A stretch of 64,000 bases of DNA from Psychrobacter pygoscelis (GTDB lineage: Bacteria; Pseudomonadota; Gammaproteobacteria; Pseudomonadales; Moraxellaceae), in NCBI RefSeq assembly GCF_004335015.1, contig NZ_RQRU01000001.1:806001-870000 (forward strand), written 5' to 3'. The translations under genes were made by a program, and so were the position numbers. Position 1 is the stretch's first letter. Each line of letters opens with the position of its first letter. The notes beneath the pieces were generated by a model. That model saw only the letters and a list, made by a program, of their open reading frames with translations, made no database searches and had not been told where the DNA came from. This document shows positions 1-64,000 of this stretch, piece by piece.

Positions 1-673
1 GCTCTTTAAGCGTCTTCCAAGCATGATTGCGCAAGTAAACTGGCAGTGCTTGCTCAGCAGCTACGCCGCCATTAATAGCAAAGTGAGCCGCACCAAGACG
101 ACCTAAAATAGCAGCATCGGTCTGAATATCCGCGAATATAGACTGATCGCCTTGTAAAGTTAGTAGCGGTGCACCATCACCGACCAGAGCAAGGTTAAGC
201 AGCGTCTTAGCGTCATAATCCAATAGACACTCATGTCCCTGCGCCTCGATAGCCGATGGTAGGGGCTGTATAATACCGTTATTAACGGCAAAAGCTCCCA
301 GATAGACCTGCTTCATACGCGCATCATGTGCCGCATAGCATCTGTCTAGCTGATACTGCTCATTTGCTGCTTGCGCCATAACTTGCAGGCTGGAGATACC
401 GACACAAGGCAAGTCATGGGCGACTGATAGCGCTTGAACAACGGCGGTATTAATTCGAATACCACTAAATGCCCCAGGACCGCGATTGAATACTAGAGCG
501 CTAAGCTCATCTAAGGTGAGATCAGTGTCCTTGAGCGCTGACTGCACCATCGGCAAGATTTGCTGGGTTTGCTCGCGTTTCCCAAGCTGCGTGTCATTAA
601 ATAAAATATCACCTGATGACGAAACAACCGCCACCGAACATTGACCAAACACTGTATCAAGCGCAAGAAACAT
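1..673 (-). CDS. tsaB: tRNA threonylcarbamoyladenosine biosynthesis protein TsaB, 3'-truncated by the window edge
   Basis: TsaB is the inactive-paralogue partner of TsaD in making the t6A modification at position 37 of ANN-decoding tRNAs in the cytoplasm. Translating the minus strand from the ATG at 673 gives about 224 residues starting MFLALDTVFGQCSVAVVSS. This is the ASKHA-type first strand of the YeaZ/TsaB family, and it is followed by the family motif FNRGPGAFSGIRI near residues 62-74. The frame stays open to the left edge, so the C-terminal end lies outside the window. The gene is divergent from the metallo-beta-lactamase-fold gene at 1106. No anomaly is visible in the part present. Confidence 0.9.
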   Translation of the reverse strand, partial: MFLALDTVFGQCSVAVVSSSGDILFNDTQLGKREQTQQILPMVQSALKDTDLTLDELSALVFNRGPGAFSGIRINTAVVQALSVAHDLPCVGISSLQVMAQAANEQYQLDRCYAAHDARMKQVYLGAFAVNNGIIQPLPSAIEAQGHECLLDYDAKTLLNLALVGDGAPLLTLQGDQSIFADIQTDAAILGRLGAAHFAINGGVAAEQALPVYLRNHAWKTLKE

Positions 674-1105
674 AACCGGTCTCACTATTATTCAAAAATC
701 GATAATCCAAAATGTCGATATTATTTAATAGCTTGCTAACACTTAGCACCGCAAGCTATAACGCAATCACTGTTAAATTGCAGGGCTTATCATAGCACTG
801 ACAAATTGATAAAGGTACGCTCATCCGGAACTATCCTTTTTTTACTGCTAATCACCCTCAATAATTCAGGCAACTTGCGTATCTTGATATCTTTTCGTGC
901 GTAATTCCCTCAGTAATTTTATGCAATTGTAAAATAAGGACACTATATCGTTTATCCTTTTATATTGATATTCGTCGCCAATTCCACTTTAATAACAGTG
1001 GTTTAATTTTAATTCTTCTAAATTACTAGTCTAAATCTTTTAAAACAGATAATAATATAGAACTAGGTTTCGACTTACTCTTCATTCATATTCGGAAGCA
1101 GATTA
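674..1105. other. Intergenic spacer between divergent tsaB and ODP-like gene
   Basis: AT-rich 432-bp spacer between two divergent genes, so promoters for both should lie here. I could not pick out a convincing -35/-10 pair, hairpin or small gene. A-rich sequence just before 1106 (around 1035-1060) could be an UP-like or -10 region, but this is weak. Confidence 0.4.
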
Positions 1106-1921
1106 ATGAAAAGCTATACTCTCTATGACGACGGACATCACAAATGTGTGGCCTTCTCAATGCCCTTTGAAGATGAAAGTGTGCCATCCAATCAGTTTTT
1201 AATTATTGACGGTTCAGAAGCTGCAGTCATCGATCCAGGCGGTGATCTAACCTTCACGCCGCTGACAATGGGTATTGTAAAACATACCAATATGCATAAT
1301 ATCCGTTATGTCATTGGCTCACATCAAGACCCTGATATTATTGCCTCTATGCCGCGTTGGCTTATCCACGTCGAACACGCTAATCTACTGATTCCCAAAC
1401 TGTGGGAGCGCTTCTTGCCGCATTATAACTCAGCCTTTACCAAAGGCCGGTTAAAACAAAGCCTATCAGAGCGACTCATTACGATCCCAGACAGTGGCGG
1501 CTACTATCCGCTGGGGCAAAGCGGCATCATGGCTATTCCTGCCCACTTTCTACATTCCGTAGGTAATTTTCAGTTTTATGACCCGATCAGTAAGATACTG
1601 TTCTCAGGTGATATGGGCGCCTCACTGGTGGGCGACTCTAGCGAAGCTGTCGATAACTTCAGCGCCCATATTAATAATATGGAAGGCTTCCATCGCCGCT
1701 ATATGAACAGCCAAAAGGTATCTCGGCTTTGGGCGGAGTCAGTACGTGATCTTGATGTGTCTATGATGGTGCCGCAGCACGGTCGCAGGCTCGATGGCAA
1801 AGAGAAATTCCACGAGTTTTTGGATTGGATAAGTCACTTGCCTTGCGGTGTCGACCTTATGGAAGCTCGGCATTATCAGTGGCATAACCTCTTACCGGAT
1901 ACTGACAAAAACTTAGCTTGA
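1106..1921 (+). CDS. MBL-fold protein of the oxygen-binding di-iron (ODP/flavodiiron) type
   Basis: A 271-residue cytoplasmic protein with a metallo-beta-lactamase fold. The usual HxHxDH motif is replaced by H73-Q-D75-P-D77 (sequence GSHQDPDIIAS). That resembles the HxExD di-iron site of flavodiiron proteins and of the ODP oxygen-sensor domain. Further plausible ligands are H147/H150 in PAHFLHS, D169 in LFSGDMG and H225 in VPQHGRR, in the expected order. No flavodoxin or rubredoxin domain follows, so it is a stand-alone core domain. Family knowledge suggests binding or reduction of O2 or NO, or oxygen sensing; the substrate here is not known. It is monocistronic, convergent with ffh, and they share a terminator at about 2053-2082. 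Confidence 0.75.
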   Translation: MKSYTLYDDGHHKCVAFSMPFEDESVPSNQFLIIDGSEAAVIDPGGDLTFTPLTMGIVKHTNMHNIRYVIGSHQDPDIIASMPRWLIHVEHANLLIPKLWERFLPHYNSAFTKGRLKQSLSERLITIPDSGGYYPLGQSGIMAIPAHFLHSVGNFQFYDPISKILFSGDMGASLVGDSSEAVDNFSAHINNMEGFHRRYMNSQKVSRLWAESVRDLDVSMMVPQHGRRLDGKEKFHEFLDWISHLPCGVDLMEARHYQWHNLLPDTDKNLA

Positions 1922-2052
1922 GCATTTAACCCTAAACTAAAGTGCTCCAGACAACTAGGCAGCACTATAAAGCAGACGGCTTCGCTTCATGGGCAACTGA
2001 AAAAGTTAACGTACTAAGACTTATAAAAGACTTCAATTAAATTGCAGCCCAT

Positions 2053-2082
2053 AAAAAACCAGCGACACCATCGCTGGTTTTT
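2053..2082. terminator. Bidirectional rho-independent terminator between the ODP-like gene and ffh
   Basis: Perfect 11-bp stem (2055-2065 with 2071-2081) around a 5-nt loop. It is flanked by A-run and T-run, so it can work in both directions. It sits between the convergent gene ends at 1921 and 2139. Confidence 0.85.
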
Positions 2083-2138
2083 ATTGTGCCAAACTTCTCG
2101 CTAAGCTGCTATATTGCTTAACCGCGTCATTTTATAGC

Positions 2139-3698
2139 TTAAAAGCGTGTTTTAAATTGCGGCGGTAAGCTGCTTTCGACCTCTTTCATTTTCTTTTGTA
2201 TCTCTTCACTGCTCGGCATATTATTTGGATCAAGCCCCATCTGCTTAGCAAGCTGAGCCGGATCGGCATTAGCACTAGAATTATTACCAGCATTGGCCCC
2301 TGACGACTTACCGCCGCCAAATAACGGACCACCGCCGCCGCTCATACCACCTGCCAAGCCTTGGACTGCTTTCATCATTTTTGATAGGCCTTCAGGCTTA
2401 GACATCATTTTCATCATTTTTGCCATCTGCTTATGCTGCTTGAGTAGGCGATTGACGTCTTGAATTTGTTTGCCCGACCCAGCAGCAATACGGCGTTTAC
2501 GGCTGGGGTTAATTTTATCAGGGTTCTGACGCTCAAAAGGGGTCATAGAGTTAATAAGGGCTTCCATCTCCTTGACCTTTTCTTCAGGCTTGGCCTCTTC
2601 GACTGCTTTTTGGATATCAGAGCCACCCATGCCCGGCATCTTGTCCAAGAATCCAGCCATACCGCCCATGTTTTTCATTTGCTGAAACTGCGTGAGCAAG
2701 TCTTCAAGGTCAAACTCGCCACCCTTCTGCATCTTCTTCGCCATTTTCTCGGCTTTGTCGCGGTCAATCTTCTGCTCGACTTCTTCGACGAGACTTAAGA
2801 CATCACCCATACCAAGGATACGCTGGGCGATACGCTCAGGATGGAACGCCTCAAGGGCATCAAGCTTCTCACCACGGCCCAAGAATTTAATCGGCTTACC
2901 GGTGATCGCGCGGACAGACAACGCTGCCCCGCCACGCGCATCACCATCGGTCTTGGTTAAGATCACACCCGTTAGTGGTAGCGCATCATTGAATGCTTTA
3001 GCAGTATTAGCAGCATCTTGACCAGTCATCGCATCAACGACAAACAAGGTCTCAGATGGATTTACCGCTGCTGTCAGCGCCTTAATCTCATCCATCATCG
3101 TCTCATCGATATGCAATCGACCAGCGGTATCGATAATCAGAATATCTTGATACTGCAGCTTGGCCTCTTCAATAGCACGATGCGCAATATCAATGGGGTT
3201 TTCTTCGTTGTGCGACTGTACAAATTTTGCGTTTACTTGGCCGGCGACTTGCTCAAGCTGCTTGATGGCGGCAGGGCGATAGACATCGGCTGAGACTAGC
3301 ATGACCTTTTTCTTTTGCCGCTCTTGTAAATACTTGGCAAGCTTACCAGCGGTAGTGGTCTTACCCGCCCCTTGCAGACCGGCTAACAAGTACACTACCG
3401 GCGGTTTGCCCGTCATCTCTAGCTGCTGATTGGCACTGCCCATCATCTCCGTCAACTCGTCATGGACAATCTTAACGAAGGCCTGACCAGGCGCCAGCTC
3501 TTTAAGCACTTCTTCTCCAAGTGCCTTTTCTTTGACACGCTTGACGAAATCACGAGTCACTGGCAATGCGACATCAGCCTCAAGCAGTGCCATGCGTACT
3601 TCACGGAGCGTGTCTTTAATATTGTCTTCGGTCAATTGACCAGAGCCTGCGATATTGCGCAGACTTGACGATAAGCGTTCGGTTAACGTATCAAACAT
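2139..3698 (-). CDS. ffh: Signal recognition particle protein Ffh (SRP54)
   Basis: The GTPase of the signal recognition particle. It binds 4.5S RNA and signal peptides of nascent inner-membrane proteins and docks with FtsY. The N domain covers about residues 1-90. The G domain carries the P-loop GLQGAGKTT (107-115), DTAGR (190-194) and TKTDGDARGG (about 248-257). The Met-rich M domain (about 325-440) contains runs such as MAKMMKMMSKPEG. At 519 residues it is longer than the E. coli protein (about 450). The excess is a C-terminal Gly/Ser/Asn-rich tail ending in a short conserved helix. The ATG at 3698 begins the family-typical MFDTLTERLS, so the start is secure. It is divergent from the ypjD-like gene, a neighbourhood common in gammaproteobacteria. 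Confidence 0.97.
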   Translation of the reverse strand: MFDTLTERLSSSLRNIAGSGQLTEDNIKDTLREVRMALLEADVALPVTRDFVKRVKEKALGEEVLKELAPGQAFVKIVHDELTEMMGSANQQLEMTGKPPVVYLLAGLQGAGKTTTAGKLAKYLQERQKKKVMLVSADVYRPAAIKQLEQVAGQVNAKFVQSHNEENPIDIAHRAIEEAKLQYQDILIIDTAGRLHIDETMMDEIKALTAAVNPSETLFVVDAMTGQDAANTAKAFNDALPLTGVILTKTDGDARGGAALSVRAITGKPIKFLGRGEKLDALEAFHPERIAQRILGMGDVLSLVEEVEQKIDRDKAEKMAKKMQKGGEFDLEDLLTQFQQMKNMGGMAGFLDKMPGMGGSDIQKAVEEAKPEEKVKEMEALINSMTPFERQNPDKINPSRKRRIAAGSGKQIQDVNRLLKQHKQMAKMMKMMSKPEGLSKMMKAVQGLAGGMSGGGGPLFGGGKSSGANAGNNSSANADPAQLAKQMGLDPNNMPSSEEIQKKMKEVESSLPPQFKTRF

Positions 3699-3946
3699 AG
3701 GACTCTCTCGGTTGGTGGTGCAATCTTGACTGACCTGCGATTATCGCAAGGCAGCCCAAAACTACTAGCACAGTCACACAAATTTCATAATTGGGGAGCA
3801 TTTGACGCTCAATTACCCTTCATTTTATGATAAATTGACAGATTATTCTAATCATTAGTGACAAAACTCACACTCATTCAACTGGGCATTAACTGTCCAG
3901 AGGATTCTCACCCACCAAAACCTGCTTGATAGAGCTGTTATCGTTT

Positions 3947-4750
3947 ATGAGGTCGCTTGTGCTAGTTGCGTATGTAATTGCTAGTATTGCTTATCTAATT
4001 ATAAGTATTCATCTTTGCTGGGCGCTGCTTAAACACAAGCCGATTGCTAAGGGTACGACTTTATCTGCTCTATTTATCGGTATGCTGGCCCACAGTGCCG
4101 TATTATACCCACAAGTCATCACCCTATACGGCCTTAACTTCAATCTTTATAATATTCTGAGCCTTACCAGCTTATTCTTTTTACTATTTTATAGTCTATT
4201 CTGCCTCTACCGCCCTATTTTAAGCTTGGGCATCCTCGCTGCTCCTACTGCCTTTATCGGTCTTAGTGCAGGCTACTTTGGCCGCGCACCCTATAAGCCC
4301 ATCAGCGACTTGAGCTTTGGCTTAGAGCTGCATATCCTACTCTCTATCGCAGCCTATTGCGTACTCTTTATGGCAGCGCTTCAGGCGATATTTCTACGTC
4401 TGCAAATTCGCGAGCTTAAACATCGCACCATTCACCGCCTTTGGGTGGACAAGCTACCTCCGCTACAAAGCATGGAGTCACTACTGTTCGACATGATATT
4501 GGTCGGTTTTGTGCTGTTAAGTGTCGCTTTAGGTCTAGGCTTTATCTACGTTCGCGACTTAATGGCGCAGCATTTGGCGCATAAGACCGTCTTTAGCGTC
4601 TTATCATGGCTATTATTTGGCGCGTTACTATTTGGCCATTGGCACTCAGGATGGCGCGGCAAACGCGCGGCAAACACTACTATCTATGCGTTTATCCTAT
4701 TGGCTATTGGCTTTGTCGGTAGCAAGTTTGTCTTAGAGCTGGTGTTATAA
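3947..4750 (+). CDS. ypjD: CcsA/YpjD-family inner-membrane protein (cytochrome c assembly family)
   Basis: About 267 residues of almost continuous hydrophobic segments, which I read as roughly eight transmembrane helices, ending in HWHSGWRGKRAANTT. The GWRGKRA tail is characteristic of the YpjD/CcsA-HemX-like family that lies next to ffh in many gammaproteobacteria. The family is related to haem-handling cytochrome c assembly proteins. I do not see the WWD haem motif of true CcsA, so a haem role is only inferred. I chose the ATG at 3947, which puts the first helix right after the start. An in-frame TTG at 3926 would add seven residues, and neither has a strong ribosome binding site. Confidence 0.8.
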   Translation: MRSLVLVAYVIASIAYLIISIHLCWALLKHKPIAKGTTLSALFIGMLAHSAVLYPQVITLYGLNFNLYNILSLTSLFFLLFYSLFCLYRPILSLGILAAPTAFIGLSAGYFGRAPYKPISDLSFGLELHILLSIAAYCVLFMAALQAIFLRLQIRELKHRTIHRLWVDKLPPLQSMESLLFDMILVGFVLLSVALGLGFIYVRDLMAQHLAHKTVFSVLSWLLFGALLFGHWHSGWRGKRAANTTIYAFILLAIGFVGSKFVLELVL

Positions 4751-5185
4751 CGACAGGCTTCTGTGTTAAAAAATGCTTTGCTGCTCGCCTCGCTGCCGCT
4801 GCTTAATGAAGCACGGCACCTTATAGCTTGGCCTTTACCTCCTTATAAGTGGTGACGACGAAGGCAGTAAATCATGGCTGTCTTGAGACTGCTGTCTTGA
4901 GACTATAGTCGCTAAATAAAATAGAGTCACTATAATGTGACGCGCAGCTGGTATACATTCTGATAGCTTGCGGTGGGTGGGTGCACCGATAGAGGCTGCG
5001 AACAGTTCCTCCCAGTACCGCTGTAGCGTTTTTATAGTAAAATTAATATATTGCTTGCACTATAAAGGGCTTGCCGAGGGACGAGGCGCGGCCATAGTCA
5101 TGAAAGATAGCCTACCTGTGATAAGCATATTTCTCCCTGTTTAAAGACCCCCGATATTAAGGCCAGTCTTTTGCTTGTCTGTTCG
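4751..5185. other. Intergenic spacer between convergent ypjD and MFS gene
   Basis: 435 bp with no coding potential that I can support. It holds a tandem repeat at 4877-4904 (separate entry) and a relatively GC-rich patch at about 4960-5040. I found no clear terminator or known RNA motif. Confidence 0.4.
4877..4904. repeat. Perfect 14-bp tandem duplication
   Basis: The unit gctgtcttgagact occurs twice head to tail (4877-4890 and 4891-4904). It contains the short palindrome agtctcaaga/tcttgagact. Non-coding; no function evident. Confidence 0.8.
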
Positions 5186-6676
5186 TTAGTGGTTTATCGG
5201 CTCATTCTTTGACTGGGCAGTAAACACCTTGCGCCAATATAGCAGCGGCAGTACACACAGCATCCCTACCCCGACGCTCAATACAAAATGCCCTGAATAG
5301 CCAAGCCATTCGGCGATATAGCCACTAATCAAATGGGTACTGCCACTAAACACTGTCAGCAAGCACACCTGCGTCGTAAAGTCGCTACCCGCTTTGTCGT
5401 GCCGGGCATAGTGCATCACCATCGTCAGCATCGCTACCAAGGCCATAGCCGCTACCATATGCTCAATGGCATTGGCAGCGAACACCCACCAAAAAGGAGT
5501 CTTCTCTCCTGCCCGAATGAACCAACCCAGCTCAAAGGCTAGCGCCACCAGTGCGTATAACCCTGTTGCCGCTACTTGCAGTATATTGAACCACAGTAGC
5601 GCTTTATGATGTGCTGCGCGTTTGAGCACCCACGCCGCGATAGCAGCCCCCACTAGCGACGCCGCCGATCCCAATACGCTCGCCCAAAGCCCAATACTGG
5701 CGGTCGGGATGCCCATATCGACCATCATCGGCTTGACCATGCCGCTGGAGATGCCATCGACAATTTTAAACGTCAGTAGCACGCCCAGCCACGCACGCAT
5801 CTGCTTGTCTCGCCAGAAGTAACCATACTGCTGGCGCAGATAACGTAACAGCTTAGTAATAGACAAAGATTCCGCAGGACTGGATTTGGTCCTAGGGTCC
5901 GTCAAGGTCTCTTGTGAGCTGCTATCTTCGATAACTTTGGAGCTTCGCTGCCTATAGTTTTGCTCGTGCTCAGTAGCCACATCTGCCTCAGGGTAGCGCC
6001 AGATGGGTAGCGTGTTCAGTAAAATTAATCCTGCCATCGCAAAAAAGCTCAACTGCCATGACCAGATGCCAATGACCATCAAAAATACGCCGCCACCCAG
6101 TATTAGCCCTAAACGGTAACCAATGACCTGAACGGCATTGCCCATTCCTTGATGCGGGTTTTGCATCGCCTCGCTAATATCGTCATCAATACCCGTAGTC
6201 GCTCGAGGCAAATGCTGGGTGGTTAAGGAGCGCGTCGCTAAGCCATCTGCAGCCACATCATGCGTAGCGCCTACTAGACTCAATAGCAATAACAATGCGT
6301 ATAGCGACCAAACCATCGTAGGCTGAGCCAGCAATGTTGGGTCAAATAAGCCTACCGCCATCACAATCATGGCAGATACTAGCTGAAGCGGTAATATCCA
6401 ACTGCGGGCGCGCCCTAATTTGGGCGAAAAGTATCTATCAACAACTGGCGCCCACAGAAACTTCAATGCCCACGGGGCGAGCAGTAACCCTGACCAACCA
6501 ATCATCTCTAGCGACACATCATAGCTGCGCAAAATTGCCGGAAGGGCTTGAGTAATAAACCCTGATGGCAACCCTTGAGCGAAATACAGGGTCAGCAACA
6601 CGGCCAGCAACCGATACGGCATCGGCTGGCTATTTGTTGAATTGTGGGTGAGTTTGGACTGACCTTTGGCAGACAT
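5186..6676 (-). CDS. MFS permease of the AmpG / RhtX-FptX type
   Basis: A 496-residue, 12-helix major facilitator protein of the inner membrane. The N-terminal part (YFAQGLPSGFITQALPAIL, then APWALKFLWAPVVDRYFS) matches the AmpG-like subgroup. That subgroup includes muropeptide permeases (AmpG) and siderophore importers (RhtX, FptX). A Ser/Thr/Glu-rich central loop of about 50 residues (about 225-275) separates the two six-helix halves. No siderophore synthesis gene, TonB receptor or amidase/beta-lactamase regulator is adjacent, so the substrate cannot be assigned from context. A second Met (MPYRLLAVLL) about 18 residues in could be an alternative start. The ribosome binding site for the longer form is weak. 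Confidence 0.7.
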   Translation of the reverse strand: MSAKGQSKLTHNSTNSQPMPYRLLAVLLTLYFAQGLPSGFITQALPAILRSYDVSLEMIGWSGLLLAPWALKFLWAPVVDRYFSPKLGRARSWILPLQLVSAMIVMAVGLFDPTLLAQPTMVWSLYALLLLLSLVGATHDVAADGLATRSLTTQHLPRATTGIDDDISEAMQNPHQGMGNAVQVIGYRLGLILGGGVFLMVIGIWSWQLSFFAMAGLILLNTLPIWRYPEADVATEHEQNYRQRSSKVIEDSSSQETLTDPRTKSSPAESLSITKLLRYLRQQYGYFWRDKQMRAWLGVLLTFKIVDGISSGMVKPMMVDMGIPTASIGLWASVLGSAASLVGAAIAAWVLKRAAHHKALLWFNILQVAATGLYALVALAFELGWFIRAGEKTPFWWVFAANAIEHMVAAMALVAMLTMVMHYARHDKAGSDFTTQVCLLTVFSGSTHLISGYIAEWLGYSGHFVLSVGVGMLCVLPLLYWRKVFTAQSKNEPINH

Positions 6677-6755
6677 TACATGTTAAACCGGTGCTTTAGC
6701 GTCAGGAACGGCAGTAGTGTCTGTCGCAACAGTATCACTATGGCATGTCGGTGGT

Positions 6756-7661
6756 TTACTGCTCACTAAACACGACGGTCTTATTACCGGTAACAATGAC
6801 GCGGTTTTGCACATGCCAGTTTACCGCCCGTGCTAAGACATTTCGTTCGACATCGCGGCCAATAGCCCGTAGTGCAGGGACGTTCAGACGGTGGGTGACG
6901 CGGTGCACATCTTGCTCAATAATCGGCCCTTGGTCCAAATCTGCGGTCACATAATGTGCCGTCGCTCCAATGAGCTTCACGCCTTTTTCAAAGGCTTGAC
7001 GGTAGGGATCTGCACCAACGAAAGCGGGTAAGAACGAATGGTGAATATTAATGATTTGCATCGGCCAGCGCGCCACGAAGTCTGCTGACAGAATCTGCAT
7101 ATAACGCGCCAATACCAGCAAGTCGTTGTGCGCCACCAGCTCATGAATCTTGGCCTCTGCCTCGACTTTAGTATCTTTTGAAACGGGAACGTGATGAAAG
7201 TCGATACCGAAGTTCTCTACTGCTTGACGTAAGTCATTATGATTGCTGACCACACAAGTAATCTCACAATCGAGCAAGCCGCGTTGCTGCCGCCATAATA
7301 AATCTAACAATGCATGGTCAAACTTTGATACTAGAATACCGACCTTGTACTTAGTCGAATTATCATGCAGTTGCCACTGCATCGAATAACGCTGGGCCAC
7401 TTCACGCTCAAAGCGACTTCGAAGCTCACTAACCACATCAGATAGACCATCTAAAGCGAACTCAAGTCGCATAAAGTACTTGCCGCCCTCGTGGGCGGTA
7501 GAGTACTGATCAAGGGTAATAATATTAGCACCGAACTCATACATAAAACCAGAGACCGCCTGAACGATACCGGCTTGGTCTTGGCATTGAATAAGGAGAG
7601 TCGCAGTAGGCTGCTCAGATTGGGCGGATATAGGGGATAGTTTTTGATTCATTAGGGACAT
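6756..7661 (-). CDS. purU: Formyltetrahydrofolate deformylase
   Basis: PurU hydrolyses 10-formyl-tetrahydrofolate to formate and tetrahydrofolate, balancing the one-carbon pool and feeding formate to PurT. The 301-residue protein has an N-terminal ACT domain (about 20-100: LIQCQDQAGIVQAVSGFMYE). A formyltransferase domain (about 105-301) follows, with the hallmark HHSFLPAFVGADPY and GATAHYVTADLDQGPII motifs containing the catalytic His and Asp. Length and domain order are normal. The start is ATG at 7661, with another Met three codons later. It lies about 80 bp from the MFS gene on the same strand, and co-transcription is possible. Confidence 0.95.
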   Translation of the reverse strand: MSLMNQKLSPISAQSEQPTATLLIQCQDQAGIVQAVSGFMYEFGANIITLDQYSTAHEGGKYFMRLEFALDGLSDVVSELRSRFEREVAQRYSMQWQLHDNSTKYKVGILVSKFDHALLDLLWRQQRGLLDCEITCVVSNHNDLRQAVENFGIDFHHVPVSKDTKVEAEAKIHELVAHNDLLVLARYMQILSADFVARWPMQIINIHHSFLPAFVGADPYRQAFEKGVKLIGATAHYVTADLDQGPIIEQDVHRVTHRLNVPALRAIGRDVERNVLARAVNWHVQNRVIVTGNKTVVFSEQ

Positions 7662-7760
7662 CTTATTTGAGCTAATTTGTAGAGATTGAGAGGGTATTTT
7701 AATTGTTTTAGTGGAATTGTGGCGAATAATTTGTTCGATTATTTGTGAGTTATTAAATAG

Positions 7761-7787
7761 AAGACCCCAACACTGGGTTGGGGTCTT
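7761..7787 (-). terminator. Hairpin downstream of the Big-1 lipoprotein gene
   Basis: Perfect 11-bp GC-rich stem (7761-7771 with 7777-7787) and 5-nt loop, about 45 bp beyond the stop of the giant gene. The T-tract is short and interrupted on both strands, so efficiency is uncertain. Confidence 0.65.
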
Positions 7788-7833
7788 TGGTTATCTATTA
7801 TAGATAATCCTTATTAGGAGTAATCAGCAGTCA

Positions 7834-10800
7834 TTATTCATCTTCTGTACTGATGACATAACTTGTACTACTACTGCCTACGTTGACTGTGACTAGCGAG
7901 CCTTTCTCAAAAGCTTGCTGGAAGCTATAAGCAAACGTCGGATTCGCAGGCTGTATATTACCATTAGCGCCTAGCGGCTTATTATCTAAAGATATAGAAT
8001 AACCTAGTGTGCTTGAGAGGCCTCTTACACTACCTGTGACTTTACTCTCACCATTCTCATCATCAACCGCTATGGAAAGTCTATTAATACAGACGGCATC
8101 ACCTATACCAAACGGACTCGCATTATTGACATAAGGGGTGATTAAGGAGTTATTACTTATTGCTACATCTCCATCCAACCTTGATAATTGAACGTTAAAG
8201 CTCTGCATATTTTCGCTGCCATTAACTAACGTCGTGGCATCAAAGCGTACTGTTGTCCAATGTGAGTACATCTTCGGATAACGAATCTGGAAGTCAACTT
8301 TACCCTCACTATCTGTGACGAAAGTATACTCATCATCTGCCAGCGTACCACCAAGGATGGTTACTGGATTAATCGGGTCTAATTGACCATTGCTATTAAG
8401 GTCATCACCTTGATCTAAGATATAGTTAAACTCAGGATCTTCTGTCGTTAACCAGTTAGAATTAGAATCAGAAAACTCAATAACTTGTTTAGAGCTCGTT
8501 TGAACTTCAGGGATAACCTTGTTACCTTCTGCATCTTCCTTAGAGGCCGGTTGATAGCTAACATTGCGCTCTGCTAGACATACCAAACCTTGTGAGAATT
8601 GAGTGGCATACGACTTGAGTGACACTTGCTGATTGGCAATAGGTCTTCCTGAGCCGTCCATCACAGCAATGGAGCCATTCTTAATATAATAAATATTATC
8701 AGAACTGACATCTAGCGTATCACTAAAGGCTAAGGTGGTATATACCGCTTGATCCGAGACAGTGATTGATGTCTGCTTCTGACCGATACCAAAGTCGTCT
8801 GCCAACAGCTCAGCATTAATTACCACGCCATTAATCGGAGAGCCGGCATTAGCCTGATAAGTTACTCGAGCTTCACCTTGAGCGTTTGTCACCGCTGTAG
8901 CCGCAGACAATCGACCGGCAGAGGAGTCTGATGAGCGGCTAAAGACTACGGTAACTCCTTCTACGGGAACATCGTTAGCATCTTTAACTAATGCCACAAC
9001 CTCTGTACTACCGCCTGGAGTAATGACAGACTTCACAGATTGCAACAGCATCTTAGCAGGGGTTGTCGCTCTAAAGCGTGTATCGACAGTCGTCGTTAGT
9101 GCCTGACCAGCACCATTGGTTTGTCCCACTACTCTCGCTGTCAATACGGCCGTACCTGCTAGCTCTGAAGTTAATTCAATCGGTACAACGATACTATTAC
9201 CATCGATCATATCATCAGTGATGGCTTTACTCGTAATCACTTCGCCATTAGCAAATTCACCTAGCGTGGTCTGAACTTCGACCTGTTCGCCTACTAAGGC
9301 TTGTGGGTCATCACTACGGATCTGAATCTTAAGGTTATTGCTCTCATTGACATTATAGACAGATTTAATTTCACTAAAGCTAATTCCTGCTTGTGAGACC
9401 TGAACTAAGCTGACACTCTGACTACTGGTCTGAGTTACTAGACCTTGCTCACCAATAGCTTTAGCCCGTACGCGTAGATTACCATTCTCATCAAAGTTCA
9501 ATTTCGACTCATCAAGCGAGAATGTGGCAACCCCTGCATCATTGGTGCGGACAGTCGACGTTCCTACAATCTTATTACCTTCGATATCTACCAGTTCAAC
9601 ATCTGCATTGGAGATCGCAATGCCTGCCGCATCGACTAATGTACTAGTGATGGTTGTTTGCTCACCCGCTTGCAGGTTGGTCTTAGTCGCTTCGATATTT
9701 AGGGAGGTTCCTACCGCCTGAAGGATGATTTGTTCTTCAGCGCGAGTGTTTAGTAGCGGACTACCATCCTCATCATACTCTGCAGTGACAACTTTTGCTT
9801 TGACAGTCACATTATGATTCAGGCGAGCGTTGACAGAGCTAGCTCCCAGCACTACACCAGCAGTAATTAGTCCTTGCTCATCGCTGGTCACGATACTGGT
9901 CGTGGTCAGTGCTGCTCCACTTTGCTTAGGATTGTCGATACTTAGTTGAACTGGCACTCCAGCAAGGACACCGCCTTGATTATCGACGATTCGGAAGGTG
10001 ACCTCAGTCTGATCTCCACCAGTATTTAAGGTAGTTTTGTCCGCTGCTGTCATAATGACATAGCTGTCTATAGTACTGGTATCGACATTAACGATATAGT
10101 CTTGCTTAAGTGCAACGCCTTCTGATGATTTGGCACTCGCTCTTAATTTAATACCTTCCTCTAGCAATGCCTTATTGACATTGGCACCAGGCTGTAAGGT
10201 TAGGTTAAACTCTGCTACCCCATCGCCATTTGTCGTTACTGTGTTGCTACCTGTTATTGACACCCCAGTTTTCACCGGCTCTGCCACCGCTAACTGCACT
10301 GGTGTTCCTGAGATACCATTGCCTTGTTCATCGGTGATTCGCGCAAAGACTTTAAAGTTATCACCGTCGGTATTAACAACCTTATTCGCGCCTAAGGTCA
10401 GCTGCTCTTTTGTCGCTGCTGGTTGTTCTGTTCGAACAGTTACCGTTTTTGCTTCAGTATTGCCGTTAGCATCAGTCGCACCTATACCCACGACAAAGGC
10501 ATCGCTAATGGCCGCTTTTTGCTGAGCGGTTAGGCCACTTGGCGCTGCTATCGTAAAGGTTGCCACACCTGAGGCATTGGTCGCTTGATTAGGGCTTGAA
10601 GCAATAGTAATCCCTTGCTGAGCAATAGCAGATGGTAGCGCCAATGAAACTCTTTGGTTGGCCACCACATTGCCTTTTAGGTCTTGCGCTACCACTCTTA
10701 CTATCGTCTCACCGCCATTTAGGTTTAGCGCTTGAGGCGTTGCAGCAATTAGCTTCACTTCCGTCTCTATAGACTTAATAGTGACACCAACGCTAGTCTT

Positions 10801-13545
10801 CTTACCGGTTAAAGACTCGGTCATTGTTGCTGTTAAGGCTTGACGCTTTAACGTATTACGCTGAGCTTCAGTAAGGTTGTTTGGTACTACGATATCAAAG
10901 CTAACTACTCCGTTGTCATCCGTGGTAGCGGTAACCTTTGAAGAGCCTACTTGACCATTCACGGTCAGCAGTTTAGCAATTTGGGGGTTATTCAGTACTA
11001 GTTCTACGGCTTGATTGGCCAATGGTTTATCACTAGCGCTATTGATAAGCTGTGATTTGACCACGGCTATATCACCGGTATTGCTTAATTCATACTGTCC
11101 TTTACCCTGAGACACTGTCTCCGGATTTAGTACCGTTAAGCTCACATCGGCAGCTGTGATGTTTATACTTTTTATACCTGACTGATAAGTCTGACCATTG
11201 CTCTCATAAGACACTTGATAGGTGATACCGCTTGCCTTGAGACTGGCTCGCTCTGATGGGGTCAAATTAGCAGGTAAATTGATGACAAAGATTGCTTTGC
11301 CCTCGATATCAGTGGTTGCTGTATTCTGCGCTACTGTCACGCCTTTTAGCTTGGCAGCATTGGTCAGTGCAATACTAACTGCTTTATTTTTGATTGGCTT
11401 CTTAGCATTTTTACTGTCCACCAACTGTACTACGACCTCAGAGCTACCGCCCAGCTCATTTACAGCAGTCGAGTTGATAGAGCTGATATTAATCGCTGGG
11501 GTTGGCTGGGCTACCGCAACACTGCTAGAGACTTTAGATTGAGTGCCATCAGCTGCTGTCAAGATAGCCAGATAATTAATACCTTCATTAATTAGTTTTT
11601 GCCGCTGCCCTGCACTTAAGCTATCACTCAAATTAACTGTAAACTCAGCCACACCATTTGTATTAGTAGTCTGAGTATTTCCACCTGCTATGCTTACGCC
11701 ACTTGTACCACTGATGATAAGTTTTACTTCTTGGTTAGGTGCGGCTCCGCCACTCTTATTAACGGCAGTGACTAGAACTTTAAAGCTATCACCTGATACA
11801 TTAACACTATCTACACTAGACTTCGCTGACAGCTCAATATCACTTTTACCAACGGCGGGGCTGATAGAGATAGGTTGGCTTGTCTTTGTGCTGACCACGC
11901 CGCTCTCTTCTTTTAGACTAACGCCTAGACTAAAGCTTTTGACCTTCTCAAGTTGGGCTTTTTGTGTCTCTGTTAGTCCTGCTGGAACGCGGACTGTATA
12001 GCTCACCATCCCTCTAGCATCTGTTTGCTGAGTGGCTTCTGTATCTAAAGTGACGAGGCTTGAGCTCTTCAAGACAGATGGCAGACTTGCTACTACGGTC
12101 TGACCAGCTACAGGACCACCATTTTTATCATTAACCCTAAAGGTAATCGTCGCGGTTCCACCAGAGCTTGATAGTTGTTTTTTGTCACTGTTATCAAAGC
12201 TTAGTTGTAGCGCCGCCTCTGGAATATAGACACTGCTTTTTGCCGTCTTAACGGTATTTGCCTTATTAGGTTCCATCAGCGTCACGGTATAGCTGATGCC
12301 TGTTTTGACCAGTTGATCTTTTTGAGCTTGGGTTAGGTTCTCAGCAACGATTACATCGACACTACCGCGACCATTTTCATCTAGCTTAAGTTGGTTTTGA
12401 CTTAATCGTACACCTTTAGGGGCATTGTTTAGTGCTATCTTGACAACTGAGCCTCCAATAGTGGTGGGTACGCGGCTAGACTTAGCAGTAGCCATGATTT
12501 GAAGAGTTTGCTTAGCACCAAATGCACTTAAGGGTGCTGCATTACCTGTTACCGCTACGTTGTAATCTGAGGTAGGATTAACAACTGACCATGTCCCTGC
12601 TTCTGAGATGGTCGCGCCATTAGCTTCGGTTACTCTAACGTTATAAGCGATACCCGAGCTGATTAGAACCTTTCGCTGCTCTGCGGTAAGGCTATCAGCC
12701 ACCACTATATTGAAAGTCGCTTGACCTTTATCATCGGTCTTCTTGTTATTACCACCTACTATGGTCACTCCATCAATATTATTGATACCTAAGCTGATAT
12801 CTACACCTGAGGCGGTAGCACCATTAGGTCTTTTTGCCTGAACCCTGATGGCAACGCTATCACCAAAGGGATTAACCGCAGACTTTGATAAGCTAGTAGA
12901 GTTAAGCGCGGTATTTAGTTCGATATCGCTTTTGATCACAGAGTCTTCATCACCAGCGACACTCACTCCTACATTGAGCAGTTGAGACCTTTCACTACCA
13001 TCAGCGGCTGTTGCAGTGGCACTGATCTTGATACCGTTGGCTAGCAGCTGTTGTCGATCTGCTACCGCATTTGGATTCAGCGTCAATTGATAAGTGGCAT
13101 TACCTTGACCATCTGTAACCTGCGTACTTGATCCATTAATAGTTACCCCTGATGACTCAGAGTCAGCAACAGAAACGGTCACCTCTTTATTAGCAACTGC
13201 GCCGCCTGTAGCTTTTTGCACGGCTTTAACGACAATAGTAAACTGCTTGGGTTCCTTATCAAGTTGAATCGTGCCAGGCTCTGCTGTGATTTTTTGGATA
13301 AAGAAGTCAGGTTCAGTTTGGCCGGTGGTCTCTCCACCTTCGCCAGCGGTATTGCCACCATTATTAGAGTTTGTATTACCGTTATTACCGTTACCACTAT
13401 TACCCTTTACACCTAGGTCTGGCGCTGGAGCAATCGCGTCAACCGTACCACCATCTCCGCCACCACACCCTGCTAAAGCCAGTGCCATCGTCAGCGAGGT
13501 GAATTTGAAATACTTAGAAGTGCCTACAAATGAAGAAAAGGCCAT
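7834..13545 (-). CDS. Giant Big-1/Ig-like repeat surface lipoprotein (1,903 aa)
   Basis: A very large exported lipoprotein. The signal sequence ends in the lipobox LALAG-C27 and is followed by Gly, which by the +2 rule suggests outer-membrane sorting. A Gly/Asn/Thr-rich linker (about 35-75) leads into about 13-14 tandem bacterial Ig-like (Big-1, intimin/invasin type) domains of about 100-110 residues. Each has a D-x-x-G-x-A-x-F/Y edge motif (e.g. DGQGNATYQL, DDKGQATFNI, NASGVATFTI). At least seven of the first eight carry an extra helical-looking segment of the form LTxxQRxxLxxxGIxY after that motif. The last about 350 residues diverge and contain two Cys (about 1,600 and 1,830). No beta-barrel, LPXTG or type I secretion C-terminus is visible. 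Likely an adhesin or surface stalk. GGAG nine bases before the ATG supports the start. Neighbours give no clue. Confidence 0.8.
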   Translation of the reverse strand: MAFSSFVGTSKYFKFTSLTMALALAGCGGGDGGTVDAIAPAPDLGVKGNSGNGNNGNTNSNNGGNTAGEGGETTGQTEPDFFIQKITAEPGTIQLDKEPKQFTIVVKAVQKATGGAVANKEVTVSVADSESSGVTINGSSTQVTDGQGNATYQLTLNPNAVADRQQLLANGIKISATATAADGSERSQLLNVGVSVAGDEDSVIKSDIELNTALNSTSLSKSAVNPFGDSVAIRVQAKRPNGATASGVDISLGINNIDGVTIVGGNNKKTDDKGQATFNIVVADSLTAEQRKVLISSGIAYNVRVTEANGATISEAGTWSVVNPTSDYNVAVTGNAAPLSAFGAKQTLQIMATAKSSRVPTTIGGSVVKIALNNAPKGVRLSQNQLKLDENGRGSVDVIVAENLTQAQKDQLVKTGISYTVTLMEPNKANTVKTAKSSVYIPEAALQLSFDNSDKKQLSSSGGTATITFRVNDKNGGPVAGQTVVASLPSVLKSSSLVTLDTEATQQTDARGMVSYTVRVPAGLTETQKAQLEKVKSFSLGVSLKEESGVVSTKTSQPISISPAVGKSDIELSAKSSVDSVNVSGDSFKVLVTAVNKSGGAAPNQEVKLIISGTSGVSIAGGNTQTTNTNGVAEFTVNLSDSLSAGQRQKLINEGINYLAILTAADGTQSKVSSSVAVAQPTPAINISSINSTAVNELGGSSEVVVQLVDSKNAKKPIKNKAVSIALTNAAKLKGVTVAQNTATTDIEGKAIFVINLPANLTPSERASLKASGITYQVSYESNGQTYQSGIKSINITAADVSLTVLNPETVSQGKGQYELSNTGDIAVVKSQLINSASDKPLANQAVELVLNNPQIAKLLTVNGQVGSSKVTATTDDNGVVSFDIVVPNNLTEAQRNTLKRQALTATMTESLTGKKTSVGVTIKSIETEVKLIAATPQALNLNGGETIVRVVAQDLKGNVVANQRVSLALPSAIAQQGITIASSPNQATNASGVATFTIAAPSGLTAQQKAAISDAFVVGIGATDANGNTEAKTVTVRTEQPAATKEQLTLGANKVVNTDGDNFKVFARITDEQGNGISGTPVQLAVAEPVKTGVSITGSNTVTTNGDGVAEFNLTLQPGANVNKALLEEGIKLRASAKSSEGVALKQDYIVNVDTSTIDSYVIMTAADKTTLNTGGDQTEVTFRIVDNQGGVLAGVPVQLSIDNPKQSGAALTTTSIVTSDEQGLITAGVVLGASSVNARLNHNVTVKAKVVTAEYDEDGSPLLNTRAEEQIILQAVGTSLNIEATKTNLQAGEQTTITSTLVDAAGIAISNADVELVDIEGNKIVGTSTVRTNDAGVATFSLDESKLNFDENGNLRVRAKAIGEQGLVTQTSSQSVSLVQVSQAGISFSEIKSVYNVNESNNLKIQIRSDDPQALVGEQVEVQTTLGEFANGEVITSKAITDDMIDGNSIVVPIELTSELAGTAVLTARVVGQTNGAGQALTTTVDTRFRATTPAKMLLQSVKSVITPGGSTEVVALVKDANDVPVEGVTVVFSRSSDSSAGRLSAATAVTNAQGEARVTYQANAGSPINGVVINAELLADDFGIGQKQTSITVSDQAVYTTLAFSDTLDVSSDNIYYIKNGSIAVMDGSGRPIANQQVSLKSYATQFSQGLVCLAERNVSYQPASKEDAEGNKVIPEVQTSSKQVIEFSDSNSNWLTTEDPEFNYILDQGDDLNSNGQLDPINPVTILGGTLADDEYTFVTDSEGKVDFQIRYPKMYSHWTTVRFDATTLVNGSENMQSFNVQLSRLDGDVAISNNSLITPYVNNASPFGIGDAVCINRLSIAVDDENGESKVTGSVRGLSSTLGYSISLDNKPLGANGNIQPANPTFAYSFQQAFEKGSLVTVNVGSSSTSYVISTEDE

Positions 13546-14040
13546 GATTGATGCTCCGCATAAGCGCTAGTAAGCGCCGAATTACTTAGAATTAAAAGGT
13601 CAATATAAAGTTTTGGTGATTAAATGTATCTTTATCACTGCTTTCTTAATTTTTTGTGAATTACCTAACAGTAACTTTACTTATTTTTTGCTCGACTTAC
13701 AACCAAAAATGCACAATCTTTGCTTAATTAACAGCGCCTTTGTCATGTAATTTTAATTATTTACCCTCTATCCTTTTATCGTGCGCTTTGATAAGATAGT
13801 TAACCTTTCGGTTGAAATATGCCCTTCATTATGGTATAAATGTCGCCTTTAAAATTTTCTGATTGGTTAAGCCTTTAATTAAGCCGTAAGTCGTCTTACT
13901 TAAAGCGTCCTTAGCGATCAACTCATTTCCATAATAGTATTGTTTGGTGCAAAGGGTCTACTATCTAGCTACAGGTAGTCAGTACAGCTTGCCCAGACAG
14001 GTATGAGATTCTCTCATGCCTCATAGATCAGGAGTTCGCC
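13546..14040. other. Intergenic spacer upstream of rpmB and of the Big-1 gene
   Basis: 495-bp AT-rich divergent spacer. It contains a good sigma-70 promoter for rpmB (separate entry). Nothing else is supported. Confidence 0.5.
13812..13840 (+). promoter_or_regulatory. Predicted sigma-70 promoter for rpmB-rpmG
   Basis: TTGAAA (13812-13817), 17-bp spacer, TATAAA (13835-13840). This would start a transcript near 13847 with a leader of about 190 nt before rpmB. Spacing and hexamers are close to consensus; not experimentally known. Confidence 0.5.
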
Positions 14041-14277
14041 ATGTCTCGAGTATGCCAAGTGACTGGAAAGCGCCCTATGGTGGGTAATAATGTTTCGCAC
14101 GCAAACAACAAAACCCGTCGTCGCTTTCAACCCAACCTTCATCACCATCGTTTTTGGGTAGAGTCAGAAAACCGCTTTATTCGCCTACGTGTGTCTACTA
14201 AAGGTATGCGTATCATTGATAAGCTAGGTATTGATAAAGTCTTAGCTGATATGCGCGCAGAAGGTCAAAAGGTTTAA
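14041..14277 (+). CDS. rpmB: 50S ribosomal protein L28
   Basis: The 78-residue large-subunit protein. It starts [20 protein letters not shown], continues with the basic [19 protein letters not shown] and has the standard length. The ATG is preceded by a purine-rich site (ATCAGGAG, ending six bases upstream). It forms the usual two-gene operon with rpmG, 47 bp downstream, followed by a strong terminator at 14534. Confidence 0.98.
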
Positions 14278-14324
14278 TCCTTAAGACTTTGCCCACCCAC
14301 CCCATCTTTTGAAGGACAGACGTC

Positions 14325-14480
14325 ATGAGAGATAAAATTAAATTAGTATCTACTGCAGGTACTGGGTATTTTTATACCACGACTAAAAACAAACGTACTA
14401 TGCCCGGCAAAATGGAAATCAAAAAGTTTGATCCTAAAGTCCGTCAGCACGTTGTTTTTAAAGAAGCTAAAATTAAATAA
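14325..14480 (+). CDS. rpmG: 50S ribosomal protein L33
   Basis: A 51-residue protein, [20 protein letters not shown] onward, ending in [10 protein letters not shown]. This is the Cys-less, proteobacterial form of L33: the zinc-binding CxxC pairs are absent. The ribosome binding site GAAGGA lies about 8 bases before the ATG. Second gene of the rpmB-rpmG operon. Confidence 0.97.
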
Positions 14481-14533
14481 GTTATTCTAACTGACGCGCT
14501 ATTTGTAATCTTATTATTAATAGCGTGGTAAAT

Positions 14534-14567
14534 AAAAAAGGTCTATCGTAATGATAGACCTTTTTTT
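14534..14567 (+). terminator. Rho-independent terminator of rpmB-rpmG
   Basis: 8-bp core stem ggtctatc/gatagacc with 5-nt loop, extended by A-run/T-run pairing, then a run of seven T. It lies about 55 bp after the rpmG stop. The flanking A-run could also let it stop transcripts from the minus side. Confidence 0.9.
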
Positions 14568-14644
14568 ATGTCAAAAATTATCTTAGCTAATCTAAAGAGG
14601 CAGCACTGAGCACAATAGCCTCGATAATCAAATAAAACTGATCA

Positions 14645-14965
14645 TTAGCTGTAATGCGTAGGCTCTTCATCATAGACATTAGCATGCCATTGGCTGATTT
14701 GCTTTTGCATAATAATTTGAATAGCCGCATGAATCATGTGTTGGCCAATCACTTGCGTGTCACTACCTAAGATATCTTTAATCTTATCGGAGAAGGCGAT
14801 GGTTACTAACGCATCGTGTTCGCCTTCCATATCACGCAGCATTAGACGACCATCATCCGCTTCAACCAGCTCTAGCATGGTTTCTTTAGCAAAACTATTG
14901 AACTTGTCTCTAGACTCACTGTCTAGATCATGCTCGCTATAAATCTCGTCGCTCTTAAAAGGCAT
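14645..14965 (-). CDS. Conserved small acidic cytoplasmic protein, unknown
   Basis: A 106-residue protein without signal peptide or membrane segment. The N-terminal part is acidic (SEHDLDSESRDKFNSFAKET). The rest looks mixed alpha/beta, with VTIAFSDKIKDILG and a helix IGQHMIHAAIQIIMQKQISQ. I do not recognise a named family. It has the look of a lineage-specific (Moraxellaceae) protein. The frame is clean, codon use resembles its neighbours, and the ATG is preceded by GAGGATAAG (minus strand). The overlapping plus-strand frame lacks any protein-like composition, so the minus strand is chosen. Confidence 0.6.
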   Translation of the reverse strand: MPFKSDEIYSEHDLDSESRDKFNSFAKETMLELVEADDGRLMLRDMEGEHDALVTIAFSDKIKDILGSDTQVIGQHMIHAAIQIIMQKQISQWHANVYDEEPTHYS

Positions 14966-15142
14966 AATCTTATCCTCGGTAGCTTTTGCTTATACTAATG
15001 CAAGCTATAAAAGCGCTACACAGCTGCGGCAAAAGTGAATTTATTACCCTCTTACAATGGACGCTTTGGGTATAAATTTCAAGTCTGATTGTCCGCTTGA
15101 TAGTATTTGCATCCACTTGGTAAGTATTTATTAACCAGTATC

Positions 15143-15454
15143 TCAACGCCAATAGCGTAGTTTGGCTAAGGTAAATAACAATGCGACAAACATTCCTAAA
15201 TAATAAGCCAGTTTTAGCTCAAAGGTGGGGTCGCGATATTTAAAGGGCAGCGCTACGACAGCGGTAGCGGTAGGAAAAACCACCAGCATCAATAACCAAT
15301 TTTCGATGACATTAAGCCACCCTTGTAAGTCTGTACCATGACGTAAAGATGCCAATCCCATAAGTAGACAGGCAACGATTAAAGCGATGACCAGACCTCG
15401 CGGAATATCTTTAGGAAATGGGTCATAAGGAGAGTCGGACGAAAATAGTGACAC
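15143..15454 (-). CDS. Small inner-membrane protein, unknown
   Basis: A 103-residue protein with a polar N-terminus (SSDSPYDPFPKDIPRG) and three likely transmembrane helices (about 19-38, 49-68, 79-98), ending in a basic LRYWR. No recognised family. A perfect palindrome lies just upstream at 15478-15492, possibly an operator. The next gene upstream (15586) is also a small membrane protein on the same strand, and a two-gene unit is possible. Confidence 0.55.
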   Translation of the reverse strand: MSLFSSDSPYDPFPKDIPRGLVIALIVACLLMGLASLRHGTDLQGWLNVIENWLLMLVVFPTATAVVALPFKYRDPTFELKLAYYLGMFVALLFTLAKLRYWR

Positions 15455-15477
15455 AGACGTTCTCCATTAGTTGAATC

Positions 15478-15492
15478 AGTATCAGAGATACT
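15478..15492. promoter_or_regulatory. Perfect palindrome upstream of the small membrane protein gene
   Basis: AGTATC-aga-GATACT, a 6+3+6 perfect inverted repeat 24 bp before the start codon at 15454. Size and position fit a dimeric repressor operator; it could equally be a chance hairpin. Confidence 0.3.
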
Positions 15493-15585
15493 TTTATAAG
15501 AAATACATGAATACAGTATAAAGCAGCTAAGTAAAGGTTTAAAAGAGCCAGCTTAATAAAATAGCCACGTTAATTATCTTCACAG

Positions 15586-15984
15586 CTAACTGTTAGTACC
15601 CATCAGCCATAGCATGGCGACACAAGCGGTTAACCAGCCTAGCGTCCATGCGTTACGGCGCTGGACATTTGACCCTGTTAGTTTATTCATTAGTAACGAG
15701 CCTAGCCAAAATAGTAGCGGTATGCCAATAACGAAGGCAGGAACCAATACCGCCGCATGCTTAAGCACTACAGCGCTATCCTCACCAAGCGCCAATCTAA
15801 CCCCATACCCTGCTAGGCTAAGTACTAACGCAAACAAGGCTAAGCCAATGGTAATCCCCATTGGCACTAAACTGCCCTTATCTCTAGAAACTGGCTCTGA
15901 CACCACAGAATTCGCTTGAGCAGAGACAGGGCTTTGTTGCGCACTACGATACTCTGGTCTGGACTGGTTAGGCCTGGAGGTCAT
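15586..15984 (-). CDS. Small inner-membrane protein with polar N-terminus, unknown
   Basis: A 132-residue protein. About 35 polar Ser/Gln/Arg-rich residues are followed by three hydrophobic helices (about 42-65, 75-97, 110-130) ending in WLMGTNS. No family recognised. The antisense frame over the same DNA is lower quality. The reading direction agrees with neighbouring genes. Confidence 0.5.
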   Translation of the reverse strand: MTSRPNQSRPEYRSAQQSPVSAQANSVVSEPVSRDKGSLVPMGITIGLALFALVLSLAGYGVRLALGEDSAVVLKHAAVLVPAFVIGIPLLFWLGSLLMNKLTGSNVQRRNAWTLGWLTACVAMLWLMGTNS

Positions 15985-16052
15985 AAAGTTCCTACTTTTG
16001 CATAAAGTTAATTCATATGGTCTGGATGAGAAGGCAGAAGTACTGTCTAAAG

Positions 16053-16790
16053 CTATACTTGCTGACTACCAACCAGTGCTAACTCACGACGCATGGCATC
16101 AATAGCGCTCTGGTAATCTGACTGATTAAATATCGCAGAACCCGCGACAAACATATCCGCGCCCGCTTCTGCCACCGCGCGAATGTTGTTAGCCTTGATA
16201 CCCCCATCGACCTCTAAGCGAATATTGCGACCACTGGCATCAATACGCTGACGAACCTCACGGATCTTGTCCAGCGTGCCCTCAATAAAGGACTGACCAC
16301 CGAAGCCTGGATTGACGCTCATGAGTAATATCTGATCGACCTTATCCATTACACAATCTAAATAATGCAGCGGTGTGGCAGGGTTAAGGACTAAACCGCA
16401 CTCAGCGCCGCCGTCTTTGATAAGCTGTAATGAGCGGTCAATATGATGCGTCGCCTCAGGATGAAAGGTAATAATACTCGCCCCAGCTTCCAAAAACTGC
16501 TCAATCATACCATCCACTGGAGACACCATAAGGTGGACATCAATCGGTGCATCAATACCAAAATCACGCAGTGCCTTGCAGATCATACTACCAAAAGTTA
16601 GGTTAGGCACATAATGATTGTCCATGACATCAAAATGTACCACATCTGCACCTGCCTTCAGCACCGCAGCCACCTCGTCACCCAATCGGGCAAAGTCAGC
16701 AGATAAGATAGAAGGGGCGATCAGATACCCGCTGTTTTGGGCGGATAGTGCCGCATTAGACGTACTCGTAGCGTGCTCAGCTATCGGCAT
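16053..16790 (-). CDS. rpe: Ribulose-phosphate 3-epimerase
   Basis: Interconverts D-ribulose 5-phosphate and D-xylulose 5-phosphate in the pentose phosphate pathway. A TIM-barrel protein of 245 residues, with [15 protein letters not shown], the metal/catalytic [36 protein letters not shown] and the phosphate-binding VDGGI and GSAIF motifs in order. The first about 23 residues (Thr/Ser/Ala-rich) extend beyond the usual start, but the ATG has a purine-rich site (AAGAGAACAGAG) in front of it. Single gene. Confidence 0.97.
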
Positions 16791-16883
16791 AACTCTGTTC
16801 TCTTTTGAAGATTAATGGACTGCCAACTATTATAGGGTATAAACAGATGACAGTAGAATAAAAGTAATAAACAACCAACTGTA

Positions 16884-17735
16884 TTAACCGTGGATCAAAG
16901 CGGCTTTATCATGATGCAAAATATGCTCTGAGATGACCGTCTGGATAAAGTAGTAACTGTGATCAAAGCCAGCATGATAGCGTAAGGTCAACGGCTGACC
17001 CACATCAGCACAAACTTCTCTTAACTGCTCTGGATTTAAGTTACCAGCAGCGTAATGCTCATCGGCGCCGCCTTGATCAACTAAAATTAGGGGATATTTT
17101 TTACCGGCCTTTTTAATAGCCGTAGTAGCATCATACTGCGCCCAAAGGCTTTGATCTTCGCCAAAGTAGGCTTTATAAGCCGCCTTACCCCACTCAGATT
17201 CACTAGCAGTACAAACAGGAGCAATAGCCGAGACACTGACAAACTTACTCGGGAAGGTAAAGCCTAACATAAGCGCTCCATGACCGCCCATTGAGTGCCC
17301 CATTATACCGATACTACTGACTGGAAATTGATTACGGATCAGATCGTAAAATTCATCAACAATATAGCTCTGCATATTGTATTGCTTGGCCCATGGCTCA
17401 AGCTTAGCATCGACATAGTAGCTGGCTGCTTGACCCACATACATGCGCTCATCATCAGGCACATCATCACCTTTTGGTGAGGTATCGGGGGCAATAAAGA
17501 TGATGCCAAGCTCACTGCATAGCTGCTGAAAATGGGCTTTTTGCGTAACATTATCAGGACTACAGGTCAGTCCAGATAAATATAAGATAGCGGGACAGTA
17601 ATCGCCCGCTAGTGCCTTATCAGGTAGATAAATGCTAAAGGTCATCTCAGTGTTGGTCATTTTAGAATCATGTGAGTAGTAGCGCTGCTGACCATCAAAA
17701 CAGCGATTGTCACTTTGTAGAGTTAGCGTCGTCAT
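16884..17735 (-). CDS. fghA: S-formylglutathione hydrolase
   Basis: The second step of glutathione-dependent formaldehyde oxidation: it hydrolyses S-formylglutathione to formate and glutathione in the cytoplasm. A 283-residue alpha/beta hydrolase of the esterase D family, with LYLSGLTCSPDNVTQKA (oxyanion region) and nucleophile S148 in GHSMGGHGAL. An Asp near 226 (DQGGADEHY) and a His near 260 (FDHSYYFI) complete the triad. It lies 93 bp downstream of frmA on the same strand, the usual operon order. Confidence 0.96.
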   Translation of the reverse strand: MTTLTLQSDNRCFDGQQRYYSHDSKMTNTEMTFSIYLPDKALAGDYCPAILYLSGLTCSPDNVTQKAHFQQLCSELGIIFIAPDTSPKGDDVPDDERMYVGQAASYYVDAKLEPWAKQYNMQSYIVDEFYDLIRNQFPVSSIGIMGHSMGGHGALMLGFTFPSKFVSVSAIAPVCTASESEWGKAAYKAYFGEDQSLWAQYDATTAIKKAGKKYPLILVDQGGADEHYAAGNLNPEQLREVCADVGQPLTLRYHAGFDHSYYFIQTVISEHILHHDKAALIHG

Positions 17736-17828
17736 AGTAGTCCTTTTATTAACGTTTATTAATGACTATGAATGAGGGAACACGGGCTAAGTCTTTCGCA
17801 GTAGCCCGCGTCTTAAGCTTAATATCAC

Positions 17829-18935
17829 TTAGTATTTGATCACACTACGGATACAGTCAGGATCTTTAAGTAGCTCAAAGCCTTTATTAATCTCATCATG
17901 ACGTAGTGTATGGGTGATAAGCGAGTCTACATCAATCTTACCTTCCATATACCAATCTACGATGGTAGGTACATCAGTGCGACCGCGTGCACCGCCAAAG
18001 GCTGAGCCTTCCCAGTTGCGGCCCGTCACTAGCTGAAATGGACGGGTGCTAATCTCTTCGCCCGCACCAGCGACCCCTATGATGATACTACGGCCCCAGC
18101 CTTTATGAGCACATTCTAAGGCTTGACGCATAACCTCGACATTACCGATACACTCAAAAGAATAATCCACGCCGCCATCCGTCATCTGAACGATATGATC
18201 GACCACATTCTCCACTTCGCTAGCATTAACAAAGTCAGTCATACCAAAGCGGCGACCCCAAGCTTCGCGGCTAGGGTCTAGATCAACACCAATAATTCGG
18301 CTAGCACCGACCATTTTAGCGCCTTGAATGACGTTTAGACCAATACCACCTAAACCGAACACCGCGACTGTAGCACCAGCTTCCATTTGTGCGGTATAAA
18401 CGACAGCCCCAACGCCTGTAGTCACGCCGCAGCCAATATAGCACACCTTATCAAACGGCGCGTCTTCGCGAATTTTGGCCACTGCAATCTCTGGCAATAC
18501 CGTATGACGAGCAAACGTAGAAGTCCCCATATAATGGTAAATTGGCTCACCATCTAGACTAAAGCGTGAAGTACCATCGGGCATGACGCCTTTACCTTGG
18601 GTCTCACGAATCGCTTGGCATAAGTTGGTCGCTGGATGTAGACAGAATTTACACTCACGGCACTCAGGCGTGTAGAGGGGAATGACGTGATCGCCAACTT
18701 TGAGACTTTTGACATCTTTACCGACTTCAACGACGACCCCAGCCCCTTCATGACCCAATATAGCTGGAAACAATCCTTCAGGGTCCATGCCCGACCAAGT
18801 GTAATAGTCGGTGTGACAAATTCCGGTCGCTTTTAGCTCAATAAGTACTTCGTTATCTTTTGGACCTTCTAAATCTACTTCATGAAGGCTAAAAGGCTTG
18901 TTGGCTTCCCAAGCAATAGCAGCAGTAGTTTTCAT
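17829..18935 (-). CDS. frmA: S-(hydroxymethyl)glutathione dehydrogenase (class III alcohol dehydrogenase)
   Basis: Oxidises S-hydroxymethylglutathione, formed from formaldehyde and glutathione, to S-formylglutathione with NAD+. It may also reduce S-nitrosoglutathione. The 368-residue zinc MDR protein has the catalytic-zinc motif GHEGAGVVVE and the structural-zinc cluster CRECKFCLHPATNLC. The class III stretch CGVTTGVGAV is present, along with the Rossmann GLGGIGLNVIQGAKM. Normal length. First gene of the frmA-fghA pair. No FrmR-type repressor gene is adjacent. Confidence 0.96.
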   Translation of the reverse strand: MKTTAAIAWEANKPFSLHEVDLEGPKDNEVLIELKATGICHTDYYTWSGMDPEGLFPAILGHEGAGVVVEVGKDVKSLKVGDHVIPLYTPECRECKFCLHPATNLCQAIRETQGKGVMPDGTSRFSLDGEPIYHYMGTSTFARHTVLPEIAVAKIREDAPFDKVCYIGCGVTTGVGAVVYTAQMEAGATVAVFGLGGIGLNVIQGAKMVGASRIIGVDLDPSREAWGRRFGMTDFVNASEVENVVDHIVQMTDGGVDYSFECIGNVEVMRQALECAHKGWGRSIIIGVAGAGEEISTRPFQLVTGRNWEGSAFGGARGRTDVPTIVDWYMEGKIDVDSLITHTLRHDEINKGFELLKDPDCIRSVIKY

Positions 18936-19128
18936 AAGATATCCTTATTATTAAAGTGAATTTATATTTTACTGATAATGAGATTAGTGAATATTAGGTG
19001 ACTGGATGTTAGATTTAAATGTATTGGACAATAAATATTAGATAAAAGCTATTGAATAGATTTAAATATCATACAAGGCATCGGCATTAGTAGCACAAAT
19101 CTACCAGTGTCTAAGCTAATTAGCCCAG

Positions 19129-20598
19129 TTAAGGCTTTTGAATCACTAATACCGGAGCGTCGTCGGTTGAGAGCGTTAAAGGCTGGCTTTGTGACAGTGG
19201 CTGCAAGTTTTGCTCGCTCGGAGCTTGACCTTGAATAAATAACGCCTGCTCGAAGGCCGGCAATGCAGTCTGCATCAGCTTACCCACCACCATCTGCGGC
19301 TCAGATGGCTCAAAGCCCATCATACTCTCACGCTCATGAACTCGCGCGCTTGCCGCTTTGAAGGCAGCGGCAAAGCTAGTATTATCGCGCAGGCTCTCAG
19401 CAAAGAAGGCTTCACCAAAATAAGTCATCTCTGCTGAATTGGTACAGCCAAAAGACATCTTATCGCTACTGGCGGCGGTAATAATCACGGTGGTCGGCGA
19501 GGCCAACTCATCAATAAACGACCCTGAATAACACGCTGACACCACGATAACGCGCCAACGAATCCCTACCTTATCTAGCGTCTCTCGAAGCCATGTCGGA
19601 TCTAAATTATCCATATCGATAGGTTGGTTCTCTAACACTAGAATATCACGGTCACCATGCGAAGATAGCGTCAAAAACAGCACGTCTTCATCCGCATTCA
19701 TCTGCTGACCAATACGCCTGAGCGCTTGATAGATACTCGTCTTAGTAGCGATTGGCTCATCTGACCAACTATATTTATTATTGATCAGCACCATCGAGCG
19801 GCCACTGGTACCAAAACGAACGTCAAACAGTTGGCGAACTTGGTTAATCTCAGAGCGAAAAACATCTTGATCCGCATAGCCTGCTACCCCCAAAAAGTAC
19901 CAATCGGTCTTGCCTGGGATATTAGGTTCTACCGCCTTTAAGGCGTCTTTGAGCAATAGCGGCTGACGGTATAGCGCCGTCTCTTCAAGTACTGGCTGCA
20001 CAGGAATGAGCTTAAATATAGGCTGATCAGCGACGTTTTTTTGCCAAATGGTCAATAATGCCGCCGCCCCTATTAGTACCAATACCCGCTCCCACCAAGG
20101 CGTGCGTAAGCGTCTAGAAAAAATCCACAATAACGATACGGTCTGCCATAAAAACAGCAGTAGAAATAATCCTGGTAATAATGAATAGCTCCACTCTGGT
20201 AACCAACCTCGACTACCTAAAAACTGCACGATACTTTGCAGCAGGGCTAGCATGGTATCAGCACTTAACCATAGCACAGCTGGAACAAAAACTAGCGCAT
20301 AGTTGCCAGAACGACGAGCCAAGATAATGCCCGCTAGGACGATAATAGTCGGCCAGATTAAATAGCTAATCAGCCCCTGACTATTAAACACACTGCCACT
20401 TTCGGCAGCAAGCCAAGAAAACAAGACATTGCTAGCCAGCGCTAATATAGCAAATAATAAAAATTGCAAGAATGTCGGCTTGACCCAGCCAAAGGCACGG
20501 GTAGACCCCGCTAACATCCATAGAGCGGCGAAAATATTGGCGGCGAAATTGAGCGAAAATCGCTGGAGTGAGATGGTTTTTAACGACGCAAGTGACAA
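19129..20598 (-). CDS. Membrane-anchored C13 (legumain/caspase-like) cysteine peptidase
   Basis: A 489-residue protein with two parts. Residues about 15-190 carry five or six hydrophobic helices. Residues about 205-450 form a clan CD peptidase domain of the C13 type. The catalytic dyad is visible as H314 in TLSSHGDRD and C356 in VVSACYSGSFIDEL, each at the end of a hydrophobic strand as in legumain and GPI8. Upstream is the family feature YFLGVAGYADQDVFRSEI. The C-terminal about 40 residues are Gln/Ser/Pro-rich. Homologues occur in many proteobacteria, mostly as uncharacterised 'C13 family peptidase'. Substrate and role are unknown. Topology should decide whether the protease faces the periplasm. 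Monocistronic, between frmA and htpG. Confidence 0.8.
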   Translation of the reverse strand: MSLASLKTISLQRFSLNFAANIFAALWMLAGSTRAFGWVKPTFLQFLLFAILALASNVLFSWLAAESGSVFNSQGLISYLIWPTIIVLAGIILARRSGNYALVFVPAVLWLSADTMLALLQSIVQFLGSRGWLPEWSYSLLPGLFLLLFLWQTVSLLWIFSRRLRTPWWERVLVLIGAAALLTIWQKNVADQPIFKLIPVQPVLEETALYRQPLLLKDALKAVEPNIPGKTDWYFLGVAGYADQDVFRSEINQVRQLFDVRFGTSGRSMVLINNKYSWSDEPIATKTSIYQALRRIGQQMNADEDVLFLTLSSHGDRDILVLENQPIDMDNLDPTWLRETLDKVGIRWRVIVVSACYSGSFIDELASPTTVIITAASSDKMSFGCTNSAEMTYFGEAFFAESLRDNTSFAAAFKAASARVHERESMMGFEPSEPQMVVGKLMQTALPAFEQALFIQGQAPSEQNLQPLSQSQPLTLSTDDAPVLVIQKP

Positions 20599-20961
20599 AG
20601 AATAGAGCCTCTATCGGTCATCAATAAGACAGATCAATAAGCATAATGCCATGACTGATATCTAAATGATATATCTGCTAAATGAGAGCTGATATTGTAA
20701 TAGATTGCACCCGTACTGAGTAACACGGAATTGTAACGAGACCAACACAAGGGTTAAAGTCGTATTATAAAAGGTACGGCAGCTATAATGAAGATGGTCT
20801 AAAATAAAAACTGTCTAAAATAAATATAAGACCGCCTTCGAGCGCTCCTTCGGCCATCAAATTAAGCCATCAAATACTAAGCCATAAAAAAGGACACCCA
20901 AGGGTATCCTTTTTTATTATAGCTAGCCGATAAACTCATATATGAGTGAGTGCTAGGGGGC
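20599..20961. other. Spacer between htpG and the C13 peptidase gene
   Basis: 363 bp, AT-rich, holding the htpG terminator (20886-20915). A near-repeat 'gtctaaaataaa' occurs around 20797-20825. No gene seen. Confidence 0.4.
20886..20915 (-). terminator. Rho-independent terminator of htpG
   Basis: 9-bp stem with one mismatch (aggacaccc/gggtatcct), tiny loop, flanked by A-run and T-run on opposite sides. It lies about 46 bp after the htpG stop on the minus strand. Confidence 0.8.
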
Positions 20962-22929
20962 TTATTTAAGTAGCAGCTCGTTGACGCGTTTTAGATAGGC
21001 TGCTGGGTCCTCAAGCTGACCACCATCGGCCAGAAGTGCTTGATCAAAGATCACTTGCGCCAGATCATCAAACTGCCCACTACCCTCTAGCTTCTGAATT
21101 AGCGGATGGTTAGGGTTAACTTCAAGCGTTGGCTTGATATCAGGGACCTCTTGGCCCATCTGCTTGAGCATCTGTACCATTTGCGGCGTTAATTCACCAT
21201 CGCCGACGACCAAACACGCTGGGCTATCGACGAGACGATTAGAGACTTTAACGTCTTTAGCGCGATCACCTAATACCGTCTTCAGCTTATCTACTACTGG
21301 CTTTAAGCTCTCTTGCGCTTTTTCAGCCTCTGCCTTTTCTTCTTCGTCTTGCAGGTCACCTAGATCTACCGCACCTTTGGCGATGTTCTGTAATGGTGTA
21401 CCGTCAAATTCCGTTAAGAAGTTCATTGCCCACTCATCGACGCGGCTGGTCATGAGGATAACCTCAATACCTTTTTTCTTAAACAGCTCAAGTTGTGGGC
21501 TGTTTTTGGCAGCAGCAAGGCTATCAGCAGTCAGATAATAGATGGCTTTCTGACCATCTTTCATACGCTCTTTATAATCGGCAAAGCTGGTCTCAAGACC
21601 ATCATGCGTGCTGGTCGCATAGCGCAGCAGCTTAGCGATACGCTCTTGATTACCCATGTCTTCGCCCAAGCCTTCTTTGATCACATCGCCAAACTCAGTG
21701 TAGAATTGCTTGAACTTCTCTTGCTTGTCGCTATCTTCGCTATTGGCTAGGCTAGCTAGCAAAGTCAAGACACGACGCGCGTTACCATCACGGATAGATT
21801 TAACATCGCGCGATTCTTGTAATAGCTCACGGCTGACGTTGAGTGGTAGATCAGCAGAGTCAATTACCCCTTTTACAAAACGCAGATACATGGGTAACAG
21901 CTGCTCTGCGTCATCCATGATAAACACACGCTTCACATACAGCTTAAGGCCATGCTGCTGCTCACGAGCATAGAGGTCAAATGGGGCTTTTTTAGGAATG
22001 TACAACAGCTGGGTATACTGAACGCGGCCTTCAACGCGGTTATGGGTCCACGCTAGTGGCTCATCGAAGTCATAAGTGATGTTCTTATAGAAGTCGACGT
22101 ATTCATCATCATCAATCTCAGAGCTTGAGCGGGTCCATAAAGCGCTAGCTTTGTTGATCGTCTCCCACTCATCCGTCAGCACCATCTCACCAGCAGGGGC
22201 GCTATTGTCGTCACTGTCTTCATCCTTGACATCTTCTTGCCAGACTTCTTTTCGCATCTGGATCGGCAAGCTGATATGGTCAGAGTACTTATTCACGAGG
22301 CGTTTTATCTTACTACGATCAAGGTAGTTGTCTTCGCCCTCAGTGTACTCTTCTTTTAGATGAAGGGTGATACTCGTACCACGCTCTGCCTTACTAATGG
22401 TCTCGGTGGTAAACTTACCCGTACCATCAGACACCCAGCGAACGCCTTGATCAGCAGGATCACCAGCTTTACGCGATTCAACCGTGATCTTATCCGCCAC
22501 GATAAAACCTGAATAAAAGCCCACGCCGAACTGACCAATAAGATTGCCATCTTGTTTTTGTGAGTCAGAGAGCTTTTCTAAGAAAGCCTTAGTTCCTGAC
22601 TTAGCAATCGTACCTAGATTTTCAATGGCGTCTGCTTCATTCATACCAATACCGTTGTCGATGAAGCTGACGGTCTTAGCGGCTTCATCCACATCAATGC
22701 GAATACGCAGCTCACCGTCGTTTTCATAGAGGCTGTCATCACCAGTCGCCTCAAAACGTAGCTTATCGCAAGCGTCAGAAGCATTAGACACTAGCTCACG
22801 AACAAAGATATCAGCGTTAGAATATAATGAATGGGTCACTAGGTGCAAAAGCTGCGCCACTTCAGCCTCAAAGACGTGCTGCTGCGGTTGCTGATCAGAT
22901 TGCGCCTTAGCTTGATTATTGTCGCTCAT
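20962..22929 (-). CDS. htpG: Molecular chaperone HtpG (Hsp90 family)
   Basis: ATP-dependent cytoplasmic chaperone of 655 residues. The GHKL ATPase domain (about 15-240) shows [15 protein letters not shown], the nucleotide motif DNGIGMN and [13 protein letters not shown]. The middle domain contains [11 protein letters not shown] and [14 protein letters not shown]. The C-terminal dimerisation domain follows. Slightly longer than the 620-640 typical, owing to acidic insertions (about 235-250 and about 525-545). AAGAGG upstream of the ATG supports the start. Single transcription unit. Confidence 0.98.
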
Positions 22930-23176
22930 AATATCCTCTTAACCATTATTAATATTCGATTGAATGGACTGTAATCATTACAGCCTTAGTTCCACTAATA
23001 GGGGCTAAGCACTCAATTTTCAAGCTGCATTTTGTCTTTAATAATTTTTATATGCCGCTACGAACTATTAGACGACTATAAAAATAAAGCGATTGATCAT
23101 TAAAAAACGCTACTAGCCTAGTGGCACCATTGACTAAATATTCAAAAACATGGCTAAGACGAGCAATACTAAGCGA

Positions 23177-24133
23177 TTAAGAGCTAACTTGCTCGACAGG
23201 GATTCTCAGAGCTTTAGGCAAGCTAAAAGTTACGTTTTCCTCGATACCATCAAGCTCATTGGGTAGCTGACCGCCCCAAGCTTGGATTTGACTAAGCACG
23301 TCTTGAATAAGTACCTCAGGCGCAGAAGCACCAGCCGTGACGCCGACGCTTTTGACACCGTCAAACCAAGCTTGATCCATCTCGCCTGCATTATCGATTA
23401 GATACGCCCGGCAGGCCATTCTCTCTGCCAGTTCACGCAGACGATTAGAGTTTGATGAATTAGGCGAGCCGACGACCAGCACCACCTCGCAGCGGCTGGC
23501 TAAGTCTTTGACCGCATCCTGCCGGTTCTGCGTGGCATAGCAAATATCATCTTTACGCGGTCCTTGAATCTCGGGAAATTTGCTCCTTAGAGCATCAATA
23601 ACCACCGCTGTATCGTCCATAGACAGGGTCGTTTGTGTCACAAAGGCCAGCTTACTGGGATTGCGTACTTCAAGTTTGGCGACATCTGCCTCATCTTCTA
23701 CTAAGTGGATTCGCCCACCATGCTGACGATTGAAGCGTCCCATAGTTCCTTCAACTTCCGGATGGCCTGCATGACCGATGAGCACTGCATCCATGCCTTC
23801 TCGAGCAAATTTCGATACTTCAATATGTACCTTGGTCACTAGCGGGCAGGTGGCGTCAAATACGGTAAGGTCACGGCGCTCGGCCTCTTCTTCGACCGCT
23901 TTTGACACCCCATGCGCGGAGAAAATAACAATAGCACCATCGGGCACTTCATCAAGCTCTTCGACGAAGACCGCGCCACGATTGGCCAAGTCAGACACCA
24001 CAAATTTATTGTGGACGACTTCATGACGCACATAAATGGGTGGCTCAAAGCGGGCTAAAGCCTCATTGACAATAGCAATGGCTCGATCAACGCCAGCGCA
24101 AAAGCCACGAGGGTTGGCAAGATAAATTTGCAT
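23177..24133 (-). CDS. ispH: 4-hydroxy-3-methylbut-2-enyl diphosphate reductase
   Basis: Last enzyme of the MEP isoprenoid pathway. It reduces HMBPP to IPP and DMAPP using a [4Fe-4S] cluster. The 318-residue protein begins [19 protein letters not shown], with the first cluster Cys in RGFCAGV. The other two cluster cysteines lie in DATCPLV and [10 protein letters not shown]. Conserved [16 protein letters not shown] and [10 protein letters not shown] are present. An in-frame start five codons upstream exists, but the family start is at 24133. Monocistronic and divergent from gmk. Confidence 0.97.
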
Positions 24134-24717
24134 AATAGACCTTAGCAATGGATAATTCTGATAGTCAATGTATGAGGGCGCTTCAGTACATCATCAACAA
24201 ACAATTGAGCGGCAAGTCAACATAGTGATGCACAAGCTGTTAATAGATTAATAGCTCAATGTTTCGGCTATGCCCTCAATGAGTGCGGCCTAGCATAGGC
24301 TTTGGCCTCCATTGATACCAATTTTATAAGATAATTTGCCTATACTTTAGCATATCTCAGGGCTATTTCTTGAATGAAATAATGATTTCATAACCAATTC
24401 ATCATCTATCTGTCAGCAGCAATTTATGGTTAATCAATGAAGTAAACGGTCATCGTATTAGAAGCTATAAAGAGTGTACCCTACCAAGCTGCGGCCCGTC
24501 TTCCTAAGACCATCGCCGAGCTTTTAGACTTCGCGCTTTAGACAAAAACTTCATAATAAAAACGCCCTTGTAATATAATGTCTGGCCTAAAAGTTACGCA
24601 AAACTGTAGCTTTTTTGACATTATAAGTATTAAATCGGCACTACCCTGTTGCCCTATAGCAGTTTGACAGCTAACCATACTTTTAAACGACGATCACTCA
24701 GCAAAGAGACACATCCT
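24134..24717. other. Divergent spacer ispH / gmk
   Basis: 584 bp without a supported gene. A -10-like TATAAT (24574-24579) points toward gmk but lacks a good -35. An in-frame TTG at 24649 could extend Gmk by 23 non-family residues; I reject it. Confidence 0.4.
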
Positions 24718-25347
24718 ATGACAGGCTCCCTTTTTATCATTACCGCCGCTTCTGGTACTGGAAAAACCTCCCTTGTAAAGCAGCTGCTGGCGACCACCAA
24801 TGATTTAGCGGTTAGCATCTCGCACACAACCCGTGATCCACGGCCGGGTGAGACCGATGGTATCCATTATCACTTTACCGATACTGAGTCATTCGTAGCG
24901 GGGATAAAAGCTGGGCAGTTTTTAGAGCATGCCGAAGTATTTGGCAACTATTATGGTACCTCGCACGCCAGTGTCACCGCGCAGCTTGAAGCGGGTGTCG
25001 ATGTCATTTTAGAGATCGACTGGCAAGGTGCGCTGCAAGTCAAAAAGCTTTTTGACGATGTCACTATGATATTCATCTTACCACCAAGCCTGGCGACGTT
25101 GCGTCAGCGCTTAGCGGGACGTGGTCAAGATACGCTTGAAGTCATCAATACGCGTTTAGCGGGTGCTGTCGATGAGATGCGTCAATATGTCAATTTTGAT
25201 TACGTCGTTATTAATGATCATTTTGAATCAGCACTTTATGAGCTCAAGGCGATTATTGTCGCCAAACGTCAGACCCTTGATCGGCAGCAGCAGCGCTATC
25301 AGAGTACCATTGAGGCACTAATGGCTGATGAGAGTTACTCTAAATAG
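24718..25347 (+). CDS. gmk: Guanylate kinase
   Basis: Phosphorylates GMP to GDP with ATP. The 209-residue protein starts [20 protein letters not shown] with the P-loop, followed by [19 protein letters not shown] (GMP-binding) and the DWQGALQV and IFILPP motifs. The ATG at 24718 gives the standard length. It heads the conserved gmk-rpoZ-spoT neighbourhood, linking GTP supply, RNA polymerase omega and (p)ppGpp metabolism. Confidence 0.98.
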
Positions 25348-25617
25348 CCACCCGGACTTTGAAGCGGCAGCGGCAAGGTTGGCTAGCATTATTGAGCTTC
25401 ATGTGACCTTGTCTGAGACATTGCTAGCTCATCATTATAGTTATTGGTATAGACTAATATACAGCGGTCTAAAGCGATTTTGCTGTGCTGCTGATGAATT
25501 TTTGTTATAATGTTGGGTTATCAATTCTTCATTCACTAGTAATACTTTGTCAAATAAGTATTTATTAGTCCTTTTCTCATAGAGTTTTTCCCACAGAATA
25601 CAGACACCGAGGTAGAC

Positions 25618-25878
25618 ATGGCACGCGTAACTATTGAAGATTGTTTAGACAACGTTGACAACCGATTTGAACTCATTTTGGTGGCCAGTAAGCGTGCGCG
25701 CCAACTCGCTAAAGGTATCTCAGAGCCAATGGTCACTGTCGACAATGATAAGCCCACGGTACTAGCGCTACGTGAAATAGCGGCTGGCAAAATCACTCGC
25801 GACATCCTGACACAGCCTGAGCATAACTTTGCCACCAGCTCTTTAGATCTTGCTCTATCTGGCAATCACGGCTTTTAA
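25618..25878 (+). CDS. rpoZ: RNA polymerase omega subunit
   Basis: An 86-residue omega protein: [20 protein letters not shown], then [11 protein letters not shown] and the conserved [15 protein letters not shown]. It helps assemble RNA polymerase and, in enterics, contributes to a ppGpp site. GAGG is 7 bases before the ATG. It lies 270 bp after gmk and is followed by a terminator at 26031, so spoT may need its own promoter. Confidence 0.98.
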
Positions 25879-26443
25879 TCGTCAAGCTGCGCCTTTTAAT
25901 ATCTACTGTAGCTCTAACTATGGACCACAAAAAGTCCATACAACGATTAGGATGAATCAAAATAAGCAAAATCTGAGGCATTAGATTCGCATTTATATAT
26001 AATCCTAATGATGAATGTTTAAAAATATCAACCACAGTCTATTGCTGTGGTTTTTTTTACGTGCTATTTTTCTTACTAAGATTACTTTTATTAAGTGACG
26101 ATATCTCATATGTTTTTGCGCATTATATGTTGACATTTAAGCCTAATTAAGCTTAATTAGAACTTAGGATTGAATTTAGTCGCTTACGTCTCGCTCCCTC
26201 TTGGTCACTGGTAACAGCGGCTTTTTTTATCGGTATAATTTTTCGCTTCTAAGACTTGACAATTGTTATTATTCTATCCCTTTGGGGGCGACTTATCTAA
26301 TTCGTCAGTCAATAGCACAGCGCTCAGCTCACTTTTTGGGTTAGTGCTTATAGCGTAAAGTAAAAAATATAAAATGGGATGGTTGTCGTTAGACTCTCAC
26401 TACTGTTAGATATTCATCAAGCGTAAATCAGGAACCCTCTACC
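25879..26443. other. Spacer rpoZ / spoT
   Basis: 565 bp containing the rpoZ terminator (26031-26058). Downstream are a -10-like TATAAT (26234-26239) and an isolated TTGACA (26256-26261). These are not correctly paired with each other. A promoter for spoT is expected here, but I cannot place it confidently. Confidence 0.45.
26031..26058 (+). terminator. Rho-independent terminator after rpoZ
   Basis: 7-bp stem accacag/ctgtggt with a 7-nt loop, followed by eight T. It lies about 150 bp after the rpoZ stop. Confidence 0.85.
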
Positions 26444-28627
26444 ATGAGCCAAACCCTACCCAAACTCAGCCATCATTTGGTAGATGATGCCCAATACAAC
26501 CTGATGCGCGCTGTGGGCTATCTCACAGCAGACGAGCGCGCTGATATCCTAGATGCCTGCCACTTTGGTGATGTGGCTCATATCAAAGACAAGAGAAAAT
26601 CAGGCGAGCCTTATATCACCCACCCAATAGCGGTCGCAGAGATCTTAGCTGGATTTCGCTTAGATCGCGACACTATTATCGCTGCTATCTTGCATGACAC
26701 CGTTGAAGATACGGAAGTGACACACGAGCAGATTACTGAGCGATACGGTGATACGGTCGCTCGACTGGTCGATGGGGTAACGAAGCTTAAGTCCTCCAAA
26801 CATGACAAGCTACAAAATAAAGCCGCAACCTTTCATAAGATACTGACCGCCACCCTTGATGACCCCCGCGTCCTGATTATCAAGCTTGCTGACCGACTAC
26901 ACAACATGTCAACGCTAGATGCGGTTAGGCCAGAAAAGCAGCGCGCTACGGCGCGGGAGACGCTTGACTTTTATATTCCGTTTGCCCGGCTTATGGGTCT
27001 CAACGATATTGCCGACTATATCGAAGTGCTGTGTTATCGTAATCTTGATCACGTCATGTATACCAAGCTGTCTGACAAGATCTTGCAGCATGGTCTCGGT
27101 CGCAACTTTACCAAAGAGGGAATCCATCATTACTTGACCTATGTACTTGATAATCTTGGGCTACATGGTCATGTCAAGGTACTGGATAACCGCGTGGCCA
27201 TGTATCGACGATTTTTCCGAAACCGTGGTGAGTTAAGCGATTTACTGCGGCATTATGCGTTCGAGATTGTGTTAAACAGTGTCGAAGCTTGCGACAAGCT
27301 TGCCTACTATCTCATCACCAAGTACAAAATCAGTGATGCCAACATTCAAGACAATATTCGCAGACCTTTACCAGGCGGTAATCAGTCGCTGACCCTTACC
27401 TATGAGCGGGTCAATGACACCATCAAAGTCACTATCATGACCAAGCAGATGCAAAAAGCCGCCAAGCTCGGTGCTATCGGTGCTAATTCAGCTTCTGAAG
27501 CCAGTCAGGCTGTCATTCAAGCCTCACTGCGTAATTTAAAAGATTTGGTCAGCGATAGTATCAGCGGCTCAGAATACGAGGCTGACATCGACTTTCAGTC
27601 GGCAGTAGCTACTATTGATGCCTTGATGAACTACCTACACTCAAGCAAAATCCTCTGCTACAGTCCGCAAGGCCGAGCTTACGAGCTGCCGCGCGGTGCC
27701 ACAGCGCTAGACTTTGCCTATGCGGTAGGTCCGTTTGTCGGTAATATCGCCGTGGGCGCACTTATTGATGATGCGCCAGCCAAGCTAGGCACGGTCCTAC
27801 AAGATGGTCAAAAAGTTCAAATCGAAATCGATAGCGAGTCAGCACCTAAAGCAGAGTGGCTAGGATTTATTGTCACCAACAAAGCTCGCGAACAGGTGCT
27901 ACGCTGGTTCAAGGATTTGTCTGCAGTAGAAAAGCAACACCACGGTGAACAAGCGCTTGATCGCGCCCTAAGCACCTATCAAAAAGGGCTTAAAGACCTT
28001 AACGAAGCTGATTGGGACAATTTATTTGCTTGGCGTGGTATCAGCTCAAAAGCTGAGCTTTTTGAGCAAATTAGCCAAGGAAAGCTCCTGCCGCAGCTGG
28101 TAGTCTCAAGGCTCTTTAGCGAAGCAGTCGCTGACAAGCAAGCTGAAGACGAAGCCATTGGTAAGCGGCAATCACAACATGAAGTCGCTACTGCCGCAGG
28201 AGTTGAGCTGGCGCTGGCCAACTGCTGCCACCCCATATACGGCGACCCCATCCTCGGGCATCAGTCGCGCCATGGTTTGGTCGTCCATCGCCACAAGTGC
28301 TTCTCCCTTGACGCCATTCGGAAAGACCACCCTTATCAGATTATTCAGCTCAGCTGGCGTGATCAAGACGATTCAGACAATGCTCCCGGCGACAAAACTT
28401 ATTATCTTGCCTACCTAAAGCTCTCCACCGTGCTCACTGATGAGCAAGTCAGCGAAGTTATCTACCACTTACGTGAGCTGGATATCGGCATCGAAAAGAT
28501 CGATGTTCGCGCCAGTGATACTGATATTCATCTACTGGTCTTGAGCCGTAAGCATCTGGCTCAGGCTATCACCACCCTACGCGCCTTGCTTGACTTTCCT
28601 AATATCAGACGCCTATATCAACTATAA
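26444..28627 (+). CDS. spoT: SpoT-type RSH protein, (p)ppGpp hydrolase with degenerate synthetase domain
   Basis: A 727-residue long RSH protein. The HD hydrolase domain is intact: H60, H84-D85, E88-D89 and D150 in KLADRLHNM. The synthetase domain (about 235-390) is eroded. The GRxKxxYSIxxKM loop is not present, and the catalytic D of DxYAFR is replaced (LRHYAFEIV, about 268-276). YQSLHT has become NQSLTL, and the VEVQIRT glutamate position is Lys (about 328, IKVTIMT). TGS (LPRGATALDFAYAVG), the Cys/His zinc region (ANCCHPIYGDPILGH) and a C-terminal ACT domain follow. Published work on Acinetobacter SpoT describes a hydrolase-only enzyme with a pseudo-synthetase domain. I infer the same here, with synthesis left to a RelA elsewhere. 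Confidence 0.93.
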   Translation: MSQTLPKLSHHLVDDAQYNLMRAVGYLTADERADILDACHFGDVAHIKDKRKSGEPYITHPIAVAEILAGFRLDRDTIIAAILHDTVEDTEVTHEQITERYGDTVARLVDGVTKLKSSKHDKLQNKAATFHKILTATLDDPRVLIIKLADRLHNMSTLDAVRPEKQRATARETLDFYIPFARLMGLNDIADYIEVLCYRNLDHVMYTKLSDKILQHGLGRNFTKEGIHHYLTYVLDNLGLHGHVKVLDNRVAMYRRFFRNRGELSDLLRHYAFEIVLNSVEACDKLAYYLITKYKISDANIQDNIRRPLPGGNQSLTLTYERVNDTIKVTIMTKQMQKAAKLGAIGANSASEASQAVIQASLRNLKDLVSDSISGSEYEADIDFQSAVATIDALMNYLHSSKILCYSPQGRAYELPRGATALDFAYAVGPFVGNIAVGALIDDAPAKLGTVLQDGQKVQIEIDSESAPKAEWLGFIVTNKAREQVLRWFKDLSAVEKQHHGEQALDRALSTYQKGLKDLNEADWDNLFAWRGISSKAELFEQISQGKLLPQLVVSRLFSEAVADKQAEDEAIGKRQSQHEVATAAGVELALANCCHPIYGDPILGHQSRHGLVVHRHKCFSLDAIRKDHPYQIIQLSWRDQDDSDNAPGDKTYYLAYLKLSTVLTDEQVSEVIYHLRELDIGIEKIDVRASDTDIHLLVLSRKHLAQAITTLRALLDFPNIRRLYQL

Positions 28628-29071
28628 GCTAGGTAGCTAATCTGGCCTTTTGCTATTATCGTCAAGCGCCAATTCGACTGTTGCGCGGCCATGAGTGCTA
28701 CTAAACATTGCTATTAAGCAGCACTCAAGTAGCATGGTCTCATTCGCACTTTACCAATGAGGATAGCCACTGCAATGAGGGTTCAAGAACCTTGTTATGA
28801 CTAAGAATGGCTGTTTTATCCAAGCGGTTGAGCTATCAGAACTTTTAGACATCCTATTTAAATACTCTAACTTTTAGATACTGTAGCCCTCCCCAGTCTT
28901 GCTACAACCTAAACTTCCCTTAACGGCATCCAAACTCAACGCTAAACTCAACTGTAGCCACTATGAATCAGACAAGATTCTGCTACACTATACTTTTTCT
29001 TCTCATATGGGCATAGTTAAGTTTTTAACCTTGCTCATATACTTTATTGACACTTATATAGGATCTCATGT
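28628..29071. other. Spacer spoT / ridA
   Basis: 444 bp, no gene supported. A weak inverted repeat (28692-28699 with 28720-28727, 8 bp) and a 5+5 hairpin near 28781 are present. Just before ridA, TTGCTC (29031) and TATATA (29055) are promoter-like, but too near the ATG for a normal leader. Confidence 0.35.
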
Positions 29072-29467
29072 ATGCCACGCCAAATTATCCATACCGACAA
29101 TGCTCCAGCCGCTGTAGGCACTTATTCACAGGCTGTAAAAGTCTCTACCGACGCTGGTAGTACGGTCTACATGTCCGGTCAGATTGGTCTTGACCCTAAA
29201 ACTATGGTGATGAGAGAAGGCTTTGCCGCTCAGGCCGTGCAGGTCATGGACAATATTGAAGCTGTGGTTAAAGCTGCAGGTGGTACGCTGGCTGATGTGG
29301 TGAAATTCAACGTGTTCCTGACTGATTTAAACGACTTTGCCGCTCTAAATGAGCTGTTTGTCGCCCGACTCCCCAAGCCATACCCTGCCCGCTCTGCTGT
29401 TCAAGTTGCTGCTCTCCCTAAAGATGCTGTGGTAGAGATTGAGACGATCTTATTCATTGAAGACTAA
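29072..29467 (+). CDS. ridA: RidA family enamine/imine deaminase
   Basis: Hydrolyses reactive enamine/imine intermediates such as 2-aminoacrylate made by PLP enzymes. A 131-residue YjgF/RidA protein with GTYSQAVKV, VYMSGQIGLDP, the VVKFNVFLTDLNDF region, the substrate-carboxylate Arg in PARSAVQVAALP, and the terminal VEIETILFIED. It follows spoT, as in many gammaproteobacteria. Confidence 0.95.
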   Translation: MPRQIIHTDNAPAAVGTYSQAVKVSTDAGSTVYMSGQIGLDPKTMVMREGFAAQAVQVMDNIEAVVKAAGGTLADVVKFNVFLTDLNDFAALNELFVARLPKPYPARSAVQVAALPKDAVVEIETILFIED

Positions 29468-29572
29468 TCTTATTATTTTTTAGCCATATCGTGCAGCTGG
29501 TCAGTCTATAGTGATGTAGCTACACGATAGCTGGCTAGATTATCTTGGCTATTACACTGTTTTGTTGGATTC

Positions 29573-31999
29573 ATGATTATGCTTGTAAGTGTCGCCTTGC
29601 CTGTCCCGCTTTACCGGGTATTTGACTATCTTGTCCCTGAGCTGCAGGCAGCGACGCTGAAATCCCAAAACAGTGGCAATAGCCAAAAGCCCATCCCAGA
29701 TGCCAGCCTAGCGAATGACCACGTTAGCAATGACTTGTTTGCCAATAGTAAGCCCGAGTTACTACAAGTACAGCAGCTGCCTGTTATCGGCGCGCGCGTA
29801 GAGGTCTCCTTTGGTCGGCAAACTCTCATTGGTATCGTCGTCGCACATGTTAATAAGGCTGATAGTACTATTCCGACTAGTAAGCTTAAGCCTATCAAGC
29901 GCGTTTTAGACGATGAAGCGCTCATTGATACTGATATGCTCAGTCTAGCTCGCTGGTTAGCGAGCTATTATCATTATCCTTTTGGTGATGTGCTGTCTGT
30001 CATGCTGCCAAGCTTAATCCGCCAAGGCAAGCCACTAGACCTGCTTATTACCCATTGGCGTATCCTGCCTAATGCCAGTGATGCTGACCTACCTGCCCAA
30101 GCCAAAAAACAAAAACAGCAGTTTGAAATGCTCAAATTGCATGGCAGTCATGGCGCTAGTGAAGATGTATTGCTTTTAGAGGGTATGGAGCGACCCTTTC
30201 TTAATAAGCTTGAGGAAAAGGGACTGGTGGAGCATTACCTTGAGCCCAAGTCGCCCCCTGCCCTACCAACACTCGCCAAGCTGCCATTAGACTTAAATGA
30301 GCAGCAAAGCGTCGCCGTCGAGGCTATTGTGCAGTCATTCGAGCAAGCAAAATATCAAGGATTTTTGCTTAACGGCGTCACTGGTAGTGGCAAGACTGAG
30401 GTCTATCTGCAAGCGATGCAGCCTGTATTGGAGGCTGGCAAACAAGTCCTCGTCCTCGTTCCTGAGATTGGCTTAACTCCGCAGACCAAAGCTCGATTCG
30501 CTCGGCGCTTTGCGGCACAGATTTTGTTACTACATTCAGGGCTGAACAATACTCAGCGGATGCAAGGGTGGCAAGACTGTCGGCAAGGTCATGCACAAAT
30601 CATTATCGGTACTCGCTCCTCTATTCTTTATCCTTTTGCTAATCTCGGCCTTATCATCGTCGACGAGGCTCATGACTTATCTTATAAGCAGCAAGATACC
30701 CTTCGCTATCATGCAGCCGACGTCGCTCTATATCGGGGTTACCAAGCCAATATCCCAGTGGTACTCGGTACAGCCACTCCTGCACTTGAGCAATTTAAAC
30801 TGGTAGCAGATGGCAAACTGACCGAGCTTAGATTAACTGAGCGCGCCGGACACGCTACTGCTGCTGCCCTATATCTGGTTGATGCTAGAGATAAACCCAC
30901 CCAATTTAGTGAGCAGCCAGTAGACAGCCCCCAGCAAAAGCCACTGATAGCAAATATTAAGAACCCACAGAATACAGGGCTTACTGATGATACTATCGAC
31001 GCGATTCGCCAGACGTTAGAGGCAGGCGAGCAAGTCTTAGTATTTTTGAATCGTCGTGGTTATGCGCCCGTCTTATTGTGCGCGGCTTGTGGTTGGCAGG
31101 CAGATTGTCCACGCTGTGAGGCGCACCTGACCATTCACCACAGTCAGCTGAACAGTCGGCAGCCCAGTTATCTAAAATGTCATCACTGTGATTGGCAAGC
31201 GGCTATTCCTACCGCCTGCCCTGATTGTGGTAGCGTCAACCTCGATGCCGTTGGCATGGGCACAACGCGGCTTACCGAAAGCCTGCATGCGCTATTTTCT
31301 AACCCACAAACCAGTAAGACTACCTATCCCATTATTCAGATCGACCGTGATACTACGCGGTGTAAAGACAGCTGGGAGACCATCTATCAGCGCATAAATT
31401 CTGGCAACCCAGCGATATTGGTCGGTACGCAAATGGTCGCCAAAGGCCATCATTTTCCAAAAGTGACGCTAGTCTGCCTACCTAACGCAGACCGCGGATT
31501 CTTATCGCCCGACTTTCGCTCTCCTGAGCACACAGCCCAACTTATGATCCAAGTCGCTGGCCGTGCTGGCCGCGGCGATAAAGCCGGTAAAGTCCTTATC
31601 CAGACGCTACAACCAGATAATCCACTACTGCTTAAGCTGGTTCGCGATGGCTATCATGAGTTCGCGCTTGAGCTATTAAATGAGCGCAGAGTAATGGGGC
31701 TGCCGCCGTTTACCTACGCTGCACTCATTCGCTGTGAGGGTAAGACACTAGAGCGCACTACCCAAGCCTTAAAAGACGCTACCGCAATCCTGCCCAAGCC
31801 CAATCAATTAGCAATCCTTGGTCCTATTGATGCACCGATGAAAAAGAAAAATAGCCGCTTTCATTCGCAGCTGCTACTATTGAGTAAAGAGCGCTCTCAT
31901 TTACATCAAGTACTCAATTACTGGTGGCCACAAGTGTTAGAGTTACCTTCAGCGAAATACCTAAAGCTGACCTTAGATGTTGACCCAGTCGGATGGTAA
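29573..31999 (+). CDS. priA: Primosomal protein N' (replication restart helicase PriA)
   Basis: A superfamily 2 DNA helicase that reloads the replisome at stalled forks. It has 808 residues. The N-terminal 3'-DNA-binding domain (VALPVPLYRVFDYLVP) carries an Asn/Ser/Lys-rich insertion at about 28-65. The helicase domain has Walker A NGVTGSGKTE and the DEAH box IVDEAHD. The zinc-binding insertion has four CxxC pairs (CAACGWQADCPRC, CHHC, CPDC). Motifs V/VI are GTQMVAKGHHFP and QVAGRAGRG. A normal PriA with a slightly long N-domain. It ends about 45 bp before the CDF gene. Confidence 0.97.
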   Translation: MIMLVSVALPVPLYRVFDYLVPELQAATLKSQNSGNSQKPIPDASLANDHVSNDLFANSKPELLQVQQLPVIGARVEVSFGRQTLIGIVVAHVNKADSTIPTSKLKPIKRVLDDEALIDTDMLSLARWLASYYHYPFGDVLSVMLPSLIRQGKPLDLLITHWRILPNASDADLPAQAKKQKQQFEMLKLHGSHGASEDVLLLEGMERPFLNKLEEKGLVEHYLEPKSPPALPTLAKLPLDLNEQQSVAVEAIVQSFEQAKYQGFLLNGVTGSGKTEVYLQAMQPVLEAGKQVLVLVPEIGLTPQTKARFARRFAAQILLLHSGLNNTQRMQGWQDCRQGHAQIIIGTRSSILYPFANLGLIIVDEAHDLSYKQQDTLRYHAADVALYRGYQANIPVVLGTATPALEQFKLVADGKLTELRLTERAGHATAAALYLVDARDKPTQFSEQPVDSPQQKPLIANIKNPQNTGLTDDTIDAIRQTLEAGEQVLVFLNRRGYAPVLLCAACGWQADCPRCEAHLTIHHSQLNSRQPSYLKCHHCDWQAAIPTACPDCGSVNLDAVGMGTTRLTESLHALFSNPQTSKTTYPIIQIDRDTTRCKDSWETIYQRINSGNPAILVGTQMVAKGHHFPKVTLVCLPNADRGFLSPDFRSPEHTAQLMIQVAGRAGRGDKAGKVLIQTLQPDNPLLLKLVRDGYHEFALELLNERRVMGLPPFTYAALIRCEGKTLERTTQALKDATAILPKPNQLAILGPIDAPMKKKNSRFHSQLLLLSKERSHLHQVLNYWWPQVLELPSAKYLKLTLDVDPVGW

Positions 32000-32045
32000 C
32001 CACACCATCGACATCACAAATAATAATTATAAATTAGGGGTTCTT

Positions 32046-33263
32046 ATGTCATCCTCTTCGCCTAACCATAATAATAATCAAGCAAGCGTGCAGCACAGTC
32101 ATCAGCATGGCGATCATTCACACCCTGATAAGCACCGCCAGTCAGCCAGTCAATCGAGTAAACCAGAGACTGCGAAGCAACAAAGAATCTTGCTCATTAG
32201 CTTTACAATTATTACAGGCTTTATGCTGGTAGAAGCATTAGGCGGCTGGCTCACCAATAGCCTAGCGTTACTCTCAGATGCAGGTCACATGCTTAGCGAT
32301 GCAGCGGCGCTCGGTGCTACACTTTTAGCCTTCAAAATAGGTGAAAAAGCCGCTACCGAGAAGAAGACCTTTGGGTATAAGCGCTTTGAGATTCTGGTCG
32401 CTGGCGCTAATGGTGCTACGCTGGTTATTATCTCTCTAATGATTATTTATGAAGCCATTGGCAGAATTAACTCACCTCCTGATATTGCCACCAGAGGTAT
32501 GCTGATTATTGCCACTGTCGGTATGCTGGTAAATATTCTGGTAGCTTGGCTGCTACATCGCGGCGGCGCGGCTCACAGTCATGCTGGTCACGACCATTTA
32601 GGCCACAATCACAATCATAGCCACAGCCACTCTAGTGATTATTCTCACGACAATGTACACCACGACCATGTACACCACGACCATGATGAGCACGATCACG
32701 CTACTAAAAAACAAATCAAAGACAGCAAAACCTCAAAAAACCTCAATATGCATAGCGCCTATCTGCACGTGTTGGGGGATTTATTAGGCTCGGTAGCCGC
32801 TATTATTGCTGCCCTCACTATGATGTGGTTTGGTTGGTGGTGGGCTGATCCTGTAGCCTCGGTTATTGTCGCGATATTGATACTATTTAGTGGTTATCGA
32901 GTGGTCAAGCAATCGGTACATATCTTGATGGAAGGCACGCCAAAAGAGGTGTCATTAGACAAGGTAGTGACCACTTTGGAGGCGCACACGGCAGTGATTA
33001 AAGTCCATGACCTACACATTTGGACCATTACCAGTGGCCTTCACGCCTTATCCTGCCATGTCGTCGTCGATGGCGATATGAGCATCCATGCCGCAAGTAG
33101 CCTTATCCATGAGCTTGAGCTACGCTTGCAAGGGTTGGGTATTAGCCACGCCACTATGCAAGTTGAGAGTCGTAGTTGCCCGAGCATGCACGGCGATGGA
33201 CTGGTTTGTGACTTGTCCGAGCATGGTCAGGATAACGTCGGTCATCTTGGACATAGCCATTAG
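32046..33263 (+). CDS. CDF-family divalent cation exporter with histidine-rich loops
   Basis: A 405-residue cation diffusion facilitator of the ZitB/CzcD type, exporting Zn2+ (or Co2+/Cd2+) from the cytoplasm in exchange for protons. The metal site is the HxxxD pair in SDAGHMLSDA (helix 2) and in HVLGDLLGS (helix 5). The N-terminus (about 10-40) and the loop between helices 4 and 5 (about 175-230) are very His/Asp-rich, e.g. HHDHVHHDHDEHDH, probably metal-buffering. The cytoplasmic C-terminal domain has VHDLHIWTITSG. I chose the ATG at 32046, preceded by AGGGG. An earlier in-frame ATG overlaps the end of priA and adds non-family residues. It may be read through from priA. Confidence 0.92.
   Translation: MSSSSPNHNNNQASVQHSHQHGDHSHPDKHRQSASQSSKPETAKQQRILLISFTIITGFMLVEALGGWLTNSLALLSDAGHMLSDAAALGATLLAFKIGEKAATEKKTFGYKRFEILVAGANGATLVIISLMIIYEAIGRINSPPDIATRGMLIIATVGMLVNILVAWLLHRGGAAHSHAGHDHLGHNHNHSHSHSSDYSHDNVHHDHVHHDHDEHDHATKKQIKDSKTSKNLNMHSAYLHVLGDLLGSVAAIIAALTMMWFGWWWADPVASVIVAILILFSGYRVVKQSVHILMEGTPKEVSLDKVVTTLEAHTAVIKVHDLHIWTITSGLHALSCHVVVDGDMSIHAASSLIHELELRLQGLGISHATMQVESRSCPSMHGDGLVCDLSEHGQDNVGHLGHSH
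32656..32685. repeat. 15-bp tandem repeat inside the His-rich loop
   Basis: The unit tacaccacgaccatg is present twice perfectly and is preceded by a degenerate third copy. It encodes the YHH/VHHDH repeat, suggesting that the loop length varies by slippage. Confidence 0.8.
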
Positions 33264-33409
33264 CGGATACTAAAGCCATTAGCCGAAACGAACACCACTA
33301 GCGCGCCTTAATTTATTTTAACTATGATGCCCTTTGCTATCGTCAATCCCAATTAAAACGGCTACGTTGACGGCTCACTGGTACAATAAATTAACTAAAA
33401 GTTATGATA

Positions 33410-33425
33410 GATATGACTGAGGCTG
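33410..33425. repeat. Left copy of a 16-bp direct repeat flanking the duplicated membrane protein gene
   Basis: gatatgactgaggctg, identical to 34099-34114. The similarity continues imperfectly on both sides. The two copies bracket the gene at 33432-33968. Confidence 0.75.
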
Positions 33426-33431
33426 CGTAAG

Positions 33432-33968
33432 TTAGGTGCGTTTTAACGCCCGCAGCTTCCGCCAGCTATAACGAATCAGCGGCCAAACCAGCCAAATAAG
33501 GGCAAAAATAATACTACTGAACCCTATACCGATGAGGCTAATTCTGATACCCCAATCAACGCCCCCAGCCATGCTTTCTGTAATAGCCGGGCCCATCGTT
33601 GCGGCGAATGCAAAAACGTAACCTAAGACAATAATAACCCCGGCCATTACTACCCGAACCATTATTTTTATTACGCTATCAGTTTTACTGTCATCAGCTT
33701 CTCTCTCTAGCCAATCTAACCGCCATAACCTTTTGCCTAATGGCGATAATAAATAAGCCAGCGATACGACTATAGTCATCCCGCCGATAACTAGCATTGC
33801 CATTCTAATCCAAAAATCTAACTGGCCTGTCCAGACTTCTGGCAAGTAAGTGGCTCCCATGCTAGAGCTAAGAACTAGCCAAAATCCTACCGATAGTCCT
33901 ATACCGACAAGGGTTAGATGAAGCAATCCCTTTAAAATACGAGCTAACCCTTGATTGGATGTATTCAT
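33432..33968 (-). CDS. Four-helix membrane protein with internal duplication, unknown
   Basis: About 178 residues with two similar halves, each with two transmembrane helices. A segment around SSSMGATYLPEVWTGQLDFW matches AATMGPAITESMAGGVDWGI in the second half, followed in both by a helix ending in a basic, Trp-containing tail (KRLWRL / RYSWRKL). No family recognised. I chose the ATG at 33968, with GTGAGA upstream. A GTG four codons earlier is possible. The gene is flanked by perfect 16-bp direct repeats, suggesting a past insertion or duplication. Confidence 0.55.
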   Translation of the reverse strand: MNTSNQGLARILKGLLHLTLVGIGLSVGFWLVLSSSMGATYLPEVWTGQLDFWIRMAMLVIGGMTIVVSLAYLLSPLGKRLWRLDWLEREADDSKTDSVIKIMVRVVMAGVIIVLGYVFAFAATMGPAITESMAGGVDWGIRISLIGIGFSSIIFALIWLVWPLIRYSWRKLRALKRT

Positions 33969-33980
33969 TGATTGTCTCAC

Positions 33981-34399
33981 TTATGAAATCAAGATTCTCA
34001 TCATACTGCCGTGATAGTAAAGCTACGGTAATACCAACACATTAAATGAGTGCCTGACAAAAATTGACTTGCTAAAAAACTGACTTGTTAAAAGTCACGA
34101 TATGACTGAGGCTGTATAAATTCTCAGTCAATGTTTAGCATGATCCCCTCCCTACTAACCTCGAACTTTTTATCACACTAAATAGCCCTTTCAACTTAAA
34201 AAAATGACCTGACAAACAGTTGCGATGCGCTCGAAAGAGACCACAAATGATAGTCGCTGGTTTAACTGGCTTAGCTGATTTAATGTTTCGTAAGTGTTGC
34301 GCAATGCAGACTATCAGTCTCCTAGACTTTAGCTATTACGCCCACTGCCAATATTACCCCTAATTAAACAATAAATGCATAATAAGAATAAAAATAACA
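33981..34399. other. Spacer upstream of the esterase pseudogene
   Basis: 419 bp, AT-rich. It contains the right direct repeat (34099-34114). No gene or terminator that I can support. Confidence 0.4.
34099..34114. repeat. Right copy of the 16-bp direct repeat
   Basis: Perfect match to 33410-33425 in the same orientation, 689 bp apart. Confidence 0.75.
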
Positions 34400-34979
34400 A
34401 TGTTACCTACCGAAAATAACAAGACATTTTTACTGTTCTTTCATGGTTTGGATTCAAGTCATCAAACCAGTAAATATACCTGTATTGAGCGTGAGCCGAA
34501 ATTTTGCTAGACAGTGAATTATCGGGAGAATTTTAAAGCAATCTTTGGTATATACGAGGATTTGATTGAGGAGACGCTGCGCGAATACCCGCGTGTGGTA
34601 GGCAGGACATTCACTGGGCAGTTGGTTTGCCAATCACTTGGCGCACAAGTACGGTCTGCGGGCACTGCTTATCGCGCCGTGTATCAATCCAAGTGAAGTG
34701 CTAACAGACCGAATCTCTATCGCAGGTGAGATGGACTTACCATTTCCAACGAGTAATCCCGAGATGACGCGGGTCATGGTAGAGGTGGCTGATGAGTGCT
34801 TAAACCTTGCCACTGCCCAAAAGACATTGGTCAACTTGCCAAACAGCTGGGAGGTGCAGTCTTTTGCGGGCGGTCATCAGTGAATCGCCCGTGAGGTTGA
34901 GATTTGGGAGGCCATCAATGACTTATTCGAAGACCCAATAATTTGGATTGATGGTGGCGAGTTTTATGGGGAGGATTGA
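34400..34979 (+). pseudogene. Decayed YqiA/YcfP-type alpha/beta-hydrolase esterase
   Basis: Three in-line fragments of one protein are visible. From ATG 34400: FLLFFHGLDSSHQTSKY (the typical N-terminal HG and S-T-K start), then a TAG at 34508. After it, in the same frame: EETLREYPRVVGRTF. A -1/+1 shift near 34617 then leads to GSWFANHLAHKYGLRALLIA and a helical stretch ending AGGHQ. A TGA at 34881-34883 is followed, still in frame, by REVEIWEAINDLF and a final stop at 34977. The order matches small UPF0227 (YqiA) esterases. The nucleophile region (expected GTSLGG) is corrupted at the frameshift. At least two stops and one frameshift make this a pseudogene rather than a sequencing slip. Confidence 0.7.
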
Positions 34980-35182
34980 GTTTTAGGCAATTCAAACTCT
35001 GATACCTCGCGCTCCTTACTGCGCCCAACGACCTACTCATAACCAGTAATTACCTCAAGACATGGCAAGCTGACATGATACTTTTGGTAATGCGCTTGGA
35101 TTCGCAATTGAATCATCCTGTCTTATTCTACTTGCCTTATTCTACTGGCCTTTCTCTTTCTAGTTCGCCATTTTTCAGCGCG

Positions 35183-35548
35183 TCATGAAAGTTCAAGATC
35201 TCTATTGGCTTGTAACGTATCAGTCGTTACTTTTTTCTGGTTTCGTAGCTCATACTGTATCTGTTCAAGGTCAGGTTGATGGTCCAAAGGATCGATCTTG
35301 AGCACCTCAAATAATACCCGCAGGAACTCAACCGAGCTAAAGCGAAAGTCGTAGTAACTATTATCAAGACCGAGGGTAGGACTACTTAACACATGCCGCA
35401 GTCGGTCGCAGGCCTGAATAGCATTGTTAGGCTGATAGCCCATTGCAGTAATAATGTCTTGCGGCCTTAGCGCCAATTGCTCGATTTGAGCAATAGCTAG
35501 TTTGCCAAGGGCATGGCGAGGGGTTAAACGCTGGGTAAACAGTGACAT
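35183..35548 (-). CDS. Small cytoplasmic protein, unknown
   Basis: A 121-residue soluble protein starting MSLFTQRLTPRHALGKLAIA. The composition is ordinary, with a helical N-terminal half (QIEQLALRPQDIITAMGYQP) that could be a helix-turn-helix. The C-terminal part is charged. The start at 35548 is chosen because GGAG lies 6 bases upstream; an upstream TTG lacks support. It is a plausible small regulator or lineage-specific protein. No family recognised. Confidence 0.5.
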   Translation of the reverse strand: MSLFTQRLTPRHALGKLAIAQIEQLALRPQDIITAMGYQPNNAIQACDRLRHVLSSPTLGLDNSYYDFRFSSVEFLRVLFEVLKIDPLDHQPDLEQIQYELRNQKKVTTDTLQANRDLELS

Positions 35549-35940
35549 ATCAGACTCCTGATACTCCGACGACAATTAAACTAGAAGCTCGTAGTCAAAA
35601 TAAGGCACAGGGGACCTTGTCGGAGTGGCAGGCTTGTGCGCTTTACCAGAATTGTTTTACATCGTGCTGGAAGTTGCAATGTTTGTGTTTTATAGCTGTT
35701 GAAGACAGTAGCCATATCTTCTGATACCTTGCCTTCTTTAACTCCTTTTGAGGCAGGCAGAAGAATCAGAGAAGAATTACAAACAAATTAAACCCACGAT
35801 GGTTTGTGCGGTTATGATAGCATATAAAATTACCGATAATAAATGGTTCGTTATGGGGATATATCCCTCAAGCCTTTAATTCTTGGACTATTTTTTATTT
35901 CTTTACTGACCACCTGTCAACTAACTAATGATAATCTGCT
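35549..35940. other. Spacer between divergent unknown genes
   Basis: 392 bp. A short signal-peptide-like frame starts at 35843 but runs into the next gene in another frame; not accepted. No terminator or RNA motif seen. Confidence 0.35.
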
Positions 35941-36645
35941 ATGCCTAGACGCTCCGCCCCTTTTGTTGCTCCTGATAATATCGATGCGCCTACCTCAAAG
36001 GAAGGTAAAAAGCAGGCGAAAGAACTGTTATCTGCATTACAAACAGATATCGCTGCATACCGTCATGACCAATTCCCTCCCGATATCTTAAGTCAAGTTC
36101 GTGACATGCCTATCTATCATGGCAATCTTGATGAAGTACAAGCCTACCATGAGCGCTGGAAGCCGCTGATCGACCGCGCTATGGGATTTTATCCAGCCGC
36201 CTACTTACCACCAGATTATCTCCCGCTACCTGCGAGTCTTGAGATTCCGCAGTTTGTCTATCATGTTCAAAAGCTCCATCTCACCAAGACTCGAGCTAAA
36301 GAATCCAAGAGCTTTGGCTCGGTTGGGGCGTTAATAGATAAGTGCGGCGAGTTCAACTTGGAGGAAGAAACAAGGCTCACGCGCGTACTTGAGCGTGACG
36401 ATGAGGCTAGATTAGTGGCCCATCGAGAGTTTATTGACCTGCGCGCTTATGTATTTTGCCGCGATAGCAAAGGTGAGATGCTAGATCCTGAGCGATTACG
36501 TTTCTATCGAACGGGGCTTATTGTGCACGCTCTTCCTGGCTTTAAGGTGGTAGACAGTCGTCAAAAACCTCGCAAACGCCGCAATGACGCTTATCAAAAT
36601 CCACTTGCAGATAACGGCATTTGGAAGGTTTATAAAAAGAAATGA
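35941..36645 (+). CDS. Conserved hypothetical cytoplasmic protein
   Basis: A 234-residue soluble protein, rich in Pro, Tyr, Lys and Arg. Segments such as YHERWKPLIDRAMGFYPAAY, LPPDYLPLPASLEIPQFVYH and FIDLRAYVFCRDSKGEMLDP look like a genuine folded domain. The C-terminus is basic (RQKPRKRRNDAYQN), which could bind nucleic acid. No family recognised. The upstream ribosome binding site is weak. The gene is alone, between unknown and kef genes. Base composition is like the rest of the window. Confidence 0.6.
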   Translation: MPRRSAPFVAPDNIDAPTSKEGKKQAKELLSALQTDIAAYRHDQFPPDILSQVRDMPIYHGNLDEVQAYHERWKPLIDRAMGFYPAAYLPPDYLPLPASLEIPQFVYHVQKLHLTKTRAKESKSFGSVGALIDKCGEFNLEEETRLTRVLERDDEARLVAHREFIDLRAYVFCRDSKGEMLDPERLRFYRTGLIVHALPGFKVVDSRQKPRKRRNDAYQNPLADNGIWKVYKKK

Positions 36646-37018
36646 CGTAGCGTTCAATGAAAGCCTTTACTATTCAACATAATTTACATACCTCGACCAA
36701 TTAAACTTAAACTATATTCTTAGTCGATTACTCAAGTATTTGGGTGACGTTAGTGAAGAGGTATTGCTTAATTCAGTCAGCATCAATCCTATACAGAACT
36801 GAGTCACTAATGGTCAGTTAACAGGGATTGAAGTGGGATAAAGAAGATTAAGGAATAGCTGGTAAAATTATTCCCTGGAGGTCATAAGATGACTCCAGCC
36901 TCGTTAATCACTGCCTCGACTGCCCCAGTTACTCTGCCTCTATCAATATTGTATTGGTGAGCGCTAGATTGACCAAATATGAGTAAGACTACCATGTCAG
37001 CTTTATCAAGGAGTATTC
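36646..37018. other. Spacer upstream of the Kef-type antiporter
   Basis: 373 bp. It contains an imperfect hairpin (36875-36898, ctggaggtcat with atgactccag). Promoter elements are not clear. Confidence 0.35.
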
Positions 37019-38860
37019 ATGATTGCAGCCGCCGCCGGCTCTCCTAACCTTATGTTGCAGGTCACCATATTTTTGGGGGCCGCTTTATTGCTAGTACCGC
37101 TGGGCAAACGCTTTGGCATTGCCACTGTTCTTGGCTATTTGATTACTGGGTTGATCCTTGGGCCTAGTTTTTTAGATGTGGCCGGTGATGCTGAGACCCT
37201 ACTGCATTTTTCTGAGTTTGGGGTGGTGCTGCTATTATTTATTATTGGCTTGGAGCTGCAGCCATCAAGACTTTGGGCGCTGCGCCGTTCTATTTTTGTC
37301 TTAGGAGGATTGCAGGTTGGCTTGACCGGTCTACTACTCATGGGGCTGCTGTATCATTTTGTTGGTATAAAGCTTGATACGGCTTTTATCGTTGGCTTTG
37401 GATTGGCGCTGTCGTCTACCGCCTTTGTATTACAGATATTGACTGAAAAGCAGCAGTTATCTAGTACTCATGGCCGTGAAGCCTTTACCATCCTCCTGTT
37501 TCAAGATATCGCGGTTATCCCCTTATTAGCCGTCATTCCCTTCTTATCTGGCGTTCGTGATCAGACCTACGACTTATTGTACTTTGCCAAAGTTGTGGCG
37601 GTTTTTGCCGGACTGATTATTGCTAGCCGATACGTGGTACGGCCATTTTTTAAATTCGTCGCCTCTAGTGGTGCCACAGAGCTGCTGACTGCCGTCGCCT
37701 TGTTTATTGTTATGGGTGTGTCTATATTGATGGGTCAGATTGGCTTATCGATGGCGCTAGGTGCATTCTTAACAGGCGTACTATTAGCCGACTCTGAATA
37801 CCGCCACGAGTTAGAGGCCAGTATTGAGCCGTTTAAAGGGCTGCTGCTAGGCTTATTCTTTATGTCAGTCGGTATGCTGACTAATGTGAAGCTTATTTTA
37901 GCCAATCCTATGTTAATTATTGGCGCCGCGATGCTGCTAATGTTTATCAAGTTTTCAGTGATTACGCTGATTGCTCGATTATCAGGTAACCGCTTGCCGA
38001 CCAGCATCCGTCTGGGTGTAACCTTGGCGCAAGGTGGTGAATTTGCCTTTGTGCTATTCAGTGCTGCCAGCGCTCAGCATCTTTTAAACCCAGAGCTGGC
38101 CAATATGTTGACGCTAGTGGTCACCATCTCGATGGCCTTGACACCGCTTGCATTCTTGCTACTAGAAAAGGTAGGCGAGCCTATCTTTGCCAAGCGCAAG
38201 CCGACTCGTGAGTACGATACCATCCCTGACCACGAGCATCCGGTAATTATCGCAGGCTTTGGCCGTGTTGGTCAGATTATTGGCCGCGTCCTGCGCATGC
38301 ATAATATAGAGTTTACCGCCATTGAGCGCTCTGCCAATCGAGTGGACTTTGTGCGTAAGTTTGGTAACCAAGTCTATTACGGCGATCCCAAAAACCCTGA
38401 GATTTTGCGTGCGGCTGGTATCAGTAAAGCGCGGGTATTTATTCTAGCGGTCGATGATTTAGAGCGCTCTATTACCACAGCGCAATATCTGCACCATAAT
38501 TATCCAGATTTGATTATTCTTGCCCGCGCCCGTGACCGTCAGCACTATTACCGGCTGCGAGAGGTTGGCGTTCGCTATATTTGGCGCGAGACTTATCTTA
38601 CTGCGCTTGATATCTCACGCGAGTCGCTTGAGCTATTGGGTATCAGTCCTGAAAAAGCGCGCGAAACCATTCGCACTTTCCGTGACTATGATGATGAGCT
38701 GATTGATCGGCAGCAAGCCATTTATGATGATGAAGCCAGCATGATTGAGTCAGCCCAGTCGGCTATCGCTGAGCTTGAAAGCTTATTCGACTCTGATCAC
38801 AACGAAGCCAAAAAGATCGATTTGGATGAGATAAAGGCCGCTATAGATGTAAATAAATAA
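37019..38860 (+). CDS. Kef-type K+/H+ antiporter (CPA2) with RCK/TrkA-N domain
   Basis: A 613-residue inner-membrane cation:proton antiporter. About 12 transmembrane helices (residues about 8-385) carry the CPA2 signatures LLLFIIGLELQPSRLW, LSSTAFVLQILTEK, FQDIAVIPLLAV and LAQGGEFAFVLF. A cytoplasmic RCK domain starts at GFGRVGQIIGRVL (about 415), an NAD(H)-binding Rossmann motif. An acidic helical tail follows. Members such as KefB/KefC are gated by glutathione adducts and protect against electrophiles. Whether this one is glutathione-gated cannot be read from the sequence, and no KefF/KefG partner gene is adjacent. AAGGAG is 7 bases before the ATG. Confidence 0.92.
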   Translation: MIAAAAGSPNLMLQVTIFLGAALLLVPLGKRFGIATVLGYLITGLILGPSFLDVAGDAETLLHFSEFGVVLLLFIIGLELQPSRLWALRRSIFVLGGLQVGLTGLLLMGLLYHFVGIKLDTAFIVGFGLALSSTAFVLQILTEKQQLSSTHGREAFTILLFQDIAVIPLLAVIPFLSGVRDQTYDLLYFAKVVAVFAGLIIASRYVVRPFFKFVASSGATELLTAVALFIVMGVSILMGQIGLSMALGAFLTGVLLADSEYRHELEASIEPFKGLLLGLFFMSVGMLTNVKLILANPMLIIGAAMLLMFIKFSVITLIARLSGNRLPTSIRLGVTLAQGGEFAFVLFSAASAQHLLNPELANMLTLVVTISMALTPLAFLLLEKVGEPIFAKRKPTREYDTIPDHEHPVIIAGFGRVGQIIGRVLRMHNIEFTAIERSANRVDFVRKFGNQVYYGDPKNPEILRAAGISKARVFILAVDDLERSITTAQYLHHNYPDLIILARARDRQHYYRLREVGVRYIWRETYLTALDISRESLELLGISPEKARETIRTFRDYDDELIDRQQAIYDDEASMIESAQSAIAELESLFDSDHNEAKKIDLDEIKAAIDVNK

Positions 38861-38976
38861 GCCATCATTTAGGGCGTGCCCTCATTTACCTAACCCGATA
38901 TTAAAATCAATTTTGGTCAATGAGGGTTCTTAAGAGCCAGCTGTCCTTACTTAGACAGGTTGAGCCTTGTACTGGT

Positions 38977-39921
38977 TTATAGGCAGCCTTTAGGGGCTTG
39001 CTTCTTATTAAGTGAGCTCATACAGCCCCAATTACCAGTCGGCTGCCGGTACATCACTAGAGTCTGATTGTTCAGATAACGATTGGGATAACCGACCCCT
39101 TGTACCGTAGCTATAACCACACAGTCGCTATTATTGGGCACGCCTGCCGCACTGGTGGCCACTTTAAGCGTCACCCGTTGCTGCGCAGTGCTTAACGGTA
39201 AGGTAATGGGACACTTGCCTTGCTGCTGATAGATAAGATCGACCCGTCTTTGCGCATTATATGTAATCTCATAGGCCTCAAACACCACTTCTTTTTCTTT
39301 TTGCTTGGCATAAAGTGGCAAAAATTGCACCTGAATAACCAATAGAGCAAAGGCATAAAAACCAAAGCCCAGTCCTAAACCGACCATGCTCACCCCACCA
39401 TGAAGCCTTAGGTAAGATTTCTGAGCATCAACATTGTTGGGGTACTTTTCTAGCGCATCCGCAATCTCGCGGCGCGCCATTCGGTAGTAATAGGCATCAG
39501 ACCAGCGCGCCACCATTGCTGACCAAAATAGCCAAACCAGAGCGGCTAGCGCAATCCTAATAGGCATCTGATACACATCATTAATAAAGGGCATTGCCAG
39601 CGTTTCAAATGCCACCAAAATGATGGTGATATTGAGCTGAATAAAGGACCACCCCGCCACACTATAAACCAGTGCATCCATATAGCGCTTGCGGTACAGT
39701 AGCCACGGGAAGGTCATAAAAAAAGCAGCCCAGTGCCATTTGGGCGACAAATAGCCTTGCTGATCAAATTCAGCAAAACGCTTCAAATAGTAAGTTTGTG
39801 AGCGATGACCGATATACCACTGATCCAGCTGTTGACGCCGAGATGAGCTAAGATCAGGCTGATAAAATGGCGGCGGTGAATCCGTCTCAATAAATAACAT
39901 AGCGGCAAGCTCTTTTGACAA
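38977..39921 (-). CDS. DUF2628 membrane protein fused to a type IV pilin-like C-terminal domain
   Basis: A 314-residue protein. Residues about 40-175 form a DUF2628 domain (YLSPKWHWAAFFMTFPWLLYRKRYMDA, then helices at about 85-110 and 120-140). Residues about 175-314 look like a minor pilin. A hydrophobic helix (LGLGFGFYAFALLVIQ) continues as an amphipathic helix (AKQKEKEVVFEAYEITYNAQ), then GKCP and a beta-rich globular part. It ends in NWGCMSSLNKKQAPKGC, like the WxC...LPxxC disulfide end of pilins (Cys 237, 267, 300, 313). No prepilin cleavage motif is present, so the pilin-like part would stay anchored by the DUF2628 helices. Function unknown; single gene. Confidence 0.65.
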   Translation of the reverse strand: MSKELAAMLFIETDSPPPFYQPDLSSSRRQQLDQWYIGHRSQTYYLKRFAEFDQQGYLSPKWHWAAFFMTFPWLLYRKRYMDALVYSVAGWSFIQLNITIILVAFETLAMPFINDVYQMPIRIALAALVWLFWSAMVARWSDAYYYRMARREIADALEKYPNNVDAQKSYLRLHGGVSMVGLGLGFGFYAFALLVIQVQFLPLYAKQKEKEVVFEAYEITYNAQRRVDLIYQQQGKCPITLPLSTAQQRVTLKVATSAAGVPNNSDCVVIATVQGVGYPNRYLNNQTLVMYRQPTGNWGCMSSLNKKQAPKGCL

Positions 39922-40482
39922 TTACAACAGCGTAAATACTTTCACCACTATACCACCTCGACTCTATCTATTACTCCAGCAAGCTGTCTTAGCTCTAATA
40001 AGCTGGTAGTAATGCTACAGCTGCTTTGATGAAGCGCGCCAAGAGAGTAGATAGAGTGGTTGATATATTGATATTAGGTTGACTTGACTTCAATCTAGAG
40101 TGACTTCAATCTAAAAACAATACCTTGATACTAGGATAAATTTTTTGTAGCTGCTATCAGCGTGGCCACAGCAAGCTAGAAAAATTGATATCAGTATCGC
40201 ACTTGAACTTATTTGCCGCTCTTTTTTAGATGGGCTATATTGAAGTTGGATGACTTTAGAAGCTACCACCTCTCTATCTGCTACTTTGCTTGAGCAGTAA
40301 GGTCATCAATAAATCGTGATACGCTTAACACCTTAATTCCTTTGACTGGCTACTTCGCTATAGAGCTAGTATTGACTTACTGAGGCATAAATAATCCTCA
40401 TTAAGAAAGTGACGACGTAGTGATAGTAGATGCCTTATAATAGGCGCAATTCTAACCCATTTAAATTGATAATCGTAATCTT
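39922..40482. other. Divergent spacer upstream of trmB
   Basis: 561 bp, no gene supported. It has a short direct repeat at 40085-40113. Promoters for the flanking divergent genes presumably lie here. Confidence 0.35.
40085..40113. repeat. 13-bp direct repeat with 3-bp gap
   Basis: tgacttcaatcta at 40085-40097 and 40101-40113 in non-coding DNA. Likely a local duplication; no function evident. Confidence 0.7.
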
Positions 40483-41388
40483 ATGAGTCAACAATCCCCG
40501 CACACTACCCCAACCAATAGCCCTGTTAGTGGCTCTATTGATGAAACCTCACAGACCCCTACCAATAAAGCGGTAGACAATCTTGATACTGCTGCGAATG
40601 CTACTATCAGTAATGCCCAAAGTGACGCTAAAAGTGATGTCAAAAAATCACAGCAGCTCCCCGAATCCCAGCAGCATCTACGCGGCGTAAAAACCTTCAT
40701 GAAGCGCCGGACGCACATGAACAAAAATGCCGAACAAGCGCTTAATGATCCTGAATTGGCCCACTTTATTGTCAATAATGCCAGCGGCGATGGCGACTTA
40801 ACGGGTATTACCGACTTAAGAGCATTATTTGCTGATACCGAAGCTACGCCAAATGGCGCTGATGCACCTTTGACGCTAGAGATTGGCTTTGGTCTTGGTG
40901 ACTCACTCATTGAGATGGCTGCGGCTGATAAAGGTCGTAATTTTGTGGGTATCGAGGTGCATGAGCCTGGTATTGGTAAGTGTGCGTATATGGCAGGTGA
41001 ACATGGATTAACCAATATTAGGATTATTAATGGCGATGCCATTAAGCTCATGCAGCAGCTGCCTGCTGACCATCTTGACCGTGTGCAGCTTTACTTCCCT
41101 GATCCTTGGCAAAAAAAGCGCCACTATAAGCGCCGCTTCGTCAGTACCGAACGAATGGCGATAGTTACCCGCTGCCTGAAATCAGGGGGCTGGTTCCATA
41201 CCGCTACCGATTGGGAGCATTATGCATTCTGGATGTTGGAAGTGTTGGATAACATCGACAGCTTGAGTAACTATTCAGGCAAGGGTAATTTCACCCCGCG
41301 TCCTGACTTCCGACCCATGACCAAGTTTGAACGTCGCGGTATTAATCGTGGTCACGGTGTCTGGGACCTAATCTATACTAAAAACTGA
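40483..41388 (+). CDS. trmB: tRNA (guanine-N7-)-methyltransferase TrmB
   Basis: Methylates G46 of tRNA with S-adenosylmethionine. A 301-residue Rossmann methyltransferase. The catalytic part (about 65-301) has [29 protein letters not shown] (SAM motif I), [29 protein letters not shown] (tRNA/catalytic signature) and [10 protein letters not shown]. The first about 60 residues are Thr/Ser/Asn/Asp-rich low complexity, absent from most TrmB, and probably disordered. The long antisense frame over this gene is not protein-like. Followed by the DnaA-box spacer. Confidence 0.95.
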
Positions 41389-41449
41389 TGATACACGCCA
41401 TTAGCGTTAAGCCAATCATCATCAGTTGGACTTTGCTGCTAATCTTATA

Positions 41450-41641
41450 GGGTGGTTATCATTAGTACCGACAAGTTGGTAATTATCTGCACCCAAGCAG
41501 GTTATGATGACTACCCTTATTGCTATTTTACGATTCAGTCAGCCCCTATTATTGTGAAACATATTTGTCACAATACAGAAAAACCACCTATAGCCGTTAT
41601 ATTTAATGTCATTCACCGCTACTTGTAGCGGTGTTTTTTTT
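41450..41641 (+). ncRNA. Possible small RNA or extended trmB 3' UTR ending in a strong terminator
   Basis: A strong terminator sits 225 bp after the trmB stop with no open frame between. It may end an independent transcript. No promoter pair is convincing, and a long trmB 3' UTR is equally possible. Confidence 0.2.
41614..41641 (+). terminator. Rho-independent terminator upstream of the DnaA-box region
   Basis: Stem caccgctac/gtagcggtg (9 bp as drawn, 8 bp with a 4-nt loop) followed by eight T. Confidence 0.9.
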
Positions 41642-41710
41642 GGACCAATCAATTAAGGCCTTGGCGCAAACGTAGGATTTATAAGGGCTAGAAAAGTTTT
41701 CCCCATTATC

Positions 41711-41731
41711 TGTGGATAACTATGTGGATAA
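41711..41731 (-). promoter_or_regulatory. Two perfect DnaA boxes
   Basis: tgtggataa at 41711-41719 and again at 41723-41731, i.e. TTATCCACA on the minus strand, with 12-bp centre spacing (about one helical turn). This is the high-affinity DnaA consensus with no mismatch. Confidence 0.75.
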
Positions 41732-41929
41732 CTTGACTCTTGACAGCGCACGACCTTTAAAACATATGGCTTTTGGTAAAATTGGTTAATTTTTATACAG
41801 TTATTTTATTATTTAAAATCAATAACTTATTTTGCAATATAGTTTATCGCAGATTTATTTAATATTTTTTATCCCATTATTTGAATTTTTTATGTTTCAC
41901 AAAACTGACATATAGTTTTTAATCTGCAC

Positions 41930-41938
41930 TGTGGATAA
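41930..41938 (-). promoter_or_regulatory. Third perfect DnaA box
   Basis: tgtggataa, same orientation as the pair at 41711-41731, on the far side of a very AT-rich block. Near-matches (ttatacag at about 41803, ttatcgcag at about 41844) lie between. Confidence 0.7.
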
Positions 41939-42354
41939 CTCATTTTTTTATTGACATTTACTTTAAATCAGCGCGCCAAAATTTACTGAAAATTTTTATG
42001 CTAATTTATGTCATTTTTTACGATTTTTTATTAACGGTGTTAACAACTAACATTAGCGTAAGACTAAGATAGCTGTGAACAAGGCAATCAGCTAGATTTT
42101 TGGGTTGTTTTTAACCTCTAATTAATCCCTATCTGTTAATCTTGCTAGTAATGATTTACTTATAGCCCGATTTAAATGTGCTGGTGACTGAGCTGATGCA
42201 TTCTTGATACCTTGTTAATATATTGCCGGTTGTTATTTATTCTTACAACCTCCTATCATGTCTTACCAGCAGCATAGCTGAACACTCGTTCGATAGTTGC
42301 GCGACATCTGATGTCGTATTGTCTGCGCTAACAGGTCATCATCACCCTTAAATT

Positions 42355-42363
42355 TGCTATAAT
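42355..42363 (+). promoter_or_regulatory. Candidate extended -10 promoter for recA
   Basis: TGC-TATAAT (extended -10) with only a weak -35, giving a leader of about 290 nt before recA. No E. coli-type LexA box (CTGT-N8-ACAG) was found near it. Confidence 0.4.
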
Positions 42364-42659
42364 ATGCTCCAGTTAAGCGATAAGAGCTAACTATTAACAA
42401 CCAATCAATAATTTGATTTTCAATGCTTCTATCAAGCACACAACTTACTGTAATCTAGCTAACTCGGCCAATGGCAACTGACTTTAAATATTAATAATAA
42501 CTCTAATGGCATTTATCACTTTCATAGCAGCCTTTTACGACAGTATTGAAAACTTAATCCGTTAATATTAGCTCATCCACCATCTACCTAACCTTCATTT
42601 ACTTCTATTTGTTAGTTATCTATTTTATTTAGTTACTCAATCTCTATAAGGACGTCACT

Positions 42660-43715
42660 ATGGACGAAAATAAAGCAAAAGCACTCAAAGCGGCCCTCGG
42701 TCAGATTGAAAAGCAGTTTGGTAAGAATACCATCATGCATCTTGGTGATGACTCTGCTACTTTAGATGTTGATGTGGTCTCTACAGGCTCTCTAGGCCTC
42801 GATATCGCTCTTGGCATCGGTGGTCTACCCAAAGGTCGAATCATTGAGATTTATGGTCCTGAAAGCTCAGGTAAAACCACCTTGACCCTTCAAGCGATTG
42901 CTCAATGTCAAAAGCAAGGTGGAACCTGTGCCTTTATCGATGCAGAGCATGCGCTTGACCCTATTTATGCACGTAAGCTTGGCGTCAATACCGATGATCT
43001 GTTGGTCTCGCAGCCTGATAATGGTGAGCAAGCGCTTGAGATTACCGATATGTTAGTCCGCTCAGGGGCTATCGATATGATCGTCATAGATTCGGTCGCC
43101 GCCTTAACCCCTCGTGCTGAGATTGAAGGCGAGATGGGCGACTCACATATGGGCTTACAAGCGCGCCTAATGAGTCAGGCACTACGTAAAATCACAGGTA
43201 ACGCCAAGCGCTCTAACTGTATGGTAATCTTCATTAACCAGATCCGTATGAAAATCGGTGTGATGTTTGGTAGCCCAGAGACCACTACTGGTGGTAATGC
43301 CTTGAAGTTCTATGCCTCTGTACGTATGGATATCCGCCGCATTGGTGCTGTCAAAGATGGTGATGAAATCGTCGGTAACCAAACCCGTGTCAAAGTCATC
43401 AAAAATAAGATGGCGCCACCGTTTCGTCAGGCAGAATTCGAGATTACTTATGGTGAAGGTACCAATCACTTAGCCGAAGTTATCGACTTAGGCGTTGATA
43501 TCGGTGTGGTAGGCAAAGCTGGCGCATGGTACAGCTATGGCAATGACAAAATCGGTCAAGGTAAAGCCAACTCAGTGCAATACTTAAAAGAGAATCCTGC
43601 TATTGCAGAAGAGATCGAAGCTAAGGTTCGAGCAGAAAAGCTAAGTACAGGAGAACCTACCCCAAAAGATACTGAAGAAGCGCCGCTAGCGGATGACCAA
43701 GCAGTTAGTGAATAA
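42660..43715 (+). CDS. recA: Recombinase RecA
   Basis: Strand-exchange and repair recombinase of 351 residues. It has Walker [14 protein letters not shown] (about 66-78), Walker [11 protein letters not shown], loop L1 ([20 protein letters not shown]), the conserved [12 protein letters not shown] and L2 around [17 protein letters not shown]. The C-terminal tail is acidic. AAGGACG upstream of the ATG supports the start. recX follows 99 bp later on the same strand, the usual arrangement. The 3' region between them has no terminator. Confidence 0.99.
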
Positions 43716-43814
43716 ACTACTCTGGGTGTTAATCAAGCCTTACTACTGCTAGGCGATTCGCAGCTTAGCGGTTTAGATAAACACTTTTAAATAAACTAGT
43801 TTCATAAGATTATT

Positions 43815-45041
43815 ATGGAAATCAAAACATTAGCCCAAATCCTTGCCGAGTCAGACAATGACTCGGCAAGCTCGCTGGTAGCAAAGAAAAAACCCAGCCA
43901 AACCCAAAACACAACAGACCCTGCCTCCTCTAGATATCAAAGTCATGCTTCGGCTAAACCCAATAAAAATAATAAAGCATTGGCTAACTCTTATACGCAA
44001 AAACACAAAAAAAATGCTCGTCAAATCTCTAAAATGGCGAACTCACTAGCCACTGTACAATCCGCTGCTAGCCCTTCCTTTTCAGAGTGCTCAGTTAATA
44101 ACAATCAGACCATACCCGCCTTAACAACGTCTTCACCAGCGCTCCATAAAAACACTGCCCGCAAAAAAGGCCAACGCAAAAAGGGCTTTCATCCAGCCTC
44201 GGTCTATATCCCTAAAGATTTGGCTGGAAATCCTATTGAGTCCGTTATTGAGATTGCTACCACTTCCAATGCTAGCCCCACCTCAGATGCCACAAATACC
44301 TCTAAAGAGCCGTCGATTAAGTCGATATTGGCAGACTTAAAACCTGCCAGTGCTTTACGGGAGCAAAGTACTGATCAAAATGCAGCGCCTTTATCAGCGG
44401 CGCCGAGTACCGAGACTGTTGCAGACGCAGATAGCGATGACTTATCGCATATTCCCAGTGCGCTCAAGGTCTACCTGTTAACGCCTGAGCAGCGCCATGC
44501 CAAAAAAGAAGCGATTAAAGCTGAAAGTCGCCTACGCTGGTTAGCCTTTTATTATTTGTCACGCCGAGAGTATGCGCGTGGTGAACTCAAGCAAAAGCTA
44601 TTAGATAAAGATCAAGACCCTGATAAGATTGAAGCCTTGCTCGATGAATTTGCCGAAAAAGGCTATCAAAGCGACTGGCGAACTGCGTTAATGCTCATCC
44701 GTGAAGGTATCCGAAAAGGACGCGGTCGTCAGCGTATCAAGCAAGACTTCTATAAGCGTAAGCTAGACATACCCAGCAATATTGATGAGCTTATCGATAT
44801 GGCGAGCACTGAGTCAGATGAATTCGCTGACTTTATAGATAGTGACGCGCCTGAGCAGGGTGTCGATTGGCTAAAACTGGCAGTGGAGGCACGAGTAAAA
44901 AAATATGGTGCAGATTTACCAGAGTCGCCTAAAGAAAAAGCCCGTCAACTGCGATTTTTGCAGTATCGGGGCTTTAAATCTGATATTTGTTTTGAAGCAC
45001 TCAAATACGATGAAGAGTCATTAGAAGAGCGTGATACATAA
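43815..45041 (+). CDS. recX: RecX regulatory protein with long N-terminal extension
   Basis: RecX binds RecA filaments and limits their activity. The RecX part is the C-terminal about 180 residues (about 230-408): RLRWLAFYYLSRREYARGEL (three-helix repeat 1), LLDEFAEKGYQSDWRTALML and GRGRQRIKQDFYKRKL. The LRFLQYRGFKSDICFEAL ending is also typical. The first about 225 residues are Ser/Thr/Asn/Lys/Ala-rich, unrelated to RecX and probably disordered. Normal RecX is about 150-270 residues, so 408 is long. A perfect 12-bp hairpin lies in codons about 10-19 (43842-43870), which could lower translation of recX from a recA-recX message. The ribosome binding site is weak. Confidence 0.88.
   Translation: MEIKTLAQILAESDNDSASSLVAKKKPSQTQNTTDPASSRYQSHASAKPNKNNKALANSYTQKHKKNARQISKMANSLATVQSAASPSFSECSVNNNQTIPALTTSSPALHKNTARKKGQRKKGFHPASVYIPKDLAGNPIESVIEIATTSNASPTSDATNTSKEPSIKSILADLKPASALREQSTDQNAAPLSAAPSTETVADADSDDLSHIPSALKVYLLTPEQRHAKKEAIKAESRLRWLAFYYLSRREYARGELKQKLLDKDQDPDKIEALLDEFAEKGYQSDWRTALMLIREGIRKGRGRQRIKQDFYKRKLDIPSNIDELIDMASTESDEFADFIDSDAPEQGVDWLKLAVEARVKKYGADLPESPKEKARQLRFLQYRGFKSDICFEALKYDEESLEERDT
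43842..43870 (+). promoter_or_regulatory. Perfect 12-bp hairpin within the first codons of recX
   Basis: cttgccgagtca (43842-43853), loop gacaa, tgactcggcaag (43859-43870). No T-run follows, so it is not a classical terminator. It lies 27 bases after the start codon, where it could hinder initiating ribosomes or block transcripts. Inference only. Confidence 0.55.
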
Positions 45042-45237
45042 CCCCTTCTACCCTCTTTTTCTACCACTAACCTAGTTAACATTTGCTTTAAACCTGCTCT
45101 AGAGTGACTGACAATAAATCCAACGGCCACAGTCACTCTTTGCCTTCTAGCCAGTAACTTTCTACCAGCTCCTCATCTTTTAGGTCAATTTCTAGCTATT
45201 TAACGGTAAAGTACCGCTATTTTGTAATAGCTTAGAC

Positions 45238-46695
45238 TTAGTAATAACCTAGAAGCTTCCACCAGACCAAGCCAGCCCCTATCCAAACTACGGTATTGAC
45301 CACACTCATAACGGCACCGATCTTCCACCATTCACCCAGCGTGGTGTAGCCTGAGTTAAAGATAACTGGTGCCGTACCAGTGGCATAATGAGTGATGCCC
45401 ATCATAATATTACCAACAGCGGCCAAAATAAGGGCATAAAGCATGGGCGGCGCACCAAGGCTTAAACCGACAGCATAGAAGGCGGCAAACATCGCTGTAA
45501 TATGAGCCGTGGTACTGGCAAAGAAGTAGTGAATGTAAAGATAGACCAGCGACAGTATCACTACGGCACCTACCCAGCCAAAACCGGTCAAGCCAATAGC
45601 GGATTCAATATTAGTAGAAAACCAGTCTACTAGGCCGAGCTTATTTAAGAATGAGGCCATCATAATGAGCGCACTGAACCATACGATAGTATCCCAAGCC
45701 GACTTTTCTTTTAAGACATCTTGCCAAGTAAGTACACCAGTCAAAATGAGCAGTGACAAGCCAAGAAATGCGGTAGTAGTGGCATCCACTGCCAACCCTT
45801 CGCCAAATATCATCGCTGGAATATTGGCCCACAATATCAACATCAGGGCAAATACCCCGAGCATAATTTTCTCATGTGTAGCTACCCGTCCTAGCTGCTT
45901 TAGGTTTTCTTGAGCAAAGCCCTTGGCATCAGGGGTCTCTTTGATCTCAGGAGGGTAGATGAGATAAATAACCAGCGGCATAAGCAGCAAGCATAGTAAC
46001 CCTGGGACAAACATCGCGATGGCCCAAGTGGTCCAAGACAACTGCAGCTCACTACCTGTAGCTTTATTGACCAGATCTACAACCAATGGATTAGGCGCTG
46101 TGGCAGTGATAAACATCCCTGAGGTAATGGGGTTGGCATGAAAATTAACCATTGCCAAATAGCGGCCAATTTTATTTTGCGTCCCCTCTTCTGGCGTAGA
46201 ATGAAAACTGTGGGCAATAGACTTCATAATCGGATGAATAATCCCACCACCACGAGCAGTGTTAGACGGGGTAATAGGCGCAATCATCAGCTCAGCAGCG
46301 GCCAAAGAATAGGCTATCCCTAAGGTTTTTTTGCCGAAAACAGAAATAAAATAATAAGCAATGCGTGATCCTAAGCCTGTCTTGATGAGACCACGAGATA
46401 TCATCACCGCAATACCGATCAGCCAGATTAGAGGACTAGAGAAGCTGGACAAGGCATCCTGAATCGCTCCTTTTGGGGAGTCATTAGTGACCCCTGTTAC
46501 GGCCACTAAGGTGATGGCGATAACAGCGATAGCGCCAATAGGCAGCACTTTGCCGATAATTGCCGCTATCGTCGCTACGAATAGAGCAAGTAAATGCCAA
46601 GCTTCCGGACTGACTCCGGTCGGCACAGGAATGACAAACCAAATGATAAGACCGATGATTACGGAGATGGCAGCAGGAATGGGTTTGAACGGCAT
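45238..46695 (-). CDS. DASS/SLC13-family anion (dicarboxylate/sulfate) transporter
   Basis: A 485-residue inner-membrane transporter of the divalent anion:Na+ symporter family. It has about 12 helices. Family features are LSSFSSPLIWLIGIAVMISR, the SNT-type motif APITPSNTARGGGIIHPI (substrate/sodium site) and TATAPNPLVVDLV. The second half repeats the pattern around YLYIHYFFASTTAHITAM and TGTAPVIFNSGYT. This profile suits C4-dicarboxylates such as malate/2-oxoglutarate or citrate; the exact substrate cannot be read. It is convergent with recX. No regulator is adjacent. Confidence 0.88.
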   Translation of the reverse strand: MPFKPIPAAISVIIGLIIWFVIPVPTGVSPEAWHLLALFVATIAAIIGKVLPIGAIAVIAITLVAVTGVTNDSPKGAIQDALSSFSSPLIWLIGIAVMISRGLIKTGLGSRIAYYFISVFGKKTLGIAYSLAAAELMIAPITPSNTARGGGIIHPIMKSIAHSFHSTPEEGTQNKIGRYLAMVNFHANPITSGMFITATAPNPLVVDLVNKATGSELQLSWTTWAIAMFVPGLLCLLLMPLVIYLIYPPEIKETPDAKGFAQENLKQLGRVATHEKIMLGVFALMLILWANIPAMIFGEGLAVDATTTAFLGLSLLILTGVLTWQDVLKEKSAWDTIVWFSALIMMASFLNKLGLVDWFSTNIESAIGLTGFGWVGAVVILSLVYLYIHYFFASTTAHITAMFAAFYAVGLSLGAPPMLYALILAAVGNIMMGITHYATGTAPVIFNSGYTTLGEWWKIGAVMSVVNTVVWIGAGLVWWKLLGYY

Positions 46696-47423
46696 AATGG
46701 CCTCACGAGATTTTTAAGGCTATAACCAGCCTTATAGTGACGAGCTTAATAAAGAGCTTTAGTCTGGGACTGCTTAGACAGCAACGACTTAAACTAGTGA
46801 ATCTAAATAGACAGTGATGGCTTTACTTAAAGGATTTAGAATCGCTTACTAAAGCTACTGGTCTTGCTGTTTACTAGCTTACTCTACAGTTGAGAAATAT
46901 CGAGCAATAATCTATGATTTAAATAACTCATCAGTTAATAGAGATTTTCCTTCAACAACATGATAACCATAATATGGTTTTAATTGTTAATTATACTGAG
47001 CTTTTGTTGAGCGATAAAAACCATTGAGATTACTTATCAGCCTTTATAAGCTAACTCTTTCTTATTATAAGTATAAATTATAGTTATGGCAGATGTATTA
47101 AAATAGTCATTTATTTAAACGATTAAATTAACGGTATCATCAATTAAGTGAATAGTTTATTAAATGTAATACATGGTATTGCTTGACGATATCGATATAC
47201 AGTGCCCCACTATATAACTAAAATATTGTGCAGAAGGTTGGTACAGAGGTACGGATTAGCTATCTGAATAAAGGCGGCATAGTTTATTCTCAACGCTTGT
47301 GTAGCACAGCATAGACTTTTAATTATAAATACCAATAAAAAACGGTATTTGATGATCAAGTATCAAATACCGCTATTAAAAAAGCGCTAATTATTCTATC
47401 AAGCACTTGATCAGGGTCTACGA
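46696..47423. other. Spacer between DASS transporter and DUF937 genes
   Basis: 728 bp, strongly AT-rich, with the terminator of the DUF937 gene at 47337-47372. Nothing else is supported. The transporter promoter should lie around 46700-46900. Confidence 0.4.
47337..47372 (-). terminator. Rho-independent terminator of the DUF937 gene
   Basis: 11-bp perfect stem (47343-47353 with 47362-47372), followed on the minus strand by a T-run (A-run 47337-47342). It lies about 50 bp beyond the stop at 47424. Confidence 0.85.
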
Positions 47424-48164
47424 TTAAAAGTCTTTAAGCGTACCTGATAATTGACCCATAATTTGCTCAATCTCTTCATTGGCTTCTTGCTCAGTAGCTA
47501 AGTCACCATTGGGCGTCAACTGATTGACCACCTCTGGCAATAGCTCGGCTAAACCTTGACGCACTTCTGTCTCATCAGCACCAGTCTTTTGAGCTATTTG
47601 CATAATTTCATGATGATCAAAGATTTTATCGATCTCATTGGGATCGACATTATCATTTGCATCTTGGGTGCTCATCCAAGACTGAGTCTGATTACCAAAG
47701 CCCAAACTGCTCAGCTTACCCAGTGCTCCTGATAGGCCACCATTTCGCTGAATCCAAGACAACACCAAGGGCATTAAAGCTGCGACCAACATACCTTTAC
47801 CGCCAAAACCAGAGCGGCGATGTTGACCACCAAGCACGCTACCGAGGATAGATCCTAAGCCGCCAGTACCCATACCGCCTAAGCCACGTGAGCCTTGTGA
47901 CCCGCCGCCTAGTACACTGCCAAGACCACCACCGCCCATTAGACCTCCGAGCAAGTCATCAAGCCCGAGCTGGTTTGGATCGACACGATTATACTGTTGT
48001 GGGTTATAGCCTTGATTAGAGCCGCCAAGCACACTACCAAGCACGTCTCCTAAGCCCCCTGTTCGGCGCGGATTTAAGCGCTGATTAATAGGGTTTCGTT
48101 GACTGTCTTCTGGGTCCATAGCAGACTTGGCAACTTGGGTAATCAAATTTCCTAATAAGCTCAT
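47424..48164 (-). CDS. DUF937/YidB-like glycine-rich protein
   Basis: A 246-residue protein. The first about 120 residues have repeated GGLGSVLGG / GGLGSILGS and GLDDLLGGLMGGGG motifs. Next come a hydrophobic LVAALMPLVLSWIQ and the DUF937/YidB segment GGLSGALGKLSSLGFGNQTQ. The C-terminal domain (DPNEIDKIFDHHEIMQIAQK, ETEVRQGLAELLPEVVNQLT) is the part conserved in YidB. Function unknown; YidB proteins are implicated only loosely in cell-envelope or DNA-damage contexts. No signal peptide. Low-complexity repeats may vary in number. Confidence 0.8.
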   Translation of the reverse strand: MSLLGNLITQVAKSAMDPEDSQRNPINQRLNPRRTGGLGDVLGSVLGGSNQGYNPQQYNRVDPNQLGLDDLLGGLMGGGGLGSVLGGGSQGSRGLGGMGTGGLGSILGSVLGGQHRRSGFGGKGMLVAALMPLVLSWIQRNGGLSGALGKLSSLGFGNQTQSWMSTQDANDNVDPNEIDKIFDHHEIMQIAQKTGADETEVRQGLAELLPEVVNQLTPNGDLATEQEANEEIEQIMGQLSGTLKDF

Positions 48165-48532
48165 ATTGCTATCCTTTATAAATAGTTGTTGGTATAGTCA
48201 ATTCACAATAAAAGTGTCACGTCATCATTAGCGCGCGGTGCGTATCAAATCTTCTTTTCTAACTTGTCTTTCAGCGTGTCTTCTGACTTACTTTGCCAAC
48301 GCCGACAAGGAACGCAGAATCTTTATTAAGAGTAGCATCCATCAAATATCAACGTCTTGGCAATCTTTTTATAGTGAATCTACTATATAAAAATCATACT
48401 GCAAGATGATAGCGCCTACTATAGCAAAGCCAACCTATGGCGCTAATGGTAGATTTGTTAGACGGTATTGATTTACAGGATGATAGGTTATTAATTTTGT
48501 TATTTACTCTTGTATCTATATGTCAGGGCTCT
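48165..48532. other. Spacer DUF937 / ygfX-like gene
   Basis: 368 bp. No gene, terminator or motif that I can support. Confidence 0.35.
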
Positions 48533-49015
48533 TTATTTTATCAGCTGCGCTATTACCTTTAGCTGATGCCAAGACTGCGCTGTCATTTGATCGCGAAACA
48601 AAGCATGGCTGATTGAGCGCCGTTGTGGATGGCTAACAGCAAACTTCAATACAACCGTTGGCCCATAGTCTTGAATTGACAATAAATCCGCGCGCCATAA
48701 GGCTTCGCCTCTGCTGGTAGACATCATCAATTGCCAGTCTTTGAATAAAGACTGCGTGAGTGCAGGTTGGGAGATATGGACGACAGGTAATTGGGTCAGC
48801 CAAGCGCCGACGATGCTAACAATAGCACTGAAAAGCAGAAGGGCTAATTGCCAATAGTTGAGGTCGGCAAGATAAGCCATTAGCGCAATCCAAACAGCGA
48901 TAATGGCATAAATGAAGAGACGATACGAGCTACGAGTAGCAATTTTAGCGTCTAAACGCAAACTCGCTGTACTCACCCTACCATCTGCTGCAAGCCTTTG
49001 TTCTAAGGGTGTCAT
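48533..49015 (-). CDS. YgfX/CptA-like membrane protein paired with SdhE
   Basis: A 160-residue protein with a polar N-terminus, two adjacent transmembrane helices (about 33-50 and 55-75) and a cytoplasmic beta-rich C-terminal domain (WRADLLSIQDYGPTVVLKF). Size, topology and its place just downstream of sdhE match YgfX (CptA). YgfX has been described both as a toxin acting on MreB/FtsZ and as a membrane partner in flavinylation. Sequence identity to known YgfX looks low, so assignment rests mainly on position and architecture. The gap from the sdhE stop is about 55 bp. Confidence 0.55.
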   Translation of the reverse strand: MTPLEQRLAADGRVSTASLRLDAKIATRSSYRLFIYAIIAVWIALMAYLADLNYWQLALLLFSAIVSIVGAWLTQLPVVHISQPALTQSLFKDWQLMMSTSRGEALWRADLLSIQDYGPTVVLKFAVSHPQRRSISHALFRDQMTAQSWHQLKVIAQLIK

Positions 49016-49069
49016 ATCAGTCCTAGGCCAGTCGAATAGTCACCAAGGGCAGCAATTAAGTGTGTTCTT

Positions 49070-49333
49070 TTAGAGGGCATGACGCCAAGACTTTATTTTA
49101 TTGACCAGCCCCATAACAGCGTCATCTTCTGGACGGTCCTGGTTGGTAAAGTAATTAAGTAAATCAGGATCTTCATAGGTTAGCAGCTTGGCAAAAGTCG
49201 CTTGCTCATCTGCGTCAGCCGTCAGATATTGCGTTTTGACATAAGGGTCGATATAGAAGTCTAGCTCTTTTAGACCGCGCCGAGCTTGATAGATAACACG
49301 GCGCTGCTCATTCGTTGGTTCAGGATTGTTCAT
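49070..49333 (-). CDS. sdhE: FAD assembly factor SdhE
   Basis: An 87-residue small helical protein that helps attach FAD covalently to SdhA and FrdA. The diagnostic RGxxE motif is present as RRGLKELD (R19-G20, E23), followed by DPYVKTQYL and the DxDLLNYF-type region EDPDLLNYFTNQDRPEDD. It is upstream of the ygfX-like gene as in enterics, and downstream of folP. Confidence 0.93.
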   Translation of the reverse strand: MNNPEPTNEQRRVIYQARRGLKELDFYIDPYVKTQYLTADADEQATFAKLLTYEDPDLLNYFTNQDRPEDDAVMGLVNKIKSWRHAL

Positions 49334-49386
49334 ACAGTCTCACTTATTGTCTTTGTACTTTAAAATATAGAAGATGCTTGGCTAGG

Positions 49387-50283
49387 CTAAGCTTGATTAT
49401 ACTCAGTTAATTGCGACCATAAGGCTAACATTTGACCCGTCATTGCGACATTGTGGGTACGTATAATACTAGCCCCTTGCTGCACAGCTAGGAGCGCGGC
49501 TGCGCTACCAATAGCGTCACGATCTACCTTTTTATGGTCTAACCAAGCTGGAATAGCACTGCGGGTCAACACCTCACCCAAAAAGCGCTTTCTTGAGATG
49601 CCAAACATCAAAGGTAAATTGAGCGCTTGGAACGCCGCCAAATGGGTCAATAACTGGCAGTGATGCTCATAATCTTTGGCGAAGCCGAAGCCTGGATCGA
49701 TGATAAGCTGCTCACGCGCCACACCACCTGCGACAGCTATCTCAATACTCTGCTTAAGTTCAGCTAAGACATCAGTAATAACATTTTGATAGCTCGTCAT
49801 ACTGCCCATCGTATCAGGCTCACCGCGCATATGCATGAGCATAACCGGTAGCTTAAGCTGCGCTGCCATCTCAACTGCGCCCTCCCGCTTTAGCGCGCGC
49901 ACGTCATTCCAGATATCAGCCCCAGCAGCATGAGCCTCCCGTATTACCTCCGGGCTACTGGTATCTATTGATAACCAAATACTGTCACCAAGCCGGCTGC
50001 GAATAGCTTCAACGACTGGAATCACTCGGTGCAGCTCTTCATCGCTACTGACTGCTGGCGCATTAGGCCGAGTAGATTCGCCACCAATATCGATAATCGC
50101 CGCACCCTCATGAATCATCTGCTCGCAACGCTCTAAAGCTGCATCGACACTGTTAAAGCGTCCACCGTCCGAAAATGAGTCAGGTGTAACGTTAAGGATA
50201 CCCATGACATGAGGCTTAGATAAGTTAAGACTCTTATCCCCTTGGTGAATATCAAATTGAGGTAGCGACGTATATAAAGACAT
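49387..50283 (-). CDS. folP: Dihydropteroate synthase
   Basis: Condenses p-aminobenzoate with hydroxymethyl-dihydropterin pyrophosphate in folate synthesis; target of sulfonamides. A 298-residue TIM barrel with VMGILNVTPDSFSDGGRF, IDIGGESTRPNAP, MHMRGEP, IDPGFGFAKDYEHH, GISRKRFLG and the terminal IIRTHNVAMT. All pterin- and substrate-loop motifs are normal. It lies downstream of ftsH, as in E. coli, but a terminator separates the two. No glmM follows. Confidence 0.97.
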   Translation of the reverse strand: MSLYTSLPQFDIHQGDKSLNLSKPHVMGILNVTPDSFSDGGRFNSVDAALERCEQMIHEGAAIIDIGGESTRPNAPAVSSDEELHRVIPVVEAIRSRLGDSIWLSIDTSSPEVIREAHAAGADIWNDVRALKREGAVEMAAQLKLPVMLMHMRGEPDTMGSMTSYQNVITDVLAELKQSIEIAVAGGVAREQLIIDPGFGFAKDYEHHCQLLTHLAAFQALNLPLMFGISRKRFLGEVLTRSAIPAWLDHKKVDRDAIGSAAALLAVQQGASIIRTHNVAMTGQMLALWSQLTEYNQA

Positions 50284-50354
50284 AGTGACTCTAGTATTGT
50301 TTATTATGTATAGACTATTATGAATATGATAACAAACTTAAAAACCTACCGACA

Positions 50355-50381
50355 CAAAAAAGCCCTTATTAAAAGGGCTTT
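50355..50381 (-). terminator. Rho-independent terminator of ftsH
   Basis: 8-bp stem aagccctt/aagggctt with 5-nt loop, followed on the minus strand by a T-run (A-run 50355-50360). It lies between the ftsH stop and the folP start. Confidence 0.85.
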
Positions 50382-50457
50382 ATCATTTTACAGAGCAAGA
50401 TTTGATATTTCAACATCAATACTTTCTTCAACCTAATCGATACTTCGACCTATTCCT

Positions 50458-52365
50458 CTACATCGCAGGCAGTGGCGGCGGCGTAGTAGCAGGCTTAGTT
50501 AGATCCGTTTTAGAAGGCGTAACATCTACTGGCTGATAGACTTTAGGCGGACGCGGCTCTAGCCCAGCTAGGATATCTTGAAGCTGATCACGATCAATCG
50601 TTTCCCACTTCATTAACGCATCGACCATGGCATGCATCTTATCTTGATTGGCCTCGATCAGCTCACGAGCAATATCATATTGCTCCTCTAACATGCGGCG
50701 GACTTCTTCATCGACTTTTTGCTGAGTTGCTTCAGAGATGGTGCGACTGCCGCCGCCAAAATAGCCTTGCGAGCTATCATCATCTTCATAAACCATGATA
50801 CCTAAGGCATCTGACATACCATATTTGGTAACCATAGCCCGCGCCATTTTGGTAGCTCGCTCAAAGTCATTAGATGCGCCAGTAGACTGCTGATTGATAA
50901 ATACCTCTTCAGCAATACGGCCACCGAATAAAATCGCAATATCATTAAGCAGCTTTGATTTATTTTGACTGGTTTGATCATGCTCAGGCAGCTGCCATGT
51001 GACCCCAAGAGCAAAGCCACGAGGCATGATGGTCACTTTGTGTACTGGATCTGTACCAGGCAATAGCTCTGCTACTAGAGCATGACCGGCTTCATGGTAG
51101 GCAGTGGCGCGGCGCTCCTCTTCACGCAGTACCATCGACTTACGCTCAGGGCCCATATATAGCTTATCTTTAGCGTCTTCAAAGTCATTCATATCGACGC
51201 TTTTCTTATTACGACGCGCTGCAAATAAGGCAGCTTCATTCACAAGGTTGGCCAACTGCGCGCCACTAAACCCTGGCGTACCACGCGCTAATGAATGCGG
51301 ATCTACGCCTACCGTGTTTGGTAGCTTTTTCAGATGCACATGTAATATCTGCTCACGGCCTTTAATATCAGGCAAGCCTACTTGTACCTGACGGTCAAAA
51401 CGACCTGGACGCAGTAGTGCTTTATCAAGCACATCAGCGCGGTTAGTCGCGGCAATGACGATAACCCCATCATTACCTTCAAAACCATCCATTTCTACTA
51501 GCAGTTGGTTTAGGGTCTGTTCACGCTCATCATTACCACCGCCCATACCAGCACCGCGATGGCGACCAACCGCATCAATCTCATCAATAAAGATAATACA
51601 AGGGGCATTCTTTTTGGCCTGCTCGAACATATCACGAACACGTGATGCACCAACACCCACAAACATCTCAACAAAATCAGAACCAGAGATTGAGAAGAAA
51701 GGTACTTTGGCCTCACCGGCGATTGCTTTTGCCAGTAAGGTCTTACCTGTTCCTGGCGGCCCTACCATCAAGATACCGCGCGGAATAGTCGCACCAAGTT
51801 TTGTAAACTTATCTGGATCTCTTAAGAATTCGACGACTTCGACAACTTCGTGCTTAGCCTCTTCACAGCCTGCTACGTCATCAAAATTGACTTTGATTTG
51901 ATCTTCAGTGAGCATCTTGGCTTTTGATTTACCAAAGCTCATCGGTCCTGCACCGCGGCCACCTGCACCACCTTGCATATTACGCATGAAGAACAAAAAC
52001 AGACCAATAATTAGTAACACTGGGAAACTGGCAATCAATAACTGCATCAGAATGCTTTGACGCTCAGGAGCCGCACCTTGAACATTGACATTATGCTCGC
52101 GCAGCATCGGCATCAGTTCGTTGTCAGTCACAGCTGGACGGATGGTCTCAAAAGGCGAGCCATTTTTCTTCTCACCTTTGATCTGCTCTCCGTCAATCTC
52201 AACTTTGGCTATCTGATTTTCAGATACGGCTGTCACAAACTCAGAATAATTTAGATTATCCGGTTCTGTAGTTTGATCAAAGCCGCTAAACACCAGCACT
52301 AATACGCCGATGACTACCAGCCACAATAAGGTATTTTTTACCATGTCGCTCACTAGTTTTCCCAT
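50458..52365 (-). CDS. ftsH: ATP-dependent zinc metalloprotease FtsH
   Basis: A membrane-bound AAA+ protease that degrades LpxC, RpoH and misassembled membrane proteins in E. coli. It has 635 residues and two transmembrane helices (about 9-27 and about 107-125). The AAA domain has [19 protein letters not shown] and [11 protein letters not shown], with an SRH arginine region. The zinc protease motif HEAGH lies at about 424-428. The Pro/Thr-rich C-terminus is common. The first Met gives a short extension; a GTG four codons in ([11 protein letters not shown]) or the Met at residue 8 also fit the E. coli N-terminus. lpxC, a classic substrate gene, lies about 6 kb away. Confidence 0.97.
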
Positions 52366-52837
52366 CCCTTACTAATTGGAGAGTTTACCACCCATATGAC
52401 GCCTACCGTCATGCTGACTTGGACTCACAACTTACTTGCCTACTTGGCTATAATAATATAGTAATGCTTAAATAATATAGTAACGCTTACTACTCTGCTA
52501 TCTATCTTGGCACTTACTATACGGGCAATGACCACACTGATACTCAAGCAGGCAACGCTAAACCTATTTAAAATTGAGCAATTAACCTTTGGTTAATCTT
52601 GGCATTGTGGTACAACACCCCACTGTAACCTTACCCAATATGAGCGCTGTCAACTTTAGCTTTGCTATCAGATCATTAAATAAGTTTAATAAGCTAATAT
52701 ATCATGATATGCGGTTTCGCCCTGCCAAATTCAAGCGATATTGACCGAATCAGCTAAAGTTACACAGTTTTCATACGCATTGAGCTTAAGTTTCTGACCG
52801 CCCTATCGACCCAGCTACCATTTTAGCGCTATCTTAA
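52366..52837. other. Spacer rlmE / ftsH
   Basis: 472 bp separating two genes often adjacent and co-transcribed elsewhere. A repeated 'taataatatagtaa(t/c)gctta' phrase occurs near 52445-52490. No gene. Confidence 0.4.
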
Positions 52838-53470
52838 TTATCTAATCGCCACCCAAAACATCTCTTTCGAGCGTGGCCGAGATGCTGCTGGCTTGATACT
52901 ACGAACCTTACTAAACTGCTGCTGCATTTGTTGGCGCAGCTCCTGTGTGCCCGCGCCTTGAAATACTTTCATAATCAGTGCACCACCGCTAGGCAGTACT
53001 TCTAAGGCAAATTCGACGGCCAGCTCACACAAATATATCATTCTTGGCTGATCCACAGCAGACGCACCGGTAGTATTAGGTGCCATATCTGATAACACCA
53101 CATCAACTTCTCGGTCACCCACTTCTTTCATAATCTGATCAAAGACCTCTTGCTCGCGAAAATCACCTTGAATAAAGGTAACATTTTCGAGCGTATCCAT
53201 AGGCAATATGTCAGAAGCTATCAAGGTGCCATTGTGACCAACAAGCTTACCAGCTACTTGCGACCAGCTACCTGGGGCACTGCCTAAATCCACTACCGTC
53301 ATACCAGAACGAATAAGCTTGGTTTTATCATTTATTTCGAGTAGTTTATACGCGGCTCTAGCTCGATATCCCTCTTGTTGAGCTTGCTTAACGTAATAAT
53401 CATCAAGATGCTCCTTCATCCAAGCTCGGCTGCTCTTTGATAGCGTTTTATTTTTTATTCGGGTGGCCAC
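52838..53470 (-). CDS. rlmE: 23S rRNA (uridine-2'-O-)-methyltransferase RlmE (FtsJ/RrmJ)
   Basis: Methylates U2552 of 23S rRNA in the 50S subunit. A 210-residue SAM enzyme with the K-D-K-E tetrad: Lys near YRARAAYKLLEI, Asp in VLSDMAPNTTG, Lys in LIMKVFQGAG, Glu near the end in RSKEMFWVA. SAM motif I is VVDLGSAPGSWSQV. Standard length. The rlmE-ftsH order with yhbY divergent upstream is conserved in gammaproteobacteria. Confidence 0.96.
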   Translation of the reverse strand: MATRIKNKTLSKSSRAWMKEHLDDYYVKQAQQEGYRARAAYKLLEINDKTKLIRSGMTVVDLGSAPGSWSQVAGKLVGHNGTLIASDILPMDTLENVTFIQGDFREQEVFDQIMKEVGDREVDVVLSDMAPNTTGASAVDQPRMIYLCELAVEFALEVLPSGGALIMKVFQGAGTQELRQQMQQQFSKVRSIKPAASRPRSKEMFWVAIR

Positions 53471-54108
53471 ACCATCTCCTAGCGTTAGTTAACTCAATTA
53501 TTTACGAAAAATCAGTTATTTACGAAAGAATAGAGAACAATCAGTCACAATTAATCTGCAACAAACCCCCATATCTTCAATAATATTATCAATAACAGTA
53601 TTGGTGGCTACGACATAGCTCAAGCTTCTGCCTATATAACTTCAATCTTCTCAGACTAAATAACGTCTGACTAAAATTAGTTCAAAATCAATACAGAATA
53701 ATTTAAGGCTTCTCCGTCGACTTTGAATCAGCAAATCAGCCGTTAATGACTGCTCTATAGAGGAGTAAAATAAGGTGAAATTGCTGGGTGTACTAGCTAT
53801 TTAAGAAGAATATCGATATAAACCAAAGCTTAATCAGTAGCAATAAGGGAATTATAGCGGTAAGGCAAGCATCCATCTAACCCTGTAAACAGTTATGCCG
53901 CCTCTAGTGTAACATTTTCATTACCCGAAATCGCTGAATTTGACAGTAAAACCCTGCACAGCAAGCCAAGTTTATTTATAATGCCCTTTATCGATTGAGC
54001 AATTGGCTATTTTTATACTGATGCATTGAGCAATCGCAATCCATTCATTTTATGAGATTTAATTCTACGAGCTGATTCATGCAGCTTTGTTAATCTATTA
54101 GGACATCT
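53471..54108. other. Divergent spacer rlmE / yhbY
   Basis: 638 bp, longer than usual for this pair. It has a short direct repeat (53498-53527) near rlmE. No gene supported. Confidence 0.4.
53498..53527. repeat. 12-bp direct repeat, 18-bp period, upstream of rlmE
   Basis: ttatttacgaaa at 53498-53509 and 53516-53527, within 60 bp upstream of the rlmE start codon. Could be paired regulator half-sites or a small tandem duplication. Confidence 0.5.
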
Positions 54109-54420
54109 ATGCAACTTGATAATGCTACACTAAAACGCCTAAAAGGTATTGGTCATGAGTTAAAGCCTATCGTTATGATAGGCAATAACGGCGTGACACC
54201 TGCAATTATTGAAGAGATTAATCGTGCATTAAACGATCACGAGCTTATTAAAGTCAGGTTATCCGCTGGTAGTAAAGACGAGCGTGAGGAGCTAGCTGCT
54301 GAGCTGGCGCAAGAGACCGACTCTACCATGATTCATTCTATTGGGCGCATGGCACTACTACTAAGACACAACCCAAATGCTAATCCTAAGCTATCTAATC
54401 TTAGTCGCTATGCAGAATAA
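54109..54420 (+). CDS. yhbY: RNA-binding protein YhbY (CRS1-YhbY/CRM domain)
   Basis: A 103-residue single CRM-domain protein associated with pre-50S ribosomal particles. It starts LKRLKGIGHELKPIVMIGNN, with the conserved GxxG loop GNNG, then IEEINRALNDHELIKVRL and GRMALLLRHNP. Divergent from rlmE; both act on the large subunit. A plausible AGGACAT precedes the ATG. Confidence 0.95.
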   Translation: MQLDNATLKRLKGIGHELKPIVMIGNNGVTPAIIEEINRALNDHELIKVRLSAGSKDEREELAAELAQETDSTMIHSIGRMALLLRHNPNANPKLSNLSRYAE

Positions 54421-54465
54421 ACTCTTTAGCTAACCCCTAATTCAAGATGTAAGATTGCGTAATCC

Positions 54466-55422
54466 ATGACGATTGAAGATTATCAGACACGCCAGTTTAG
54501 GCTGGTATTGGCAGACCCTCAATTGACGATAGCGCAGCTCGCGCATCTTGAACAGCACTTGGGAATAAATAAGCATAACTTGACTCAAATTGAGGTCACC
54601 GTCGTGGCTCAATATCCACGCGCTAGTGCCTTGTCCTTTAAAACCTTGCCCCACAGTACCTTAATAAATAATAGTAGGGCTATCTCTTACCCTGCTGCTG
54701 ACAAGAGTACTGATACTGAGCAAAACCACAATACCTTTGCACAAACCTATAGGCGAGCTGAGTTAACAGACTCCACCCCACGCCTATGGTTGAGTTATTT
54801 TATTCATCTACCTAAGGAGCTGGCTGACCAAGAGCGCCTCAATACCTTTATTGAGTCCTCAGGTTGGCTACCACGGTGCGCGCAGGAGGTGATGTTTAGC
54901 GACTATCTATGGGAAGGGACTTGCTTAGAATGTTTTATTGGTGGGTTTGGTACTGAGTATGTCGAAGTCAATGCCAGTCCGACAGGGCAATATGCGCTCT
55001 ATCATTTTCAAGATTATCGGCAGCCGAACGATATGCCGCCCCCGCCTTTATACCTCTCCCAAGATAAGCCGACAACAGCAAGTCGTCAGCGCGCCTATAT
55101 TAGTTGGCAGGATAATAACGATAGCAACTCTGCCTTCACAAAATATGGCGTGTCTCCAGTAAGCGATTTTTGTCCTAGCACTTACACTATTAATCCTACT
55201 GCTATCCAGTCTTCCGAATTCTGCCCAGCCTATCCTACTTTATTACAACGGCACTTAACTATTGATCTCAAGCAGCTGCCTAAGTCTCTATTGCCTCTTA
55301 CCGACCTACACCCCTGTGTTATCTTAAACTTAGACGGTATCGCATTTTATTATGCTCCGCAACATGCCCCTACCCCCGACTTCCACAATCGGCACTATTG
55401 GCATACTATTGGCAGGCAGTAA
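54466..55422 (+). CDS. DOMON-like (CBM9-type) domain protein
   Basis: A 318-residue protein with no signal peptide. The core (about 110-190) contains DYLWEGTCLECFIGG, YVEVNASPTGQYALYHFQDY and the terminal HPCVILNLDGIAFYYAP. This pattern is typical of proteobacterial 'DOMON-like domain-containing' proteins, related to family 9 carbohydrate-binding modules and often found near cell-wall or murB genes. An insertion of variable Ser/Asn/Thr-rich sequence lies at about 215-265. Role unknown; a ligand could be a sugar or haem by analogy with DOMON folds. It follows yhbY by 45 bp and could be co-transcribed. Confidence 0.7.
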   Translation: MTIEDYQTRQFRLVLADPQLTIAQLAHLEQHLGINKHNLTQIEVTVVAQYPRASALSFKTLPHSTLINNSRAISYPAADKSTDTEQNHNTFAQTYRRAELTDSTPRLWLSYFIHLPKELADQERLNTFIESSGWLPRCAQEVMFSDYLWEGTCLECFIGGFGTEYVEVNASPTGQYALYHFQDYRQPNDMPPPPLYLSQDKPTTASRQRAYISWQDNNDSNSAFTKYGVSPVSDFCPSTYTINPTAIQSSEFCPAYPTLLQRHLTIDLKQLPKSLLPLTDLHPCVILNLDGIAFYYAPQHAPTPDFHNRHYWHTIGRQ

Positions 55423-55505
55423 TTTTTCTAACCGTTTAAGCGTTCTTGAGAAGATACCCTGATAAATATAGGAATGAACAGTACAAAGCTCAAGAATGTA
55501 AGAGG

Positions 55506-56216
55506 CTATCTTGAAGCCATTGCCAGATGTATATTAGGGTCTGAGTGCTGACCATTTTTTAACACCTCATAGTGTACATGGGGGCCGGTACAACGACCAG
55601 TACAGCCAACATCAGCAATTCGCTGGCGCATCGACACCCGATCACCAACACGGACATGCAGCTTAGAGTTATGACCATAGCGTGATATTAAGCCTGCGCC
55701 ATGATCAATCTCTACAAACTGACCATACCCCCTCACCCAGCCTGCGCGCGTGACCACACCTGGACCTGTCGCATAGACTGGAGAGCCTGCAGGTGCTGCT
55801 AAGTCTATACCTTTATGGAACTGACTTTTACCAAAGATCGTTCGATGCCCATAATTAGAGCTGACTCGGTAACCATCAACGGGCAACGCCGCCAAAATAC
55901 CACGGCGACTTAAAGCGAGTGCTTCTTGAGTCTGCTCGTATTCATCATGTTTCTCTTCAAGCTGAGCTGCTAGCTGCGCTAAAGCATCTTCTTTGACCTG
56001 TGCCTGACGGCTCAAGGCATCTATCGCTTCACTAATCTCATCATTATTCGCCTGAGTAAAACTCAGCGCCGATTGTCCCTTATCAGCAGGACGTATTTGC
56101 GGCAACGCAGGAACATCATCGGCAGCATATTGAGGCGTCTCAGTACTGGCATTTACCAGTGGTAGCGCTGACACTGTCATCATGCCCAATAAAGATATTT
56201 TTAACCACGTTTGCAT
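55506..56216 (-). CDS. Exported M23 (LytM-type) peptidoglycan endopeptidase
   Basis: A 236-residue protein with a signal peptide (cleavage likely after VNA, about 23). A short helical cassette (about 57-90: NNDEISEAIDALSRQAQVKE) precedes the M23 domain (about 112-225). The zinc ligands H134 and D138 (FHKGIDLAAPAG) and H215 in HVHYE, with catalytic H182 (SRYGHNSK), are all present. It should therefore be an active endopeptidase rather than a degenerate EnvC/NlpD activator. The tail HLAMASR resembles the end of the next gene upstream. Same strand as the CHAP-like protein at 56483; both share the N-terminal cassette. Likely cell separation or wall remodelling. Confidence 0.9.
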   Translation of the reverse strand: MQTWLKISLLGMMTVSALPLVNASTETPQYAADDVPALPQIRPADKGQSALSFTQANNDEISEAIDALSRQAQVKEDALAQLAAQLEEKHDEYEQTQEALALSRRGILAALPVDGYRVSSNYGHRTIFGKSQFHKGIDLAAPAGSPVYATGPGVVTRAGWVRGYGQFVEIDHGAGLISRYGHNSKLHVRVGDRVSMRQRIADVGCTGRCTGPHVHYEVLKNGQHSDPNIHLAMASR

Positions 56217-56482
56217 ACTTACTCCATTGATAATCTTGCTCTAAAAAAAGCAATAAATTATGCTTAAACTTATCGTAGTAAGCTATCACTCTACCCAAAC
56301 CAAGAATATGGCTGGTATATTAAATAAATGCTAATAAGAGCTGTAATAATGGTCATTTTAGAGTCATTAGAAATGTACGAATTCTCCGCCCACAAAAAAC
56401 TCAGCAAAAAGGGCAACTTATTGCTGAGCTAATAGTAGCTTGACTCACCGATAAAGAATATCAGCTATCAAAGCTGAGTTAT

Positions 56483-57205
56483 TTAATCATCTGCCATTGC
56501 TAAGTAAATGCCTTTATTAGAAGCATCGTCTAAATAACGGCCATCTCGCCATGTGGTATAAGAATAAGAGCCACTATATGGATTGATGTCATCTTGACGA
56601 AAGTCCGAAACCCAATTGGAGCCATCAAAGATTTGGATATGACCATGTCGATGCTTAGCTGAGCGATTAAAGACGACCACATCGCCAACTTGAGGAGTAG
56701 TGTTGTTGCTAATCTTGACGAAGCCTGCATTGGCTAAAGTACCGCGCGAAGCGTATTGATAGGCAGAAGGGTTTGGTGTGAATTCATAGCCTGCAGCTTG
56801 CAGGGCTTTTCTGACATAACGAGCACAGCGACCAGTACTACTAGAATGAGCCGCTTGGGCAGCTCTTGCTGCCGCGATGGCTGGAGCAGAATTACGACTT
56901 AGAACACTGACATTTGCTTGCGCTTGCTGCTGGGTAAGCTTTTCGGCTAAATTTGCTAGGCGGTCTTCTTTTTGCTTGGCTTGCGCACTTAAACTTTGAA
57001 TGGCTTGTGAAATTTCATCATCACTGGCAACTTGAGAGGCTGATGCGCCGCGATAAGAATAGCTATTATAAGTGTTATTAGAAGAACCAAAATTGGCGGT
57101 AGATTGACTCAAGGTATAATTTGGTTGAAAAGTGGTCTCAACAGCGCCGCTGGTCTGCGCCATACCTAGCCCCAATGTGGCCAAGATTAGTAATGCCTTT
57201 CTCAT
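56483..57205 (-). CDS. Exported CHAP-like peptidoglycan amidase/peptidase
   Basis: A 240-residue protein with a signal peptide (about 1-21). The helical cassette DDEISQAIQSLSAQAKQKED (about 62-82) is clearly related to that of the M23 neighbour. A Gln/Ala-rich linker then leads into an NlpC/P60-CHAP-type papain-like domain (about 122-235). The likely nucleophile is C127 in TGRCARYVRKAL and the His is in HRHGHIQIFDG (187-189). NPYSGSYSYTTWRDG follows, and the tail IYLAMADD parallels HLAMASR of the neighbour. Probably cleaves peptide bonds in peptidoglycan. It lies about 265 bp upstream of the M23 gene on the same strand. Confidence 0.8.
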   Translation of the reverse strand: MRKALLILATLGLGMAQTSGAVETTFQPNYTLSQSTANFGSSNNTYNSYSYRGASASQVASDDEISQAIQSLSAQAKQKEDRLANLAEKLTQQQAQANVSVLSRNSAPAIAAARAAQAAHSSSTGRCARYVRKALQAAGYEFTPNPSAYQYASRGTLANAGFVKISNNTTPQVGDVVVFNRSAKHRHGHIQIFDGSNWVSDFRQDDINPYSGSYSYTTWRDGRYLDDASNKGIYLAMADD

Positions 57206-57386
57206 AAAATTCCTGCCTATGCATCATTCAATAATTTACGTCATCCATGACGTAAGAAAAAATTCCTAAAAAATACTAGCGCCTGCCCGACTATTTATCG
57301 AATGTCGTCGCAGACGCCTAATGGTAATGAATCATGATAAACTGACATATCATCACCACTCAGTAGTTAGCTAATAGGTCTACTTT

Positions 57387-57872
57387 ATGTCTAAGAAGCC
57401 CAACCACCTTGCTGCTCTTATAGATCATCAATCTGCCGCTAAAAGTGCTCTACCCAATACATTAGCGAATACTTTAAAGCGACTCACACAGGCCACCGAC
57501 GATATCAAAAAAATACTGGTAGATTGTCTACCAGAGGAAATCGTCAAAACTTGTCAAGTAGTCGGGCTTACTGAAGATCAACTTACCCTAAGTGTACACT
57601 CACAAACTGCCGCCAATCATATTAGATATTTACAATCTGATTACGTTCGGCTACTCAGAGAACAGTCTATTCAATTTTCACAAATTCGTGAAATTCGCAT
57701 TATCGTTACACCGACTAAAACAGAGCCATTGATCAAGCCTAACTCTGCTTCGAGCCATAATGTAAAAGGCCTCAGCGAAACGACTAGGCAGACTATAGCA
57801 CACGCGGCAAAACATGTCATTAAGGATGAGGCGCTGCAAAAATCACTACTCAGACTGGCAAAAGAGGACTAA
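57387..57872 (+). CDS. dciA: DciA-type DUF721 helicase-loading protein
   Basis: A 161-residue DUF721 protein. The N-terminal domain (about 25-115) shows DIKKILVDCLPEEIVKTCQV and LTLSVHSQTAANHIRYLQSD, the usual DUF721 pattern. DciA is the ancestral loader or partner of the replicative helicase DnaB in bacteria lacking DnaC. It is often encoded beside lpxC and secA, as here next to lpxC. The C-terminal half is charged and low-complexity. Assignment rests on domain pattern and context; residue-level identity was not computed. Confidence 0.8.
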   Translation: MSKKPNHLAALIDHQSAAKSALPNTLANTLKRLTQATDDIKKILVDCLPEEIVKTCQVVGLTEDQLTLSVHSQTAANHIRYLQSDYVRLLREQSIQFSQIREIRIIVTPTKTEPLIKPNSASSHNVKGLSETTRQTIAHAAKHVIKDEALQKSLLRLAKED

Positions 57873-58139
57873 CAACCTATTTACAATGTAAACTTATGTA
57901 ATTTAATTGCTGGTTTTGACCGATTTTTAAGAAAATATTATTTCCTTAAGTTTGGCTTACTCTCTTTGAAGAGCGATAACCTTAACCCACTACTGAATTA
58001 TAGATATTATAGATTTTGGGGCTTAACAGGGATAAGCGGGAGATTTACCGAGGTGATTAGCAGCGACATTAAACTGATTATATTTACAAGTTAAAATATT
58101 TCGACAATGTAACGCCACTGCCCCTCATAAAGTGAAATT

Positions 58140-59054
58140 TTATATTGATACCTTGTTATTTATTTTAAAATAATCGACCGGACATTTTACATTGTCATCA
58201 AAAGTTACAATTTCAAAACTATCTGGTGAAGACAATACTTGCTTAATAAGTTGGTTATTTAGCGCGTGACCCGACTTATAAGCACTAAATTTTGCCAATA
58301 GTGGGTAACCAATTAAGTATAAATCACCAATAGCATCTAATATCTTATGACGAACGAACTCATCACTAAACCTGAGACCCTCAGCATTAATAATCTTTTT
58401 GTCGTCGAGTACAATAGCATTATCCATACTCCCCCCTAACGCTAAATTGTGCCGACGCAGCTGTTCGATGTCTTTTAAAAATCCAAACGTTCTAGCTCGG
58501 CTTAGCTGAGAGATAAAATTCTCGCTTGAGAACGCCAAAGTAGCGTGCTGATAATCTTTATTAAAGGCAGGATGACTAAAGTCAATTTCAAAGTTTAACT
58601 CAAACCCTGTAAAAGGCGTTAGCTGCGCCCATTTATCTTCTGCAGTAACCTTAACGGGTTCAACAATTTGTAAAAACTTCTTAAGCTCAGACTGCTCAAC
58701 CAGTCCTGCCTCTAGTAGTAAGTTCACAAATGGCAAGGCACTACCGTCCATAATTGGCACTTCAGCAGCAGAAACTTGAATAAGTAAGTTATCGATACCT
58801 AAGCCGGCAACTGCGCTTAATAGATGCTCTACAGTACCGATCCGCACCTCGTCTTTAACAAGATTGGACGACATCATGGTGTCTCTTACCAGTGTTGCCT
58901 GAGCGGGAATCCTAGGAGTACCCGGTAAGTCTGAGCGCTCAAATATAATACCGTGGTCTGGCGGTAGCGGCTGAAAAGAAAGCGCAACCGTTTTGCCACT
59001 GTGTAGACCAATGCCCTTAGTGCTAATCGACTTACTGATCGTTCGCTGTCTCAT
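58140..59054 (-). CDS. lpxC: UDP-3-O-acyl-N-acetylglucosamine deacetylase
   Basis: The first committed, zinc-dependent step of lipid A synthesis. A 304-residue protein starting MRQRTISKSISTKGIGLHSG. Zinc ligand H77 lies in TVEHLLSAVAG. The other two ligands lie in the region FVRHKILDAIGDLYLIG (HxxxD), and the catalytic His is in SGHALNNQL. Length and order are normal. Downstream of ftsZ on the same strand, separated by the ftsZ terminator. Convergent with dciA. In enterics LpxC is degraded by FtsH, also encoded in this window. Confidence 0.98.
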   Translation of the reverse strand: MRQRTISKSISTKGIGLHSGKTVALSFQPLPPDHGIIFERSDLPGTPRIPAQATLVRDTMMSSNLVKDEVRIGTVEHLLSAVAGLGIDNLLIQVSAAEVPIMDGSALPFVNLLLEAGLVEQSELKKFLQIVEPVKVTAEDKWAQLTPFTGFELNFEIDFSHPAFNKDYQHATLAFSSENFISQLSRARTFGFLKDIEQLRRHNLALGGSMDNAIVLDDKKIINAEGLRFSDEFVRHKILDAIGDLYLIGYPLLAKFSAYKSGHALNNQLIKQVLSSPDSFEIVTFDDNVKCPVDYFKINNKVSI

Positions 59055-59265
59055 TATCTGACCGCCTACATCTTTTGTTACATTTGCAGTAAGTGTACCA
59101 TTTGCCGGTAGGGTAATGCCATTCTATATTAGACTCATTAAAACAATAACTGTGATTTATTTTTCTGAAGCGTTGTTATCTATCTAATAATTATCACCTA
59201 TATCTTCTCTTCTGACTTGCCAGTTCAAGGCACTATTAGCATTAAGAGTACAAATATTAGGCATA

Positions 59266-59293
59266 TAAAAAGACCAGCGAATGGCGCTGGTCT
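59266..59293 (-). terminator. Rho-independent terminator between ftsZ and lpxC
   Basis: 9-bp stem agaccagcg/cgctggtct with 5-nt loop and a short T-run on the minus strand. It lies about 25 bp after the ftsZ stop, so lpxC probably has its own promoter. Confidence 0.8.
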
Positions 59294-59318
59294 TCTAAAC
59301 AGAATCTAAGTGTATCAG

Positions 59319-60521
59319 TTACTTATTTTGTTGACGCTTTAGATAGTCCTGAATACTATTGGTCTTGGTCGGCGGTGTCTGTGGAGAGTGAGTCGACGCT
59401 CCCCCTTGAGTTACTGAGCCAGTAATGCTGTCCTGAAACATTTGCGTTTGCGATTTCTTTTGATTGTTCAAAGCACTAGTGTGTAAGCTTGGGTCAACAG
59501 ATTTGGTGCTGTTCACAGAAGGAATCGGTGTCACATCTTTTTGATCATCAAGAGTCAGACCTGTAGCGATAACGGTGACATGCAAATCATCGCCCATCTC
59601 TTCATCTACCACAGAGCCATAGAAGATATTGGCATCGTCGGTATCCGTAATACCTTCAACAATCTCACTAATTTTGCTAAATTCATCTAGTGATAACGTC
59701 TCAGAAGAGACAACGTTTACCAGTAGACCTTTGGCATTTTCTAAGCGTAAATCATCAAGTAGTGGTGATTTAATCGCTTTTTCTGTTGCCTGACGAGCGC
59801 GGTCATCACCACTGGCACGGCCAATACCCATCATGGCATGACCTTTAGCGGTCATCGCCGTGCGAATATCGTTAAAGTCAATATTGACCAACCCTGAGCG
59901 CGCGATGGTCTCAGCAATACCTTGGACCGCGTGCAGTAAGACGTCATCGGCTTTTTTGAACGCGTCTTTCATAGAAATATTACCATAGACACTCATTAGC
60001 TTATCATTAGGGATAGTAATGATAGAGTCTACGAAGTTGGTCAGCTGCTCGATACCAGCTTTGGCTGCCTTAATACGCTTACCACCTTCAAACTTAAATG
60101 GCGTGGTGACTACGGCAACCGTCAATACTTCCATCTCCTTGGCAATTCTAGCCACTACAGGCGCGGCGCCTGTACCTGTACCGCCGCCCATACCTGCGGT
60201 GATAAATACCATGTCAGAGTTTTCTAATAATTGACGGATTGCCTCTTCTTCACTTTCAGCGGCCTCACGACCTACTTCAGGATTAGCTCCGGCACCCAGT
60301 CCACGGTTGGTCTTCGCCCCAAGCTGCAACTTATTGGGTGCGGTCAATCGGTCGAGTGCTTGTCTATCGGTATTGGCACAGACGAATGTCACGCCTTTGA
60401 TGCCTTGTTGCACCATGTGCTCGACAGCATTACCGCCGCCGCCGCCGACCCCGAATACAGTAAAACGAGCTTGGCCGTTATGATGAGGTTGATTGTCATC
60501 TGACATGGTGTACTTTGACAT
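59319..60521 (-). CDS. ftsZ: Cell division protein FtsZ
   Basis: Tubulin-like GTPase forming the Z ring. 400 residues from the chosen ATG at 60521 (MSKYTMSDDNQPHH). The GTP-binding GVGGGGGNAV, the tubulin signature GGGTGTGAAPVVA and the T7-loop region NIDFNDIRTAM are all present. After a Ser/Thr/Gln-rich linker (about 315-385), the C-terminal peptide SIQDYLKRQQNK corresponds to the conserved FtsA/ZipA-binding tail. Longer starts at 60530 and 60551 are in frame; GGAG is best spaced for 60521. A 600-bp gap separates it from ftsA. Confidence 0.98.
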   Translation of the reverse strand: MSKYTMSDDNQPHHNGQARFTVFGVGGGGGNAVEHMVQQGIKGVTFVCANTDRQALDRLTAPNKLQLGAKTNRGLGAGANPEVGREAAESEEEAIRQLLENSDMVFITAGMGGGTGTGAAPVVARIAKEMEVLTVAVVTTPFKFEGGKRIKAAKAGIEQLTNFVDSIITIPNDKLMSVYGNISMKDAFKKADDVLLHAVQGIAETIARSGLVNIDFNDIRTAMTAKGHAMMGIGRASGDDRARQATEKAIKSPLLDDLRLENAKGLLVNVVSSETLSLDEFSKISEIVEGITDTDDANIFYGSVVDEEMGDDLHVTVIATGLTLDDQKDVTPIPSVNSTKSVDPSLHTSALNNQKKSQTQMFQDSITGSVTQGGASTHSPQTPPTKTNSIQDYLKRQQNK

Positions 60522-60551
60522 AAGTTTCATTCTCCAGTTGGTGATGGTCAT

Positions 60552-61137
60552 TACAGCTTAAGTCATTCCCGACTTGTTTCACTGAATTATTGCACCATCA
60601 ACATTCAATTTGATCGATAAGGATAATATAAGGGTTTGATCATTCGTCATTTCGAAGATCATCAAGATTAGCTAAGCTGTCGGCAGCTGCTCATAATAAA
60701 GCAAGGCTACTACGATCAACTGTACTACTTAAATAATACGAACTCTCGAATAACATTTAAATTGGCGGCTACTAGGACAAACTGCTGATCCATTTTATCG
60801 TTCAGCCCAATGCCACTTAAGTGACCATATCATCTACTATGTAGCGCTATAGCGACTAATAATATTTAACATTAAGCAGTCACTAACTTATTTAAGTTCG
60901 TTGATACTCAATTCTAAATCTGTTGGTACTCAATAGCTAGACAATGCCAAATTGCAATATAGCTGCACTATAGGATGAGTACATAAACTCGCCACAAGTC
61001 TATAAATGCTAATAGCATAATAAAATAGTGCGTATCATACAATACTAAAGCGCGGCGCTTAAGCTCATCAGTAATGATTAATAGCCTGCCATAAGAATTA
61101 TTAGCATCCTACCGTTGAATCAGTGCCAGCACAATGG
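60552..61137. other. Long spacer ftsA / ftsZ
   Basis: 586 bp without a gene, where most gammaproteobacteria have tens of bases. It has repeated 'actcaat' phrases (about 60905 and 60927) and short palindromes such as gcgctatagcg (about 60843). It presumably carries a separate ftsZ promoter; hexamers are not convincing. Confidence 0.45.
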
Positions 61138-62418
61138 CTACAGCAGACGCTTTAAGACTTGGTTTAAGCGCTGCATAAGCCCTGTTACTTTATTCTGTGC
61201 CAACGCATCAGGTGAGCTTTTTTCACTATAACGGAATTGCTCACTTTGACTATATAACAGTGCTCCAAACGCAGTCTGGAATACCCGCGCGTTCACCTGA
61301 CTACTCAAACGCTTAAAAGCCTCATCATCTTCACCGTGATGATAAGCAGTAATGGCAGTATGCGGATTGGTCAAAAATACTGGCATATTTAGCAGTTTTT
61401 TTGCAAAAGGAATAATACCTTTAATAGTACTGCCGCCGCCACTTAGCACCACACCCCGATCTAGATAATCAAATAGACCAGCGTCAACGACTTGACCGAA
61501 TACCGCTTTAAATATCTCAATATAACGCGCCGCAATAATCTCAGCTAGGTTATGCATATTAACCGTAATCTCATCCGTACTGCCCTGCGGCTTCACTAGG
61601 ACGAACTGGCTAGGATCAATGCTATTGACATCGACAGTACCGTGGCGTTTTTTGAGCTTCTCTGCCTCAATCATCGAGATATTCATATCTGCTGAGATGT
61701 CCATAGTAACCATCAAGCTGCCTTGCGGCACGCAGCCCGTAAAGATCAGCTTGTTTTCTTTATAGACACAGACACTAGTAGTACTAGCGCCAATATCGAT
61801 AAGGCAAACGCCTTGCTCACGCTCTTCTCTCATCAAGCTATACTCAGCACTGGAGACGGCATCAAAGAGCATATGATCGATACTGACATCACACTCTTGG
61901 AGGAGCTTTTGAATATTTTGTCGACTGGCTACTGGCATCATCATTAGATGATACATAACCGATATATTGTTGGCATACATACCTATAACATCGTCAACCA
62001 TGTTCTCTTGGTCATCGACATAGATACCTTGCTGGCAATGATGCATAAGGTAGTAATTATTGGGCATGTCTTTAGACTTAGCCAAGCTCAGAGCGCGGAC
62101 GATGTCTTTAGTTTGCACTCGCTCTTCTTCTATCACCACATTCCCAGCACTGTTTTTACTCACAAGCTCAGGGGTGGATAAGGTTAACCAAACACTATGC
62201 ACTCGGCAATTAGCCATATCTTCAGCATCTTGAATGGCTTGTCGAATGGCGCTTTTTAAGCGCTCCCAATGCTTTATTTGCCCTTGAAAGAAGTCATTAT
62301 TTGCTATCTGACCCACACCCATGATTCGAATGTCTGATGCAGACACAACTTGACCTATCACTGCATAGACAGCAGAGGCACTTAAGTGAATGACGACCAG
62401 ATTTTCAGTTTTTTTCAT
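61138..62418 (-). CDS. ftsA: Cell division protein FtsA, divergent
   Basis: An actin-like protein that links FtsZ filaments to the membrane. About 426 residues from ATG 62418; a TTG four codons upstream is the alternative. Phosphate-2 IDIGASTTSVCVY (about 207-219), the FtsZ/adenosine region VVLSGGGSTIKGI and the C-terminal amphipathic membrane-targeting helix LMQRLNQVLKRLL are present. The first phosphate motif, normally GLEIGT/GLDIGT, reads VIHLSASAVYAVIG, with His in place of the acidic residue. ATP binding may be altered. It lies between ftsQ and ftsZ in the normal order, but with long gaps on both sides. Confidence 0.93.
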   Translation of the reverse strand: MKKTENLVVIHLSASAVYAVIGQVVSASDIRIMGVGQIANNDFFQGQIKHWERLKSAIRQAIQDAEDMANCRVHSVWLTLSTPELVSKNSAGNVVIEEERVQTKDIVRALSLAKSKDMPNNYYLMHHCQQGIYVDDQENMVDDVIGMYANNISVMYHLMMMPVASRQNIQKLLQECDVSIDHMLFDAVSSAEYSLMREEREQGVCLIDIGASTTSVCVYKENKLIFTGCVPQGSLMVTMDISADMNISMIEAEKLKKRHGTVDVNSIDPSQFVLVKPQGSTDEITVNMHNLAEIIAARYIEIFKAVFGQVVDAGLFDYLDRGVVLSGGGSTIKGIIPFAKKLLNMPVFLTNPHTAITAYHHGEDDEAFKRLSSQVNARVFQTAFGALLYSQSEQFRYSEKSSPDALAQNKVTGLMQRLNQVLKRLL

Positions 62419-62430
62419 GTTGGCAAGCAA

Positions 62431-62909
62431 ACTATTACAATTAGAGGAAGCAAAAGACGTTTTTAATATTCAAAAACAACTTTAAGACATTAGAACTAAA
62501 CACTGCACTACCCTAGCACCTGAGATAATAAGAACATAATCGTTATCGCGCACTCACTACAAATGTACGGCTAGAGAATCACGAATCCTTATCTTTTCTT
62601 TTTTACTGCTGTGCTTAAAGCATGGCTTTTTCAATAAAACTTTAGTATCTCGCATTTAGCCTTTGATATTTAGCATCTAGGCGTAAAAACGCTCATCGGA
62701 TGCCAATCTAAAAACCATCACGCCAGTCTAAACACTTAAATCTAAAGGTTACTACTACAAGATTACTGTAGCTAGTAGCGGTACTAAAATGCAAATTTAC
62801 ACTGCTACTTATACTTAATTTAAACCGCCTAAGCCGAAACCACTAGAGCCGATATCACTACAGCTTATACCATTTGAAGCTGACACAGGCAGGGACGATT
62901 AAGCGCTTT
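62431..62909. other. Long spacer ftsQ / ftsA
   Basis: 479 bp. ftsQ and ftsA normally touch or overlap. No gene, terminator or convincing promoter identified. Confidence 0.45.
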
Positions 62910-63767
62910 TTAATCGTATTGTACGTCAGAATCTTGAGCTAGATCCTCAGTCACCACAGGCTTTGGTGCTGATTTTAAAAGTCCATTGTCAGATTTCCAA
63001 GTAATGGCAAAACCATTTTTATAGCGTAGATCAACGGCTTGAATATCAGATCGACGACTTTTTAGCTGATTGCCTAATAACTGGCTAAGGTTTAATAACT
63101 TTTGCGCGGTATTTTCGTTATCAACAATTACGCGAAACCCATCATCAAAGCGCACAATCCAAGTCATTCTCGGGGTTAGGATAATGTCGACTACTTTAAT
63201 ACCAAGGGGGTCGTACCAATCATTAATTTGCTGCATTTGCTGCATAATGACAGGCGCTTGATTTTTGCTACCCTGCAGGGTGACCAATTGCTCTGAACTT
63301 ATCTTTGTCGCTGCCGCATCTGCTGGGACAAATACTTGACCTTTTGCATCGACCAAGCGCTCAGTACCGAACTTTGCGACGGCCTGCTTTGGTAGAGCAG
63401 TCACCACAATACCGCGCTGCCAGTCTCTGACTACGCTGACCTCATCTACCCAAGACAATCCTAATGCAATATTGCGCATAGACTGTAAGTCTGCACTAAA
63501 GTAGCTACCTGCAGCCTGCTCGCCCATTGTCGCTTTTAAGGTGTGGTATTGTGCGGACGATAAGCCGGTAGGACTAATGTATATAGCCGCTGGTGGCGCA
63601 TCTTGGTAACTACGAATCGCAAAAGAGACGACAGCAGCAATGATAATAGCCAATAGAATATAGACTAAATATCGAGACCACTTAGGCATAGCAAAAGAGG
63701 CTCGGGAAGCATGATCTTCTGAGCTGGACTCATTAGCGTCTGATTGTAATGTCGAGCCATCTAACAT
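62910..63767 (-). CDS. ftsQ: Cell division protein FtsQ
   Basis: A bitopic inner-membrane divisome protein that bridges FtsB/FtsL. 285 residues. A cytoplasmic Ser/Glu-rich N-terminus (about 1-30) precedes one transmembrane helix (about 33-52: YLVYILLAIIIAAVVSFAI). The periplasmic POTRA domain (about 60-125) and FtsQ beta domain (about 130-270) include SWVDEVSVVRDWQRGIVVTA, LVDAKGQVFVP and the conserved VDLRYKNGFAITWK. The upstream gene (ddl or murC expected) lies outside the window. At least 233 bp of non-coding DNA precede it. Confidence 0.94.
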   Translation of the reverse strand: MLDGSTLQSDANESSSEDHASRASFAMPKWSRYLVYILLAIIIAAVVSFAIRSYQDAPPAAIYISPTGLSSAQYHTLKATMGEQAAGSYFSADLQSMRNIALGLSWVDEVSVVRDWQRGIVVTALPKQAVAKFGTERLVDAKGQVFVPADAAATKISSEQLVTLQGSKNQAPVIMQQMQQINDWYDPLGIKVVDIILTPRMTWIVRFDDGFRVIVDNENTAQKLLNLSQLLGNQLKSRRSDIQAVDLRYKNGFAITWKSDNGLLKSAPKPVVTEDLAQDSDVQYD

Positions 63768-64000
63768 TGAATGTTATTACACCAAGTATTTTTACAGTTA
63801 ATTATGTGGTAATTATGCTTTTGCTCTAAAGCGGTTCAAACTAGAAATTAAAGCCAGATATTAACCCTATCAACTAGTGGACTAGTGTTAATAAGTATAA
63901 TGCCAGACTTGGTATCTACAAGAGACCAGTAATCCAATCTATCTGTTCGGCTGACTCTATAACCAACCTTTAAGCCATCTATAACAACGAAGCAGTTACA

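Follow-up and report, generated by a model that had tools for sequence, protein, structure and literature searches.

Sites of the DARS type, at which DnaA is reactivated, have been worked out in Escherichia coli; the species compared with it in detail are close relatives, at least in the excerpted parts of the literature considered here. In these excerpts, the head-to-head orientation of DnaA boxes I and II is described as characteristic of DARS and as functionally essential, and DARS-similar sequences are described as conserved in many proteobacterial species (PMC10380432). The core of DARS2 is reported to be conserved in gammaproteobacterial relatives of E. coli; in DARS2, both the sites for IHF and Fis themselves and their places matter, with shifts of 5 or 10 bp lowering activity (PMC4245941). 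A conserved spacing is described for E. coli-proximal beta- or gammaproteobacteria (PMC5742627), seven E. coli-proximal species are compared in another paper (PMC8682772), and two further excerpts deal with E. coli strains (PMC4585315) and with work in E. coli (PMC12371093). The datA locus is presented as one IHF site plus DnaA boxes (PMC10950094). According to the excerpt of a ChIP-seq study in E. coli, DnaA prefers pairs of boxes with a gap of 2 or 3 bp, including those in DARS1 and DARS2 (PMC11317965).

The E. coli loci were read from the MG1655 genome and scanned for DnaA boxes and for IHF and Fis consensus sequences. The boxes are found at 813107 (>), 813121 (<) and 813133 (<) in DARS1 and at 2969135 (>), 2969149 (<) and 2969161 (<) in DARS2, i.e., with steps of 14 and 12 bp at both loci. 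Counted from box I of DARS2, IHF consensus sequences lie at +93 and +109 and an exact Fis consensus at +145. The distance from oriC, as a fraction of the chromosome, is 0.206 for DARS2, 0.329 for DARS1, and 0.101 for datA.

The window, i.e., the whole stretch of 64,000 nucleotides of Psychrobacter pygoscelis DNA that was analyzed, contains a locus of ~240 bp (41697-41938) which, judged by its architecture, is very probably a DARS-type DnaA-reactivating element. Its parts, preceded by a hairpin, are the following.

41614..41633, plus strand: terminator-like hairpin followed by a T run, between trmB and the element (1 found vs. 0.6 expected)
41697..41705, plus strand: DnaA box I, TTTTCCCCA, one mismatch to TTWTNCACA, head-to-head with box II at a step of 14 bp
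41711..41719, minus strand: DnaA box II, an exact TTATCCACA
41723..41731, minus strand: DnaA box III, an exact TTATCCACA, 12 bp from box II and separated from it by a 3-bp gap ("double DnaA box")
41740..41745, plus strand: TTGACA, at a fixed offset after the core in 98 of 102 Psychrobacter elements
41784..41798, plus strand: putative Fis site, exact match to the consensus GNNYANNNNNTRNNC, within a strongly conserved block
41817..41829, plus strand: putative IHF site, exact match to the consensus WATCAANNNNTTR
41893..41901, plus strand: box-like TGTTTCACA, one mismatch to TTWTNCACA, present in 97 of 102 elements
41930..41938, minus strand: further DnaA box, an exact TTATCCACA, reading TGTGGAYAA on the plus strand in relatives, present in 89 of 102 elements

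Thus, the core leads from box I (>) at 41697 over 14 bp to box II (<) at 41711 and over another 12 bp to box III (<) at 41723, and it is followed, in this order, by the Fis consensus, the IHF consensus, TGTTTCACA and the third exact box. An initial annotation of this DNA had listed the three exact boxes, and a recount of the window confirmed their positions and their single orientation; four parts had escaped it, i.e., the TTTTCCCCA box, the Fis consensus, the IHF consensus and TGTTTCACA. Besides the TTGACA after the box pair, a second one is found at 41951-41956, after the last box. The TTGACA after the core is not a clear promoter: inspection by eye revealed no consistent second hexamer, and promoter-like sites in the gap stay at the shuffled level.

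The three copies of exact TTATCCACA (41711-41719, 41723-41731, and 41930-41938), all on the minus strand, are the only ones in the window, where 0.60 were expected from shuffled sequence and three were reached in 1 of 100 shuffles. DnaA boxes with one mismatch are at chance level (19 vs. 15.66 expected), and hence only the clustering of the exact boxes is notable. In the whole genome (3.41 Mb), exact TTATCCACA occurs 39 times, vs. 20 copies of a reversed control, and three boxes within 228 bp would arise with P = 0.00014 if 39 boxes were placed at random. All three boxes are contained in the gap between 41389 and 42659 (1271 bp); no stretch of the window that lacks an open reading frame of ≥100 amino acids is longer, in agreement with their reported location in the longest gene-free stretch. 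The AT-rich block noted earlier between the pair and the third box was also confirmed: the highest AT content of any 131-bp stretch scanned in the window (mean 55%; scan step 10) is 83%, for those with starts at 41771 and 41791. The neighboring genes code for TrmB (TIGR00091), RecA (TIGR02012), and a RecX-like protein that stays below the curated cut-offs. An Rfam scan of the window gave no match at gathering scores, and a tRNA scan of the window found none.

Boxes I-III of the element have the same orientation and the same 14/12-bp steps as those of DARS2, which is located upstream of mutH. As in DARS2, an IHF consensus in the same orientation is found downstream of the core, a Fis consensus is present, and further boxes lie beyond. 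The IHF consensus follows box III after 86 bp in Psychrobacter vs. 75 bp for the plus-strand site in DARS2, which is a difference of about one helical turn, and each locus is separated from the origin region by ~0.2 chromosome lengths. However, the order is core-IHF-Fis in E. coli vs. core-Fis-IHF in Psychrobacter, the neighbor is mutH in E. coli vs. trmB and recA in the window, and boxes II and III, which each have one mismatch to TTWTNCACA in DARS2, are exact TTATCCACA copies in the window. Since the order of the helper sites and the neighboring genes differ, the Psychrobacter element is a DARS variant rather than an ortholog of DARS2. DARS1, which is located upstream of uvrB, has the same core geometry, and its box II is an exact TTATCCACA as in the window, but neither an IHF consensus with up to one mismatch nor an exact Fis consensus is found in the stretch 31-200 bp from its box I. 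A search pattern for the core, with one mismatch allowed, matched DARS1, DARS2 and the element in the window, and gave no match in 8 kb around datA, in 2 kb of the E. coli oriC region or in 18 kb of the Psychrobacter dnaA region. The scan of the E. coli loci narrowed the initial reading, which had left open a datA-, DARS2- or oriC-like site, to DARS, and this option now draws support from the exact box I/II/III geometry of DARS1 and DARS2 plus the Fis and IHF consensus sites, which are predicted from consensus matches. With their 3-bp gap, boxes II and III in the window are also of the pair type that E. coli DnaA prefers, according to the excerpted ChIP-seq paper (PMC11317965).

The element is conserved in the genus. 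Searching 105 Psychrobacter genomes identified RecA in 103 of them, and 90 of these 103 have, upstream of recA, the two boxes in tandem at a step of 12 bp, both pointing the same way (regions of 2 kb, two of which were cut by contig ends). In nine of the other 13, the element is located beside trmB without recA (G032, G038, G039, G040, G044, G046, G055, G073, and G074), and in three (G062, G077, and G078) it adjoins neither gene, with ≤1.5 kb viewed per side; in the last one, G086, only 622 bp are available upstream of recA, a contig too short to judge. By pattern search, the core was found in 103 of the 105 genomes, with no match in G081 and G086. Non-conservation in relatives, which the initial annotation had named as a result that would speak against it, is therefore not what was observed. 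A RecA scan of contigs gave mostly distant species and two Psychrobacter rows among the matches listed. A contig titled Streptomyces cinereus (L005) codes for a RecA that is 84% identical to that of Psychrobacter, and it is probably mislabeled or contaminating.

A set of 102 Psychrobacter elements was compared, i.e., the 90 found upstream of recA and 12 others that were added, with the element of G062 left out. As these elements were selected with the pattern for boxes II and III, the full conservation of these two boxes is by construction. Box I deviates from TTWTNCACA by one base in 28 elements and by two bases in 74. An exact Fis consensus is present at one offset, +87 from box I, in 98 of the 102 elements, where ~5% would be expected to have one anywhere in shuffled stretches. 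The IHF consensus, at +120, is exact in 76 elements vs. 1% in shuffled stretches; with one mismatch allowed, it is found in 101, but then shuffled stretches alone give 21%. A tighter form of the Fis consensus, GNTYANNNNNTRANC, is present in two of the 102 elements, at +87, and in 11 of the 90 cores from the class discussed below, at +86. Its presence in just two elements means that the Psychrobacter site fits the loose Fis consensus only. Five Psychrobacter genomes (G040, G046, G055, G038, and G039) contain a second copy with a different end (L213, L214, L216, L219, and L220). By eye, these copies have no box like that at 41930, and TGTTCCACG replaces TGTTTCACA in four of the five.

The dnaA gene, with a cluster of boxes upstream of it, is located on another contig (C22) than the element, and the earlier statement that the boxes do not adjoin dnaA-dnaN in the window is correct. 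From their sequences, we take the neighbors of dnaA on C22 to be rpmH, dnaN, recF, gyrB, rnpA, yidC, and mnmE. In 15 Psychrobacter genomes, several of them in multiple contigs and two (G006 and G055) with rounded dnaA places, the distance between the element and dnaA is 0.182 to 0.279 of the contig (median 0.188), i.e., the element lies at ~0.19 chromosome lengths from dnaA. A shared gene order may partly account for the conservation of this distance. In G006 (C1, near 2019364-2019844), dnaA contains internal stops, probably because of a sequencing error. GC skew is negative in 30 of the 32 bins of the window, including the element (-0.010 and -0.038), and the remaining two, with positive values (0.003 and 0.041), lie ahead of it and end 3.7 kb away. 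In G065, a relative assembled in one contig and sampled at 20 points, skew is >0 from dnaA to ~1.1 Mb, ~0 up to ~1.55 Mb and <0 from ~1.7 Mb; its sign changes at dnaA and at ~1.2-1.7 Mb, and it measures -0.043 and -0.046 on the two sides of the element (2.545 Mb).

The genome contains genes for Fis, IHF alpha, IHF beta, and Hda, each scoring above one curated NCBIfam cut-off, although IHF beta does so barely (115.6 vs. 115 bits) and older IHF models are not reached. An HU-like protein in the genome stays below the HU cut-offs. The Fis domain is found at the end of an open reading frame of 194 amino acids (L332:1204-1788), which is about twice as long as Fis of E. coli, and the start may be located further in.

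Apart from a DARS, the locus could be thought to resemble datA, where IHF bound between DnaA boxes makes DnaA hydrolyze its ATP, or where the boxes merely soak up DnaA. Like in E. coli datA, an IHF consensus with DnaA boxes on either side is present, between the pair and the box at 41930, and these three boxes share one orientation; moreover, DnaA should also bind to strong boxes wherever they are clustered. However, datA has another position and other neighbors, and the head-to-head core with its 14/12-bp steps, present in both DARS1 and DARS2, is missing from the 8 kb read around it. In addition, the median distance to dnaA is closer to that of DARS2 than to that of datA. A datA-like site is, therefore, improbable. 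The initial annotation had also raised the option of DnaA-dependent control of recA, and the position of the box pair upstream of recA in most Psychrobacter genomes would fit with that. Yet, in 12 genomes the element is found away from recA, and its persistence where recA is gone indicates that it is not primarily a recA promoter. In the window, ~930 bp lie between the end of the core and the start of recA, and the number of promoter-like sites in the gap does not exceed the shuffled level (6 vs. 6.2). It is, thus, very unlikely that the element is mainly a regulatory region of recA.

Origins, too, contain box clusters, AT-rich blocks and IHF sites, and a replication origin or a secondary origin had been among the earlier options. 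This reading was rejected on the location of dnaA and its box cluster on C22 and the absence of a skew switch at the element: there is no lasting switch in the window, and in G065 the sign of the skew is the same to the left and right of the element. It is extremely unlikely that the locus, which adjoins no dnaA gene, serves as an origin.

If the locus is a DARS-type element, it may operate by analogy with the E. coli sites. ADP-DnaA would bind to boxes I and II in head-to-head orientation, with box III occupied beside box II, and an interaction of the two DnaA molecules at boxes I and II would loosen the ADP. By bending the DNA at 41817, IHF, together with Fis bound at 41784, could bring the core and the outer boxes together, and the action of Fis and IHF might ensure that the reaction takes place at the right time. 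The emptied DnaA would then depart, take up ATP and be able to start the next round at oriC.

The core is not restricted to Psychrobacter. In the family, it was found in 335 of 348 genomes and 15 of 16 genera, and in a sample of the class Gammaproteobacteria in 274 of 369 genomes and 209 of 272 genera, leaving 95 of the 369 genomes without a core at the threshold used. The 14-bp I-II step used in the pattern is that of E. coli and was not fitted. A reversed control pattern gave no match in the class sample among the matches listed, and a control with a step of 15 bp matched in 23 of 369 genomes; one of these matches is exact (G508), at least three of the 23 (G000, G518, and G403) are one-mismatch shadows of a 14-bp site, and the window's own site is among such shadows. 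At 60 core loci from other genomes (≤3 kb each), tblastn searches with the proteins of Psychrobacter (E ≤1e-4) detected no dnaA, dnaN, recF, gyrB, rpmH, rnpA, yidC, or mnmE; at these loci, the pattern is therefore not catching the dnaA region. In a large genus of the family (g2), which may, judging by its size, be Acinetobacter, the core is present in 174 of 175 genomes, as counted from the printed rows, mostly in two or more copies. One type of core in this genus is closely trailed by another TTATCCACA (L304, L305, L314, L321, and L327).

For a comparison of layouts, 90 cores from 76 genomes and 45 families of the class, selected by the core pattern only, were aligned on box I. They comprise 30 loci returned by searches and 60 picked by hand among the matches listed, so the sample is not random. 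An exact Fis consensus is found at +84 to +88 in 35 of them, whereas windows elsewhere contain 0.34 on average and 3 at most. Similarly, an IHF consensus with ≤1 mismatch is found at +117 to +122 in 50 cores (elsewhere mean 0.76, maximum 6), and an exact one in 21 (elsewhere mean 0.1, maximum 2). Both sites are present in 25 cores from 16 families, at least one in 60 cores from 33 families, and neither in 30. In genus g2, with windows one base wider, 23 of 30 cores have the Fis site, 21 the IHF site, and 20 both. When two cores were read in each of 14 genomes, the sites were found in one copy only in six genomes, at least one site was present in both copies in seven, and neither copy had any in one. 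This mixed pattern means that a simple split into DARS1-like and DARS2-like copies is not shown. There is about an even chance that core-Fis-IHF, with Fis at ~+86 and IHF at ~+120 from box I, represents the widespread and probably ancestral form of gammaproteobacterial DARS, of which E. coli DARS2, the site that served to work out the mechanism, is a rearranged offshoot.

Several points speak against the DARS reading. Box I is the weakest box, with two mismatches in most Psychrobacter elements, the IHF consensus is inexact in 26 of 102, and the order of the parts is core-Fis-IHF. Also the coreless genomes in the class sample, the cores with neither helper site and the resemblance to datA count against it.

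Among the titles and abstract beginnings listed in literature searches on DARS and DnaA boxes in Psychrobacter, Moraxellaceae, Acinetobacter, Moraxella, and Pseudomonas, none describes the element. DARS in proteobacteria at large have already been published; neither the element in Psychrobacter nor the core-Fis-IHF order was found in the literature searched. The analysis provides coordinates for a candidate element in Psychrobacter and a layout common to distant gammaproteobacterial families, which makes it testable whether the order of Fis and IHF matters for the recharging of DnaA, and the core pattern finds candidate DARS sites in unstudied genomes. Should the core-Fis-IHF form indeed be ancestral, then Fis/IHF-gated recharging of DnaA would be a class-wide device of the cell cycle.

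The neighbors of the cores were scanned as well, using 49 of 57 listed neighboring open reading frames, the eight omitted ones including all from two loci. In eight of the 28 class loci with scanned neighbors, priA, the gene for the replication restart helicase (TIGR00595, above the cut-off), adjoins the DARS-type core (L270, L272, L274, L291, L293, L294, L295, and L296). With uvrB, mutH, recA, and priA beside DARS sites, there may be a link with genes for replication and repair. The trmB gene adjoins the core in another family too (L276, in G518), which hints at an old neighborhood.
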